Assembly (NCBI GenBank): GCA_030748735.1
Contig: JASMLK010000088.1
Location: 1-47,216 of the forward strand
From: Myxococcota bacterium
GTDB lineage: Bacteria > Myxococcota_A > UBA9160 > UBA4427
Length of the DNA: 47,216 nucleotides
Direction: 5' to 3'
Positions within the stretch are counted from its first letter, which is position 1. Each line of letters opens with the position of its first letter. The notes beneath the pieces are model-generated. The model saw only the letters and a program-made list of their open reading frames with translations. It searched no databases and was not told where the DNA came from. Positions 1-47,216 of the stretch are shown here, one piece after another. A program made the translations under genes and the position numbers.

Positions 1-1
1 C

Positions 2-91
2 GAAGACCTGCTGATTCGACTCGCGTCCCAGATCGAAAGCGCGGCGCCATGGGCGGGCCGAACGCCGCCTGTCTGGGCCAGGTCGAAATGA
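2..91 (+). CDS. C-terminal tail of an upstream gene (partial)
   Basis: From base 2 an open frame runs 29 codons to TGA at 89-91, with the GC-rich third positions typical of the neighbouring genes. It would be the end of a gene that starts outside the window, 16 bp upstream of the cysteine desulfurase. A second frame is also open from base 1 to TGA 109-111, which would overlap the next start codon by 4 bp, so the choice of frame is uncertain. The family cannot be recognised from so short a tail. Confidence 0.35.
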   Translation, partial: EDLLIRLASQIESAAPWAGRTPPVWARSK

Positions 92-107
92 AGGGTCGCA
101 CGCCGCC

Positions 108-1265
108 ATGAGCCAGAGCCCGCCGATCTATCTCGATCACCAGGCCACGACGCCGGTCGATCCGCGCGTGCTCGAGGCGATGTTGCCCTACTACAAGGGC
201 GACTTCGGGAACGCGTCGAGCGCGACCCACGCGTTCGGGTGGCGTGCCGAAGCGGCGGTCGAGGACGCGCGCGAGCGCATCGCGCAGTGTCTCGCTGTCG
301 ATCCGAACGAGATCGTCTTCACGAGCGGCGCCACCGAGAGCAACAACCTGGCGATCCACGGTGCGCTCAACGCGACGCCGGGCAAGGCGGGCTCGGTCGT
401 GGCGACCGCGATCGAGCATCCCTCGGTGCTCGAAGCCGCGACGGCCCAGCGCGCTTTCGGACATCGCGACGTTCAGGTTCCCGTGGCCGCCAGCGGTCTC
501 GTGGATCCGAGCGAGATCGCGGCCGCGATCGAAGACGACACGACACTCGTCAGTGTGAGTGCGGCCAACAGCGAGATCGGTGTGTTGCCCGACATCGCTG
601 CGATCGCGGTCGACTGCCACGAGCGTGGGGTGCTGTTTCACACGGACGCCGCCCAGGCGATCGGCAAGATCCCGCTGTCACTGGCCGACACGGAGATCGA
701 CCTGCTTTCCTTTTCCGCGCACAAGATCTACGGACCCAAGGGCATCGGCGCGCTGTACGTGCGCCGACGCCGCCCGCGCATCAAGCTGCGCCCGTTGGTC
801 TTCGGCGGCGGCCAGGAAGGCGGCCTGCGTTCCGGTACCCTGGCGGTTCCACTGATCGTGGGGTTCGCCCGGGCGCTCGAACTCTGCGTCGAGGAGCAGG
901 AAGGGGAGGCGGCTCGGCTGCGCGGGCTTCGGGAAAAACTCCGTCTCGAAATCGAGCGGTCTGTCCCCGAGGCCGTCGTGAACGGCGATCTCGAGCACCG
1001 GCTCCCGGGGAATCTGAGCGTCTCCATCCCCGACGTGGACGGAGAACGCCTGCTGCTCGACCTACGGGGCCTCGCGGTGTCGAGCGGCTCGGCCTGCAGC
1101 TCGGGCAGTGGAGAGCCCAGCCACGTCCTGCTCGCCCTCGGGCGCGACAAGGAACTCGCCCGGGCGACCGTTCGTTTCGGGCTCGGTCGAGGCACCGCCG
1201 AAGCCGAAATCGCGGCGGCGGCCGGGGCCCTCGCCGCGGCGGTGCGAAAGCAGAATTCTCGCTAG
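108..1265 (+). CDS. Cysteine desulfurase (NifS/IscS family)
   Basis: A 385-residue, PLP-dependent class V aminotransferase-fold enzyme that removes sulfur from L-cysteine as an enzyme-bound persulfide, used for Fe-S clusters and tRNA thiolation; many NifS-like enzymes also act on selenocysteine. Visible landmarks are the N-terminal [11 protein letters not shown] motif, [10 protein letters not shown] near residue 71, the PLP-stacking His in EHPSVLE (about H104), the Schiff-base lysine in [12 protein letters not shown] (about K206), and the persulfide cysteine in [10 protein letters not shown] (about C330). Length is usual for the family. The ATG at 108 follows a weak purine stretch. No iscU or iscR is next to it, so its acceptor is unknown. 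A role in supplying selenium to the candidate selenoprotein at 14.4-15.2 kb is conceivable but only inference. Confidence 0.93.
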
Positions 1266-1295
1266 ACTGCGCGCCCTTACGAACCGCCCTCGAAA

Positions 1296-1321
1296 AACCC
1301 GGCGCCTCCCCGGCGCGGGTT
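1296..1321. terminator. Strong hairpin between iscS-like gene and cysC
   Basis: AACCC(G)GCGCC - TCCCC - GGCGCGGGTT forms a 10-bp GC-rich stem with one bulged G. On the plus strand no U run follows; on the minus strand the stem is followed by TTTTT. It may stop transcription, but the direction is unclear because nothing obvious is transcribed leftward here. The rest of the 1266-1519 spacer shows no clear gene. Confidence 0.35.
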
Positions 1322-1519
1322 CCCCCGCCTCCCCGACCAGCGCCGCCCGGCGCGTCGGACGTCGGCCGAGAGGTCGAGAGGTCGAGCGGCGTCGTTCACC
1401 AACCGGCGATCGATCGATTCGTCCGCCCCGGACCGCACCCGGTCCCCATCCACAAAGAGCGCCGAGACCCCGCATCCGGCTGGGTCCAACCCACATCCAA
1501 AGAAGAAGGGAAGCAAAGC

Positions 1520-2125
1520 ATGGTCAAGTCGAAGAATCTCACGTGGCACGACGGGCAGGTGAGTCGTGACTCGCGCGAAGAACTCCTGGGGCAGAAGGGC
1601 GTCACCATCTGGTTCACCGGCCTTTCGGGCTCGGGCAAGTCCACGATCGCCGTGGCCGCCGAAGCGAAGCTCCGCGAACAGGGGCGTCTCACCTACATCC
1701 TCGACGGCGACAACGTGCGCCAGGGGCTGAACAGCAACCTCGGCTTTTCGCCTGAAGACCGCACCGAGAACATCCGCCGCATCGGCGAGGTGGCGAAGCT
1801 CTTCACCGACGCAGGCGTGATCGTGCTGACCGCCTTCATCTCGCCCTACCGCGCAGACCGCGACCAGGTGCGAGACATCATGGCCGGGGGCGATTTTCTC
1901 GAAGTGCACGTTTCCGCTGACGTCGAAACCTGCGAGAAGCGCGACGTGAAGGGCCTCTACGCCAAGGCGCGCGCGGGCGAGATCCCGGAATTCACCGGTA
2001 TCTCGGCGCCCTACGAAGAACCCGAGAAGCCCGAGGTCGTGCTCGATTCGGCCGCCCACTCGGTCGAGGAAAGCGTCGACCAGTTGCTGGGATTCCTGCA
2101 GGACAAGGGCTATCTATCGGCCTAG
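1520..2125 (+). CDS. cysC: Adenylylsulfate (APS) kinase
   Basis: A 201-residue cytoplasmic kinase that converts APS plus ATP to PAPS in sulfate assimilation. The P-loop GLSGSGKS lies at about residues 34-41, followed by the DGDNVR motif (62-67), the conserved [18 protein letters not shown] block, and the phospho-acceptor serine in FISPYR (about S108). The stretch [16 protein letters not shown] near the end is also typical. The start was chosen at ATG 1520 because GAAGAAGGG lies 10 bp upstream; longer upstream reading is open but crosses the preceding gene in another frame. It is a stand-alone enzyme, not fused to CysN. No sulfurylase genes are nearby, so PAPS may serve sulfation or assimilation. 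Confidence 0.96.
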
Positions 2126-2129
2126 TTGC

Positions 2130-2149
2130 GCCCTTGCGGCGGGCCTTTT
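2130..2149 (+). terminator. Weak possible terminator after cysC
   Basis: GCCC - 7-nt loop - GGGC followed by C and TTTT lies just after the cysC stop codon. The stem is only 4 bp, so this is a weak candidate. Confidence 0.25.
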
Positions 2150-2286
2150 GCCCGATCCACGCGAAGAGGGGTGCGCAGCTCAGCTCACCGGGTGCTGACG
2201 CCGATAGCGGCATGAGGCACTTCGGTTGGCGGGGCAGGTGCGGGTAGATGGATCACCAGACGCGACATCGCGATGCAGGACGTGTC

Positions 2287-4128
2287 ATGGCGTGCAGCCA
2301 ATGTGCGTCGCAGGACCGTCGTGCATCCCTGTCGCGTGCGACGCGACCAGGGCGCAGGCGCGCTCGGCGATTCGAGCGCGCCGTTGTCACCGTGCTGCTG
2401 GTCGCGCTCGCCGCTTCGGCGGGCACGGGTTGCGCGTCGCTCTCGGGGCTCGCCGGAGGCGGGTCGAAGGCAGCGGCCGCGCGCCCAGATCTCGGCGTCG
2501 AGTACGACGTCTTGCTCGCCGAGCTTTCTCTTTCCGATGGAGACATCGAGGGCGCGAAGCAGGCCCTCGAGCGCGCGATCGCGAAGGACCCCGAATCGGT
2601 CTACCTCGAGCTGCGCCTCGCGCGGGTCGAAGCGCAGATCGAAGATCTGCCGCGCGCCGTCGCTCACGCCGAGCGTGCGTTGGCCCTCGATCCCGAAAAC
2701 GAAGAGGCGCGCCTGCTGCTGGGTGGTTTGTATCGACTATCCCGCAACGTCGAGGCTGCCGAACGCGCGCTGCTCTCCGACGAGGGCGTTCCCTTCAGCG
2801 ACAGCGCGGCGTTGTTGCTGTACCAGGTCTACTTCGAATCCGAGCGGCTCGACGAAGCGCTCACCGTGACTGAGTACCTGGTCGCGAACCGCCCGGAAAT
2901 GCTCGGCGGCTTCATGGCGCTCGCGACGATCTACGAGCGCCTGGGGCAACCCGCGCAGGCCGAGCGCATCTTGCGCGAAGCCCTGCAGCGCCACCCCGAT
3001 CGCTTCGTGCTCTACAGCCGCCTCGCCCGACTCGAGCGCGCCAGTGGGGACCGGCTGGGTGAGATCTCGGTCTATCGCGAAGCCCTCGGCGAGCGCCCGA
3101 CCCACTACGGAAGCCTGTTGAGCCTCGCGGAAGCACTGGTGACGGCGAACGATCTCGACGCCGCAATCCGTACCTACGAGAAGATCGTCGAGCACTACCC
3201 CTCGGACGCGAAAGCCGTCCGGCGTCTCGCGTCCCTCGAGTTCGCTGCGGGGCGTCACGGACGCGCCGCGGCGATCCTCGAACAGGCGCTCGTCGACTTC
3301 CCCAACCACTACGAGTTCGCCTATTCGCTCGGCCAGGTGCGGCGCAGCATGGAGCAGCCCAAGCGCGCGAAGGAGGCGTTCGCACGGGTACCCGTTGGAG
3401 ACGCGAGCTATATCGAAGCGCGGGCCCAGATCATTGCGTTGCTCGAAGAACGCGAGGGCTTCGCTGCGGCGCTCGACGAAGTGAATGCGCTTCGCGCGAT
3501 GGCGCCTTCGCGCCCCCTCGACTTCCATGCCGCCGGCTTGTACCAGCGCACCGGCGACTTCGACACGGGCAAGCAGATCCTCGACGCCATTCTGGCGGAC
3601 GATCCGAACGACGAAGAAGCTTTGTATCAGCTCGGCGTCTACTACGGCATGGCCGATCGGCTCGACCGGGCGGTCGAGACCATGACGAAGGTGCTCGAGA
3701 TCAACCCCAACAACGCGCATGCGCTGAACTACGTGGGATACACCTGGGCAGAACGCGGGCAGAACCTCGAGAAGGCGGAGGAGATGATCGTCCGCGCCCT
3801 CGAGCAGCGCCCCAACGACGGCTTCATTACCGACAGCCTCGGTTGGGTCTACTACATGCGCGGTCGTTCACTGCTCAACACCCATCTCGACGCCCAGGGG
3901 CGCGAGTTCTTGATTCGCGCGCGCGATCAGTTGACCCTGGCCGCGGAACTAACCGGTGGCGACCCGGTGGTATCGGAACACCTCGGCGACGTGTACCGGA
4001 CGCTGAACGAGAAGCGTCGCGCCTTCGACTACTACCAGCAGGCCGTCGACATGAATCACCGCGAGGACGAGCAGCCGAACCTGCTCGAAAAACTCGACGA
4101 CCTGCGTCGGGAGTTGGGCGAGCTGTGA
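2287..4128 (+). CDS. TPR-repeat outer-membrane-type lipoprotein
   Basis: About 613 residues with an Arg-rich n-region, a hydrophobic core and a lipobox ending in AGTGC (lipidated Cys near residue 49), then a long array of tetratricopeptide repeats over most of the protein (for example the LALDPENEEARLLLGGLY, YEKIVEHYPSDAKAVRRLA and LEINPNNAHALNYVGY segments). TPR lipoproteins act as protein-protein adaptors in the envelope. I chose ATG 2287 because AGGA lies 7 bp before it; an in-frame ATG at 2248 adds 13 residues. It overlaps the LolB-like gene by 4 bp (GTGA), as is often seen where a TPR lipoprotein precedes lolB. The exact partner is unknown. Confidence 0.85.
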   Translation: MACSQCASQDRRASLSRATRPGRRRARRFERAVVTVLLVALAASAGTGCASLSGLAGGGSKAAAARPDLGVEYDVLLAELSLSDGDIEGAKQALERAIAKDPESVYLELRLARVEAQIEDLPRAVAHAERALALDPENEEARLLLGGLYRLSRNVEAAERALLSDEGVPFSDSAALLLYQVYFESERLDEALTVTEYLVANRPEMLGGFMALATIYERLGQPAQAERILREALQRHPDRFVLYSRLARLERASGDRLGEISVYREALGERPTHYGSLLSLAEALVTANDLDAAIRTYEKIVEHYPSDAKAVRRLASLEFAAGRHGRAAAILEQALVDFPNHYEFAYSLGQVRRSMEQPKRAKEAFARVPVGDASYIEARAQIIALLEEREGFAAALDEVNALRAMAPSRPLDFHAAGLYQRTGDFDTGKQILDAILADDPNDEEALYQLGVYYGMADRLDRAVETMTKVLEINPNNAHALNYVGYTWAERGQNLEKAEEMIVRALEQRPNDGFITDSLGWVYYMRGRSLLNTHLDAQGREFLIRARDQLTLAAELTGGDPVVSEHLGDVYRTLNEKRRAFDYYQQAVDMNHREDEQPNLLEKLDDLRRELGEL

Positions 4129-4928
4129 AACACCGCCGCTCTTTCCCGCGCGGCATGAAGGTGGGGATCGCGTTCGTATCGTTGTTGGGGGGGCTGGCCT
4201 GCCAGAGCACTCTTCCGCCGCGCATGCCGCTGGAGCCCGACGACCCGCGGCCGGCCGCCTGGCTGCGCGCCCACGAGACACGTGCAGACGCGCGATCGAG
4301 TTTGCGCGGAGCACTGCGTCTTTCTCTCGACGCACCGGACCTGCGCTTTCGGCGCCCGCAGCGGTTGGCGGTTCGCCGCCCGGCCGACCTGCGGCTCGAA
4401 ATCCTGGGTCTGTTCGGGCAGGTGGCAGCGGTGTTGGTGACGGACGGTGTGACCTTCCAGAGCTTCGATGCGGCGCGTGGCGCGGTGGAGTCGGGTGAAG
4501 TGACCGACGATCTGCTGTGGCGGATCGCGCGGGTCGATCTGCTGCCCGAGGAAGCGGTCGAATTGTTGCTCGGTGCACCGATGCCGAGCCACGAGGCCAC
4601 CGTCTCGGCGGCCTTCGCGCGACCGGGTGGGGGGATCAGTCTCGACTTGCGCGACAGCGGTGGGCAGATGCGCGATCGCATCGACTTCGACGCCGAGGGG
4701 CGCGTCGTCGACTTCATCCGTTACGACGCGAACGAACGCGTGATCTGGCATGCGACCTTTGCAGACTACCGCGAACACGCGGGTGACGAGTTTGCCTACG
4801 ACGTTCACATGCGCTTCCCCGAAGTCGATGCCGAAGCGACGCTCGTGTTCGACGATGCAAGCCTTCACGTAGACCTGGCGGACGAGCTCTTTGCCCTGCG
4901 AACCCGCGACGGGAAGGCACGCCAATGA
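4125..4928 (+). CDS. LolB-like / DUF4292-like lipoprotein
   Basis: About 267 residues with a lipoprotein signal ending LLGGLAC (Cys near residue 26). The body resembles outer-membrane lipoprotein acceptor LolB and DUF4292 proteins: an early SSLRGALRLSL beta-strand segment, then RRPADLRLEILGLFGQVAAVLVTDG, typical of the half-barrel that binds lipoprotein acyl chains. The GTG at 4125 overlaps the previous stop; an in-frame ATG at 4155 would give a shorter n-region. Together with the TPR gene and the following transporter it forms a run without gaps. Function as a lipoprotein-sorting acceptor is inferred from family resemblance, which is moderate. Confidence 0.72.
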   Translation: MKHRRSFPRGMKVGIAFVSLLGGLACQSTLPPRMPLEPDDPRPAAWLRAHETRADARSSLRGALRLSLDAPDLRFRRPQRLAVRRPADLRLEILGLFGQVAAVLVTDGVTFQSFDAARGAVESGEVTDDLLWRIARVDLLPEEAVELLLGAPMPSHEATVSAAFARPGGGISLDLRDSGGQMRDRIDFDAEGRVVDFIRYDANERVIWHATFADYREHAGDEFAYDVHMRFPEVDAEATLVFDDASLHVDLADELFALRTRDGKARQ

Positions 4929-6964
4929 TGCGAGTCGCGCAGTGGGTGTCGTCGGGCGCGGGCGTGGTCCGCTGTGTCGCGGTCTTCGCATGCGCTGCGT
5001 TCGCGCTCTCATGCTCGAACAGCCCCTATCCCGACCGCGACGACGACGTCAAGATTCTCTACTCGGTGTACGGCGAAGCGCCCAAGACCCTCGACCCGGC
5101 GGTTTCGTACAACGTGAGTTCGAGTCGGATCATCAGTGCGATCTGCGAAACCCTGCTCGAGTACCACTACTTGAAGCGCCCGTACGAGTTGATTCCCGGG
5201 CTGGCGGCCGCGATCCCCGAACCGGTCGAGCGCGCCGATGGCACCGTCGCCTATCCCTTCGCGTTGCGCGAAGGCGCCATGTACCAGGACGACCCCGCGT
5301 TCGAGTTGGGTGAGGTGGGTCGCAAGACCCGGCCTGTCGTCACCGCCGACTATCTCTTCGCGCTGAAGCGCCTGGCCGATCCCGCGGTGAACAGTCCCGT
5401 GGCCCACATCTTCTCGAAGATCGTGGGACTGCACGCTTTCGGAGAACGCCTCGTCGAACGCCGCAAGGAACCGAGCTTCGCGGCCTTGCCACTTCACGAG
5501 CAATACGAAGCGGTTGGACCGGTCGAGGGCCTGGTGGCGCAGGGCGACTACGCGTTCGAAGTCGTGATCGACGCTCCCTATCCCCAGATGCTCTACTGGT
5601 TCGCCATGCCATTCACGACCGCGGTGCCGTGGGAGGCCATTGCGTACTACGACGGCAACGAGGGGCGGCCGCGTTTCGCGGATCATCCGGTGGGTGCGGG
5701 GCCGTTTCGCATGACCCACTACGACAAGCAGTTCCGCATCGTGCTCGAGCGCAATCCCAACTGGTACGGCGCGATGTATCCGGAGTGGAAGGCGCCGGGT
5801 GCGGTCTATCCCGCGGAAGGCGAGCCCGCAGACCTCGAGAAGGGCATCACGAGCGACGCGCTCGCCGGACGACAGCTTCCGTTCCTCGACCGCGTGGAGT
5901 TCCGACGCGAAAAGGAGTCGATCCCCGTCTTCAACAAGTTCTTGCAGGGGTACTACGACAAGTCGGGGATCAACAAAGAAAGCTTCGACAAGGTCATGGA
6001 CGGCAATCAGCTTTCGGAAGACATGGCCGCCATGGGGATCCAGCTCGATCGCGTCGTCGACCTGGCGATCTACTACATCGCATTCAATCAGGCAGACGAG
6101 ACCCTCGGAGCGCCGGCCGGTGAACGCGGCAAGAAACTTCGTCAGGCCATGAGCCTCGCGATCGACGCCGAGGAGTACATCGAACTCTTCCACAACGGCC
6201 GCGGCATCCCGGCGCAGTCGGTGTTGCCGCCGGGCTTGTTCGGCTATGACGCCGACTATCGCAACGCATACCGCGAGCCCGACCTGGCGCGAGCGCGCGC
6301 GCTCCTCGAAGAGGCGGGGTATCCGGAGGGCGTCGACTCCGAGACCGGGTCTCCTTTGAAGCTGCGCTTCGACACCTACGCGACCAACTCCGCACAGCTC
6401 ATTCCGATCCGATACCTCGTCGATTCCTGGCGCAAGCTCGGCCTCGACGTCGAGGTCGAGAGCACGACCTACAACAAGTTCCAGGAAAAGGTCTTCAACA
6501 AGGCACACCAGATCTTCCAGTGGGGTTGGGTGGCCGACTATCCCGACCCCGAGAACTTTCTCTTCTTGTTGTCGTCGGGCATGGCCGGGCCGGGTGGGCC
6601 GAACAGCTCGAACTACCGCAACCCCGAATACGACGCGCTCTTCGACGCGATGAAGGCACGCCCCAACGACGAAGTGCGGGCCGAGACCATCCGCGAGATG
6701 CTTTCGCTGCTCGAAGAAGAGCGCGTCTGGATCGAGCTTCTGTACCGCGAGAGCTTCGTGCTCTTCCACGACTGGATCTCGCACTACAAGCCGCCGGGCT
6801 TCGAGTTTTCGACCCTGAAGTACCAGGACATCGACGCGCAGGCGCGTGCCGAGTGGCGGCGTGAGAACAACAAGCCGGTGTTGTGGCCCGCCTATGTGCT
6901 GCTCGCGATCTCGATCGCGGTGATCGTCCCGGGGATCGTGACCCTGATAAGGGAGCGTCAATAG
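4925..6964 (+). CDS. Peptide ABC transporter substrate-binding lipoprotein
   Basis: A 679-residue solute-binding protein of the OppA/DppA family (SBP_bac_5). The N-terminus is a lipoprotein signal with lipobox ALSC (Cys near residue 30). Typical features include YGEAPKTLDPAVSYNVSS at the start of the mature part, VGAGPFRMTHYDKQ, and the QWGWVADYPDPENFL block that normally lines the peptide pocket. It is roughly 130 residues longer than E. coli OppA, with a middle insertion. Unusually, the C-terminus carries a hydrophobic segment (about residues 653-674) ending in Arg-Glu-Arg-Gln, so the protein may be anchored at both ends. ATG 4925 overlaps the previous stop by 4 bp; the two permeases follow directly. 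Confidence 0.93.
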   Translation: MMRVAQWVSSGAGVVRCVAVFACAAFALSCSNSPYPDRDDDVKILYSVYGEAPKTLDPAVSYNVSSSRIISAICETLLEYHYLKRPYELIPGLAAAIPEPVERADGTVAYPFALREGAMYQDDPAFELGEVGRKTRPVVTADYLFALKRLADPAVNSPVAHIFSKIVGLHAFGERLVERRKEPSFAALPLHEQYEAVGPVEGLVAQGDYAFEVVIDAPYPQMLYWFAMPFTTAVPWEAIAYYDGNEGRPRFADHPVGAGPFRMTHYDKQFRIVLERNPNWYGAMYPEWKAPGAVYPAEGEPADLEKGITSDALAGRQLPFLDRVEFRREKESIPVFNKFLQGYYDKSGINKESFDKVMDGNQLSEDMAAMGIQLDRVVDLAIYYIAFNQADETLGAPAGERGKKLRQAMSLAIDAEEYIELFHNGRGIPAQSVLPPGLFGYDADYRNAYREPDLARARALLEEAGYPEGVDSETGSPLKLRFDTYATNSAQLIPIRYLVDSWRKLGLDVEVESTTYNKFQEKVFNKAHQIFQWGWVADYPDPENFLFLLSSGMAGPGGPNSSNYRNPEYDALFDAMKARPNDEVRAETIREMLSLLEEERVWIELLYRESFVLFHDWISHYKPPGFEFSTLKYQDIDAQARAEWRRENNKPVLWPAYVLLAISIAVIVPGIVTLIRERQ

Positions 6965-7926
6965 TGCTCGCCTACGTGATACGCAGACTGAGCTATGGGG
7001 GCGTCGTGGTGCTCGGCGTGCTCTTCTTCTTGTTCGTCGTCTTCTTCTGGGTGGCGACCCCCGACGACATCGCGCGGAGGGCGCTGGGCGAAAAAGCGCC
7101 GCCCGAGGCGATCGAACAGTGGAAGATCAACCACGGCTACGATCGACCGCTGTGGCCCTGGCAGTCGCTCGAAGACAACATGTTGTTCTCGCACTACGAG
7201 AGCATGCTGACCTTCGATTTCGGGCGCAGTGACGCCGACGACGTGCCGATCCTCGAAAAGATCCGCACCGGCGCCGGCCCGAGCCTCGCGCTCACCGTGC
7301 CGATGTTTCTGTTGGGGCTTCCGCTATCGGTAATGCTCTCGCTGGTGGTGGCGGTGTTTCGTGAGACCTACGTCGATCGCATGGGCGTGGTGCTCTGCGT
7401 GCTCGGCATGAGCGTTTCGATCCTGCTCTACATCATTGGCGCGCAGTTCCTGATTGCGAAGCTCTTGCGCTGGTTCCCGATCTCGGGCTTCGACCCCTCG
7501 CCGCAGGTCGTGATGCGCTTCCTCTCGCTTCCGATCCTCGTCGGCATCGTCTCGTCGATCGGTTCGAACGTGCGCTTCTATCGCACGGTCTTCCTCGAAG
7601 AAGTGCATCGCGACTTCGTGCGCACGGCGCGCGCCAAGGGTTGCGGTGAAGCGCGCATCATGGCGAGGCACGTGCTTCGCAATGCGATGATTCCGATCCT
7701 CACCCAGGTCGTGATTGCGATTCCCTTCTTGTTCACGGGGTCGCTGGTGTTGGAGTCGTTCTTCGGTATTCCGGGGCTGGGGGCGCTCACGGTCGAAGCC
7801 ATCCAGGGCAACGACTTCGCGACCCTGCGCACCATGGTGTTCGTCGGGGCGCTGCTCTTCGTGGTGGCGCAGGTCTTGACCGATGTCAGTTATTCCCTCG
7901 CGGATCCCCGCGTGAGACTCGAGTAG
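6964..7926 (+). CDS. Peptide ABC transporter permease (OppB/DppB type)
   Basis: A 320-residue inner-membrane permease. It starts with the DppB-type LAYVIRRLSYGG segment and first membrane helix, then a large periplasmic loop, then five more helices. The cytoplasmic EAA loop (RTARAKGCGEARIMARHVLRN region, around residues 218-238) contacts the ATPase. The GTG at 6964 shares one base with the TAG stop of the binding-protein gene; an upstream open frame lies inside that gene and is not used. It pairs with the next permease to form the channel. Confidence 0.93.
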   Translation: MLAYVIRRLSYGGVVVLGVLFFLFVVFFWVATPDDIARRALGEKAPPEAIEQWKINHGYDRPLWPWQSLEDNMLFSHYESMLTFDFGRSDADDVPILEKIRTGAGPSLALTVPMFLLGLPLSVMLSLVVAVFRETYVDRMGVVLCVLGMSVSILLYIIGAQFLIAKLLRWFPISGFDPSPQVVMRFLSLPILVGIVSSIGSNVRFYRTVFLEEVHRDFVRTARAKGCGEARIMARHVLRNAMIPILTQVVIAIPFLFTGSLVLESFFGIPGLGALTVEAIQGNDFATLRTMVFVGALLFVVAQVLTDVSYSLADPRVRLE

Positions 7927-7936
7927 GAGCGGCCTC

Positions 7937-8959
7937 GTGGAAGCCTGGGTCATCTCGAATATCGTGACGTCGCTGCTGCTCGTGTCGTCTGTGCTCGTGG
8001 TGCTCGCCGTACGGCGCAGCCGCATGTGGAGTGAGGCGATGGGGTCGCTCTGGAAGCGGCGGCCCATCGCGATCGGTGTGGTGGCCTTCTATCTCGCGAT
8101 CGGGATCCTCGATTCGATCTACTGGGTAGGCGGCATCAACGCCGGCGAAGACGTCGTGAGTGCGCACGAAGCCAAGAGCGTGATCGACCGGCTGTTCGCC
8201 GATTCGCGCGAGCGCAGCTATTCGGCGCCACTTGCAGACGTCGAATTCTACGGTTCGGCTCCCCTCGAAAACCCCGGCTGGCACCTGATGGGTACCGACC
8301 TGATCGGTCGTGACGTCGTCTACCTCGCCATGAAGGGCGTGCGGGTCGCGCTGCTGATCGGCGGGCTCACCTCGCTGATCGCGATCCCCCTTTCGCTTCT
8401 CTTCGGCATCTCTGCGGGCTACTTCGGAGGTCGCGTCGACGACGTGGTCTTCTTCGTGATGTCGACTCTCGCCTCGATGCCGACGCTGCTGCTCCTGATC
8501 GCCCTCATCATGGCGATGGGGCGCTCGACGGTTTCGATCTGCATCGCGCTCGCCGTGACGAGTTGGGTCGGCTTCTGTCGACTCGTCCGTGGCGAAACAC
8601 TGAAGCTCCGCGAGCAGGACTACGTGCAGGCCGCCCGCGCCCTCGGCGTGTCGGAACTGCAGATCATCCTGCGGCACATCCTGCCCAACCTCGCGCACCT
8701 CGTGATCATCACCTTCGTGCTCACCTTTTCGGGCCTCGTGCTTTCCGAAGCCGTGCTCGCATGGTTGGGCGTGGGGGTCGACGGCAGCTGGGGCCAGATG
8801 ATCGACCAGGCGCGCAGTGAACTTTCTCGCGACCCCGTCGTCTGGTGGAACATCGCGGCGGCCGGGCTTTCGCTCTTTGGTCTGCTGCTCGCAGTGAACA
8901 TGGTGGGGGATGCGATCCGCGACATCCTCGACCCGCGCACGCTTCGGGAGTCGCCGTGA
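7937..8959 (+). CDS. Peptide ABC transporter permease (OppC/DppC type)
   Basis: A 340-residue inner-membrane permease, partner of the gene just upstream (10-bp gap). Its EAA loop is visible in the QAARALGVSELQIILRHILP region, and the DLIGRDVVYLAMKGVRVAL segment matches the family's GTDxxGRD motif. It begins with an additional hydrophobic stretch (about residues 7-25) before the usual first helix (about 43-62), giving one more membrane segment than most DppC proteins. It starts with GTG after a GGAGC stretch and its stop overlaps the next gene by 4 bp. Confidence 0.92.
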   Translation: MEAWVISNIVTSLLLVSSVLVVLAVRRSRMWSEAMGSLWKRRPIAIGVVAFYLAIGILDSIYWVGGINAGEDVVSAHEAKSVIDRLFADSRERSYSAPLADVEFYGSAPLENPGWHLMGTDLIGRDVVYLAMKGVRVALLIGGLTSLIAIPLSLLFGISAGYFGGRVDDVVFFVMSTLASMPTLLLLIALIMAMGRSTVSICIALAVTSWVGFCRLVRGETLKLREQDYVQAARALGVSELQIILRHILPNLAHLVIITFVLTFSGLVLSEAVLAWLGVGVDGSWGQMIDQARSELSRDPVVWWNIAAAGLSLFGLLLAVNMVGDAIRDILDPRTLRESP

Positions 8960-9936
8960 GCGAGTTGCTCAAAGTCGAAGGCCTGTCGACCGTCTTTCCC
9001 GGCACACCGCGCGATGTGCCGGTCGTCGACGACTTGAGCTTCACGATCGATGAGGGCGAAGTGCTCGCGCTCGTTGGTGAGTCGGGCTGCGGCAAGTCGA
9101 TGACGGCGCTTTCCGTCATGCGCCTGGTTCCGAAGCCCGGCCGCATCGATCGCGGAACCATCGTGATGAACGGGCGCGACGTGCGCGGGCTTTCGATTCC
9201 CGAAATTCGCAAGCTGCGCGGTCACGAGATCTCGATGATCTTTCAAGAGCCCATGACGAGCCTCAACCCGGTCGTCACCGTGGGCAAGCAGGTCGTCGAA
9301 GCGATTCAACTCCACGAAGCGGTCGACTTCGGCGCTGCACGCAAGCGAACGATCGAGTTGTTCGAGCGGGTGGGTATTCCGGACGCCGCCCCGCGCTTCG
9401 ACGTCTACCCCCATCAGCTTTCCGGTGGGCTCAAGCAGCGTGTGATGATTGCGATGGCGCTTTCGACGCGGCCGAAGCTCTTGATCGCCGACGAACCCAC
9501 GACGGCGCTCGACGTCACGATCCAGGCGCAGATCCTCGAATTGCTGCGCGACTTGCAGCGCGACACCGGCATGAGCATCTTGCTCATCACCCACGACCTC
9601 GGTGTCGTGAACGAACTCTCCGACCGCGTTTCGGTGATGTACGCGGGGCGAGTCGTCGAGCATGCCGAGCGCGAAGAGCTCTTTGGACGTCCCGTGCACC
9701 CCTATTCGATTGGTCTCTTGCGTTCGAATCCCGCGCTGAGCCGGCCGGGCGAACCGCTGCCCGAAATCCCCGGCGTCGTACCTCCTCCGGACGAATGGCC
9801 CGAGGGTTGCCGCTTTGCGAATCGCTGCGACCGCGTGCTCGAAGTCTGTGGTGATGAAATCCCGGGGGCGACGGTGCAGGGTCCGCACAAGTTCGTGTGC
9901 TGTCACGCGATCGCTCGGGAGGGTGCCGATGACTGA
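8956..9936 (+). CDS. Peptide ABC transporter ATP-binding protein (OppD/DppD type)
   Basis: A 326-residue ABC ATPase. Walker A is GESGCGKS at about 41-48, the ABC signature is LSGGLKQR (about 155), Walker B is [12 protein letters not shown] (about 176), and the switch His is in LLITHDLG. The C-terminal oligopeptide/dipeptide domain holds the Cys cluster [14 protein letters not shown], where OppD/DppD proteins often bind an Fe-S cluster. GTG 8956 overlaps the previous stop (GTGA). The signature has Leu instead of the more usual Met or Arg (LSGGLKQR), a minor change. Confidence 0.95.
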
Positions 9937-10945
9937 CGCACTCGAACCGCGGGGCGAACCGCTTCTGCGCGTGCGCGGGTTACGCACCTGGTTCCCGATC
10001 AAGCACGGCTTGCTGCGTCGCACCGTTGGCCACGTGAAGGCGGTGGACGACGTGTCGCTCGACATCCGCGCGGGCGAAACCCTCGCGCTCGTGGGTGAAT
10101 CGGGCTGCGGCAAGACGACGGCGGGACGCTCGATCCTGCGGCTCGAAAGCGCGCAAGAGGGCGAGGTGTGGTTCGACGGTGTCGATCTGCTTTCGCTGTC
10201 GAACGCGGAACTGCATCCGTACCGCCGCAAGCTTCAGTTGGTCTTCCAGGACCCGATGGCGTCCCTCGACCCGCGCATGCGCGTACGCGAGATCGTGGCC
10301 GAAGGTCTGCGTTCCTTCGGGATCGGAAAGACCCAACGAGAACACACCGACCGCGTGGCGCATCTGCTCGAACGGGTGCAGCTCAATCCCGATCACATGT
10401 GGCGCTACCCGCACGAGTTCTCGGGCGGTCAGCGTCAACGCATCGGGATCGCGCGAGCGCTGGCCCCGGAACCGCAGCTTCTGATCTGTGACGAAGCGGT
10501 GTCGGCGCTGGACGTTTCGATTCAGGCGCAGATCCTGAACCTGCTGCGGGACCTGCAGGGGGAACTCGGCCTCGCCTATCTCTTCATCACACATGACCTC
10601 GGTGTCGTGAAGTATCTCGCTCACGAGGTTGCGGTGATGTATCTCGGGCAGGTCGTCGAAACGGGCCGTACTGACGCGTTGTTCGAGGCCCCGCGGCATC
10701 CCTACACGCAGGCGTTGCTGGCCGCGATCCCCTCGATCGATCCGGCGCGCCGTTCCGGTGCACCGCCCGTGCTGGGCGACGTGCCGTCTCCCGCGAACCC
10801 GCCCTCCGGCTGCCGCTTCCACACGCGCTGTCCCGCCGTGTTCGATCGCTGCTCGAAAGAAGTGCCGGAGCTCGTCCCGTGTGGTGGGGGTGAGGGGCAG
10901 GGCAGCGCGAGTCGCTGCTTCCTTGCGGAGTCCTCCCCGGGGTAG
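9929..10945 (+). CDS. Peptide ABC transporter ATP-binding protein (OppF/DppF type)
   Basis: A 338-residue second ATPase that would pair with the OppD-like protein. Walker A GESGCGKTT is at about 56-64, the signature is FSGGQRQR, Walker B is LLICDEAVSALD, and the WFPIKHGLLRRTVGHVKAVDDVS start is typical of OppF/DppF. The C-terminal domain carries CRFHTRCPAVFDRC. ATG 9929 overlaps the previous gene by 8 bp; an in-frame GTG lies 6 bp upstream. This completes a full importer, so the system is likely functional for peptides or a similar ligand; the real substrate cannot be read from sequence. Confidence 0.95.
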   Translation: MTDALEPRGEPLLRVRGLRTWFPIKHGLLRRTVGHVKAVDDVSLDIRAGETLALVGESGCGKTTAGRSILRLESAQEGEVWFDGVDLLSLSNAELHPYRRKLQLVFQDPMASLDPRMRVREIVAEGLRSFGIGKTQREHTDRVAHLLERVQLNPDHMWRYPHEFSGGQRQRIGIARALAPEPQLLICDEAVSALDVSIQAQILNLLRDLQGELGLAYLFITHDLGVVKYLAHEVAVMYLGQVVETGRTDALFEAPRHPYTQALLAAIPSIDPARRSGAPPVLGDVPSPANPPSGCRFHTRCPAVFDRCSKEVPELVPCGGGEGQGSASRCFLAESSPG

Positions 10946-10990
10946 AATCAGAGTCGCGGAATTGATCGAGAGTGAAGTCGAAGGCGCTGC

Positions 10991-11791
10991 ATGGATTCGA
11001 CGAAGCGGACAAGACGATGGAATGGCGGCCTGGCGGTTGCGGTTACGATCGCAATGCTCGGTTGCGGAGCGGCTGACGAAGCGCCGGACGTGCAACCTGC
11101 GACTTCGCGGCGCGTGTCCGTCGATCACATCCCCAACAACCCGCCCGGTGGTCGTTGGATTGCGCCGGCGAACCAGGCGGCGGAGTTCGTGCGGCGGTTC
11201 GAGAAGACGGGCGAAACCATCATGGTGGGCGTCGGGCTCGCGCGCCTGGTTGCGCTCGCCTACGACGTGCATCCCCATGACGTCGTCGTCCCACAGGCCG
11301 ATCGCGAGGCCACGTACGATGCGATCGTGAAACCGGCCCCCGGTGAAGCCGACACCTCCTACGCGATGTTGCGGACCCTCCTGCGCGACCATCTCGGCTT
11401 GATCGCCACGCCGCAGGTTGCGGAGACCATGTGCATGGTGCTCAAGCCCGTGGCCAGCGGCGTGCTGATCGAGCCGTCGCAGTCGCAAGCGGGTGAACTG
11501 GATCTGCAGAAGGGGAGGCTCGCGGCGCGTGGCGCAACGATGGCCCAGCTGATCGAGTTGCTTCGGCGAGATGCGCGCCGCCCGATCGTCGACGAAACCG
11601 GCTTGCCGGAGCACTACGACTTCGTGCTCGAATGGGATCCGGGCAAGGGGGCGTACGCGTTCTTGCAGGCGCTGGGCGATATCGGTCTGCAACTCGAAGC
11701 CGGTGTTCGCGATGCGGAGCGGTGGATCGTCGTTCGTACCGAGGGTGGATGGCCCGCGAGGGGCCGCGCGGCGCCCGGAGCCGAGAAGTGA
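10991..11791 (+). CDS. DUF3738 (TIGR03435-type) lipoprotein
   Basis: A 266-residue secreted lipoprotein (lipobox AMLGC, Cys at residue 25). The second half has the hallmarks of DUF3738: LRTLLRDHLGL near the middle, then GRLAARGATMAQLIELL, then RPIVDETGLPEHYDFVLEW and a final QALGDIGLQLEAG segment. DUF3738 proteins are abundant in Acidobacteria and some Planctomycetes and have no established function. It follows the transporter by 45 bp and overlaps the next gene by 4 bp. GAAGG lies just before ATG 10991. Confidence 0.78.
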   Translation: MDSTKRTRRWNGGLAVAVTIAMLGCGAADEAPDVQPATSRRVSVDHIPNNPPGGRWIAPANQAAEFVRRFEKTGETIMVGVGLARLVALAYDVHPHDVVVPQADREATYDAIVKPAPGEADTSYAMLRTLLRDHLGLIATPQVAETMCMVLKPVASGVLIEPSQSQAGELDLQKGRLAARGATMAQLIELLRRDARRPIVDETGLPEHYDFVLEWDPGKGAYAFLQALGDIGLQLEAGVRDAERWIVVRTEGGWPARGRAAPGAEK

Positions 11792-12591
11792 TCGTCCGTG
11801 GACGGCAGAAGTCGAAGTGGCTGCGCCGCGCGATCACAGCGCTCGTAACACTCGCCGTCTTCGACCTCACGGCTTGCGCCCCGGAAGCCCCACCCGAAAC
11901 CGGCCCGCCGCGCTGGGCCCGCCGCATCGTCCCCTTCGAAAATACCTGGCGGCCCGAAAGCGAGATCCCGGCCGAGCCCCAGGAATCACCTGCGATGGTG
12001 CTGTGGGAATTGACGGCGTTCGAACCCGGCTCACCCCCGACTCCAGAACAACAGGCCGCCGCCGACGCGCTACTGGAAGACTGCTACCGCGCGGCCCTCG
12101 AACACGGCTGGTACGACTTCGAAAAGGGCCTGGCCGACGGCTTCCAGCTGATGTTCGAAGATCGCCGCCACTACGAGAACCGCGAGTACATCCTCGACGA
12201 CCGCGTGCTCGACCCCGATCGCCCCGAGTTCCTCATGTACTACGGCACGCCGCGCGGAAAGCGGCTTTCGGGCTTCATGTTCTACACCGACGAGCCCCTC
12301 GCGCGGGGCCCCCAGCCGGGCGGCAACCTCATGATCTGGCACTACCACGTCTGGAAGCAGACGCTGTGCTTGCTCGATGGACTCGTCTCAGTGGGGGTCG
12401 GCGATTCCAGTGGTCGCTGCAAAGACGGAACGCCCACGCACCGCAGCCCCGAAATGCTGCACGTCTGGTTGATCGATCACCCCGAAGGCCCCTTCACCAC
12501 CAGCATGATGCTCGAGCCCAGGCTCTTCCGTCGCCTCGTCGAACAACGCAACCGCGAGCGCCCCGAGACGCGTGTTGCGGGGGACATGTAG
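11788..12591 (+). CDS. Unknown lipoprotein
   Basis: About 267 residues from a GTG overlapping the preceding stop. The n-region is Arg/Lys-rich, followed by a hydrophobic core and FDLTAC (Cys near residue 30). The mature part is acidic and aromatic-rich, with the His-rich MIWHYHVWKQTLC segment and a Cys at both ends of the LCLLDGLVSVGVGDSSGRC loop that could form a disulfide. I do not recognise the family. Coupling to the DUF3738 gene suggests a shared envelope role. Confidence 0.7.
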   Translation: MIVRGRQKSKWLRRAITALVTLAVFDLTACAPEAPPETGPPRWARRIVPFENTWRPESEIPAEPQESPAMVLWELTAFEPGSPPTPEQQAAADALLEDCYRAALEHGWYDFEKGLADGFQLMFEDRRHYENREYILDDRVLDPDRPEFLMYYGTPRGKRLSGFMFYTDEPLARGPQPGGNLMIWHYHVWKQTLCLLDGLVSVGVGDSSGRCKDGTPTHRSPEMLHVWLIDHPEGPFTTSMMLEPRLFRRLVEQRNRERPETRVAGDM

Positions 12592-12714
12592 CGGCGGTCA
12601 CGCGGAGGCGAACGAGAAATCGCGCCGTCTCCGGGAACCAACACGACCTTCACGATGACTATTCGGGTGTCGGCGTGAACCGACAACCCCTTCGATCATC
12701 GTAGAGGAGGTCGC

Positions 12715-13446
12715 GTGTCGGCCCCCCGGTCCCAGTCCACCCTACTCGGTTCGTTGCTTCTGGGCTTCTGGATCTTCGCCGGTCTCGCTGCACTCGGTGC
12801 CCTGATCAGTAACGGCGCGCTGCGCTTTCGCGAATACGAGCGCGTGGTCACCGTCAAGGGGTTGGCCGAGCGTGAGATGCCCGCAGACGTCGTGCTCTGG
12901 CCCATCCAGTTCAATGCGGCCGACAACGACATTGGTGCCGTGTATGAAAAGCTCGAAGTGGATTCGCAGCGCATCCGCGAATACCTCCTCGAGGCTGGTG
13001 TTCAGGCGGATGAGATCAATTCGTCTCCTCCTCGCGTCACCGACAAGCTCGCGCAGGCGTACGGCAATTCGACGAGGATTGCGCTTCGATACAGCGCGAC
13101 CCAGACACTCACCGTCTACTCGAGGCACGTCGAACGCGTTCGCAGCGCGCTCGCTGGACTGGGGGTTCTAGGCAAGAGCGGCATTGCGTTCATGGCTGAG
13201 GACTACCAGCACCAGACGCAGTACATCTTCACGCGGTTGAACGAAGTGAAGCCCGCGATGGTCGAAGAAGCGACGCGCAACGCCCGAAGCGTTGCACTGA
13301 AGTTCGCTGAAGACTCCGAAAGCCAGCTTGGCAAGATCAAGCGCGCGAATCAGGGACACTTCTCGATCACGAGCCGCGACAGCCAGACCCCGCACATCAA
13401 GAAGGTGAGGGTGGTGTCGACGATCGAGTACTACCTGTCGGACTAG
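12715..13446 (+). CDS. SIMPL-domain (DUF541) membrane-anchored protein
   Basis: A 243-residue protein with one N-terminal membrane anchor (about residues 10-32) and a periplasmic SIMPL/DUF541 domain like YggE and BP26: VTVKGLAEREMPADVVLWPIQF at the start, then EINSSPPRVTDKL, and RYSATQTLTVYS. SIMPL proteins are envelope proteins linked to oxidative-stress tolerance in E. coli (YggE), with unclear chemistry. The start is GTG 12715, fixed by the near-consensus GAGGAGG 5 bp upstream. It is a single-gene unit, with about 120 bp before it. Confidence 0.88.
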   Translation: MSAPRSQSTLLGSLLLGFWIFAGLAALGALISNGALRFREYERVVTVKGLAEREMPADVVLWPIQFNAADNDIGAVYEKLEVDSQRIREYLLEAGVQADEINSSPPRVTDKLAQAYGNSTRIALRYSATQTLTVYSRHVERVRSALAGLGVLGKSGIAFMAEDYQHQTQYIFTRLNEVKPAMVEEATRNARSVALKFAEDSESQLGKIKRANQGHFSITSRDSQTPHIKKVRVVSTIEYYLSD

Positions 13447-13676
13447 CAGGGACTGTCGGGAAGACGACAGCGCAGACTGTTCGATTGGGTGGAATTCGCT
13501 CGCTGTGCGCCAGTTTGTCACGTGTGCATTCGCGCGTCGTGTCTGTCATGCGTGCTCTGGTTCGATTTGCTTGGTTATCCTCTTTTCAAGCACACCGCTC
13601 GTCGTCGCGCTTCGATGCGCTGACCAGGTGGTGCACGCGATGGTGCGATGAGCGGTGCATGGAGGAGGAGCCAGTC

Positions 13677-14324
13677 ATGGCCTTCGGCGCCGTCGATCGA
13701 TCCAGCAGTGGAACCCCGTTCCCGTCCTGCCGCTTCGAGTTCTTCGCGGCATTGGTTTCCCTTGCACTGCTCGTCGCCAGTCCTTCCTACGCAGGAGGGC
13801 GCCCCCTGGCGCTCGGTCTCGACCTCGCGGTGCAGCCGAGTTTCGGGATCTTCGGCGAGGACGACGTCGGCAGTCTCGCAGTGAACGAGATGGTCGACGA
13901 GTACACGACCGGGATCCGGATCGGATTCTTCGCGACCGACCGACACGAGATCCAGCTGGCGATCGACCTTTCCGACACCGAAGTCTGCGCGCACGTCCCG
14001 GGTACCGGCGAGCGTTGCCGCTACTCGGACTTCGAATCCTATACGGTCAACTAAATCTACAACCACAACGTTTGGGAACGGTTCGTCCCCTACGGCGTGA
14101 TCGGGGTCGGGGCCTACAACAACGAAACCGGTTTCGCGGACGACGACGGCCCCGCGGTCAGCATCGGGTTCGGTGCGCGCTACTTCCCCACCGACATGGG
14201 CCTGTACCTCGGACTCGACGCCCGAGCGCTCGGGTTCTTCGGTGACGACGCGACGACCGGGAACGGTGTCATCGGGCTCGCGATCGGTTGGGTCGTAGAC
14301 ACGACGCCGATCCTCGGCGACTGA
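13677..14324 (+). pseudogene. Outer-membrane beta-barrel protein, broken by in-frame TAA
   Basis: The frame opens at ATG 13677 with GGAGGAGG 8 bp upstream, encodes a signal peptide cleaved after SPSYA, and continues as a small beta-barrel-type outer-membrane protein with alternating aromatic and Gly-rich strands. At 14052-14054 the frame meets TAA, yet the same frame stays open for another 90 codons to TGA 14322-14324 with the same character (VPYGVIGVGAYNNETGF, ARYFPTDMGLYLGLDAR, GVIGLAIGWVVDTTP). The natural reading is one gene of about 215 residues with a nonsense change (for example TAC to TAA). Without readthrough the product lacks the C-terminal strands needed for barrel closure. Confidence 0.7.
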
Positions 14325-14381
14325 CCTCGAACGACCCGACCAGGCTCGTGCGAACGCCGAGCCGGCCGCTTCGGTCTGCGG

Positions 14382-15167
14382 TCAGGCCTTTCGTGCCGAG
14401 AAGTTGATCCCGACGGTTCCGAATCGTGCGGCGGAGTTCGACTGCGGTGCGCCGGCGAACACCTCTGCGCGCCACGTGATTTCGAAATCGCGAAACCCGG
14501 CGGCTTCGACCTTCGCTTCGAGCTCTGCATCCAGCAGAGCACCGGCGATTCAGCCGGTCCAGAGGTCGATCTTCTGTTTCGCTCCGTCGGGGACTTCCTT
14601 CGTCACCAGGATGTCGGCGATCTGCAGGCGGCCGCCGGGCTTGAGTACACGCTCGAATTCGCAGAGAGCGCTGTCTTTGTCCGGCGCGAGGTTCAAGACG
14701 CCGTTGGAGATCACGACGTCCGCCCAATCACGCTCGACCGGAAGGTCCTCCATGTGTCCCTCGCGGAACTCTACGTTGATGGCTCCGCCCTCTTTGGCTG
14801 CGCGTCGCGCGCGTTCGAGCATGCCCATCGTCATGTCCACGCCGACCACTCGACCCTGATCGCCGACCTGCTTGGCTGCGATCAGACTGTCGATTCCCGC
14901 GCCCGAGCCCACGTCCAGGACGCGTTCACCGGGGTTCAGCATGCCCATGCGGAACGGGTTGCCCGTGCCGGCGAACGATTCGATCGCGGTTTCGGGTATG
15001 TCTTCGAGCCAGGCGTCCTCGTAGCCGACGATCCGGGTGAGCGCGCGCCCGGTATGAAAATGGAAGCCCTGGTCCGGATGCTGGGCGACCTCTTCGTATT
15101 CCCGCTGGATCGCTTCGCGCAGCTCCTGACGATCGACCCTGGGAACTCCCCCGCCTGATGACCCCAT
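14382..15167 (-). CDS. ArsM-like SAM methyltransferase, probable selenoprotein (Sec206)
   Basis: Class I SAM-dependent methyltransferase of the arsenite-methyltransferase-like branch. ATG 15167 is preceded by AAAGGAG. Motif I is VLDVGSGAGID (83-93), the acidic SAM-ribose residue is in VVGVDMT (D111), and VISNGVLNLAPDKD follows motif IV. The frame stops at TGA 14550-14552 right after KIDLWTG, exactly where ArsM/AS3MT proteins have their conserved catalytic Cys (LW-x-x-C-x-x-GAL). After the TGA the same frame continues for 55 codons with the expected family C-terminus (IAGALLDAELEAKVEAAGF, ending NFSARKA) to TGA 14382-14384. With the hairpin just after the UGA, the simplest reading is a 261-residue protein with selenocysteine at 206. 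The other arsenic-binding Cys (SNC in ArsM) is Gly here, so the substrate need not be arsenite. If Sec machinery is absent, it is instead a truncated pseudogene. Confidence 0.82.
14522..14552 (-). promoter_or_regulatory. Bacterial SECIS element after in-frame UGA
   Basis: Read on the minus strand: UGA (14552-14550), 9-nt spacer, then GCTCTGC - TGGAT - GCAGAGC, a perfect 7-bp stem with a 5-nt loop whose second and third bases are G. Sixteen nucleotides separate the UGA from the loop. These values fall within the known limits for bacterial SECIS elements recognised by SelB (loop 16-37 nt from the UGA, small apical loop with G in the first two positions). Confidence 0.8.
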
Positions 15168-15450
15168 GGTTTCTCCTTTCGGTCCAGCGTACCAGCGACG
15201 GGCGAAGGAGAGCAACCTCGCGTCGCCTGGAGCGCGCAGGCTCCGTCTCGCGCCACGTGGATTGCGGCATCTGTGTGGGGCTTCGCTTCTGACGGAATGA
15301 CGCGAGCCTCACACCGGCGTGGACGGGCGCGTTTCTCACAACGCGACGGCCCCGCGATGCCCGGCGCCACGACTAAGTTGGCACCGGCGAAGAGCCGATG
15401 CGGTGAGACACGCGGGAGCGTACCGATCCCGCCGAATCGCCGGGGCCCGA

Positions 15451-16155
15451 ATGATCGCGCGCCAATTCCGAACCTCCCTTCGCTTCTTTCGAAACTCGTC
15501 ACTGCTCGTCGTGAGCGTATGCGTGCTCGTTGCGGTCGCGTGCAGCAACGGTGGCGGAGGTGGGGGCGGAGACGACGATGACGATGCGGGATCGAGCGAC
15601 GAATGCGTGGGCGGCCCGGTCACGGGCGGTCCCGGTGCAACCATTTCCAACGTCTGTCTCGCTTCGTCTTCGGGGACGAGCACGATCGAAATCGGCGACA
15701 TCATCCGGTTCGAGGTCAGCGTTACGGCAATCGACGGGCAGGAATACAACCCCTTGTTCTGGTCGCTCTCCGGTGACACGACGGCTGCAGCTGGCTCGAC
15801 CGCGGGATCTGGATGGGCTGGTGTTTCCCACACCGTCACGGGCTGGACCTGGCACTATCAGCCCGCCGGTTCTGGGACGGTCGACATGGGCTTCGATACT
15901 CCCATGACTCCGACTGCGCCGGTGATCCCTGTACCTGATCGACTCGTTGGCTCCACCGGGTACTTCGATTTGTTCGGAACGACGGCGACAGGGGATGGCG
16001 TGCCATCGTTGGTCGGCACCGTGACGATCCAGGCCGACGCCGCCGGCACCTTCACTGCAGGCGGCATGATCTATCCCGGGGTCGACGGGTTCCTCGGCTC
16101 GGCCGGCGCAGACCCCGTCACCGTGAGCGGCGGTTCCTTCACCGTCACCCCCTGA
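15451..16155 (+). CDS. Unknown lipoprotein with Gly/Asp-rich linker
   Basis: About 234 residues from ATG 15451. A hydrophobic signal ends VAVAC (Cys near residue 31), followed by seven Gly and five Asp residues in a row, then a Ser/Thr/Gly-rich, beta-type domain. The poly-Gly/Asp tether right after the lipidated Cys suggests that the domain is held away from the membrane; the Asp also argues for Lol-avoidance only if at +2, and here +2 is Ser, consistent with outer-membrane sorting. Two Cys (in SDEC and NVC) may pair. Family not recognised. The upstream frame is open but has no better start. Confidence 0.65.
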   Translation: MIARQFRTSLRFFRNSSLLVVSVCVLVAVACSNGGGGGGGDDDDDAGSSDECVGGPVTGGPGATISNVCLASSSGTSTIEIGDIIRFEVSVTAIDGQEYNPLFWSLSGDTTAAAGSTAGSGWAGVSHTVTGWTWHYQPAGSGTVDMGFDTPMTPTAPVIPVPDRLVGSTGYFDLFGTTATGDGVPSLVGTVTIQADAAGTFTAGGMIYPGVDGFLGSAGADPVTVSGGSFTVTP

Positions 16156-16204
16156 GGCCGCGCTTCCCGCGACCCGTTCGAAGGGTCCGAGGTCGAAGTG
16201 GGGC

Positions 16205-16233
16205 TTGACATCGGCCGAAGTCTCGCTCAAAAT
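16205..16233 (+). promoter_or_regulatory. Sigma70-type promoter of the tetR-molybdoenzyme operon
   Basis: TTGACA (16205-16210, perfect -35) is followed after 17 bp by CAAAAT (16228-16233, 4 of 6 matches to -10). It lies 50 bp before the regulator's start codon. Confidence 0.6.
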
Positions 16234-16255
16234 CAGAACTCGAATTCGGGTTCTG
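16234..16255. promoter_or_regulatory. Palindromic operator candidate for the TetR-family regulator
   Basis: A 22-bp near-perfect palindrome, half-sites CAGAACTCGAA and TTCGGGTTCTG, with one mismatched pair. It begins directly at the end of the -10 element, where a bound repressor would block initiation. A further CAGAAC half-site lies at 16268-16273. Size and position fit TetR-family autoregulation. Confidence 0.6.
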
Positions 16256-16282
16256 TAACAAAAGCAGCAGAACCAGTACTCT

Positions 16283-16984
16283 ATGGAGCCATTCGTGGCC
16301 AAGAGTCCCTGGATCTCCGATCTCCACTGGGTCAGGGTGGGTAGCCAGGCGCGCAGTCAGCGCACCCAGGCTGCACTGCTCGACGCCGCCGAAGTGCTCT
16401 TCTTCGACAAGGGCGTCGAGGCGACCTCGGTCGCCGATGTCGCGGCGCGCGCGGGCAGCTCGGTCGGCGCGGTCTATCACCACTTCCGCGACAAGAAGGC
16501 GCTCGTCTACGCGTTCTTCGACCGCCTGGCTGCCGAGTTCCACGCCACCACCCTCGACGCAGTCGATCCCGCGCGTTGGGAGGGGGCTTCGATCGCGGAT
16601 GTGTTGAAGGGCTATCTCGAGTTCTCACTCGAGATCGGTCGAGCGCGCCCGGGTGTACATCGCGCGGGCCTCGAAGTGTCGCTGCGCGACCCGACCGTGC
16701 GCGAGAACCTGAGCGAAGTGCGCGCCGAACTCGACCGCGGGCTCGCGGCACTCGTGCTGGCACGCCGCAGTGAGATCGGACACCACGACCCCGCGATGGC
16801 CTGTGCGTTCGTGCTCGACCAACTCGGTTGCATGGTGCGCAACCGTCTCGAAGGCGACCCCGGTGCATCTCCCTTCGAGACGCGTTCGGACGAGGACTTC
16901 GTGCGCGAAGCCCTGGCTTCGGTCGGCGCCTATCTGCAGCTTCGCTCGCCCCGAGAAGCGAAGGCAAAGGAGCAAACGCAATGA
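16283..16984 (+). CDS. TetR/AcrR-family transcriptional regulator
   Basis: A 233-residue regulator. The N-terminal TetR DNA-binding region reads RTQAALLDAAEVLFFDKG then a helix-turn-helix in SVADVAARAGSSVGAVYHHF (about 49-68), followed by the KKALVYAFFD helix. The C-terminal ligand-binding half is helical and not assignable. Its last bases overlap the molybdoenzyme alpha gene (ATGA), so the regulator is the first gene of the operon and probably controls it together with itself through the palindrome at 16234-16255. A hydrophobic substrate or metabolite of the enzyme is a likely inducer (inference). An alternative start is GTG 16295. Confidence 0.93.
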   Translation: MEPFVAKSPWISDLHWVRVGSQARSQRTQAALLDAAEVLFFDKGVEATSVADVAARAGSSVGAVYHHFRDKKALVYAFFDRLAAEFHATTLDAVDPARWEGASIADVLKGYLEFSLEIGRARPGVHRAGLEVSLRDPTVRENLSEVRAELDRGLAALVLARRSEIGHHDPAMACAFVLDQLGCMVRNRLEGDPGASPFETRSDEDFVREALASVGAYLQLRSPREAKAKEQTQ

Positions 16985-19935
16985 CGCAGTCGAATTCGCC
17001 CGCTGGCTGGCAACTCGGCCGCCGCCGCTTTCTCGAGCTGGCCGGCCTCGCCACCGCAGCCACGACCACGGGCTGTTTGCCGTTCGTGCACCTGAAGGAA
17101 GAATCCCCGGCCGGTCCACTCGCTGACGGTGCGATCGCGGGCCGCACGGAGAAGCTCGGCAGCTGGCAGGACCTGTATCGCCAACGCTGGACCTGGGACC
17201 GCGTCGCCAAGGGCACCCACGGTTGGCTCAATTGCCGCAGCGCGTGCAACTTCGATCTCTACGTGAAGGACGGCGTCGTGGTTCGCGAAGAACAGTCGGC
17301 GACCTACGAAGCGTCAGAGCCGGGTGTTCCCGACTTCAACCCGCGCGGCTGTCAGAAGGGCGCTTGCTACACCGAAGTGATGTATGGGCCGAGTCGCTTG
17401 TCGGTTCCCCTGAAGCGCGTCGGCGAGCGCGGCGCGGGCCAGTGGGAGCAGATCTCCTGGGACCAGGCGCTGGCCGAAATCGGCGAGAAGCTCGTGAAGA
17501 TCGCCGAAAAGGACGGCGCCGACAGCATCATCCACGACCTCGGCCCCCACTTCGACAATGGCCCCACGACCGCGGCACGCGTGCGCTTCTTCGGCATGAT
17601 GGGCGCGACGCTCTCCGACGACTGGGCCGAGATCGGTGACCTCAACCACGGGGCCACACTGACCTTCGGCTTTCCCCATGTCGGCGGTGGTTCGGACGAG
17701 TGGTTCCTTTCGGACTATCTCGTCGTGTGGATGATGAATCCGGCGGTGACCCAGATCCCCGACGCGCACTTCCTGTTCGAAGCGAAGTACGACGGTGCGG
17801 AGCTGGTGGTGGTCGATCCGCAGTACAGCGCCACTGCGGTGCACGCCGACCAGTGGCTGCCGATCCGCCCCGGTGCCGACACCGCACTGGCATTGGCGAC
17901 CGCAAAGCACATCTGGGACAGCGGCCGCATGGACCTCGACTACGTGCGCGAGCAGACGGATCTTCCGGTGCTCGTTCGCCTCGACACGGGCCGCTTTCTC
18001 AACGAGTCCGACCTCGAAGAAGGCGGCCGCGCATCCGTCGTGTTCGTCTGGGACGCCGACGATGAACGCCCGGTGCCCGCCCCGGGTAGCCCCGACAACA
18101 CGCGGCAACCGCGCCTCGACGATGGCAAGGTCGAACCACCCATCGAAGGACGCTTCTCCATCACGCTCGCCGACGGCAGCGAGACCTTCGTCGTACCGGT
18201 CGGCTCGCTCCTGCGCGAGCACCTCGAAGCCTGGAGCTTCGAAGCCGCCGCCGAAGTCACGGGGCTCGCGGTCGAGCAGGTCCGGGAGTTTGCGGAAGGC
18301 TTCGCGCGCGCCGAGCGCCCGATGGTGCTCTCGAGTTGGGGTTCCAACCGCTATCTGCATTCGGACCAGATGAACCGCGCGAAGATCCTGTGCCTCTCGC
18401 TCAAGGGCGCGGTCGGTCGCAAGGGTTCCGGTTATCACTCGACCGGTTGGATCGAAACCGGAAGCCTCGGCATTGGCGACAAGACGGGGCTGGCCGGCCG
18501 GCTCGCGCTGTTCTCGCAAATCGGCATGGGCACACTCTTCGACATGGCGATCGACCGGGTGCGGGGTCGCATCAGCGAGCAGCGCATGATGTGGGAACTC
18601 GGCGACATCCTGGGCGAAGACATCGCGTGCATGACCAACGCCGCGAGCATGAACCTCGCCATCCAGGGCATCGCAGACGATCTCGATCGCGAACAGGACG
18701 GACTCTACCCCCGGCCACTCAGCGCCTACGATCGCGAAGCACGCGAAAAGGACTGGATGCCGCGGCTTCCCAAGGACAAGGCGCGCGCCTGGGTGACGGG
18801 GGGCAACAACGTCCTGCGTCGTTCGAATCTCCCCCAGCGCTCCCTCGAACACCTCTGGCCCGAACTCGAACTCATCGTCGATGTGAACCCGAAGTTCACC
18901 TTCACGGGCATGCACGCCGACTACCTGCTTCCCGCGGCGGGCTATTACGAAAAACGCGGCATCAAGTATGCGGTCGCGTACATCCCCTATCTCCACTACT
19001 GCGACGCGGCCGTCGACCCCATCGGTGAATCGAAGGACGAGTGGTGGATCTTCTGGAAGCTCGCCCAGGAGGTGCAGCGTGTGGCGCTCGAACGGGGCAC
19101 CCCAGAGCTCGACGGTTGCGGGAAGTTCCCGGTCGACCTTTCGAACTTCGGCGACCGCTTCTCCTTCTACGGCAAGTTCGGCCCCGAAGAGACGGACAAG
19201 GTCACGCAAGAGATGCTGAACAACGCTGCCACCACCGACAGGATGACGGTCGCCGAACTCGAGAAGACCGGCACCCAGAAGTTCCAGAGCGCAGGCGGGC
19301 CGAGCGGGCAGCCGCAGTTGTTCAACGACGAATGGAAGGGGGAGGGTGTGCTCTACGCCTGCACCCACTTCACCGAAGAGAAGTGGCCGTGGCCGACGCG
19401 CACGGGGCGGCAGCAGTTCTACATCGACCACCCCTGGTTCCTCGAAGTGGGCGAAGCGCTGCCGACCCACATCGAGAGCCCCAAGGCCGGCGGCGACCTG
19501 CCATTCCAGCTGATCTCGTGCCATGCACGCTGGAGCATCCACAGCGTCTGGCGCGACGACCCGATGATGTTGCGCCTGCAGCGCGGCGAACCGGCGCTCT
19601 ATCTCAACCCCGACGATGCGCAGCGTGAAGGCATCGATGACGGCGATTGGGCCGAACTCGAAAACCGCATCGGCAAGGTCTACATGCGGGTCAAGTACTC
19701 GACGATGGTGCGGCCCGGGGTCGCGTACTACTTCCACGCCTGGGAACCGCATCAATTCCCCGATCACGAGTCCTACAAGTTCGTGACGCCGGGTCTGATG
19801 AATCCTCTCCATTTCGCCGGTGGTGAAGGACAGCTGAGCTGGCGCTTCGGGGTGTGGGAACCGGGTACGCAGGTACAGGACACGCGGGTGGCCATCCGGC
19901 CAGGCAGGCCCGCCGGACAGGAGGTGTCGTCATGA
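16981..19935 (+). CDS. Type II molybdoenzyme alpha subunit (ethylbenzene dehydrogenase-like)
   Basis: A 984-residue Mo-bis-MGD catalytic subunit of the DMSO reductase family. It carries a Tat signal (GRRRFLELAG, 13-22). The FS0 [4Fe-4S] site is H80, C85, C89 and C124, and the His ligand marks the type II clade. The Mo-ligand Asp is most likely D220 in EIGDLNHGATLTFG, near the ethylbenzene dehydrogenase ligand Asp223. This clade includes ethylbenzene, p-cymene and steroid C25 dehydrogenases (oxygen-independent hydroxylation of hydrocarbons) as well as dimethylsulfide dehydrogenase, selenate, chlorate and nitrate reductases. The subunit set with a gamma heme protein and the sequence style fit the hydrocarbon hydroxylase side best, but the substrate is not readable. 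No in-frame UGA. Confidence 0.9.
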   Translation: MTQSNSPAGWQLGRRRFLELAGLATAATTTGCLPFVHLKEESPAGPLADGAIAGRTEKLGSWQDLYRQRWTWDRVAKGTHGWLNCRSACNFDLYVKDGVVVREEQSATYEASEPGVPDFNPRGCQKGACYTEVMYGPSRLSVPLKRVGERGAGQWEQISWDQALAEIGEKLVKIAEKDGADSIIHDLGPHFDNGPTTAARVRFFGMMGATLSDDWAEIGDLNHGATLTFGFPHVGGGSDEWFLSDYLVVWMMNPAVTQIPDAHFLFEAKYDGAELVVVDPQYSATAVHADQWLPIRPGADTALALATAKHIWDSGRMDLDYVREQTDLPVLVRLDTGRFLNESDLEEGGRASVVFVWDADDERPVPAPGSPDNTRQPRLDDGKVEPPIEGRFSITLADGSETFVVPVGSLLREHLEAWSFEAAAEVTGLAVEQVREFAEGFARAERPMVLSSWGSNRYLHSDQMNRAKILCLSLKGAVGRKGSGYHSTGWIETGSLGIGDKTGLAGRLALFSQIGMGTLFDMAIDRVRGRISEQRMMWELGDILGEDIACMTNAASMNLAIQGIADDLDREQDGLYPRPLSAYDREAREKDWMPRLPKDKARAWVTGGNNVLRRSNLPQRSLEHLWPELELIVDVNPKFTFTGMHADYLLPAAGYYEKRGIKYAVAYIPYLHYCDAAVDPIGESKDEWWIFWKLAQEVQRVALERGTPELDGCGKFPVDLSNFGDRFSFYGKFGPEETDKVTQEMLNNAATTDRMTVAELEKTGTQKFQSAGGPSGQPQLFNDEWKGEGVLYACTHFTEEKWPWPTRTGRQQFYIDHPWFLEVGEALPTHIESPKAGGDLPFQLISCHARWSIHSVWRDDPMMLRLQRGEPALYLNPDDAQREGIDDGDWAELENRIGKVYMRVKYSTMVRPGVAYYFHAWEPHQFPDHESYKFVTPGLMNPLHFAGGEGQLSWRFGVWEPGTQVQDTRVAIRPGRPAGQEVSS

Positions 19936-20957
19936 CCGCGACCGAAACGAATCGCCAGATCGCGATGGTGCTCGATCTGAACAAGTGCATCGGTTGCCAG
20001 ACCTGCACCGTTGCGTGCAAAAAGCTCTGGAACAAGGACACCGGTACGGGGTACGCGTACTGGAACAACGTCGAAACCCTCCCCGGCGCGGGCTATCCGC
20101 GCAATTGGACCGAGACCGGTGGTCGAACCGACCAGGGGGAGGTGAAGGCGGGAAGCGTCCCGAATCTCGACGAAGACTACGGCCGCGCCTGGACGTTCAA
20201 TCACGACGAAGTGCGTGCCCGCGCGGGCGAAGGCGAACAGAAGCCCTGGCTACGGCCGAAGGAAAAACCGAAATGGGGCGCCAATTGGGACGAGGACCGG
20301 GGTGAAGGCAGTTATCCGCAAGACAACCACTACTTCTACTTGCCGCGGCTCTGCAACCACTGCACCCATCCCGCATGTCTCGACGCGTGTCCGCGCCATG
20401 CGATCGAAAAGCGTGACGAAGACGGCATCGTGCTGGTCGATCAGGATCGTTGCCACGGTTATCGCTTCTGCGTGGAGTCCTGCCCGTACAAGAAGGTCTA
20501 CTTCGACCCCCAGCGACAGGTGACCACCAAGTGCATCTTCTGTCTGCCGCGGGTGGAAGAGGGTGTGGCCCCGGCCTGTGCGCGTCAGTGTCCGGGTCGA
20601 CTTCGCTTCGTGGGCTATCTCGACGACGAAGCGGGGCCGATCTGGAAGCTCGTGCACGAGTTCGCGGTGGCCCTGCCGTTGCATCCCGAATTCGATCTCG
20701 GGCCCAACGTCTACTATGTGCCGCCGATGAGTCCACCGAAGCTCGACGCACAGGGCCGCCCCACCGACGAGCCCCGCATCCCCACCGCGTACCTCGAAAG
20801 CCTGTTCGGGAAACAAGTGCACGGTGCGCTGCGCATCCTCGAACTCGAACGCGCGAAGCGACGCCGAGGCGAAGCGAGCGAACTGATGGATCTCTTGATC
20901 GCCTACGACTGGAACGAAAACTTCGCTCTCGGTGAGCGCAAGCGCGAGGTGCTGTGA
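19932..20957 (+). CDS. Type II molybdoenzyme beta subunit (Fe-S electron transfer)
   Basis: A 341-residue ferredoxin-like subunit passing electrons from alpha to gamma. Cys groups are C19-C22-C25-C29, C141-C144-C149-C153, C174-(Y177)-C180-C184, and C201-C204-C216-C220. In the third group the second Cys is Tyr (CHGYRFC), as in relatives where that cluster is [3Fe-4S], so three [4Fe-4S] and one [3Fe-4S] cluster are expected. No signal peptide is present, so it is probably exported folded with alpha by the Tat system. ATG 19932 overlaps the alpha stop by 4 bp. Confidence 0.93.
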   Translation: MTATETNRQIAMVLDLNKCIGCQTCTVACKKLWNKDTGTGYAYWNNVETLPGAGYPRNWTETGGRTDQGEVKAGSVPNLDEDYGRAWTFNHDEVRARAGEGEQKPWLRPKEKPKWGANWDEDRGEGSYPQDNHYFYLPRLCNHCTHPACLDACPRHAIEKRDEDGIVLVDQDRCHGYRFCVESCPYKKVYFDPQRQVTTKCIFCLPRVEEGVAPACARQCPGRLRFVGYLDDEAGPIWKLVHEFAVALPLHPEFDLGPNVYYVPPMSPPKLDAQGRPTDEPRIPTAYLESLFGKQVHGALRILELERAKRRRGEASELMDLLIAYDWNENFALGERKREVL

Positions 20958-21505
20958 TGGTTCACAAGGTTTCATTGATTGCGGCGCCCACGGGCCTCTC
21001 GCCCGGGGGCTATGTCAAGAAGGCCTTCGCCGACCGAAATGCTCCGCAGACACCCGTTGCGGAACTCGAAGTCGTGAAGGGCCTGACGGGTTGGCGGATT
21101 CGACTCGAGTGGGACTGCAGCGACCCGGTCACATCGCTTGCGGACGACGTCGATCGCTTCGTCGATGCGGCCGCGATCCTCGCCCCCGGTGCCCCGGACG
21201 CACCCTGGATGAGCATGGGAGCGCCGGGCAAACCGGTGGAAGGCGCGCTGTGGCGTGCGGATCGCGAAGCGCTCTTCGGCGTTCGCGCAGAGGGCCTCGG
21301 TACGGTCGAACGCAGTGATGCCCCGGCCGGGTGGAGTGCGATGGCGGATCGCCAGGCCGGAAAGTGGCGCGTTTCCTTCCACGCCCCCTCCTGGTCGGCC
21401 CTCGACGCGCAACAGCAACTCGCCGTCGCCGTCTGGCAGGGCGCGAAAGGTGATCGCGGCGGACTCAAGAGCGTGTCGTCGGGCTGGATCGCGGTGGGCT
21501 CGTGA
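20957..21505 (+). CDS. Type II molybdoenzyme gamma subunit (heme b, EB_dh-like)
   Basis: About 182 residues matching the EbdC/DdhC-type heme b subunit. The candidate axial ligands are M87 in the PWMSMGAPGKPV segment and K171 in GGLKSVSSGW, which correspond to the Met/Lys pair of ethylbenzene dehydrogenase. ATG 20957 overlaps the beta stop (TGATG); GTG 20954 is an alternative. No signal peptide is visible, although known gamma subunits of periplasmic members are often Sec-exported, so either it travels with the Tat-exported complex or it stays in the cytoplasm. Confidence 0.82.
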   Translation: MVHKVSLIAAPTGLSPGGYVKKAFADRNAPQTPVAELEVVKGLTGWRIRLEWDCSDPVTSLADDVDRFVDAAAILAPGAPDAPWMSMGAPGKPVEGALWRADREALFGVRAEGLGTVERSDAPAGWSAMADRQAGKWRVSFHAPSWSALDAQQQLAVAVWQGAKGDRGGLKSVSSGWIAVGS

Positions 21506-21987
21506 ACACGCCGGACCGCACCGCGGCGCTGTGCTTCGTCGCATGGGCGCGCGTCTTCAGCCCCGTGGCCGCCAAGGATCTTCGCAGCGATGCCTGGAAG
21601 GCTCTCGGCCTGCCGGGCGATTTCGGTGAAGTCGAGGGGGACTACTGGGCGATCTTCCACGTTGGATCACCACCGCCCGTGCCGCTCGTCTTCCACGCAG
21701 CACTCGGGATGGAAGGCGGCCACGCACGCGAAGAGTGGATGCGGGTGCTGCAGTTCCTGGGACTCGCCTGGCAGGACGCAGCGCTTCCCCCGGATCATCT
21801 GGCCCCGGGGTGCGAAGCGTTGGCTGCGGCGATCGACAAAGGCGACCGCGTGATGGTGGCCGAACTCTGCGAGCGCTACCTGCAACCGTGGTGCGAGCAG
21901 GCGCATGCGCGGCTGGCCGAAGGCCCGCAGGCGATGCGCGAACTCGTCGGGTGCTTCGAAGGGGATCTGCAGTCGGTTGCGGGCTAG
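21502..21987 (+). CDS. TorD/DmsD-family molybdoenzyme chaperone (delta)
   Basis: A 161-residue, mainly helical protein placed last in the operon, where type II enzymes keep their dedicated maturation chaperone (EbdD/DdhD/NarJ-like). It resembles TorD-type proteins: ARVFSPVAAKDLRSDAWKAL near the N-terminus, EEWMRVLQFLGLAW and LAPGCEALAAAI, and the ELCERYLQPWCEQAHARL helix. It should hold the alpha apoprotein and mask its Tat signal until cofactor insertion. GTG 21502 overlaps the gamma stop. Confidence 0.85.
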   Translation: MNTPDRTAALCFVAWARVFSPVAAKDLRSDAWKALGLPGDFGEVEGDYWAIFHVGSPPPVPLVFHAALGMEGGHAREEWMRVLQFLGLAWQDAALPPDHLAPGCEALAAAIDKGDRVMVAELCERYLQPWCEQAHARLAEGPQAMRELVGCFEGDLQSVAG

Positions 21988-21995
21988 CGGTGGCT

Positions 21996-22781
21996 TCAGA
22001 TCCAGCCCGCTGCGAGTCCGGTGCCGACACCGATCATGCACAGCGCGACGACGACCTGGAGACCGCGCAGGGTGATCTTCTTCAGCAGTCGCGAGCCAAT
22101 GAAAGCGCCGGCGAACGCGGCGAGACAAGCGCTCAGCACCAAGCCGACGATTTCCGGTGGAAGCGCTTCGAAGCTCGTCGAGAAATACGACACGCCGTAG
22201 ACCGTGAGTCGGGTGCAGTCGACGATCACGGCCGAAACGACGCCTGTCGCGATGAACGCTTCTTTGTCGAGACCCGACTTGATGAGGAATGCCGATCGAA
22301 ACGCACCCTGATTCCCCGAAAGGCCTCCGAAGAACCCCGAGAGCATGCCCCCGAGAGGCAGGTACTTCAGGGGGACGGCCAGCGCCGCGAATGCGGGGGA
22401 CAGCTCGAGGCACGCGAACATGGCAATGAGCGAGCCGATCACGAGCTTGACGGGCGTCACCTCGAAGGTACGACCCAGCCATTCGTAACTCGCAATCGCT
22501 TCGAGCCCCGCAACACCAACGAGTGCGCCTGCGCCGAACACCGCGGCGACCGCCGCAGGAAGACTGAAGCGTGCCACCACACGCCATTTGGCCTGCCTTC
22601 CCACCAGCGCAAGTTTGAACAAGTTGTTGGCGAGGTGTACGACCGCGGTGGCCGCGACGGCGACGGGGATCGGGAAGAACACGGCGAACGCCGGCATCAG
22701 CAAGGTGCCGAGGCCGAATCCCGAAAAAAGGGTCAACCCGGAGACGAAGAGCGCAGTCAGCGTGATGAGCGCGTAGTCCAT
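21996..22781 (-). CDS. TSUP (TauE/SafE) family transporter
   Basis: A 261-residue membrane protein with about eight hydrophobic helices and a typical TSUP repeat: the N-terminal GFGLGTLLMPAFAVFFPIPVAVAATA motif and a second copy around LGGMLSGFFGGLSGNQGAFRSAFL. TSUP proteins export or import sulfite, sulfoacetate, taurine-related or other organic anions. It lies 7 bp after the M16 protease gene on the same strand and ends 8 bp from the molybdoenzyme operon, which runs toward it. Ligand unknown. Confidence 0.9.
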   Translation of the reverse strand: MDYALITLTALFVSGLTLFSGFGLGTLLMPAFAVFFPIPVAVAATAVVHLANNLFKLALVGRQAKWRVVARFSLPAAVAAVFGAGALVGVAGLEAIASYEWLGRTFEVTPVKLVIGSLIAMFACLELSPAFAALAVPLKYLPLGGMLSGFFGGLSGNQGAFRSAFLIKSGLDKEAFIATGVVSAVIVDCTRLTVYGVSYFSTSFEALPPEIVGLVLSACLAAFAGAFIGSRLLKKITLRGLQVVVALCMIGVGTGLAAGWI

Positions 22782-22788
22782 TGATGTC

Positions 22789-25587
22789 TCAGTCGACGCT
22801 TTCTCCGTCGGCGTCGATGAACTGGATGGGGCCGAGTTCGAGGGCCCGGATCGGAGCCTCGATCTGCGCGCGGTCGCCGATCACGATCCAGGTCAACGCG
22901 TCGGGGCGAAGAGCGAATGTTGCGGCTTCTGCTGCTGCACCGCCGTCGACGGCCTCGATCGCGGCTGCATAGTGATTCCAGTAGTCGTCATCGAAGCCGA
23001 AGCGAACGATCTCGGCGATCGAAGACGCGACGGCGGCTCCGGTTTCCCAGCGCCCCGGTAGCGACAGCGTCTGCACGTTCTTCGCGCGCTCGATTTCGTC
23101 GGCGCTCGGTGGGCGAGCGCCCTGGATTTCACGCAACTCCTTCACGATTTCGAGCATCGAGTCGGTGGTCTTGTCGGTCTGCACTGCTCCGTAGACGAAG
23201 AAGGGGCGCTGCCCGCGGGCGCTCACGAAGGCGCTGTGCGCACCGTACGACCAGTGCTTGTCTTCGCGCAGGTTGCGGTTGATGCGCGAGTTGAAGCCCG
23301 CGCCCAGGACTTCGTTCATGACTTCGATCGCGGGTTCGCGCGGCGTTGCCTTCGGTGGGCCGAGGTGCCCGGCAAAGACCATCGATTGAATCGCCCCGGG
23401 GCGATCGATCAGGAAGACGCGCGACTTCGCCTGCGGCACCACTTCCACGATGTCCTTGCTGGCTGCTTTACGCGCCTTCCACTTGCGAAAGAGTTTCTCG
23501 AGCTTCGGAACGATCTCCTGTCGCGTCGTGTCGCCGACGACGACCAGGGTAGATGCCGAGGGCGCAAACCAGCGCGCGTGAAACGCGACGAGATCGTTCC
23601 GCGTGAGGGCTTCGACCGACTTCCGTGTTCCCGAGCCGGTGAAGGGAAGCCCGTACGCGTGGTTCCGGCCGAAGAGCAGCCCGGGAAAGACGCGAAGCGC
23701 AATGCGAAAGGGCGTCACGCTTTCCTGTTCGATCGCGGCCAACTGCATGGCCCGGCGACGTTCGAATTCGTCGGGAGCGAAGGCGGGGTTCAGGATGACG
23801 TCCGCAAAGAGTTCGAGCGCAGGGTCGAGGTCGCTGCGAAGGGCGGAAAGCTCGACGATCGAAAGGTCGAGGTTCGACCGTGTCGAGAGTTCGGCCCCCA
23901 GGTCCGCGAGGGCATCGTCGATTTCGAGCGCGCTTCGCGTGCGCGTACCCTGGGGCAGCATGTCGAGGGCGAGCTTCGCGGTTCCCGCACCGTCACTCGG
24001 GTCCGACGAATAGCCGGCATCGACCAGGAGTTGGAACGACACCGTCGGGACGCTGTGGCGCGGTACGACGATGATGTCGAGGCCGCTCTCGAGGGTGTCC
24101 CGCTCGACACTCGGAAACACGACCTGCGGCGCCGGGCCGACGACCGGAAGATGTGCGCGATCGGCTTCGTCTTCGCCCGCCTTCGCCTGTGACGCGGGAT
24201 GGACCTCGAGGACGAACACACCGTCGTGGATCCAGCGTTTCAGCGCCCCACGAATGTCCTTCGCTCGCGCGCCTGCGATCGTCTCGAAGCTGTGGAGGTA
24301 GGCGTCCGGCGAACCGAAATAGACTTCACTCTGCGCGAGGATGTCGGCTTTTCCGCCATAACCACCCACCGATTCGATCCCGCGCAGAAACGACGCGCGG
24401 AACTGCGTCTTCGTACGTTCGACTTCCTTCCTGGTCGGCCCCTTCGATACGAGACGTTCGAGTTCCTGGTCGAGTGCGCGCTCGACGGCAACGGGGTCGG
24501 CACCCGGCGCTACCGTGGCCCACACGACGAGGAGACTTCCCAACTGCCGTTCCCAGGTGAAGGCGCTCACGTCGGTGGCGATCTGGTCTTCGTAGACGAG
24601 TCGCTTGTAGAGCCGTGACGACTTGCCTTCTGCCAGGATACTGCTCGCCATGTCGAGCAGGTCCGTTTCTCGGTGCCCGGTTTCGGGGATGTTCCAGACC
24701 TTGATGATGCGCGACTGTGGCACGCGGTCGTAGGTGCGCAGTCGCGACGCTTCGTTACGTTCGGCGACCCAGCGCTCGCGCTGGCCCACGGGCGGCCCGG
24801 GTGCGACGCCGCCGAAGTAATGCTCGACCCGTTCGCGCACCGCCTGGGGATCGACATCGCCCGCGATCGTCAAGACTGCGTTGGCCGCGCCGTAGAAGCG
24901 CTCGAACCACTTGCGAACGTCGTCGAGGCTCGCCGCGTCGAGGTCCTTCATCGAGCCGATCGTCGGCCAGCGATAGGGGTGGCCATCGGGATAGGCGTTC
25001 TTGCCGATCAGCCGATAGACCGCGCCATAGGGTTCGTTTTCGTTCTGGCGCTTCTCGTTTTTCACCACACCGCGCTGCTCGTCGAGGCGTTCCTGGCTGA
25101 TGGCGCCTAGCAGGTGCCCCATGCGATCCGACTCCATCCACAGCGCGAGGTCGAGCGCATTGATCGGGACAGTTTCGAAGTAGTTGGTTCGATCGGAATT
25201 GGTGGTCGCGTTCTGGTCGGTCGCGCCCACCCGGTCGAAGGGCAGGGTGAATTCGGCGTTGTAGTGCTCGCTTCCTTCGAACATCAGGTGCTCGAACAAG
25301 TGCGCGAAGCCGGTCTTGCCGCGGCGCTCGTTCTTGGAGCCGACGTGGTACCAGACGTTGACCGCGGCGATCGGCGCCTTGGGGTCGCGGTGGACGATCA
25401 GCCGGAGCCCGTTGTCGAGGACGAACTTCTCATAGGAGATCCGCAAGTCGTCGAGTTCCCGCGCGTCGCCTTTTGCCGCGGCAGGCAGTGCGATTGCGAG
25501 GGTCGCGAGCGCGAGCGATGCGAAGACCAGGTGGTCGAAGGCGCTTCGGGGGGCCTGGCGGGTGCAGCGGCGAACGGGCAGGGTCAT
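22789..25587 (-). CDS. Two-domain M16 (pitrilysin-like) zinc metalloprotease
   Basis: About 932 residues with an N-terminal signal peptide (cleavage near ALPAAA/KG). The first M16 domain has the inverted zinc motif HLFEH (about 96-100, with E99 catalytic) inside GKTGFAHLFEHLMFEG, and the downstream Glu ligand probably lies in the RGVVKNEKRQNENEPYG stretch. The second half is another M16 fold without the HxxEH motif (region after FPSVERDTLESGLDIIVVP), the usual active/inactive pair that closes around peptides. It is probably periplasmic. Start uncertain: ATG 25587 gives the cleanest signal peptide and has GGAG 12 bp upstream; ATGs at 25605 and 25614 are in frame. It would be transcribed with the TSUP gene. 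Confidence 0.92.
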   Translation of the reverse strand: MTLPVRRCTRQAPRSAFDHLVFASLALATLAIALPAAAKGDARELDDLRISYEKFVLDNGLRLIVHRDPKAPIAAVNVWYHVGSKNERRGKTGFAHLFEHLMFEGSEHYNAEFTLPFDRVGATDQNATTNSDRTNYFETVPINALDLALWMESDRMGHLLGAISQERLDEQRGVVKNEKRQNENEPYGAVYRLIGKNAYPDGHPYRWPTIGSMKDLDAASLDDVRKWFERFYGAANAVLTIAGDVDPQAVRERVEHYFGGVAPGPPVGQRERWVAERNEASRLRTYDRVPQSRIIKVWNIPETGHRETDLLDMASSILAEGKSSRLYKRLVYEDQIATDVSAFTWERQLGSLLVVWATVAPGADPVAVERALDQELERLVSKGPTRKEVERTKTQFRASFLRGIESVGGYGGKADILAQSEVYFGSPDAYLHSFETIAGARAKDIRGALKRWIHDGVFVLEVHPASQAKAGEDEADRAHLPVVGPAPQVVFPSVERDTLESGLDIIVVPRHSVPTVSFQLLVDAGYSSDPSDGAGTAKLALDMLPQGTRTRSALEIDDALADLGAELSTRSNLDLSIVELSALRSDLDPALELFADVILNPAFAPDEFERRRAMQLAAIEQESVTPFRIALRVFPGLLFGRNHAYGLPFTGSGTRKSVEALTRNDLVAFHARWFAPSASTLVVVGDTTRQEIVPKLEKLFRKWKARKAASKDIVEVVPQAKSRVFLIDRPGAIQSMVFAGHLGPPKATPREPAIEVMNEVLGAGFNSRINRNLREDKHWSYGAHSAFVSARGQRPFFVYGAVQTDKTTDSMLEIVKELREIQGARPPSADEIERAKNVQTLSLPGRWETGAAVASSIAEIVRFGFDDDYWNHYAAAIEAVDGGAAAEAATFALRPDALTWIVIGDRAQIEAPIRALELGPIQFIDADGESVD

Positions 25588-25772
25588 GGTTCGGACGGTC
25601 TCCATCGTGGGCATGCTTTTCTGACTGACGCGACGAGGGGGGGCCGTGGCTGCAGCTCGGCGCGGATTGTAATGGTGGTTGCTGCCCTCTTCAAAAGCTG
25701 AAACGTTGCGAATTTCGCGGAGGTTCCCCGGCCGCTGCGCATTCGTGGTCAAGCAACCGCGCCCCGAGGTCG

Positions 25773-25937
25773 ATGAAGCCGACGACGAGACACGGCTTTC
25801 AGGGGGCTCGGCGACACGTGGCACTGCGAATGCTTGCCCAGATCATGATCGAGAAGGGCTTGATGACCCGCGATGAATTCCAACAGCGCATTGCCGTGCT
25901 GAGCGCATGCGACGAAGGAGATCTGCCTGGCGATTGA
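25773..25937 (+). CDS. Small ORF, 54 residues, unknown
   Basis: ATG 25773 to TGA 25935-25937, with GAGG a few bases before the start. The C-terminal part, MLAQIMIEKGLMTRDEFQQR followed by a short acidic tail, looks like a real helical segment of the ‘EKG-x-x-T-x-E/D-E-F’ type common in nitrile-hydratase-like and short coiled proteins. It reads away from the M16 gene. Too short for a firm call. The rest of 25588-25772 should contain the promoter of the M16 gene; no clear box was seen. Confidence 0.4.
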   Translation: MKPTTRHGFQGARRHVALRMLAQIMIEKGLMTRDEFQQRIAVLSACDEGDLPGD

Positions 25938-26040
25938 CGTTCGATCCCCTCACTCGCTCGCACTTCTTCCACTGCGCCATCGAGAAGCACGCCATCAATC
26001 GGTGCACTTCCGGTTGACACCCCCAGGACCCGACGCGACT

Positions 26041-26067
26041 CTGCTCCGCCCTGTGCGGGCGCAGCAG
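26041..26067. terminator. Long GC hairpin
   Basis: CTGCTCCGCCC - TGTGC - GGGCGCAGCAG: ten pairs with a single C-C mismatch in the middle. No U run follows on either strand, so it may be a factor-dependent stop, an RNA-stability element or a DNA-binding site. It lies between the 54-residue ORF and the next gene. Confidence 0.35.
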
Positions 26068-26101
26068 CGCCAGACCACCGCGTGATTCATTGCTTTTCTT
26101 T

Positions 26102-26144
26102 CGACGTCGAACGTGACGTCCCTTTCCGACGTCGAACGTGACGT
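26102..26144. repeat. Two 18-bp direct repeats upstream of a small gene
   Basis: CGACGTCGAACGTGACGT occurs at 26102-26119 and 26127-26144, identical, 25 bp start to start. Each copy is itself an interrupted palindrome (ACGTC-6-GACGT). They end 36 bp before the start codon at 26181, a position fitting a pair of regulator-binding sites. Confidence 0.7.
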
Positions 26145-26180
26145 TCAACCCGACCCCCGCGAAGCCAACGGAGACCCTGC

Positions 26181-26495
26181 ATGCGCCTGGAATTCAAGCT
26201 CGAAATCGACGACATCGACGTACCGCGTTTTTCGGTCGAGGCCGTCGAGGGCATCGGCAAGATCTTTACCCTCGCTACCCTCGTGTTGAACGTGCTCGAA
26301 AATCGCAAGGCCGTCGAGATCGTCTTCCACGGGCTCAATCCGGAAGATCCAACGCGCAAGATCGAGGGCTTCAAGGAAATCATGGAAAGCTCGCCGACCG
26401 CGCGAAAGGTCGAGTACGAAGGTGGTGAAACTTCGCGCGTGCCGGGCTCTTCGAGCTATTTCCAGTGGCTCACGATTCGACGAAACGCCGGCTGA
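26181..26495 (+). CDS. Small conserved-looking hypothetical protein (104 aa)
   Basis: GGAG lies 7 bp before ATG 26181. The product is a compact alpha/beta protein without signal or membrane segment; it begins MRLEFKLEIDDIDVPRFSVE and has an acidic middle. I do not recognise the family. It ends 26 bp inside the 3' end of the opposing kinase-like gene (convergent overlap). The repeated palindromes upstream suggest specific control. Confidence 0.65.
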   Translation: MRLEFKLEIDDIDVPRFSVEAVEGIGKIFTLATLVLNVLENRKAVEIVFHGLNPEDPTRKIEGFKEIMESSPTARKVEYEGGETSRVPGSSSYFQWLTIRRNAG

Positions 26496-28050
26496 GGTCG
26501 CAGCCAACGCCCTGCCAGCGTTGCCGCCGCGCGAGGCTGCGCCGGACGATCTCGCCGACCGCGCGCGCGTTGCCGCGGTCGAAGGGCAGGGCGACGAGGT
26601 AGCGGTCGAGCAGATCGCAGCGCTTCGTCGTGGGTAGCACCTCGTCGGCCACGCTCGCGTTGAGTTCGCAGAGCATCTTGATGCGATGACGGTCGTAGAG
26701 GCATTCGAGAAAGCGCACGCTTTCGAGGTCGATCAAGGTTGGGCGCCCCTCGACGAAATGGATGTGCACGGCCTGTAGATCGCCGTGCACGGTTTCGGCC
26801 CGGTGTAGTCGTCGCAGCAGGTCGAGCAGATGTTTGCCGAGTTCGGCTTCTTTGGCGTCTTCGGGTGTGAGGCTCGCGACGCTCGGTGCATCGCCGAGGT
26901 CTTCCAGGATCACCCAGGAACCCACCGGTACGCCACGATCGAAGCGTTCTCCGTAGGCGAGCGGCTGTGCGGCGCCGATGCCGCGCAGGCGAAGGCCGTG
27001 ACCCGCAAGCCATGCGCGTTGCCCCGGTGAACCGCGAAACAGGTCGGCGAGTCGTTTGCGCGCGCTCGTTTTTACCACCTCTTTCACGATCGCGGTGCCG
27101 TCGCCGAATTCGACCCGGGTCACGTTCGATCGGTGGTCGCACTTGAGTCGGGCGGGCCCGCCCGTGGCGACGATGTCGCGATGCGCGGCGAGCATGGCGT
27201 CGATCGCTTCTTCGCTGACGGTTTCGAGACGCATCCCGCTGCCTTCGCGGCTTCGCAAGCGCGCAAAGCCCTCGCCTTCGCGCAGCGTTCGTCGCGTGCG
27301 TCCGTGGTAGTAGTCGACTGCGCGACGGTGGCTGGCGCGGCCGACTTCGCGCAGGAGTTCGCGTTCGGAAGCCACGCGAAACGGGCCGAGCCCGAGCGCG
27401 GCGATGCGAAAGCGCAGACGGGCGGCAACCGAAACGCCCGCGTGGTGAAGCGAAAAGTCCATGAACGAAACGTCCTGGACCCGGTCGCTCGTGTGCTTGA
27501 AGGGAACGACGCGTTGCAGGTCGACCAGCCACATTTCTTTTGCCGAAACCAACACGTTGCCCACGTGGAGGTCGCTGTGGCTGAGCCCCGTCTTGTGAAG
27601 CTCGTGAATGAGCTCGCCCAGCTCGCGCATGCGGCGGCGCTTTTCGAACGGGTAACCCGAAAGCCGCTGTTGCAGCGGCGCCGCGCCCTCGATGAAGCGC
27701 ATCACGATCCAGGCGCCTCCACCGGGTAGCCGCGCGAAACCGAGAGGGTCGGGAACGGGGATCCCGTTGGCGTGGAGCACCTCGTAGCTCGACCACTCGT
27801 GTTCAGCGGAAGAGCGTCCGAACCACGGGCGAATCGTGTCGATCGCGCGGGCTCCGAGGTTTTCGTGGTGCGACGCCGGAAGGTATTCCTTGACGACCAC
27901 GTTCTTGCCGAGCAGGGGGAGGTCGAGCCGGGTGATGCGGCGGTGCTTCGAGGCCGCGACGATTTCGACCGTGGAGGCCTCGGGTTTCGCCATGGCTTGT
28001 TCCACGGCGTTGTGGAGTTCGGGCGTCCCGGCGACCCAGCGAGGCTTCAT
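26470..28050 (-). CDS. Double LPS-kinase-like protein (two WaaP/Kdo-kinase domains)
   Basis: A 526-residue protein containing two kinase-like domains of the lipopolysaccharide kinase (WaaP/KdkA, RIO-like) type. Domain 1 (about 30-230): Lys54 in NVVVKEYL, catalytic loop HSDLHVGNV (D160, N165), metal-binding VDLQRV (D177). Domain 2 (about 295-520): Lys323 in TAIVKEVV, loop VHGDLQAVHI (D424), LIDLESV (D441); its Asn position is His or Val, so domain 2 may be altered. Such enzymes phosphorylate heptose or Kdo in the LPS core. ATG 28050 overlaps the stop of the WaaG-like gene, so both likely act on the same core. Confidence 0.82.
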   Translation of the reverse strand: MKPRWVAGTPELHNAVEQAMAKPEASTVEIVAASKHRRITRLDLPLLGKNVVVKEYLPASHHENLGARAIDTIRPWFGRSSAEHEWSSYEVLHANGIPVPDPLGFARLPGGGAWIVMRFIEGAAPLQQRLSGYPFEKRRRMRELGELIHELHKTGLSHSDLHVGNVLVSAKEMWLVDLQRVVPFKHTSDRVQDVSFMDFSLHHAGVSVAARLRFRIAALGLGPFRVASERELLREVGRASHRRAVDYYHGRTRRTLREGEGFARLRSREGSGMRLETVSEEAIDAMLAAHRDIVATGGPARLKCDHRSNVTRVEFGDGTAIVKEVVKTSARKRLADLFRGSPGQRAWLAGHGLRLRGIGAAQPLAYGERFDRGVPVGSWVILEDLGDAPSVASLTPEDAKEAELGKHLLDLLRRLHRAETVHGDLQAVHIHFVEGRPTLIDLESVRFLECLYDRHRIKMLCELNASVADEVLPTTKRCDLLDRYLVALPFDRGNARAVGEIVRRSLARRQRWQGVGCDLSRRFVES

Positions 28051-29153
28051 CGCTGTACCTCGGCGTAGAGGTCGCGAAGCCTTGCCACATGGCCCGACCA
28101 ATCGTGTTCGGCTGCCATCGACCTTGCGCGCGAGGCGAGGTCACTTCGGGTTTGGGGATTCGACAAGTCATTCATCGCGCGGGCGTATTCGGTGGGGTCT
28201 CCGGCGCGCTGGATCACGCGACCACAGTCTTCGAACAGCTCGCTGGCTCCGGCGTCGGCACTCACGACGACCGCACGTTCGGCTGCGGCGGCTTCGAGGC
28301 ACACGAGGCCGAAAGCGTCGTAGCGGCTCGGGAAGAGCAGACCGTCGCAAGCGGCGTAGAGCCGTTCGACGTCTTTGCGTTCAGCGAGGAATCGGACCCG
28401 GTCTTCGATCCCTCGGCGTTTCGCGAGCGCGCGCCAGGAGGCGGGGTCGTCCTTTCCGGCCACCCACAAGAGCGCACGTGAATCGGCGCACTTCGCCAGT
28501 GCGTCGAGTGCGATGTCCAGGCCCTTGCGTCGCCAACCGCTGCCGACGAACAGCCAGACCGTTTCGTCCCCCAGACCGAACTCGCAACGGACCTCGTCGC
28601 GCGCGTCTCCCTGGTTTTCGGGGGCAAATCGCGCGGTATCGACACCGCATGGAATGACGGGCAGGCGGCTTTCGTCGATTCCGTAACGCGCGGCGATCTC
28701 GCGTCTTACCTGGTGCGAGACGCACTGGCCGATCAGGTCCGGCGTTTCGAACATCTTCCGCTCGAGCGAAAGCAGCGTGCGGTGGCGCGGCGAAAGGCGC
28801 CGCCAACGCGCGCCGCGTGCGCCGTAGGTTTTTTCCATGAAGTCGGCGTGGGAACCTCCGCCCACGTGAAAGACGTCGGGACCGTAGGCCTTGCTGAATG
28901 CGTGAACGACGTCGTAGTGCTCGCGAGTGAGTTCGCGCCCCACACGGTGTGCAAAGGTCGTGACGCGGACCGGCTGCCAGAAGCGGGGCGCCCCCAGCCG
29001 ATGGACCCGCACGCCCGGGGCATCCGCCCCTTCGCGGCACAGCACGTGGACGTCGTCGCCGGCTCGGACGAGTTCGCGCGCGACGTTCCACGCGACCTGT
29101 TCACCGCCCCCCGCGGCGTTTTCGAAGCGTTCGATCACGAGCGCAACGCGCAT
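28047..29153 (-). CDS. GT4 glycosyltransferase, WaaG-like (LPS core)
   Basis: A 368-residue GT-B fold glycosyltransferase. The start is MRVALVIERFENAAGGGEQV, a typical WaaG-type N-terminus with the Gly-rich loop. The donor-binding half has VFVGSGWRRKGLDIALDAL-type sequence and the E-x7-E motif in PSRYDAFGLVCLEAAAAE. WaaG adds the first glucose to heptose II of the LPS core in E. coli; the sugar here is not known. ATG 29153 chosen by this conserved start; upstream sequence is another frame. The kinase gene follows with a 4-bp overlap, matching the waaG-waaP pairing. Confidence 0.88.
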   Translation of the reverse strand: MRVALVIERFENAAGGGEQVAWNVARELVRAGDDVHVLCREGADAPGVRVHRLGAPRFWQPVRVTTFAHRVGRELTREHYDVVHAFSKAYGPDVFHVGGGSHADFMEKTYGARGARWRRLSPRHRTLLSLERKMFETPDLIGQCVSHQVRREIAARYGIDESRLPVIPCGVDTARFAPENQGDARDEVRCEFGLGDETVWLFVGSGWRRKGLDIALDALAKCADSRALLWVAGKDDPASWRALAKRRGIEDRVRFLAERKDVERLYAACDGLLFPSRYDAFGLVCLEAAAAERAVVVSADAGASELFEDCGRVIQRAGDPTEYARAMNDLSNPQTRSDLASRARSMAAEHDWSGHVARLRDLYAEVQR

Positions 29154-29164
29154 CGCGGGGCCGC

Positions 29165-29470
29165 TCAGTCCTCGCGGCGTCGCGCGAGCAGGACGCCGCC
29201 TGCGGCCGCGAGGCCGAACGAAGCGACGTCGATGAAATTGCCGCGTCGCGCCGAACGACACGCCGGCGTCTCACACGTGCGACCGCGCCACCAGGCGAGT
29301 TGGACCTCGCGGGCGAAGCTCGACTCGTGGGGTGGGGTGGGTTCGACCTTCGGCGGGGACGAAGTTTCGGAAGCGCGCGCTGGCGCGGTCCTCAGTGCAA
29401 CCGCTGCGGCGAAGAGGACCGCGACCGCGAGGGCGGTGGTCAGGCCACCTCGTAGCCACTTGCCTCGCAT
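29165..29470 (-). CDS. Small exported protein with C-terminal membrane segment
   Basis: About 101 residues from ATG 29470 (GTG 29494 adds eight). The N-terminus is a signal-like segment ending ALRTAPARAS; a Pro-rich spacer and two Cys follow; the C-terminus is a hydrophobic stretch ASFGLAAAGGVLLA then RRRED. This hydrophobic-then-Arg ending resembles sorting tails such as PEP-CTERM, but no PEP motif is seen. It lies 11 bp before the WaaG-like gene on the same strand. Function unknown. Confidence 0.5.
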   Translation of the reverse strand: MRGKWLRGGLTTALAVAVLFAAAVALRTAPARASETSSPPKVEPTPPHESSFAREVQLAWWRGRTCETPACRSARRGNFIDVASFGLAAAGGVLLARRRED

Positions 29471-29496
29471 GGAATTCGGGATTCGCGCTTGCACTG

Positions 29497-29541
29497 AATC
29501 GCCTTTCGATCGCCTTTCGATGGCTTTTCGATCGCCTCTTC
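29497..29541. repeat. Four tandem ~11-bp repeats
   Basis: ATCGCCTTTCG, ATCGCCTTTCG, ATGGCTTTTCG, ATCGCCTCTTC in a row in the divergent spacer upstream of the 29470 start. The first two are exact. They may be a slippage repeat or clustered binding sites. Confidence 0.55.
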
Positions 29542-29789
29542 ATCGTTCGGTTCGGCCGTTCGCCCCGGACGCTGAACGAGCCTGGTAAAGAGTACCCGCG
29601 CAGCACGATCCCCGCTCCGCCGGGAACCACCGCCCCCATTGCGGTTTCGACCTGGCAATTTCGAGAATCTTGCCGTTATTATTCCGCGCCCCGGGGTACC
29701 CGGTGCGGGTGGGGTGCCGCTCCGGACGGCGCGTCGAGAACGACGCAGGCTGGTTTCCCGGCGCGAGGGTTTGGAGGAAGCGTCTTTCG

Positions 29790-30614
29790 ATGGCTGGTGT
29801 GGTGGATGGTGTGGCGATCGAGGCCGAAGGCCTCTCGAAACGATACGGCGATCTCGAGGCCGTTCGGGATCTCTCGTTCACCGTGGGCAAGGGCGAGATC
29901 GTGGGCTTCCTCGGTCCCAACGGCGCCGGCAAGACCACGACGATGCGCATGCTTACGGGCTTCTTGCCCGCGACCGACGGCAGCGCCGCGATCGCAGGGC
30001 ACGACATCTTCGCCGATCCACTGAACGCACGGCGCGCCATCGGCTACCTGCCCGAAACGCCGCCGCTCTATCCCGAGATGACGGTGCAGGCCTATCTCGA
30101 TTTCGTGGCGAAGCTCAAGGATGTCGCGCGAGGCGAACGTGCGCAGGCGGTGTCGCGGGCCCTCGACCGTTGCGGCTTGAGCGACGTGCGCCGGCGCGTG
30201 ATCGGAGACCTGTCGAAGGGCTTTCGCCAGCGGGTCGGTCTCGCGCAGGCGATCGTGCACGACCCGCCGGTGCTGATCCTCGACGAACCCACCGTCGGGC
30301 TCGACCCGATCCAGATTCGCGAGATCCGCGGCTTGATCGCCGAACTCGCGGCGCCCGACCAGGGGGCGGCGCGGCATACGGTGATTCTGTCGACCCACAT
30401 CCTGCCCGAGGTCGAAGCGATCTGTGAGCGCATCATCCTGATCAACCGCGGACGCAAGGCCCTCGATCAGCCGCTTTCCGAACTGATCGCCGGAGGGCAG
30501 AGCCTCGAAGAGGTGTTCACCCGGGCGACGTCGCTCGACGAATCACTCGACGACGCTCCTGGCCTGGCCACAGCCAGCGAAGCCGCGGCCGCGGGCGAGG
30601 AGGCCGCCCCGTGA
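29790..30614 (+). CDS. ABC transporter ATPase (GldA-like)
   Basis: A 274-residue ATPase. Walker A GPNGAGKTT (42-50), signature LSKGFRQR, Walker B LILDEPTVGLDP, switch His in LSTHIL. The KRYGDLEAVRDLSF start and EGL..LSKGF signature match the ABC-2 exporters of the GldA/NatA/drug type. ATG 29790 follows GGAGGAAG at 9-bp distance. It leads an operon with GldF-, GldG-like and DUF4340 genes. In Bacteroidetes GldAFG is tied to gliding; in other phyla the same set has unknown cargo, so gliding should not be assumed. Confidence 0.92.
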   Translation: MAGVVDGVAIEAEGLSKRYGDLEAVRDLSFTVGKGEIVGFLGPNGAGKTTTMRMLTGFLPATDGSAAIAGHDIFADPLNARRAIGYLPETPPLYPEMTVQAYLDFVAKLKDVARGERAQAVSRALDRCGLSDVRRRVIGDLSKGFRQRVGLAQAIVHDPPVLILDEPTVGLDPIQIREIRGLIAELAAPDQGAARHTVILSTHILPEVEAICERIILINRGRKALDQPLSELIAGGQSLEEVFTRATSLDESLDDAPGLATASEAAAAGEEAAP

Positions 30615-31411
30615 ATCACACATTGGCCATCGCGGGCCGCGAACTCGGTTCCCTCTTCGTTTCGCCCGTGGCGTACGTCGTGCTCACGCTCTGGAGCGTG
30701 CTCGCCGGCACCTTCTTCCTTTCGAGTCTGATCGGCTTCGACACGCAGATCGCGCAGGCGAGCCAGTACGGCGCGCAGGAATTCCTGGCGCAGATGAACC
30801 TCAACGATCACCTCATCACGCCCTTCTTCGGCTCGATGTGGATCGTGCTCTTGTTCCTCGTGCCCGCGGTCACGATGGGCCTCTTCGCGAACGAAAAGGC
30901 GAACGGCACCGACGAGCTTCTGTATACGTCGCCGATTCGGGTGTGGGAAATCGTGATTGGCAAGTTCCTCGCGGGTTTTGCCTTCGTGGGCATCATGACG
31001 CTGATCGTGGCGTTCTTTCCCGCCATCTTGTTCATCTACGGCGAGCCCGAAGTCGGCAAGACGGCCGCGGGGCTGCTCGGGCTGCTGCTCGTCAGCATGT
31101 CGTACGTCGGCGTTGGTGCGCTCGCGTCATCGCTCACGCGAAACCAACTGATCGCGTTCGTGATCACCATGGTGTCGCTGCTGGTCATCGGCTTGATGCT
31201 CCCCTTCATCGTGGAAGTGGGTCTCGGAGGTGATTCTGGCGGCGGTGGCATCGGGATCGGTCCGACGATGCGATACATCTCGACCGGGACGCACTTCGAG
31301 ACCTTGATGAGTGGCGTCGTCGATACGGCCGATCTCGCCTACTTCGCGATCGTGATCGGCGTCTGCATGGTGATCTCGAAGTCGGCCCTCGAAAGCGTGA
31401 GGTGGCGCTGA
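30611..31411 (+). CDS. ABC-2 type permease (GldF-like)
   Basis: A 266-residue inner-membrane protein with about six hydrophobic helices. GRELGSLFVSPVAYVVLTLW at the N-terminus and the ANEKANGTDELLYTSPIRVWEIVIGKFLAG block are typical of GldF/NosY ABC-2 permeases. The GTG start overlaps the ATPase stop by 4 bp. Confidence 0.92.
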   Translation: MNHTLAIAGRELGSLFVSPVAYVVLTLWSVLAGTFFLSSLIGFDTQIAQASQYGAQEFLAQMNLNDHLITPFFGSMWIVLLFLVPAVTMGLFANEKANGTDELLYTSPIRVWEIVIGKFLAGFAFVGIMTLIVAFFPAILFIYGEPEVGKTAAGLLGLLLVSMSYVGVGALASSLTRNQLIAFVITMVSLLVIGLMLPFIVEVGLGGDSGGGGIGIGPTMRYISTGTHFETLMSGVVDTADLAYFAIVIGVCMVISKSALESVRWR

Positions 31412-31412
31412 G

Positions 31413-32984
31413 ATGACGGGCATAGCAGCGCTGCTCGGTGCACTCGGTGCGGTGGCCTTCGGGTTCGGGATCTTGTCGGCGATTCTGGCCTTGATCCAAC
31501 CGGCGGCCGATTTCACTCCAGTCCTCCTCAACCTCGTGGTTGGCGCGATGCTGATCGGCGGGGCGACGCTCTCGAGCCTCGATTCCCTGCGCGAGCGCAT
31601 GGCGTCGGGCGAAGCGAAACGCGTGGGCAAGTACGGTGCGAGTGCGCTCTTCGGGACGCTCTTCGCGATCGCCATCCTCGCCATGCTGGCCTTCCTTTCC
31701 ACGCGCTACAGCATGCGCTTCGATTGGACCGAGGCGAAGATCAATACCCTTTCCGAGCAGACCCTCGGCTTGCTCGAGCGTCTCGACAGCGATGTGGAAG
31801 TCACGGCCTTCTTCAATGCGGCCGACGCGCCCCCGATTCGCGACCTGCTCGATCGCTACGCCCACGAGAGTGAGCGCGTGTCCCTGCTCTTCGCGGACCC
31901 GAATCACCGCCCGGACCTCGTCGACGCGTTCGGGATCGGCGACGAAGACCTCGCGCGCGGCCTCGTGCGTATCTCGATGGGAGAAGCCCACTTCGACCTC
32001 GCTGAGTTCAGCGAAAGTGAGATCACCAACGCACTCCTGCGTCTCACCCACGGTGAGGGGCGGAAGATCTACTTCCTCGAAAACCACAACGAGCGCACCT
32101 TCGAGGGCGAGCGCGGCAACAGCGGCGCGGGCTACTCGCAAGCCGTGGCCGCGCTTCGCAACGAAACCTACGAAGTCGAAACGCTCTTTCTCGCTTCGAC
32201 GGGCGCAGTGCCGGACGACGCCGACCTCGTGGTCGTGGCAGGCCCCACACGACCGTTGGTCGAGGTCGAACATGCGGCCCTCGATGCCTATGTGAACGCG
32301 GGCGGAGCGGTCATGGTGCTCATCGACCCGCGCGCGAATAGCGATATCACCGCAGACGTGCGCGGCTGGGGCATCGAAGTCGGCGAAGACGTCGTGTTCG
32401 ACGCGCGCCTCGCGCTCTTCGGCCAGGCGACGTCGCCGTTCTCGGGTGGCTTCGCCGCGCACCCCATCACCGAGAAGCTGCGCGACACGGTGCTCTTCCA
32501 CATGGCGCGCAGCGTCGTGCCCGCCGAGGGGAGCGCGTTCATCGAATCGATCGTGTTCACGGGCGAGGAATCGTGGGCCGAGCGCAACCTCGAAGACTGG
32601 GCGGCCACCGGCGAAGCACGCTACGACGCCGACGATCTGCTCGGTCCCGTGTCGCTGATGATCGCGGGTGAGCGAAGCCCGGCGACCGATGACGCCGACG
32701 CGTCGAACGAGGCGCGGATCGTCGTCGTGGGCGATTCGGACTTCGCGAGCAACGAGTTGATCGGTAACTACCAGAACCGTGATCTCTTCGTGAACGCCGT
32801 GAACTGGCTCGTCGACGACACCGACCAGATCTCGATCCGTCCGCCCGTGTCTCGCGCCTCACGTTTCCAGATGACGGGCGACACCTTCCCGCGCATCCAA
32901 TTGCTGTCGCTCTTCGTCGTGCCCGAGTTGATTGCCGCAACCGGCGTGTTCGCCTGGTGGATGCGGCGCAAGCGCCAGGGGTAG
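31413..32984 (+). CDS. GldG-like ABC transporter auxiliary protein
   Basis: A 523-residue protein with several N-terminal membrane helices, a long soluble GldG/ABC_transp_aux domain and a C-terminal helix ending WWMRRKRQG. The soluble part has the usual KINTLSEQTLGLLERLD segment, YFLENHNERTFEGE (the position of the family's GHGE-like turn), and the VVAGPTRPLVEVEHAALDAYVNAGG region. It begins 1 bp after the permease gene. It probably forms a periplasmic lid or partner for the ATPase and permease. Confidence 0.88.
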   Translation: MTGIAALLGALGAVAFGFGILSAILALIQPAADFTPVLLNLVVGAMLIGGATLSSLDSLRERMASGEAKRVGKYGASALFGTLFAIAILAMLAFLSTRYSMRFDWTEAKINTLSEQTLGLLERLDSDVEVTAFFNAADAPPIRDLLDRYAHESERVSLLFADPNHRPDLVDAFGIGDEDLARGLVRISMGEAHFDLAEFSESEITNALLRLTHGEGRKIYFLENHNERTFEGERGNSGAGYSQAVAALRNETYEVETLFLASTGAVPDDADLVVVAGPTRPLVEVEHAALDAYVNAGGAVMVLIDPRANSDITADVRGWGIEVGEDVVFDARLALFGQATSPFSGGFAAHPITEKLRDTVLFHMARSVVPAEGSAFIESIVFTGEESWAERNLEDWAATGEARYDADDLLGPVSLMIAGERSPATDDADASNEARIVVVGDSDFASNELIGNYQNRDLFVNAVNWLVDDTDQISIRPPVSRASRFQMTGDTFPRIQLLSLFVVPELIAATGVFAWWMRRKRQG

Positions 32985-32990
32985 TTCGCC

Positions 32991-34460
32991 ATGCAACCGC
33001 GCAATGCCGCCATCTTGTTCCTCGTGGCCGCGGCGCTGGGCGCCTTCGTGTATCTCTACGAGATCCGAGGCGAGGCGTCGCGTGAGAGCGACGAACGCTC
33101 GAGCCGGCGCATGTTCGCCGGCGTCGAAGCCGACGCGATCGGGTTCCTCGCGTTTCGCACACGTGGCGACCAGGCCTTCGAAGCCGTGCGCCAGGACGCG
33201 AGCTGGTTGATCCAGTCGCCGCTCGCTTTCGCGGGGGACGACGTCAGCCTCGATGCCATGGCGAGCACCCTCGCCAACCTCGAAACCGAGGCGAGTATCG
33301 AAGACCCGGGCGCACCGGAGATCTACGGTCTCGGCGCTGCCGCGCGCTGGATTCGCTTTCGCGTCGGGAGCCAGACGCACTCCCTCGGCATCGGTTCCGA
33401 CACCCCGGTCGGGGGCAACGTCTACGTCGCCAAGGAAGGGGCGAACGAGATCTACACCGTTCCTTCCTTTCGCGTGAGTTCGTTCGATCGCGAATTCTCG
33501 GATCTGCGGGACAAGCGCGTCTTCGACTTCGATCGAACGCGCGTCGATCGCGTCGTGATGGGCTGGCGGGGGGGCAGCGTGACCCTCGTGCGCGAGACCG
33601 CGGGTGCGGAGACGGGAGGGGGGTGGCGAGTGGCCCATCCCAGTCACGCAGAAGGCCCGGCCGACGAAGCGACGATCGACGGCCTGCTGAGCGCTCTCGC
33701 CTTCTTGCGCGCAGACGACTTCGTCGACGATCCGACGCCCGCAATCGAGGACGAAGCCTTCTTGACCGTGCGACTCGGGCTCGCCCCGGTGGAAGGCGAT
33801 CCGCTCGAAATCGGGCTGCGGGCGGTGAACGACCCCGCTGGCGACGACTTCCTCGTGCGAAGCAGGGAGGGGACATCGCTGTTCAAGGTCGCGCGCGGGC
33901 GCCTGGTCGAAATGCCTCGTGAAGTCTTTGCGTATCGCTTCAAGCAGATCAGCGACTTCGAGGTTTCCGATGCGCAGGCCTTCAGCCTGGAGTTCGCAGC
34001 GGCTTCCGAGACGAGGTCCGTCGAACCGGAGCGCGTGCGGGTCGAACGCGTGGCCCAGGGCTGGAAGGCGAGCGGGGCGAACTGGCGTCCCGGCAAGGCG
34101 GGCGGACTCATCGCCGAACTTGCCCGCCTCGAGGCCACTTCGGTCGTGGCCGAAGTCGGTGGGACCGTCGATCTCGCTTCGCTCGGGCTGCAGCCGCCGC
34201 GCGTGATCCTGCGCGCCTTCGGAAAGGCCGAAGCCGACAGCGCCGACGGGGCTCCGCTGCTCGCCGAAGTCGAATTGGGCCGGAGTGACGAGGGCGTCGG
34301 AATCGTGGCGCGCGCCCGCGGGCAACAGGTGATCTACCGCATCGACGAGGATCTCGCGGATGCGATCCCCCTCGACCTCGAGCGCTATGAGGCGAAGTTC
34401 CTCGCGCCTGCAGCGGCTGGCGCAAGCGACGGTCCGACCGGGGTTCCGCCGGTACCGTAG
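32991..34460 (+). CDS. DUF4340 protein, partner of Gld-type ABC exporter
   Basis: A 489-residue protein with a single N-terminal membrane anchor (about 5-20) and a long beta-rich extracytoplasmic part containing DUF4340 repeats: the WLIQSPLAFAGDD, YGLGAAARWIRFRVGSQTHSLGIGSDTPVGGNVYV and RVFDFDRTRVDRVVM segments are typical. DUF4340 genes commonly sit directly after gldG-like genes and are thought to belong to the same complex. It starts 6 bp after that gene. Confidence 0.88.
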   Translation: MQPRNAAILFLVAAALGAFVYLYEIRGEASRESDERSSRRMFAGVEADAIGFLAFRTRGDQAFEAVRQDASWLIQSPLAFAGDDVSLDAMASTLANLETEASIEDPGAPEIYGLGAAARWIRFRVGSQTHSLGIGSDTPVGGNVYVAKEGANEIYTVPSFRVSSFDREFSDLRDKRVFDFDRTRVDRVVMGWRGGSVTLVRETAGAETGGGWRVAHPSHAEGPADEATIDGLLSALAFLRADDFVDDPTPAIEDEAFLTVRLGLAPVEGDPLEIGLRAVNDPAGDDFLVRSREGTSLFKVARGRLVEMPREVFAYRFKQISDFEVSDAQAFSLEFAAASETRSVEPERVRVERVAQGWKASGANWRPGKAGGLIAELARLEATSVVAEVGGTVDLASLGLQPPRVILRAFGKAEADSADGAPLLAEVELGRSDEGVGIVARARGQQVIYRIDEDLADAIPLDLERYEAKFLAPAAAGASDGPTGVPPVP

Positions 34461-34464
34461 TGGT

Positions 34465-34570
34465 TCAGAACTCGAGCTTGAGCTTGCCGTAGAACGTGCG
34501 CGGGATGTTGTTGCTCGTCACGAAGAATACCGAGTTCCACTCGGCGTGCTCAGCGTCGAAGAGCGAAGGG
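34465..34570 (-). pseudogene. Remnant C-terminus of a TonB-dependent receptor-like barrel
   Basis: Read on the minus strand, the last codons before TGA 34467-34465 give WNSVFFVTSNNIPRTFYGKLKLEF-like sequence: the PRTFYG motif and a final aromatic residue are typical of the last strand of TonB-dependent receptors. Upstream on the strand the homology stops at once, with no plausible start or barrel, so it is a stump. Confidence 0.5.
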
Positions 34571-34600
34571 ACGCGGGACTGGAACGACGAACTACAACGC

Positions 34601-34768
34601 ACGATCGGTCTCGGCGTTGCGGGCAACTTTGCCGGGCACCTCGAGCAGGTCGGCGAAGCGAGCAACTTCAAGGACCTGAAGATCGCGGATGCGAATGCGC
34701 CGAAGGGCGTGTTTCCGTTCTACGTGCCGGCGACGGGCGAGCACTTCTTGCACTGCATGCCGGTTTCT
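34601..34768 (+). pseudogene. N-terminal fragment of a DUF5718-like protein
   Basis: The plus frame gives TIGLGVAGNFAGHLEQVGEA, then NAPKGVFPFYVPATGEHFLH, which matches the start of DUF5718-type proteins as I remember them. Homology begins without a start codon of its own and ends around residue MPVS; the frame then reads into unrelated sequence to 34918. It is a truncated relic. Confidence 0.5.
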
Positions 34769-34769
34769 C

Positions 34770-34960
34770 CGCCTCGTCGGAGGGCGCTGGCCGCGGAACC
34801 AACGCGAGCAGTACACCCGGTGTCCCGACCCGACTGGCGCCTGTGGGTCCATCACGACCTGGTCGCGTGCGAGCCCGTGCTCTTCGACCAGGAGTGTTTC
34901 GATCCGTGTGGCGCGTGAACGGGCCAGTGCGTCGAGGTCCGTGGCCTTTGGATCCCCATT
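34770..34960 (-). pseudogene. Possible gene fragment, minus strand
   Basis: A protein-like stretch reads ATDLDALARSRATRIETLL then LLVEEHGLARDQVVMDPQAP, the pattern of the C-terminal end of OmpA/AsmA-like (DUF748-type) proteins. It then needs a change of frame to continue as PGVLLALVPRPAPSDEAEKP. This suggests a decayed fragment, but the match is short. Confidence 0.25.
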
Positions 34961-34967
34961 TCGGGGC

Positions 34968-35813
34968 CTACCTGTCCACGCAACGAAACCGTGAGCGACG
35001 GGAATCGTTCGCACGCAGCACGGCCAGGACTTCTTCGTGGATGCGCCCGTTACTCGAAACGATCTCGGCACCCGACGCCGGGGCGGGGCCGCCGCCGACG
35101 TTCGAAGTACGACCACCGGCTTCCTCTACGATGAGGCGTCCGGCAGCAACGTCCCAGGGGTGTAGCTTGAATTCCCAGTACGCGTCCAGACGTCCGGCGG
35201 CCACGTAACACAAATCGAGTGCCGCACTGCCGTCGCGCCGGATGCCACGCGCCGTCTTCACCATCTGACCGAACTGGGACAGATTGTCGTGGTCGCTACT
35301 GTGGACGTCGTAGGAAAAGCCGGTGGCCACGAGTGCATCGCCCAGGCGTGGCGCCCCTGAAACTGCGAGTAGGCGGTCGCCGAGCCGGGCCCCCGCACCG
35401 CGTAGCGCGGTGAAGCACTCATCGAGCAGCGGGTCGTACACCACCCCGACGAGGCTCTCCCCCTCTTCGGCTTCGACCGCGATCGAAACACAGAAGCGCG
35501 GGAAGCCGTGGGCGAAGTTCACCGTGCCGTCGAGGGGGTCGATCACCCAGCGGTAGCCGGTGGCGGCGTTGTCCGCGCGTACGTGATCGCCGCCTTCTTC
35601 GGCGAGGATCGCGTCCTCGTGGTGGGCGGCGCGGATGCCGTCGACGATCAGGGCTTCGCAGGCGCGGTCGACTTCGGTGACCAGGTCGATCGAGGCACTC
35701 TTGGTGTCGATCTGCAGACGGCTTTCGTAGCGTTCGCGCTGAATCGCACCGGCGCTTCGGGCGAGCCGGGTCGCGGTTTCGAGTCGCGCTTCGAGTTCGT
35801 TGCGGTCGTTCAA
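34968..35813 (-). CDS. Inositol monophosphatase family phosphatase (SuhB-like)
   Basis: A 281-residue Mg-dependent phosphatase. Metal-binding motifs: EE in ILAEEGGD, the WVIDPLDGTVNF block, and HPWDVAAGRLIVEEAGG near the C-terminus. Substrates can be inositol phosphate, histidinol phosphate or similar. The only start in the right place is TTG 35813, with GGA about 9 bp before it; no ATG or GTG lies between it and the upstream stop. It is 31 bp downstream of tatD on the same strand. Confidence 0.92.
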   Translation of the reverse strand: MNDRNELEARLETATRLARSAGAIQRERYESRLQIDTKSASIDLVTEVDRACEALIVDGIRAAHHEDAILAEEGGDHVRADNAATGYRWVIDPLDGTVNFAHGFPRFCVSIAVEAEEGESLVGVVYDPLLDECFTALRGAGARLGDRLLAVSGAPRLGDALVATGFSYDVHSSDHDNLSQFGQMVKTARGIRRDGSAALDLCYVAAGRLDAYWEFKLHPWDVAAGRLIVEEAGGRTSNVGGGPAPASGAEIVSSNGRIHEEVLAVLRANDSRRSRFRCVDR

Positions 35814-35844
35814 GGGGGCGTCCGTGATGCGGCTGGGCGTCGAG

Positions 35845-36645
35845 TCAGGCGTCGTCTTCGCCGTCGATGCGGAAGAAGCGACGCGCGTTTTCGCTCGTCA
35901 CCCGGGCGACTTCGTCGACGCTCGTTTCGTGGAGGTTCGCAAGGGTCTCGCCAACCAGGGGCACCCAGGCCGGTTCGTTGCGCCGCCCTCGATGGCCCTG
36001 GGGCGCGAGAAATGGCGCATCGGTTTCGACCATCAGGCGTTCGAGTGGGAGCCCTTGTGCGACGGCGCGCAAATCGTCGCTGCGCTTGAAGGTCACGATC
36101 CCCGAAAACGAAACGTAGAAGCGGTGCTCGAGGGCGCGCTGCGCGAAGGGCAGCGTTCCCGTGTAGCAGTGAAGCACGCCGTCGAGCTGGCCTTCGCCGA
36201 TTTCGATCCAGGCGTCGAGCAGGTCGTCGTAGGAATTGGGCTCGTCGCCGCGTACGTGGATCACGACCGGCATGTCGACTTCGCGCGCCAGGGCGAGTTG
36301 TTCGCGGAGCACCGAGATCTGCGTTTCGCGCGGTGAGTTCATGTAGTGGTAGTCGAGGCCGCATTCGCCCACGGCCTTGACGCGGGGGTGGGCGAGCAGG
36401 TCTCGAACGGCTGCGCGGTTGGTGTCGTCGAGTTCGCTCGCTTCGTGGGGATGCACGCCGACCGCCGCGATGATCCCGGGCACCCGATCGGCGAGTTCAA
36501 CCGCGGCTGCGTTGCCCGCGATGCCATAGCCCGAACCGATCGCCACCAGCAGGTCGACCCCCGATTCCCGGGCACGCGCGAGCACGTCTTCGCGGTCGTC
36601 GTCGAACTTCGACGCGGTGACATGGCAGTGGGTATCGATCCACAT
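35845..36645 (-). CDS. tatD: TatD-family metal-dependent hydrolase
   Basis: A 266-residue TIM-barrel hydrolase. HxH is IDTHCH (6-8), then VGECGLDYHY, VVIHVRG, VLHCYTG, and METDAPFLAPQGHRGRRNEP, the standard TatD order of metal ligands. It probably acts as a DNase. It is followed by suhB-like and preceded by holB on the same strand, an order seen in many genomes (holB-tatD). Confidence 0.95.
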   Translation of the reverse strand: MWIDTHCHVTASKFDDDREDVLARARESGVDLLVAIGSGYGIAGNAAAVELADRVPGIIAAVGVHPHEASELDDTNRAAVRDLLAHPRVKAVGECGLDYHYMNSPRETQISVLREQLALAREVDMPVVIHVRGDEPNSYDDLLDAWIEIGEGQLDGVLHCYTGTLPFAQRALEHRFYVSFSGIVTFKRSDDLRAVAQGLPLERLMVETDAPFLAPQGHRGRRNEPAWVPLVGETLANLHETSVDEVARVTSENARRFFRIDGEDDA

Positions 36646-36675
36646 CGAGTCGGGTTCCTGTTTGACGTGTTCGCC

Positions 36676-37575
36676 TCAAACGAGGCTGCGGCGGACGGCG
36701 AGCAGCGCGCGTTCGGCCACCATCTGGGGGTTCGCGTTGCGCTGCACGAGGTCCTTGCGGCACTGCGCGAGCGTCTTGTGCGCATCGAGTTTCGTGCGGA
36801 GGTCCTTGTTGCCCGCGTCCACCTCGCTGCGCACGCGTTCACCGAGCCAACTCGACCCGACTTCGAGCAGCACTTCGACGGCTTCGGCCGCAGTCGCCCG
36901 GTTTCCGCGATATTCCTCGGCCCAATCGAGCAGCTGAGGCAAGCCCGCTCGGTCGATCGTGTCGAAGCGCCTCAGCACCATGGCGCGGTCTTCCGGGAGA
37001 TCGTCGCCGCGCAAGGACATGCCCGTTTCGTCGGCGAAGCGGACCTTCTGGCAGCGCGAGCGGATCGTGGCCGCAAGCGGCGCCGAACTCGAACTGGCCA
37101 GGATCAACGTGGTGCGGTCCGGCGGCTCTTCGAGCAGCTTGAGCAGGCTGTTCTGGGCGTTCTGGTTGAGCCATTCGGCGTCGGCGATCACCAGCACGCG
37201 GTAGCCCCCCTCGTTGGCCCCGAGGCGCAGCGCTCGTTGGGCCGCCCGGATCTGGCCGATGCGGACCCGTGTTCCACCGGGCCCCTTGTCGACCCAGTAG
37301 AGGTCGGGGTGGTCGCCGATGTGACGAAACAGCGGCCCGCTCTTGCCACTGCCGTCGAGTTCGACCGTGCCGTCGCCTTCGGACGAGCGCTGGCATTCCC
37401 TGCACTGTTCACAGGGGCGCTCGTCGGTACTGGTGCAGACGAGCGCTCGGGCGAAACGCCGAGCTTCGTCGCGCACCGTTCCGGAGGGTCCCGCCAATAG
37501 ATAAGCCGAATGAATTCGCCCGGTTGCGAGCGCGCGGTCCAGTAAATCCCGGGCGGATGTCGAAGTGGGAGGCAT
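36676..37575 (-). CDS. holB: DNA polymerase III delta' subunit
   Basis: A 299-residue clamp-loader subunit. It has the zinc module (Cys in LVCTSTDERPCEQCRECQR), a degenerate P-loop (AGPSGTVRDEARR, lacking the Lys-Thr, as expected for delta'), and the NAQNSLLKLLEEPPDRTTLILASS block, in which SSSA replaces the SRC motif region, followed by TIRSRCQKVRF. It works in the replisome to load the sliding clamp. ATG 37575; the bactofilin gene diverges, with a perfect 6-bp inverted repeat AGCACG/CGTGCT at 37590-37608 between them. Confidence 0.9.
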   Translation of the reverse strand: MPPTSTSARDLLDRALATGRIHSAYLLAGPSGTVRDEARRFARALVCTSTDERPCEQCRECQRSSEGDGTVELDGSGKSGPLFRHIGDHPDLYWVDKGPGGTRVRIGQIRAAQRALRLGANEGGYRVLVIADAEWLNQNAQNSLLKLLEEPPDRTTLILASSSSAPLAATIRSRCQKVRFADETGMSLRGDDLPEDRAMVLRRFDTIDRAGLPQLLDWAEEYRGNRATAAEAVEVLLEVGSSWLGERVRSEVDAGNKDLRTKLDAHKTLAQCRKDLVQRNANPQMVAERALLAVRRSLV

Positions 37576-37730
37576 GGGGCGCGCACTTTAGCACGGGGCC
37601 TGCGTGCTCACGGCTACGCAAATTTCGGGGCAACTCCTCCGATTTGCGGGAGATTCGAAAACTTTCACCTCAAGGTCCGCGCCACCGAACCGAATGGAAA
37701 CACATCAACCACTGGAGGAGGGTGGATCCA

Positions 37731-38204
37731 ATGGCAATCAGTGGATTCGGGCGCAAAGAGGGAGAGAGCAACGTGTCGGCACCGGTCAATTCTGGCGGTG
37801 GAGGTGGCATGGCCAACCTCTCTGCGTTCATCGATCAGGGCTCGGTTTTCGAAGGCAAGCTGAGTTTCAAGGACACCGTTCGCATCGACGGCGGCTTCAA
37901 GGGCGAGATCTCCAGTGAGAACACGCTGATCGTCGGCGAGTCCGGCGAGATCGAAGCCACGATCCACTCGCCGACGGTCGTCGTCAGCGGCACCGTCACG
38001 GGCAACATCGTGGCCAGCGACAGCGTCGTGTTCCACAAGAGCGCGCAGGTCGACGGCGACATCGAAACCCCTTCGATCGTGATCGAGAAGGGCGCGATCT
38101 TCAACGGCAGCCTCTCGATGGGCAAGGCCGGCGCGAAGGCGAGTGGTCTGAAGTCGGTTCCCGGTTCGTCCGACAAGGCGCCGGAAGGCGGCTCGAAGAA
38201 CTAG
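37731..38204 (+). CDS. Bactofilin family cytoskeletal protein
   Basis: A 157-residue protein with the beta-helical bactofilin (DUF583) core: SAFIDQGSVFEGKLSFKDTV, RIDGGFKGEISSENTLIVGE, and repeated short VxGxVxGNI-type turns, with disordered ends. Bactofilins polymerise without nucleotide and act in cell shape and polar localisation. Start ATG 37731 is set by GGAGGAGG 9 bp upstream; the frame is open much further 5' but that part overlaps holB. Confidence 0.93.
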   Translation: MAISGFGRKEGESNVSAPVNSGGGGGMANLSAFIDQGSVFEGKLSFKDTVRIDGGFKGEISSENTLIVGESGEIEATIHSPTVVVSGTVTGNIVASDSVVFHKSAQVDGDIETPSIVIEKGAIFNGSLSMGKAGAKASGLKSVPGSSDKAPEGGSKN

Positions 38205-38262
38205 CGAGCGTTCCTCTCGGGAGCGGTCGCGCGCTTCGCGCACGAGTGACGAGAGTGTTTCG

Positions 38263-38294
38263 AGCGCGGGGAGTCTGACTTCCCGCGCTTTCTC
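38263..38294 (+). terminator. Terminator after the bactofilin gene
   Basis: AGCGCGGGGA - 7-nt loop - TTCCCGCGCT, a 10-bp stem with one G-T pair, followed by TTCTC. It lies between two converging genes and can stop transcription from the left. Confidence 0.6.
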
Positions 38295-38304
38295 GCGTGC
38301 AGCT

Positions 38305-38631
38305 TCAGCTTTCGCGGTCGGCGACCCTGTCTACGCGGTCGCCTTCGCGCACCGCGCAATCGAACCCAATCCCGACCGAGCCGGGGGCCTCGACGCGGTC
38401 GACCGCCTGGCCGTCCTGCTGGATCGACGCAACCGCCTGCACGAAGTCCGTCGTGTGGCCGTGCACGTGGATCACATCGCCCACGCGCAGCGCTCCGACC
38501 TCGAGTGACACGACGGCCGCATTCGCGTGCGGGTAGTAATGGGTGACGCGGCCGAGCGGTCGAGCCTCTCCACGGGCGACGCCCGACTGGCTGGCCTCGG
38601 CCTTCTTGCCCGTATTGGTCGGTGGTGTCAT
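38305..38631 (-). CDS. EF-Tu domain II-like small protein
   Basis: A 108-residue protein. After a short charged tail the sequence reads GRVTHYYPHANAAVVSLEVG, VGDVIHVHGHTTDFVQAVASI and APGSVGIGFDC, which follows the beta-barrel of translation factor domain II (also found at the end of U32 peptidases). Such stand-alone ‘translation elongation factor-like’ proteins are known but of unclear role. It overlaps the upstream methyltransferase by 4 bp. Confidence 0.75.
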   Translation of the reverse strand: MTPPTNTGKKAEASQSGVARGEARPLGRVTHYYPHANAAVVSLEVGALRVGDVIHVHGHTTDFVQAVASIQQDGQAVDRVEAPGSVGIGFDCAVREGDRVDRVADRES

Positions 38632-39281
38632 TGCGGGCCCGCGACTCGCCCGACGCAGTAGAAGTACGACCCCAGGAAGAACTCCGCCGTGCGAACATCG
38701 GCGAGCTCTGACTTCATCAGCTGGCGCAACGCTGCGCTGTTCTCATGCCCCGTGTGCGATCCACCGAAGTCGCGGGAGAGGAACACCGTGAGTGGATTGA
38801 AGATGGCCTCCCAAGCGGAAGCGAGCTGCATGTCGCCGACGACCACGTGTCCCTGCGGACGGACGTGAGAGACGAGATTCCGGTACGCCGCCATGCAATC
38901 GGGAATGATCGAGATCCCCAGCGTGCAGACCCCGGCGTCGAAGGGGTCACCGCTCGTGTACGCGAAGTTGGTGACGTCGGCCTCGATCAACTCGACGTTC
39001 TGCCACGAATTCTCTTCGACGCGTTCCCGAGCTCGTCCGAGCATCGCCGGCGAGAAGTCGACCCCAACGATTGCGCCCTTGGCACCCACCCTTTCGAGAA
39101 TGAAGGGGAAGTCGAGGCCGGTCCCGCAGCAGAACACCAGGACCCGGTCGCCCTCCTGCAGCGACGAATCGGCGAACGCCCGTTTCTTGTACTTCCCCAA
39201 GGTGCGTGACAAGTAGGCGTCGTACGTTCGGGGCGATCCGTTCGTGTAGATCCGCTCGACGTCCTGCGCGCTGATCCCCAT
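38628..39281 (-). CDS. Class I SAM-dependent methyltransferase
   Basis: A 217-residue methyltransferase: motif I VLVFCCGTGLDFPFI (unusual double Cys), acidic ribose-binding residue in IVGVDFSPAMLGRARERV, and CTLGISIIPD at motif IV. It resembles small UbiE-like phospholipid or quinone methyltransferases; substrate unknown. It is the first gene of a pair with the EF-Tu-like protein. ATG 39281 is preceded by GGAGGG. Confidence 0.85.
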   Translation of the reverse strand: MGISAQDVERIYTNGSPRTYDAYLSRTLGKYKKRAFADSSLQEGDRVLVFCCGTGLDFPFILERVGAKGAIVGVDFSPAMLGRARERVEENSWQNVELIEADVTNFAYTSGDPFDAGVCTLGISIIPDCMAAYRNLVSHVRPQGHVVVGDMQLASAWEAIFNPLTVFLSRDFGGSHTGHENSAALRQLMKSELADVRTAEFFLGSYFYCVGRVAGPQ

Positions 39282-39320
39282 GCTGCAAAGCCCTCCAGGT
39301 GTGGCAGGGAACGCATGTCA

Positions 39321-39344
39321 CACTACCGCACCGAGTGCGTAGTG
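39321..39344. other. Inverted repeat in a divergent promoter region
   Basis: CACTAC(C)GCAC - CGA - GTGCGTAGTG, a 10-bp match with a one-base bulge, between the methyltransferase start (39281) and the PPK2 start (39508). It may be a binding site. The remainder of the spacer shows nothing clear. Confidence 0.45.
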
Positions 39345-39507
39345 AGAGTTGCTCGGGTCATCCTCTTTCTGCTCGTATGAGTCAAGCGCCAGCCGATATG
39401 GCCTATGGTGAATCGGCGCGAAGATTGCGGGCTCACGAGACACATTCCAGAAGACGCGGCACCTCCGCGGGTTCGGCGGGGGGGATCGGTGCGGCGGGAG
39501 AATCGAG

Positions 39508-40470
39508 ATGGCGAAGACGAGAAAGACCCGAAAGCTGAAGGAGGCCCACGAGCCGGTGGAACAGGACCACAAACCCGAGAAGGTCAAGGGCGCGAAGAAA
39601 ACCAGGTCGAGTGACGCGTCTTCGGGACTGATCGCCGGCGACATCAAGGCCACGAAGAAGAAGATCAAGAACGACGTCTACGAGCAAGAGCTTGCCCGAC
39701 TCCAGATCGAGCTGGTCAAGCTACAGGCGTGGGTCAAGAAGGAAGGCCTCCGGATTGTCGTGATCTTCGAGGGGCGCGACGCCGCCGGGAAGGGCGGTGT
39801 GATCAAGCGCATCACGGAAAGCCTGAACCCCCGCATCTGTCGCGTCGTGGCGTTGGGGACCCCGACCGAAAAGGAAAAGACATCCTGGTACTTCCAGCGC
39901 TACGTCCCACATCTTCCGGCCGCGGGGGAGATCGTGCTCTTCGATCGCAGCTGGTACAACCGCGCGGGCGTCGAACGTGTCATGGGCTTCTGTAGCGACC
40001 CGGAGTACCAGGAGTTCCTGCGCTCCTGTCCAGAGTTCGAACGCATGCTGGTTCGCGCGGACATCCAGATCATCAAATACTGGTTCTCAGTCAGTGACGA
40101 GGAGCAGGAGAGGCGCTTCCAGCGCCGCATGGACGATCCGACGCGAAGCTGGAAGCTCAGTCCGATGGACGTCGAATCGCGATCGCGATGGGTCGAGTAT
40201 TCGCAGGCCAAGGATGAGATGTTCAAGCACACCGACATCAAGCAAGCCCCGTGGCACGTGGTCAACGCCGACACGAAGAAGCGGGCGCGCCTGAACTGCA
40301 TCAGCCACCTGCTCAGCCAGATCGACTACAAGGACCTGACCCCGTCGCCTCCGACTCTGCCGCCGCGGCCAAAGGCCAAGGGGTATGTGAGGCCCCCCTC
40401 GATGACCAGAACTTCGTGCCGGAGATCTGGTAGGGGAGCGTCGCTGCGCCGCTCGGCGAACTCGATGTGA
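39508..40470 (+). CDS. ppk2: Polyphosphate kinase 2 family, C-terminus frameshifted
   Basis: Reads 320 residues. The N-terminal tail is Lys-rich; the kinase has Walker A GRDAAGKGG (89-97), the RRxxALGTP-like CRVVALGTPTEKEKTSWYFQ stretch, the lid, and Walker B-type FDRSWYNRAGVE (145-156), all as in PPK2 enzymes that make or use polyphosphate with nucleotides. At 40393-40398 six C follow KGYVRP; with a seventh C the frame would continue LDDQNFVPEIW and stop at 40431-40433, the conserved PPK2 ending, giving 308 residues. As given, the last 24 or so residues are out of frame. This could be a sequencing error or a real, possibly slippable, change. Core domains are intact. Confidence 0.88.
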   Translation: MAKTRKTRKLKEAHEPVEQDHKPEKVKGAKKTRSSDASSGLIAGDIKATKKKIKNDVYEQELARLQIELVKLQAWVKKEGLRIVVIFEGRDAAGKGGVIKRITESLNPRICRVVALGTPTEKEKTSWYFQRYVPHLPAAGEIVLFDRSWYNRAGVERVMGFCSDPEYQEFLRSCPEFERMLVRADIQIIKYWFSVSDEEQERRFQRRMDDPTRSWKLSPMDVESRSRWVEYSQAKDEMFKHTDIKQAPWHVVNADTKKRARLNCISHLLSQIDYKDLTPSPPTLPPRPKAKGYVRPPSMTRTSCRRSGRGASLRRSANSM

Positions 40471-40525
40471 CTCGCACAGCCAGGTCGACTCGAAGATCGC
40501 GGGTCTCTGGGCTCTGGTTTCCGGG

Positions 40526-41914
40526 CTATCGAGCTTCGAAGCGGTCGCGTCGCACGATCGCGAACCGGGCCGTGATGTGTCTGGAATCGTAGGCTCGTCC
40601 AACGGCGCAGAGATCATCGGGGCCGCCGTGTCGGACGTCACCTCCCACGAGAGCCAGGAGCTTCAGTTCGCGGGTGACGTGGTATCCGTCGAAGTGCGTC
40701 CAGAGCCGCTCGGTGCCCCAGCCATGCCGAGTGGCGAGGCGATTGTAGATATCGAATGGAATGCAGGTGATCCGGTACTCGATCGGATCGAGCCCCAGGT
40801 CCTCACACACTGCGGCCCCTTTGGAAAGCAGCGCGTCCTCGATCGTGAATCGGGCAAGTCCCTGCCTGTGCGGAAGCGATAGCGCGTCCAGAAGCGGGCT
40901 CTTCGTATCGGGTTCGTCTTCAGGAAACGCTTCGACGAGAACGAATTCCGTTCCGAACCACGGCAGGTACCGGGTTCCCGCGGAAGTCAGAGCGGGATGG
41001 CCCATGAGCGTGTCGAAGGTGCTCTTCAGTTCCATCCCGATCTCTGGGGGGCAGGTATGACCACACGTGCCGGTTTTGGCCATCCATCGCTGTCCAGTGC
41101 GCGAGGGTGGCCAGAGGACCGCTCGATCTACACAGCGGCAGCTCAGATAGACATTGAACGGATTGATCCCCTCCACCGCAGCGGGCTCGAACCCCAGCTT
41201 GCTCGCGCGCGCAATGGCTTCGGCCGGGAGCGGGTCTGCCAGTCGCTCGATCCAGCGTGAGTTGGGACGCGGTGCACGAGTCCGTCCGAGTGGCTCTGCT
41301 TCGCGTTCCGCGGCGGTGCGGGCGATCCGTAGGACTTCGGAAAAATCAGCTCGGCCGGCAGCGATGAGCGCCCTTTCCCTGAACTCGGAAGGGTCGGGGC
41401 GCTGCGTCGATTCCTCGGGCAGGTCGACGATCAAACGGTCCAACTGGTCGGCGCGGGTCTGATAGAAGCCTCGCTGCGAGTCGCGAACCGTCGCTAGAGA
41501 TCGAAGGTCGCGAACGATGCGGGAGATTTCCCGTTTCAATACGCGCGCGGGCTGAGACACGGTGCCGCTGAAGCCGAAGACAGTCGGGGTGGCGTGAAAC
41601 GACCGCCTTCCATAGATCTTTTCTGCGAGCGCAAGAACATGCCTGTCGCGCCCGACGGAACCCCGCAGTCGGCTGCCTTCATCTGCGAGCGACGCTGCCT
41701 TGCCCCAGTCACCCAGGCGGATCGCGCGTTGCAGGTCCGCCGACAGCCGTTCGACTCGGGTGCGGCGGTCCTGAAGCCCACGGAACTGCGACCGCGTGCA
41801 CAGGGTCGACATCGCGGCTTCGGCATCTCGAAGGTAGAGATCCGCGTATTTCCAATCGGCCTCGCTAAGACCGACCAGCTTTTCGGCAATCGCATGCGGG
41901 GGGACGCTCTGCAA
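40526..41914 (-). CDS. Large protein of unknown function
   Basis: About 462 residues with no signal peptide or membrane segment. The N-terminal half is helical and charged; the second half has a Cys-rich part (SCRCVD, TGTCGHTCPPEIG) that could bind a metal. The family is not recognised. The start is unclear: the frame opens at TTG 41914 right after a TAG stop. If one G is removed from the G6 run at 41898-41903, the sequence continues upstream as WERKVLFEELLGEVVAERPP, which looks like a real extension. So the 5' end may be damaged. It is downstream of the big fusion gene on the same strand. Confidence 0.6.
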   Translation of the reverse strand: MQSVPPHAIAEKLVGLSEADWKYADLYLRDAEAAMSTLCTRSQFRGLQDRRTRVERLSADLQRAIRLGDWGKAASLADEGSRLRGSVGRDRHVLALAEKIYGRRSFHATPTVFGFSGTVSQPARVLKREISRIVRDLRSLATVRDSQRGFYQTRADQLDRLIVDLPEESTQRPDPSEFRERALIAAGRADFSEVLRIARTAAEREAEPLGRTRAPRPNSRWIERLADPLPAEAIARASKLGFEPAAVEGINPFNVYLSCRCVDRAVLWPPSRTGQRWMAKTGTCGHTCPPEIGMELKSTFDTLMGHPALTSAGTRYLPWFGTEFVLVEAFPEDEPDTKSPLLDALSLPHRQGLARFTIEDALLSKGAAVCEDLGLDPIEYRITCIPFDIYNRLATRHGWGTERLWTHFDGYHVTRELKLLALVGGDVRHGGPDDLCAVGRAYDSRHITARFAIVRRDRFEAR

Positions 41915-42040
41915 CTACTTCTCCGAGCAGTTCTTCGAAGAGTACTTTCCGCTCCCAAAAAATAACACGGTCTCGACCGACGTGGAGCTTGCCGCTCGTT
42001 CTCCTTCAGCCCCTGCCGCTGCCGCCAACTTGCCTGTCCG

Positions 42041-45000
42041 TCAGTAGCCGATCACCACGTTGGATACGCCACGCGGGCACGGGGGAAGGGACCAGACATT
42101 CGTTGCGTAGGCTGGATTGTATGGGGAGATGTTGACGGTCGCGCTTCCCACGACCAGGGTGCTACTGCCGCCAGGGTCGAAGCCGAGCGCGGCGACGCAG
42201 CCCTGGCTCTGCATGATATTCGCCATGTCGGCGTGAGTCGCGCCCACCGATTCTCGGATGCGACCGTTGACGGTCAGCACAATCAAGCATCCCTTTTCGT
42301 CGAGCCCCACTGCGATCTTGGGACCTCGCATGTCGAGGTAGTCGAGGCGCGCCGCCTGGGTTCGGATGGAGTTGGCGGTCTTCCAGCCTTCGAGTTCCAT
42401 GTCGATCGCGATCTCACCGTTTTCGACCAGGAGCGGCCCCGCCTCGACGGCCTGCTCGATCCCCGCCAGTTCCGGAAGCTCGAGCTGCAACTGCGCACCC
42501 TCGTCGAACCCCGGCGGAAGCGGCCCTGCCGGCAGCGAGAGGGTCAGACCCACTGGGAAGACGGCGACGTCTTGGCCTTCGACCGTCGAAACGATCTCCA
42601 TGATTCGGCTGCCCGCGAGTCGTATCAGCGTGCGGCCGTTACCGGGAAGCGCGTCGTCCGAGTAGAGCAGGTCGTAGTAGCAGGGTTCGTCGGGAGGCGT
42701 TGCCGGATTGTGCGCCGAAGCGGGCATGAGGAGGTCGGACTCACTCGTGGCGACGCGGAGCCCGCCCGCGCAGCCAACCCGACGGATCTCCATCATGCCA
42801 TCGGAGTCGACCGTGAGCGCAGGTTTGGCGTAGAGGGGCGGACAGACGACCCGCCCGCCCGAAACGATGAGACCCAGAGGACTGCCGATATAGGGTTCTG
42901 GCAGTCCGAGCTTCCCGACCAGCTCCGCATTCAGGATGTAGCCGCCGTTCCAGGCGATCTGCGCCTTCTCACCCGACTCGGCCTCGAACGCCTCGACGAA
43001 CTCGACCACGGTGCGCGGTCCCGTGTCGGATGAGAGTATCCGGTAGCGCAGCGGACGATCTCCCTCGCCAACCCGTGCGAGATTGCCCGACCACGGTTGT
43101 CCGTCCTCGTAGAGCCCACCGATCGCCTGCTCTTCGACGATCGATGGATCTGTGTGCGCCCCGGATTCGATGACTTCCAGTTGCCTCGCGACGGGAGTCC
43201 AGCGCTCGGCCGCGTCGTTGCGCAACGCCATCAAGATCTTCGACTCACCCAGCTCATCGCAGAGGCGCTCGAAGCGCGGGCTCTCCAGTGTTTCTGCCAG
43301 ACTGAGCCCGGTCTGGACCGGGGTCGGGTAGGCGAGCGAAAATCGGAGTCCCGGTGGCACCCATTGCACGAAGCCCTCTCCGGGCTGGATTCCGAGCAGG
43401 TTCGCGGCGAAGGGATCCTCGGCTCGACCCACATGGAAGCGCTCGATGTCCAGTATGTCGGTCGTCGAAGCCGATTGTTCCGCGCACGCGATGACGAAAC
43501 CACCGCCTTCCTTGACTTCACGAAGAACGTTGAGGGCGCGCCGGCCGAATTCGCGAACATCGATTCCGAGCCCGAGCTGCTGACTCGCGACGGCGCGTCC
43601 CAGTCGGTGGCGAAAGATCAGCCGCAACTCCTCGTTGGAAGTCTCGGCGATCAACGTCTTCACCGTTTCGACCGTGGGCTGGTCGGCGCACGGCAACTCT
43701 CGCGCGATGACGTAGATCGGTGCGATCTCCGCGTCTCTCAGATCATCCGGCTCGAGATGCTCGTGCATCGCGACCCCGAGTCGCGCCTTGACGGCCTGCA
43801 CCAGAAAGAGTTCCAGTTCGAGTTCGAGGTGCGCTCCGGGAATGAACGCCAGCGGCCGATCTTCTTCGAGGCGGCTCATCAACCGGCTACGTTGATCGAT
43901 CGCCGGGGTGCCTCCACAGAGCTGCTCGATGGCAAGCTCCCAGGACGAGAAGTGATGGGCGGGGTGAGGCTCGGCGCGCGGATTCGGCGACGTGAATGCT
44001 TCCTGGTGGAGTCCATTGATGACGGACCACAGCTCCTGCGGGGTGAGATCGCGGTACGGGTAGTAGTGCCGGCTCCGATGCCGATACGCGATCGAGTGAT
44101 CGAAGATCACAGGCAGGCTTCCATTCTGGTACAAGAAGAGCGAGTCGACCGTATTGAAGAAGTCGTGGCTCGCATCACGCATCTCGGGCGCGTCGCAGGA
44201 TTCCATCAGTCGTCGAGCAAACTCGAAGGCCATGCCGCGAATCCGCTGCTCCTCGGCGCGGAAATACGATGGATCGATCAGCGACTTCAACATCAACATG
44301 AAGCCCATGCGCCCATACCCGGGCAGATACTCGCGGGCTTCGGCATCGATGAGGTCCGTGATCCGCCCCTGGGCCCCATGCATACGTCGACGAAAGCGCG
44401 AGAGCGCATCTTCTGCGCGCGTCATCGGGTTCTTGTTGCGACCGAGCTGGAGGCGAAGTCGGTCGACGGCCTCTGCAAGATCCTCGTGCAATGCTCTCGT
44501 GCTGTAGCGCTTCTCGACGACTCTGCGGTTGTGGTGGCTCACGTCGAGATGGTTGTGCGGACGGAGCAGGAGATCACGCGTTCGTTCGATCGCTTTGCGC
44601 CCGATTCGCTGTCCGCGGAATTCGATTACGTCCAGTCGGTTGTCCGCGGCGAGGTGCTCTCCGATGACATGGGCGTAGACCTCCTCGGGTTGATAGCGGC
44701 GCACCAGGGCCGGCACGCCGCAGGCCGCCGCCTCGATGATCGGCAGTCCACGTCCCTCCGTCTCGCTGGGTAGACACACGAGGGACGCCGTGCCGTAGAC
44801 CTCTGAGATCAAGGCTGGCTTCTTGAACTGTTTACGAAACCCGAAGGCATCGAGCCCCGCGAACAGCGGCGCGAAGAAGACCCGATCGCGAACGAATGCC
44901 GGCAACCGCTCGAACAACTCGCGCACGTTGTCGAGGAGTCCCTCGAAGTAGCGTTGCTGCCCATCGGCCACGGGGCCCGTGACCATCACGGTCAGTTTGA

Positions 45001-46192
45001 GAGACGGGGTGGCCTCGAAGACCTGTGCGAACAGCGGGTCTTCGAAGAGTTCCCCGAGCATGTCGAAGATGAGGCCGATCCGCTTGCGAGCAATGATGCG
45101 CGTGGGTTGGAGCAGGATCATGTTGTCGCGGGTGAAGTCCACGCCCCGGCTGTCGTTGTTTCCCAGCAGGGTCGGCCGATGGGGCTCCTCTCGAAACTGC
45201 CCTTCCTCGATCGCGGCGCCTATGCACTTGACTGGAACGATGCATTCCTTACCGCCGAGGAGCACCGCGAGTTGCTGCAAGACCTCGCTGCGACGCGGGC
45301 GGGAGAGCGGGGCGAACATCTCCGCATCGACCGCGGTACCCACTTCCATCACGTTGATCGGGTTGTGACCGAAGGTAGAGATCAGTTCGTCGCACTGCAG
45401 TCGATTCAGGTTGAGCGCGATCCAGGTGCGTGCTTCCCACTGGCACGTCATCTGAATGACCGAGAAGACTTCACCGAGATGGGCATTCGTATGGAAGTGG
45501 TCTCTCGGCCCCTTCGGCTTGCCCTGGACTTCGCGATCGATTTCGCTGCTGCCGCCTTCCCAGTAGAAATCGTGATTGTTGCTCAGGACGGGGATCCCGA
45601 GGTGCTCCGAGAGCAGGACCAGGGCCAGGGAAAGAGCGGGGTTCCCGGGGTTGGAGTTGGTGTTCACTGCGAAGATCAGCTCGATCTCGTTGTCCTCGAA
45701 CGTGTGCCCGAGGTCCTCGACGATCTGGAGGGTGGTTTCCCAGAATTCGCCGATCAGGCGGTTGTAGCGGGGGCTTCCGCGTTCGAGTCGCTTGTGGAAG
45801 AAGGATTTGTAGAGCGGACATCGGTCGAACGCGAGCAGCCCGTCGACGACATGGCAATCGAAGTCGGGATCCAGCACGGCGTCTACGCGCGGATCGAAGT
45901 TCCCCGCAATGAAGTGAATCGCGGGGTCGGGAAGGACGCGCTGGAGAGCGTTTGCGTACTTCGCGATCTCCATCGTGACGCCGTCGATCGCGTACTCGTA
46001 GGTGACGAAAGCGACACCTCGAGCAAGCTTGTGCCGAAAAGCCCTGCGGTCCCTGGGACCCCGGGTGCTGGGGACGCGGCGACCATCTCTCAGGCGATCG
46101 AGCAGCAGCCCCAGGTCGAACCAGGTGGCGACGCCTTCGGCGCGCAGGTCGCGAAGCACCCGGTCCGTACGAAGTTTCTTCTGTGGTCCCAC
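42041..46192 (-). CDS. Fusion: GT4 glycosyltransferase + unknown helical part + phosphodiester glycosidase
   Basis: About 1,383 residues. Residues 55-585 form a GT-B glycosyltransferase, with SNNHDFYWEGG in the acceptor half, the QPTRIIARKRIGLIFDML donor-half start, and the family-4 E-x7-E motif in SETEGRGLPIIEAAACGVP. Residues about 585-1080 match nothing I know. The C-terminal 300 residues are a NAGPA-type phosphodiester glycosidase (DUF2233): WNGGYILNAE, SPLGLIVSGGRVV, VLTVNGRI, then GFDPGGSSTLVV. Having a synthase and a hydrolase-type domain together suggests making and trimming a glycoside. Start: GTG 46192 with GGAGG 8 bp upstream; GTG 46207 is an alternative. No signal peptide, so the NAGPA part would be cytoplasmic. 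Confidence 0.85.
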   Translation of the reverse strand: MGPQKKLRTDRVLRDLRAEGVATWFDLGLLLDRLRDGRRVPSTRGPRDRRAFRHKLARGVAFVTYEYAIDGVTMEIAKYANALQRVLPDPAIHFIAGNFDPRVDAVLDPDFDCHVVDGLLAFDRCPLYKSFFHKRLERGSPRYNRLIGEFWETTLQIVEDLGHTFEDNEIELIFAVNTNSNPGNPALSLALVLLSEHLGIPVLSNNHDFYWEGGSSEIDREVQGKPKGPRDHFHTNAHLGEVFSVIQMTCQWEARTWIALNLNRLQCDELISTFGHNPINVMEVGTAVDAEMFAPLSRPRRSEVLQQLAVLLGGKECIVPVKCIGAAIEEGQFREEPHRPTLLGNNDSRGVDFTRDNMILLQPTRIIARKRIGLIFDMLGELFEDPLFAQVFEATPSLKLTVMVTGPVADGQQRYFEGLLDNVRELFERLPAFVRDRVFFAPLFAGLDAFGFRKQFKKPALISEVYGTASLVCLPSETEGRGLPIIEAAACGVPALVRRYQPEEVYAHVIGEHLAADNRLDVIEFRGQRIGRKAIERTRDLLLRPHNHLDVSHHNRRVVEKRYSTRALHEDLAEAVDRLRLQLGRNKNPMTRAEDALSRFRRRMHGAQGRITDLIDAEAREYLPGYGRMGFMLMLKSLIDPSYFRAEEQRIRGMAFEFARRLMESCDAPEMRDASHDFFNTVDSLFLYQNGSLPVIFDHSIAYRHRSRHYYPYRDLTPQELWSVINGLHQEAFTSPNPRAEPHPAHHFSSWELAIEQLCGGTPAIDQRSRLMSRLEEDRPLAFIPGAHLELELELFLVQAVKARLGVAMHEHLEPDDLRDAEIAPIYVIARELPCADQPTVETVKTLIAETSNEELRLIFRHRLGRAVASQQLGLGIDVREFGRRALNVLREVKEGGGFVIACAEQSASTTDILDIERFHVGRAEDPFAANLLGIQPGEGFVQWVPPGLRFSLAYPTPVQTGLSLAETLESPRFERLCDELGESKILMALRNDAAERWTPVARQLEVIESGAHTDPSIVEEQAIGGLYEDGQPWSGNLARVGEGDRPLRYRILSSDTGPRTVVEFVEAFEAESGEKAQIAWNGGYILNAELVGKLGLPEPYIGSPLGLIVSGGRVVCPPLYAKPALTVDSDGMMEIRRVGCAGGLRVATSESDLLMPASAHNPATPPDEPCYYDLLYSDDALPGNGRTLIRLAGSRIMEIVSTVEGQDVAVFPVGLTLSLPAGPLPPGFDEGAQLQLELPELAGIEQAVEAGPLLVENGEIAIDMELEGWKTANSIRTQAARLDYLDMRGPKIAVGLDEKGCLIVLTVNGRIRESVGATHADMANIMQSQGCVAALGFDPGGSSTLVVGSATVNISPYNPAYATNVWSLPPCPRGVSNVVIGY

Positions 46193-46328
46193 GGCAGTCG
46201 CCTCCACCCACGTTCTATGTAGATGCGAGTTCGGCGGAGTCTAGCGCGGGGCCACGGGTTGCATGAGGAGCCGGCTGGGAGCGCGGGGGCAACCGATCCG
46301 TTCGAGTCCGTGCAAGAAATGGTTTCGA

Positions 46329-47216
46329 TCAGAAGGAGAACAGTTCCTGCAACTTGCCTTCGAGGACCTGGAACGAGAAGTGCTCACGGCCGAGCCGGAA
46401 GTTGTGCTCGGTGATCTCCTGCTGCAGATCGGGGTCGTGAATGATCCGATCGACCTCGGCTACGGCCTCGTCGGTGAGTTTCCCATTTTCGATCTGAACG
46501 GTGCGGAAGCCCTTGCTGCCGATATCCGGCCAGTAGACGGGCTCGTAGTTGTTGACGAAGATCGGCTTGCGGGCCAGAACGGCCTCCACGAAGGCGTTGC
46601 CGAACCCTTCGTACTCGCTGAAGTACGTCACCCCGGCCGCGTTCGCGTAGGCGTCCTCGAGAGAATAGATCTTGTGGCCATCTGCCCCGCGTTCGCGCTG
46701 ACTCAGGATCTTGTGGTACGCGAAGTAGACCTGATCTTCGAGCTGCTTTTCCTTGACCCGTGTCATCAGTTCCTTGAAGTAGCCCTTGCGTTCATCGTCT
46801 GCGGCGCTTCCCGTAATGACGAGCTTGACGCGCGGATCTTCGATGCGATGCACCAGGTCGATGGCGACTTCGATTCCCTTGCGCTTGACGATGCGCGTGA
46901 TCTGGAAGAGCGGGATGTCGCCCTCCTGGATGCCGATGCTCGGGAGCAGGTCACGGTTGTAGTCATCCTTGCGCCCGTACTCGCGCTCGAAGTCCATCAC
47001 ATTGGGAACCACGATCGACTGCATGCCGAATCGTTCTTTCAATTCTCGCTGTGCCGCCGTGTTGATGACTGCGTGCTTCACCCCGGGGATGCGGAGTGGG
47101 AAGGTGGAGTCGACCAGTTCCGTGATTTCGCGAAACGGGGTCGCGTAACGATCGCCCCGCTCCCATGCATAGTCGTGATCGTGCGTGACGACCGGGATCG
47201 TGAGCTGCTCCGACGC
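46329..47216 (-). CDS. GT4 glycosyltransferase (N-terminus outside window)
   Basis: The last 295 codons of a GT-B enzyme that runs off the window edge. The frame is open to the edge and contains VTHDHDYAWERGDRY, which matches the SNNHDFYWEGG region of the neighbouring fusion, so the two are related. The donor half has ITRIVKRKGIEVAIDLVHRI and the E-x7-E stretch YFSEYEGFGNAFVEAVLA. The HDH-DY-W pattern recalls enzymes making mannosylglucosylglycerate-type solutes, but this is recall only. An internal GTG near 47081 is not the real start. Confidence 0.88.
   Translation of the reverse strand, partial: ASEQLTIPVVTHDHDYAWERGDRYATPFREITELVDSTFPLRIPGVKHAVINTAAQRELKERFGMQSIVVPNVMDFEREYGRKDDYNRDLLPSIGIQEGDIPLFQITRIVKRKGIEVAIDLVHRIEDPRVKLVITGSAADDERKGYFKELMTRVKEKQLEDQVYFAYHKILSQRERGADGHKIYSLEDAYANAAGVTYFSEYEGFGNAFVEAVLARKPIFVNNYEPVYWPDIGSKGFRTVQIENGKLTDEAVAEVDRIIHDPDLQQEITEHNFRLGREHFSFQVLEGKLQELFSF

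Follow-up and report, generated by a model that had tools for sequence, protein, structure and literature searches.

Background

The stretch of DNA analysed here, which we call the window (47,216 nucleotides), holds on its minus strand a methyltransferase gene with a TGA inside its reading frame. Two questions follow. Is that TGA a stop, or is it read as selenocysteine (Sec)? And if it is read as Sec, what would such an enzyme methylate? The initial annotation had proposed an ArsM-like methyltransferase with Sec at the place where arsenite methyltransferases (ArsM) keep their catalytic Cys. We believe the two answers should be kept apart. We are confident that the gene encodes a predicted selenoprotein, a SAM-dependent ArsM-like methyltransferase, because the TGA is conserved, the protein is conserved past the TGA, synonymous codon choice is constrained, a stem stays paired, and selA, selB, selC and selD are all in the genome.

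The gene and its internal TGA

The features of the gene are collected in Table 1. Its ATG stands at 15167 on the minus strand, 261 codons plus a stop follow, and the terminal stop is itself a TGA (14384-14382, minus strand). The internal TGA had been placed at codon 206 of this frame, and its coordinates, 14552-14550, are correct. It had also been equated with the conserved Cys of the ArsM family, which agrees with our alignment, where codon 206 lies at Cys224 of CmArsM. As first described, 55 further codons are open after it; the residues they encode align with full-length Cys homologs, and several of them are conserved. The motif DVGSGAG is what we take to be the SAM-binding motif, and its Asp85, Gly89 and Gly91 are invariant in 49 aligned homologs. 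A scan for promoters came up empty, and the single terminator-like site that it gave is no more than chance would produce.

The database entry of the window's own gene (P0002) ends at residue 205. Could the 205-residue product be the functional form when selenium is scarce? Most of the SAM-binding core precedes residue 206, as the Pfam match to Methyltransf_31 covers residues 78-207 of the window protein. The conservation of several residues past 206 argues against a functional short form, and no analysis here favours a stable truncated protein, so we hold this explanation to be improbable.

Table 1. Features of the methyltransferase gene, in positions of the window
Feature	Position	Strand	Basis
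ArsM-like methyltransferase CDS, 261 residues with predicted Sec206	14382..15167	-	frame, homologs, fold
Internal TGA, codon 206, predicted to be decoded as Sec	14550..14552	-	TGA in 8/9 related loci; Cys in 109/119 database homologs
AAGGAG, ribosome-binding-site-like, 5 nt upstream of ATG	15173..15178	-	direct sequence reading
Presumed SAM-binding motif DVGSGAG, residues 85-91	14895..14915	-	Methyltransf_31 and invariant residues
Thr68 at the CmArsM Cys72 position	14964..14966	-	Thr in 119/119 listed database homologs
Gly156 at the CmArsM Cys174 position	14700..14702	-	Gly in 119/119 listed database homologs and 23/23 TGA-bearing loci
His36-Phe37-His38 of the FHFHTGR motif	15054..15062	-	close to the part that aligns with CmArsM residues 42-44
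Putative bSECIS apical hairpin, 7-bp stem GCTCTGC/GCAGAGC, loop UGGAU	14522..14540	-	stem kept in 20 loci
Extended hairpin around the SECIS core	14513..14548	-	predicted fold
Codons 207-215, strong synonymous constraint	14523..14549	-	83% codon identity

Related loci and the distribution of the TGA

Twenty-eight stretches matched a pattern, and nine of them encoded a relative of the window gene. Codon 206 is TGA in eight of the nine related loci (Acidobacteriota, SAR324, UBP12) and TGC in the ninth, L029 (Chloroflexi). A search of 396 genomes from the phylum of L021, at E <= 1e-60 and scoring no more than 6 candidates in each genome, gave 14 matches in 13 genomes; 13 of these matches have one in-frame TGA, each at codon 206. 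The SAR324 group (52 genomes) had a match in 3, all of them with TGA. Those three SAR324 loci, and three of the 13 from the phylum of L021, were already among the nine. This makes 20 distinct TGA-bearing loci with the window included, and the counts over 20 loci exclude L077, L078 and L079, which are too distant, as well as L080. This last locus (in G065) is a match with one TGA that turned out to be a different protein, with TTC in the aligned position, and was rejected.

Among the matches listed from 147 genomes, the window's own and those around it, a close ortholog is found solely in the window's genome, so the distribution of the gene is patchy. Next best among these matches comes G012, with a TGA-bearing relative at 45%. 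The excluded loci L077, L078 and L079 (G006, G014 and G007) come from the window's own bacterial family and encode more distant ArsM-like proteins with TGA at 206 and Gly at 156; their hairpins are quite different from the one in the window.

It had been predicted that homologs would have Cys or UGA at position 206, and mostly they do. Among the 119 database homologs listed, Cys occupies position 206 in 109; four others end just before it, four have Trp, one has Tyr and one has Arg, and TGA is found in the 20 loci. The Trp homologs (P0004, P0007, P0013, P0019) are all from jgi sources, and their Trp may be a TGA that was decoded as Trp by the gene caller. The same four could be taken to mean that TGA has been reassigned as a sense codon (Trp or Gly) in the window's genome. 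We find this very improbable. The homologs have mostly Cys at 206, not Trp, and TGA still serves as a stop: it terminates 10 of 18 window ORFs chosen by length and codon-position G+C, and the final stops of the 20 TGA-bearing genes are 10 TGA, 7 TAG and 3 TAA.

A conserved hairpin after the TGA

The initial annotation described a perfect 7-bp stem that starts 9 nt past the TGA, and both the sequence and the coordinates hold: on the minus strand GCTCTGC lies at 14540-14534, the loop TGGAT at 14533-14529 and GCAGAGC at 14528-14522. It also claimed that the hairpin fits the rules for bacterial SECIS elements. The bSECIS model, as summarized in PMC13188914, has a loop of 3-9 nt, a stem of 4-16 bp, a distance of 16-37 nt from the UGA, a G within the first two loop positions and an MFE of at most -7.5. 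The window hairpin falls inside this summarized model on every count: the loop is 5 nt long and starts with UG, the stem has 7 pairs, the spacing is 16 nt, which is the lower limit, and the 25-nt core has an MFE of -13.6. A 43-nt hairpin stretch folds at -19.8 kcal/mol, with z = -3.2 against 200 shuffles.

In the 20 TGA-bearing loci, a sample selected for having the TGA, every one of the 140 stem cells is paired, versus a shuffle mean of 96.6% and 19-45% when the stem is slid. Three of the seven pairs are altered on both sides, all three in the single sequence L068, where another stem occupies this site. The loop reads UGGAU, UGGAA, UGGAG, CGGAG, AGUCU or CGUGU across these loci. In the Cys relative L029 five of seven stem pairs are retained by manual count, and that hairpin is no longer formed.

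The codons that encode the hairpin are constrained as well. For pairs with the same residue, codon identity is 83% in codons 207-215 and 81% in codons 208-216, versus 46% in codons 1-205 and 218-261. Out of 250 overlapping segments of nine codons, the two with the highest codon identity begin at 206 and 207. A search of Rfam with positions 14300-15400 returned nothing up to E = 1, and gene-specific hairpins of such a kind need not be in Rfam.

Selenocysteine machinery

The window's genome is a draft of 160 contigs, 94.84% complete with 1.48% contamination. Sec decoding here would depend on selA, selB, selC and selD, as the initial annotation pointed out, and all four turn up, on contigs other than that of the methyltransferase. 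The scores are 508.9 bits for selA (cut-off 267.9), 297.7 bits for selB (cut-off 242.25) and 321.5 bits for selD (cut-off 125). The tRNA-Sec (selC) scores 73.2 bits, over its curated cut-off, and ARAGORN gives its anticodon as tca. The selD frame (L018, G000:C113:1104-2030, minus strand) has one in-frame TGA within GGUARK, presumably the position of the SelD active-site Cys/Sec. It is likely that the SelD of this genome is a selenoprotein itself, and this in-frame TGA makes it probable that the genome has one or more further Sec genes.

The genomes of relatives tell less. All 13 genomes with matches have selA, and the 396 genomes of the draw that they come from include 251 with selA (p = 0.0024); without the three genomes that had led to the draw the count is 10 of 10 (p = 0.009). 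It is also present in all nine genomes behind the nine related loci, that of the Cys form L029 included. This association has little power because selA is common in the draw and is present in the Cys-form genome too.

It is with these data in hand that the simplest objection can be judged, namely that the TGA is a nonsense mutation or a sequencing error in a decaying gene. The truncated entry P0002 is in keeping with such an error. Against it stand the same TGA in 20 loci, a protein conserved past the TGA to which Cys homologs align beyond 206, the synonymous constraint, a stem kept in 20 of 20 loci, and the presence of selA, selB, selC and selD. We give this explanation next to no credence, and the original preference for recoding over chance nonsense is upheld. 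We regard the insertion step itself as near certain: SelB would recognise the hairpin, and Sec would be inserted at UGA codon 206.

Phylogeny of the TGA and Cys forms

Our main tree has 54 rows. Proteins that end at 205 were joined to the TGA rows, and the tree was built without L077-L079 and without the Trp, Tyr and Arg rows; L029 was left out of the trees because its first 62 residues are missing. The clade is separated from six canonical ArsM rows at 100/99 in this tree. Five changes of the TGA label are required on it, and at least three of these changes are forced by well-supported branches. L028 (TGA) and P0038 (Cys) are sisters at 99/98. An inner group of 25 rows (92/82) contains most of the Cys rows together with two TGA rows. 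Apart from L073, a long-branched Cys row, the deeper branches consist of TGA rows. Within the clade, then, Sec may have given way to Cys on more than one occasion, a tentative reading because the canonical rows attach on a long branch. In the first tree, which included them, the Tyr206 and Arg206 forms are one supported pair, so a chalcogen at 206 is not absolutely required there.

Is this an arsenite methyltransferase?

The proposal of an ArsM with Sec at the catalytic Cys survives in part. The window protein has an ArsM-like SAM methyltransferase fold, ArsM structures are the ones that it matches best both in sequence and in fold, and the predicted Sec sits at the Cys224 position. What does not survive is the assignment to ArsM proper, since the equivalents of Cys72 and Cys174 are gone and the protein falls below the family cut-off. 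According to PMC5552862, an ArsM is recognised by at least three of CmArsM Cys 44, 72, 174 and 224. With Thr68, Gly156 and Sec206 the window protein can have at most two of the four, even if Cys44, which lies outside the alignment, is granted and Sec is counted as Cys. The equivalents of Cys72 and Cys174 are missing from 119 of 119 listed database homologs and from all 20 TGA-bearing loci, and with these two partner cysteines missing it cannot be taken for granted that arsenite is what the enzyme acts on. The TGA-free relatives among our loci have Cys at 68, 156 and 206 in 29 of 29.

Against NF008823 (arsenite methyltransferase) the window protein scores 235.4 bits, below the cut-off of 263, and the canonical ArsM of the same genome (L081, G000 contig 58) scores 306.1 bits. 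The best NCBIfam match is NF041537 (ArsM/AhpD) with 236 bits over residues 10-231, short of the cut-off of 510 and with the second domain absent. NF041536 (ArsM/DUF2284) gives 216.4 bits for a cut-off of 575, and NF047649 (methyltransferase/UXPK-star) gives 213.2 bits for a cut-off of 460; the window gene has one internal TGA and no second Sec. A search for NF041537 in the 396 genomes had no match anywhere, controls included, and so carries no weight.

Could the enzyme still be a true arsenite methyltransferase, one that works with Sec206 as its single chalcogen ligand together with histidines? TtArsM would be the precedent, as it is described (PMC8649762) as methylating As(III) by means of a single Cys, with two His proposed as further ligands, and the ArsM structures found as best matches would fit. 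All 49 aligned homologs and all 20 TGA-bearing loci have both His36 and His38, and the structural alignments begin at model residue 36 versus chain residue 42 or 44 (range ends only). Upstream of the methyltransferase in one TGA locus, L028, lie an ArsR-type regulator and an MFS gene whose frame crosses a run of N. The evidence on the other side is heavier in our opinion. Two of the three aligned As-binding cysteines are missing in every TGA-bearing locus, the score lies under the NF008823 cut-off in a genome that already has a canonical ArsM, none of the 10 ORFs around the window gene matches an arsenic family in Pfam, and the Cys of TtArsM is by its description at position 77. We consider arsenite methylation by this enzyme unlikely.

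Fusions and neighbouring genes

The TusA domain (PF01206) is found on 18 of 120 listed homologs (P0005, P0009, P0027 and P0039 are examples), and 22 of 119 listed homologs are at least 340 aa long. A DsrE-family gene directly adjoins the methyltransferase, on the same strand, in a TGA form (L090:6006-6392, plus) and in a Cys form (L029:934-1293, plus), and these are two different lineages. A TusA match in L029 scores 26.0, below the cut-off of 28.6. In L094 an ArsM-like Cys-form paralog (3731-5359, minus) has a heavy-metal-associated domain and a weak sub-cut-off MerT match; it is divergent from the TGA gene, and a sigma-factor gene lies between them.

We compared the neighbours of 24 stretches (447 ORFs, antisense ORFs inside the methyltransferase removed). 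Among the matches listed, the best 30 of 61, most repeats are between the close relatives L083 and L084, and the others include L028/L070 (MFS gene), L029/L071 (DsrE) and a weak match of the window to the ABC proteins of L083 and L084. The DsrE gene and the MFS gene are thus at two loci each among the matches listed. The 10 ORFs around the window gene were compared with Pfam and include no arsenic family, and no TusA/DsrE, heavy-metal, ArsR or MFS gene adjoins; what Pfam does recognise among these neighbours is a SIMPL-domain gene, a TetR regulator and a molybdopterin-enzyme cluster.

The window has other genes worth recording in their own right. The cluster at 16828-21505 (plus) belongs to the type II DMSO-reductase family, with ethylbenzene dehydrogenase as the named relative of all three subunits. 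Its molybdopterin subunit scores 798.7 bits to TIGR03479, below the cut-off of 984.75, its Fe-S subunit 500.4 (above 480.7) and its heme b-like subunit 81.6 (below 169.85). At 22789-25824 (minus) is a 1011-aa protein whose two halves are weakly YfmH- and YfmF-like, below cut-off.

The TusA-type fusions and the two adjoining DsrE genes hint at sulfur or selenium chemistry. The enzyme might then methylate a sulfur, selenium, tellurium or mercury species, such as a protein persulfide or perselenide delivered by TusA or DsrE, and not arsenic. The heavy-metal-associated domain and the MerT match of the L094 paralog are compatible with this, and the second DsrE neighbour, in L029, strengthens the case and weakens the one for arsenite. 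The loci concerned are few, and no such gene recurs in other stretches among the matches listed. We rate methylation of such a species a real possibility that falls somewhat short of probable.

A possible mechanism

Judging by the ArsM fold, Sec206 would lie next to the methyl donor in this predicted SAM methyltransferase. Because the two cage cysteines are missing, the way in which CmArsM holds As(III) is not available to it. We suggest that the Sec206 selenolate, in place of CmArsM Cys224, would hold a soft, thiol-loving substrate beside SAM, perhaps with the help of His36 and His38, and that the bound chalcogen or metalloid would then receive the SAM methyl group. Candidate substrates are a persulfide or perselenide, or a compound of Se, Te, Hg or As(III). 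That the substrate is a soft element seems to us probable. Ordinary arsenite methylation would be handled by the canonical ArsM elsewhere in the genome. The complete picture is of a patchy clade of selenoprotein methyltransferases, classed with the arsenite methyltransferases but without their arsenite site, that use one Sec and the invariant His-x-His pair as ligands, work with TusA/DsrE-type carriers and methylate sulfur, selenium or another soft element, and so would be selenium-dependent methylators of chalcogens; taken whole it is tentative, and we would put its chances at rather less than even.

Comparison with known systems

Sec at this ArsM position is already known. The Sec methyltransferases of marine surveys to which the initial annotation refers have their counterpart in the GOS survey table, which has an entry for a Sec-containing arsenite S-adenosylmethyltransferase (PMC2398784). 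PMC5029168 has a table entry for a Sec arsenite methyltransferase as well, next to the numbers 39 and 41, and two reviews, PMC9312934 and PMC13188914, also include one. The second of these reviews gives the motif UxxG, set before its 'predicted' block and citing a 2007 Science paper (Fomenko 2007), and it has an entry for three fused ArsM-type Sec families with 2-3 Sec each. In the open-licence PMC literature we found no description of a TGA-type ArsM clade without the other arsenite-binding cysteines. The database entries of the window gene and of its four nearest tree relatives end at 205, which makes it easy to overlook such a clade or to file it under arsenite methyltransferase. Should Sec206 be the sole chalcogen ligand, selenium would be standing in for a three-thiol metalloid cage. 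If this is true, surveys of arsM-like genes could over-count the potential for arsenic methylation.

The closest catalogued system is the Sec arsenite methyltransferase (PRK11873 / NF008823, UxxG), to which the window protein is alike in being ArsM-like with one Sec, in U-I-A-G. It is unlike the NF008823 family in its score below the cut-off and in its lack of Cys72 and Cys174 equivalents, although the catalogued Sec enzymes, compared by description only, may lack these too. With NF041537, NF041536 and NF047649 (fused to AhpD, DUF2284 and UXPK-star) it shares an ArsM-like domain with UxxG, but it has a single methyltransferase domain and a single internal TGA, and their cut-offs of 510, 575 and 460 are far off. 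Canonical ArsM (CmArsM, 4fr0, and the L081 paralog) has the same SAM fold and a chalcogen at the Cys224 position, whereas its Cys at 68, 156 and 206 are Thr, Gly and predicted Sec in the window protein. TtArsM of Thermus thermophilus, as described in PMC8649762, also has a single chalcogen residue with histidines proposed as extra ligands, but its Cys is at 77 (N-terminal domain). Within the clade itself the TGA and Cys forms share about 60-70% identity, which makes a direct comparison of Sec with Cys possible in one enzyme.
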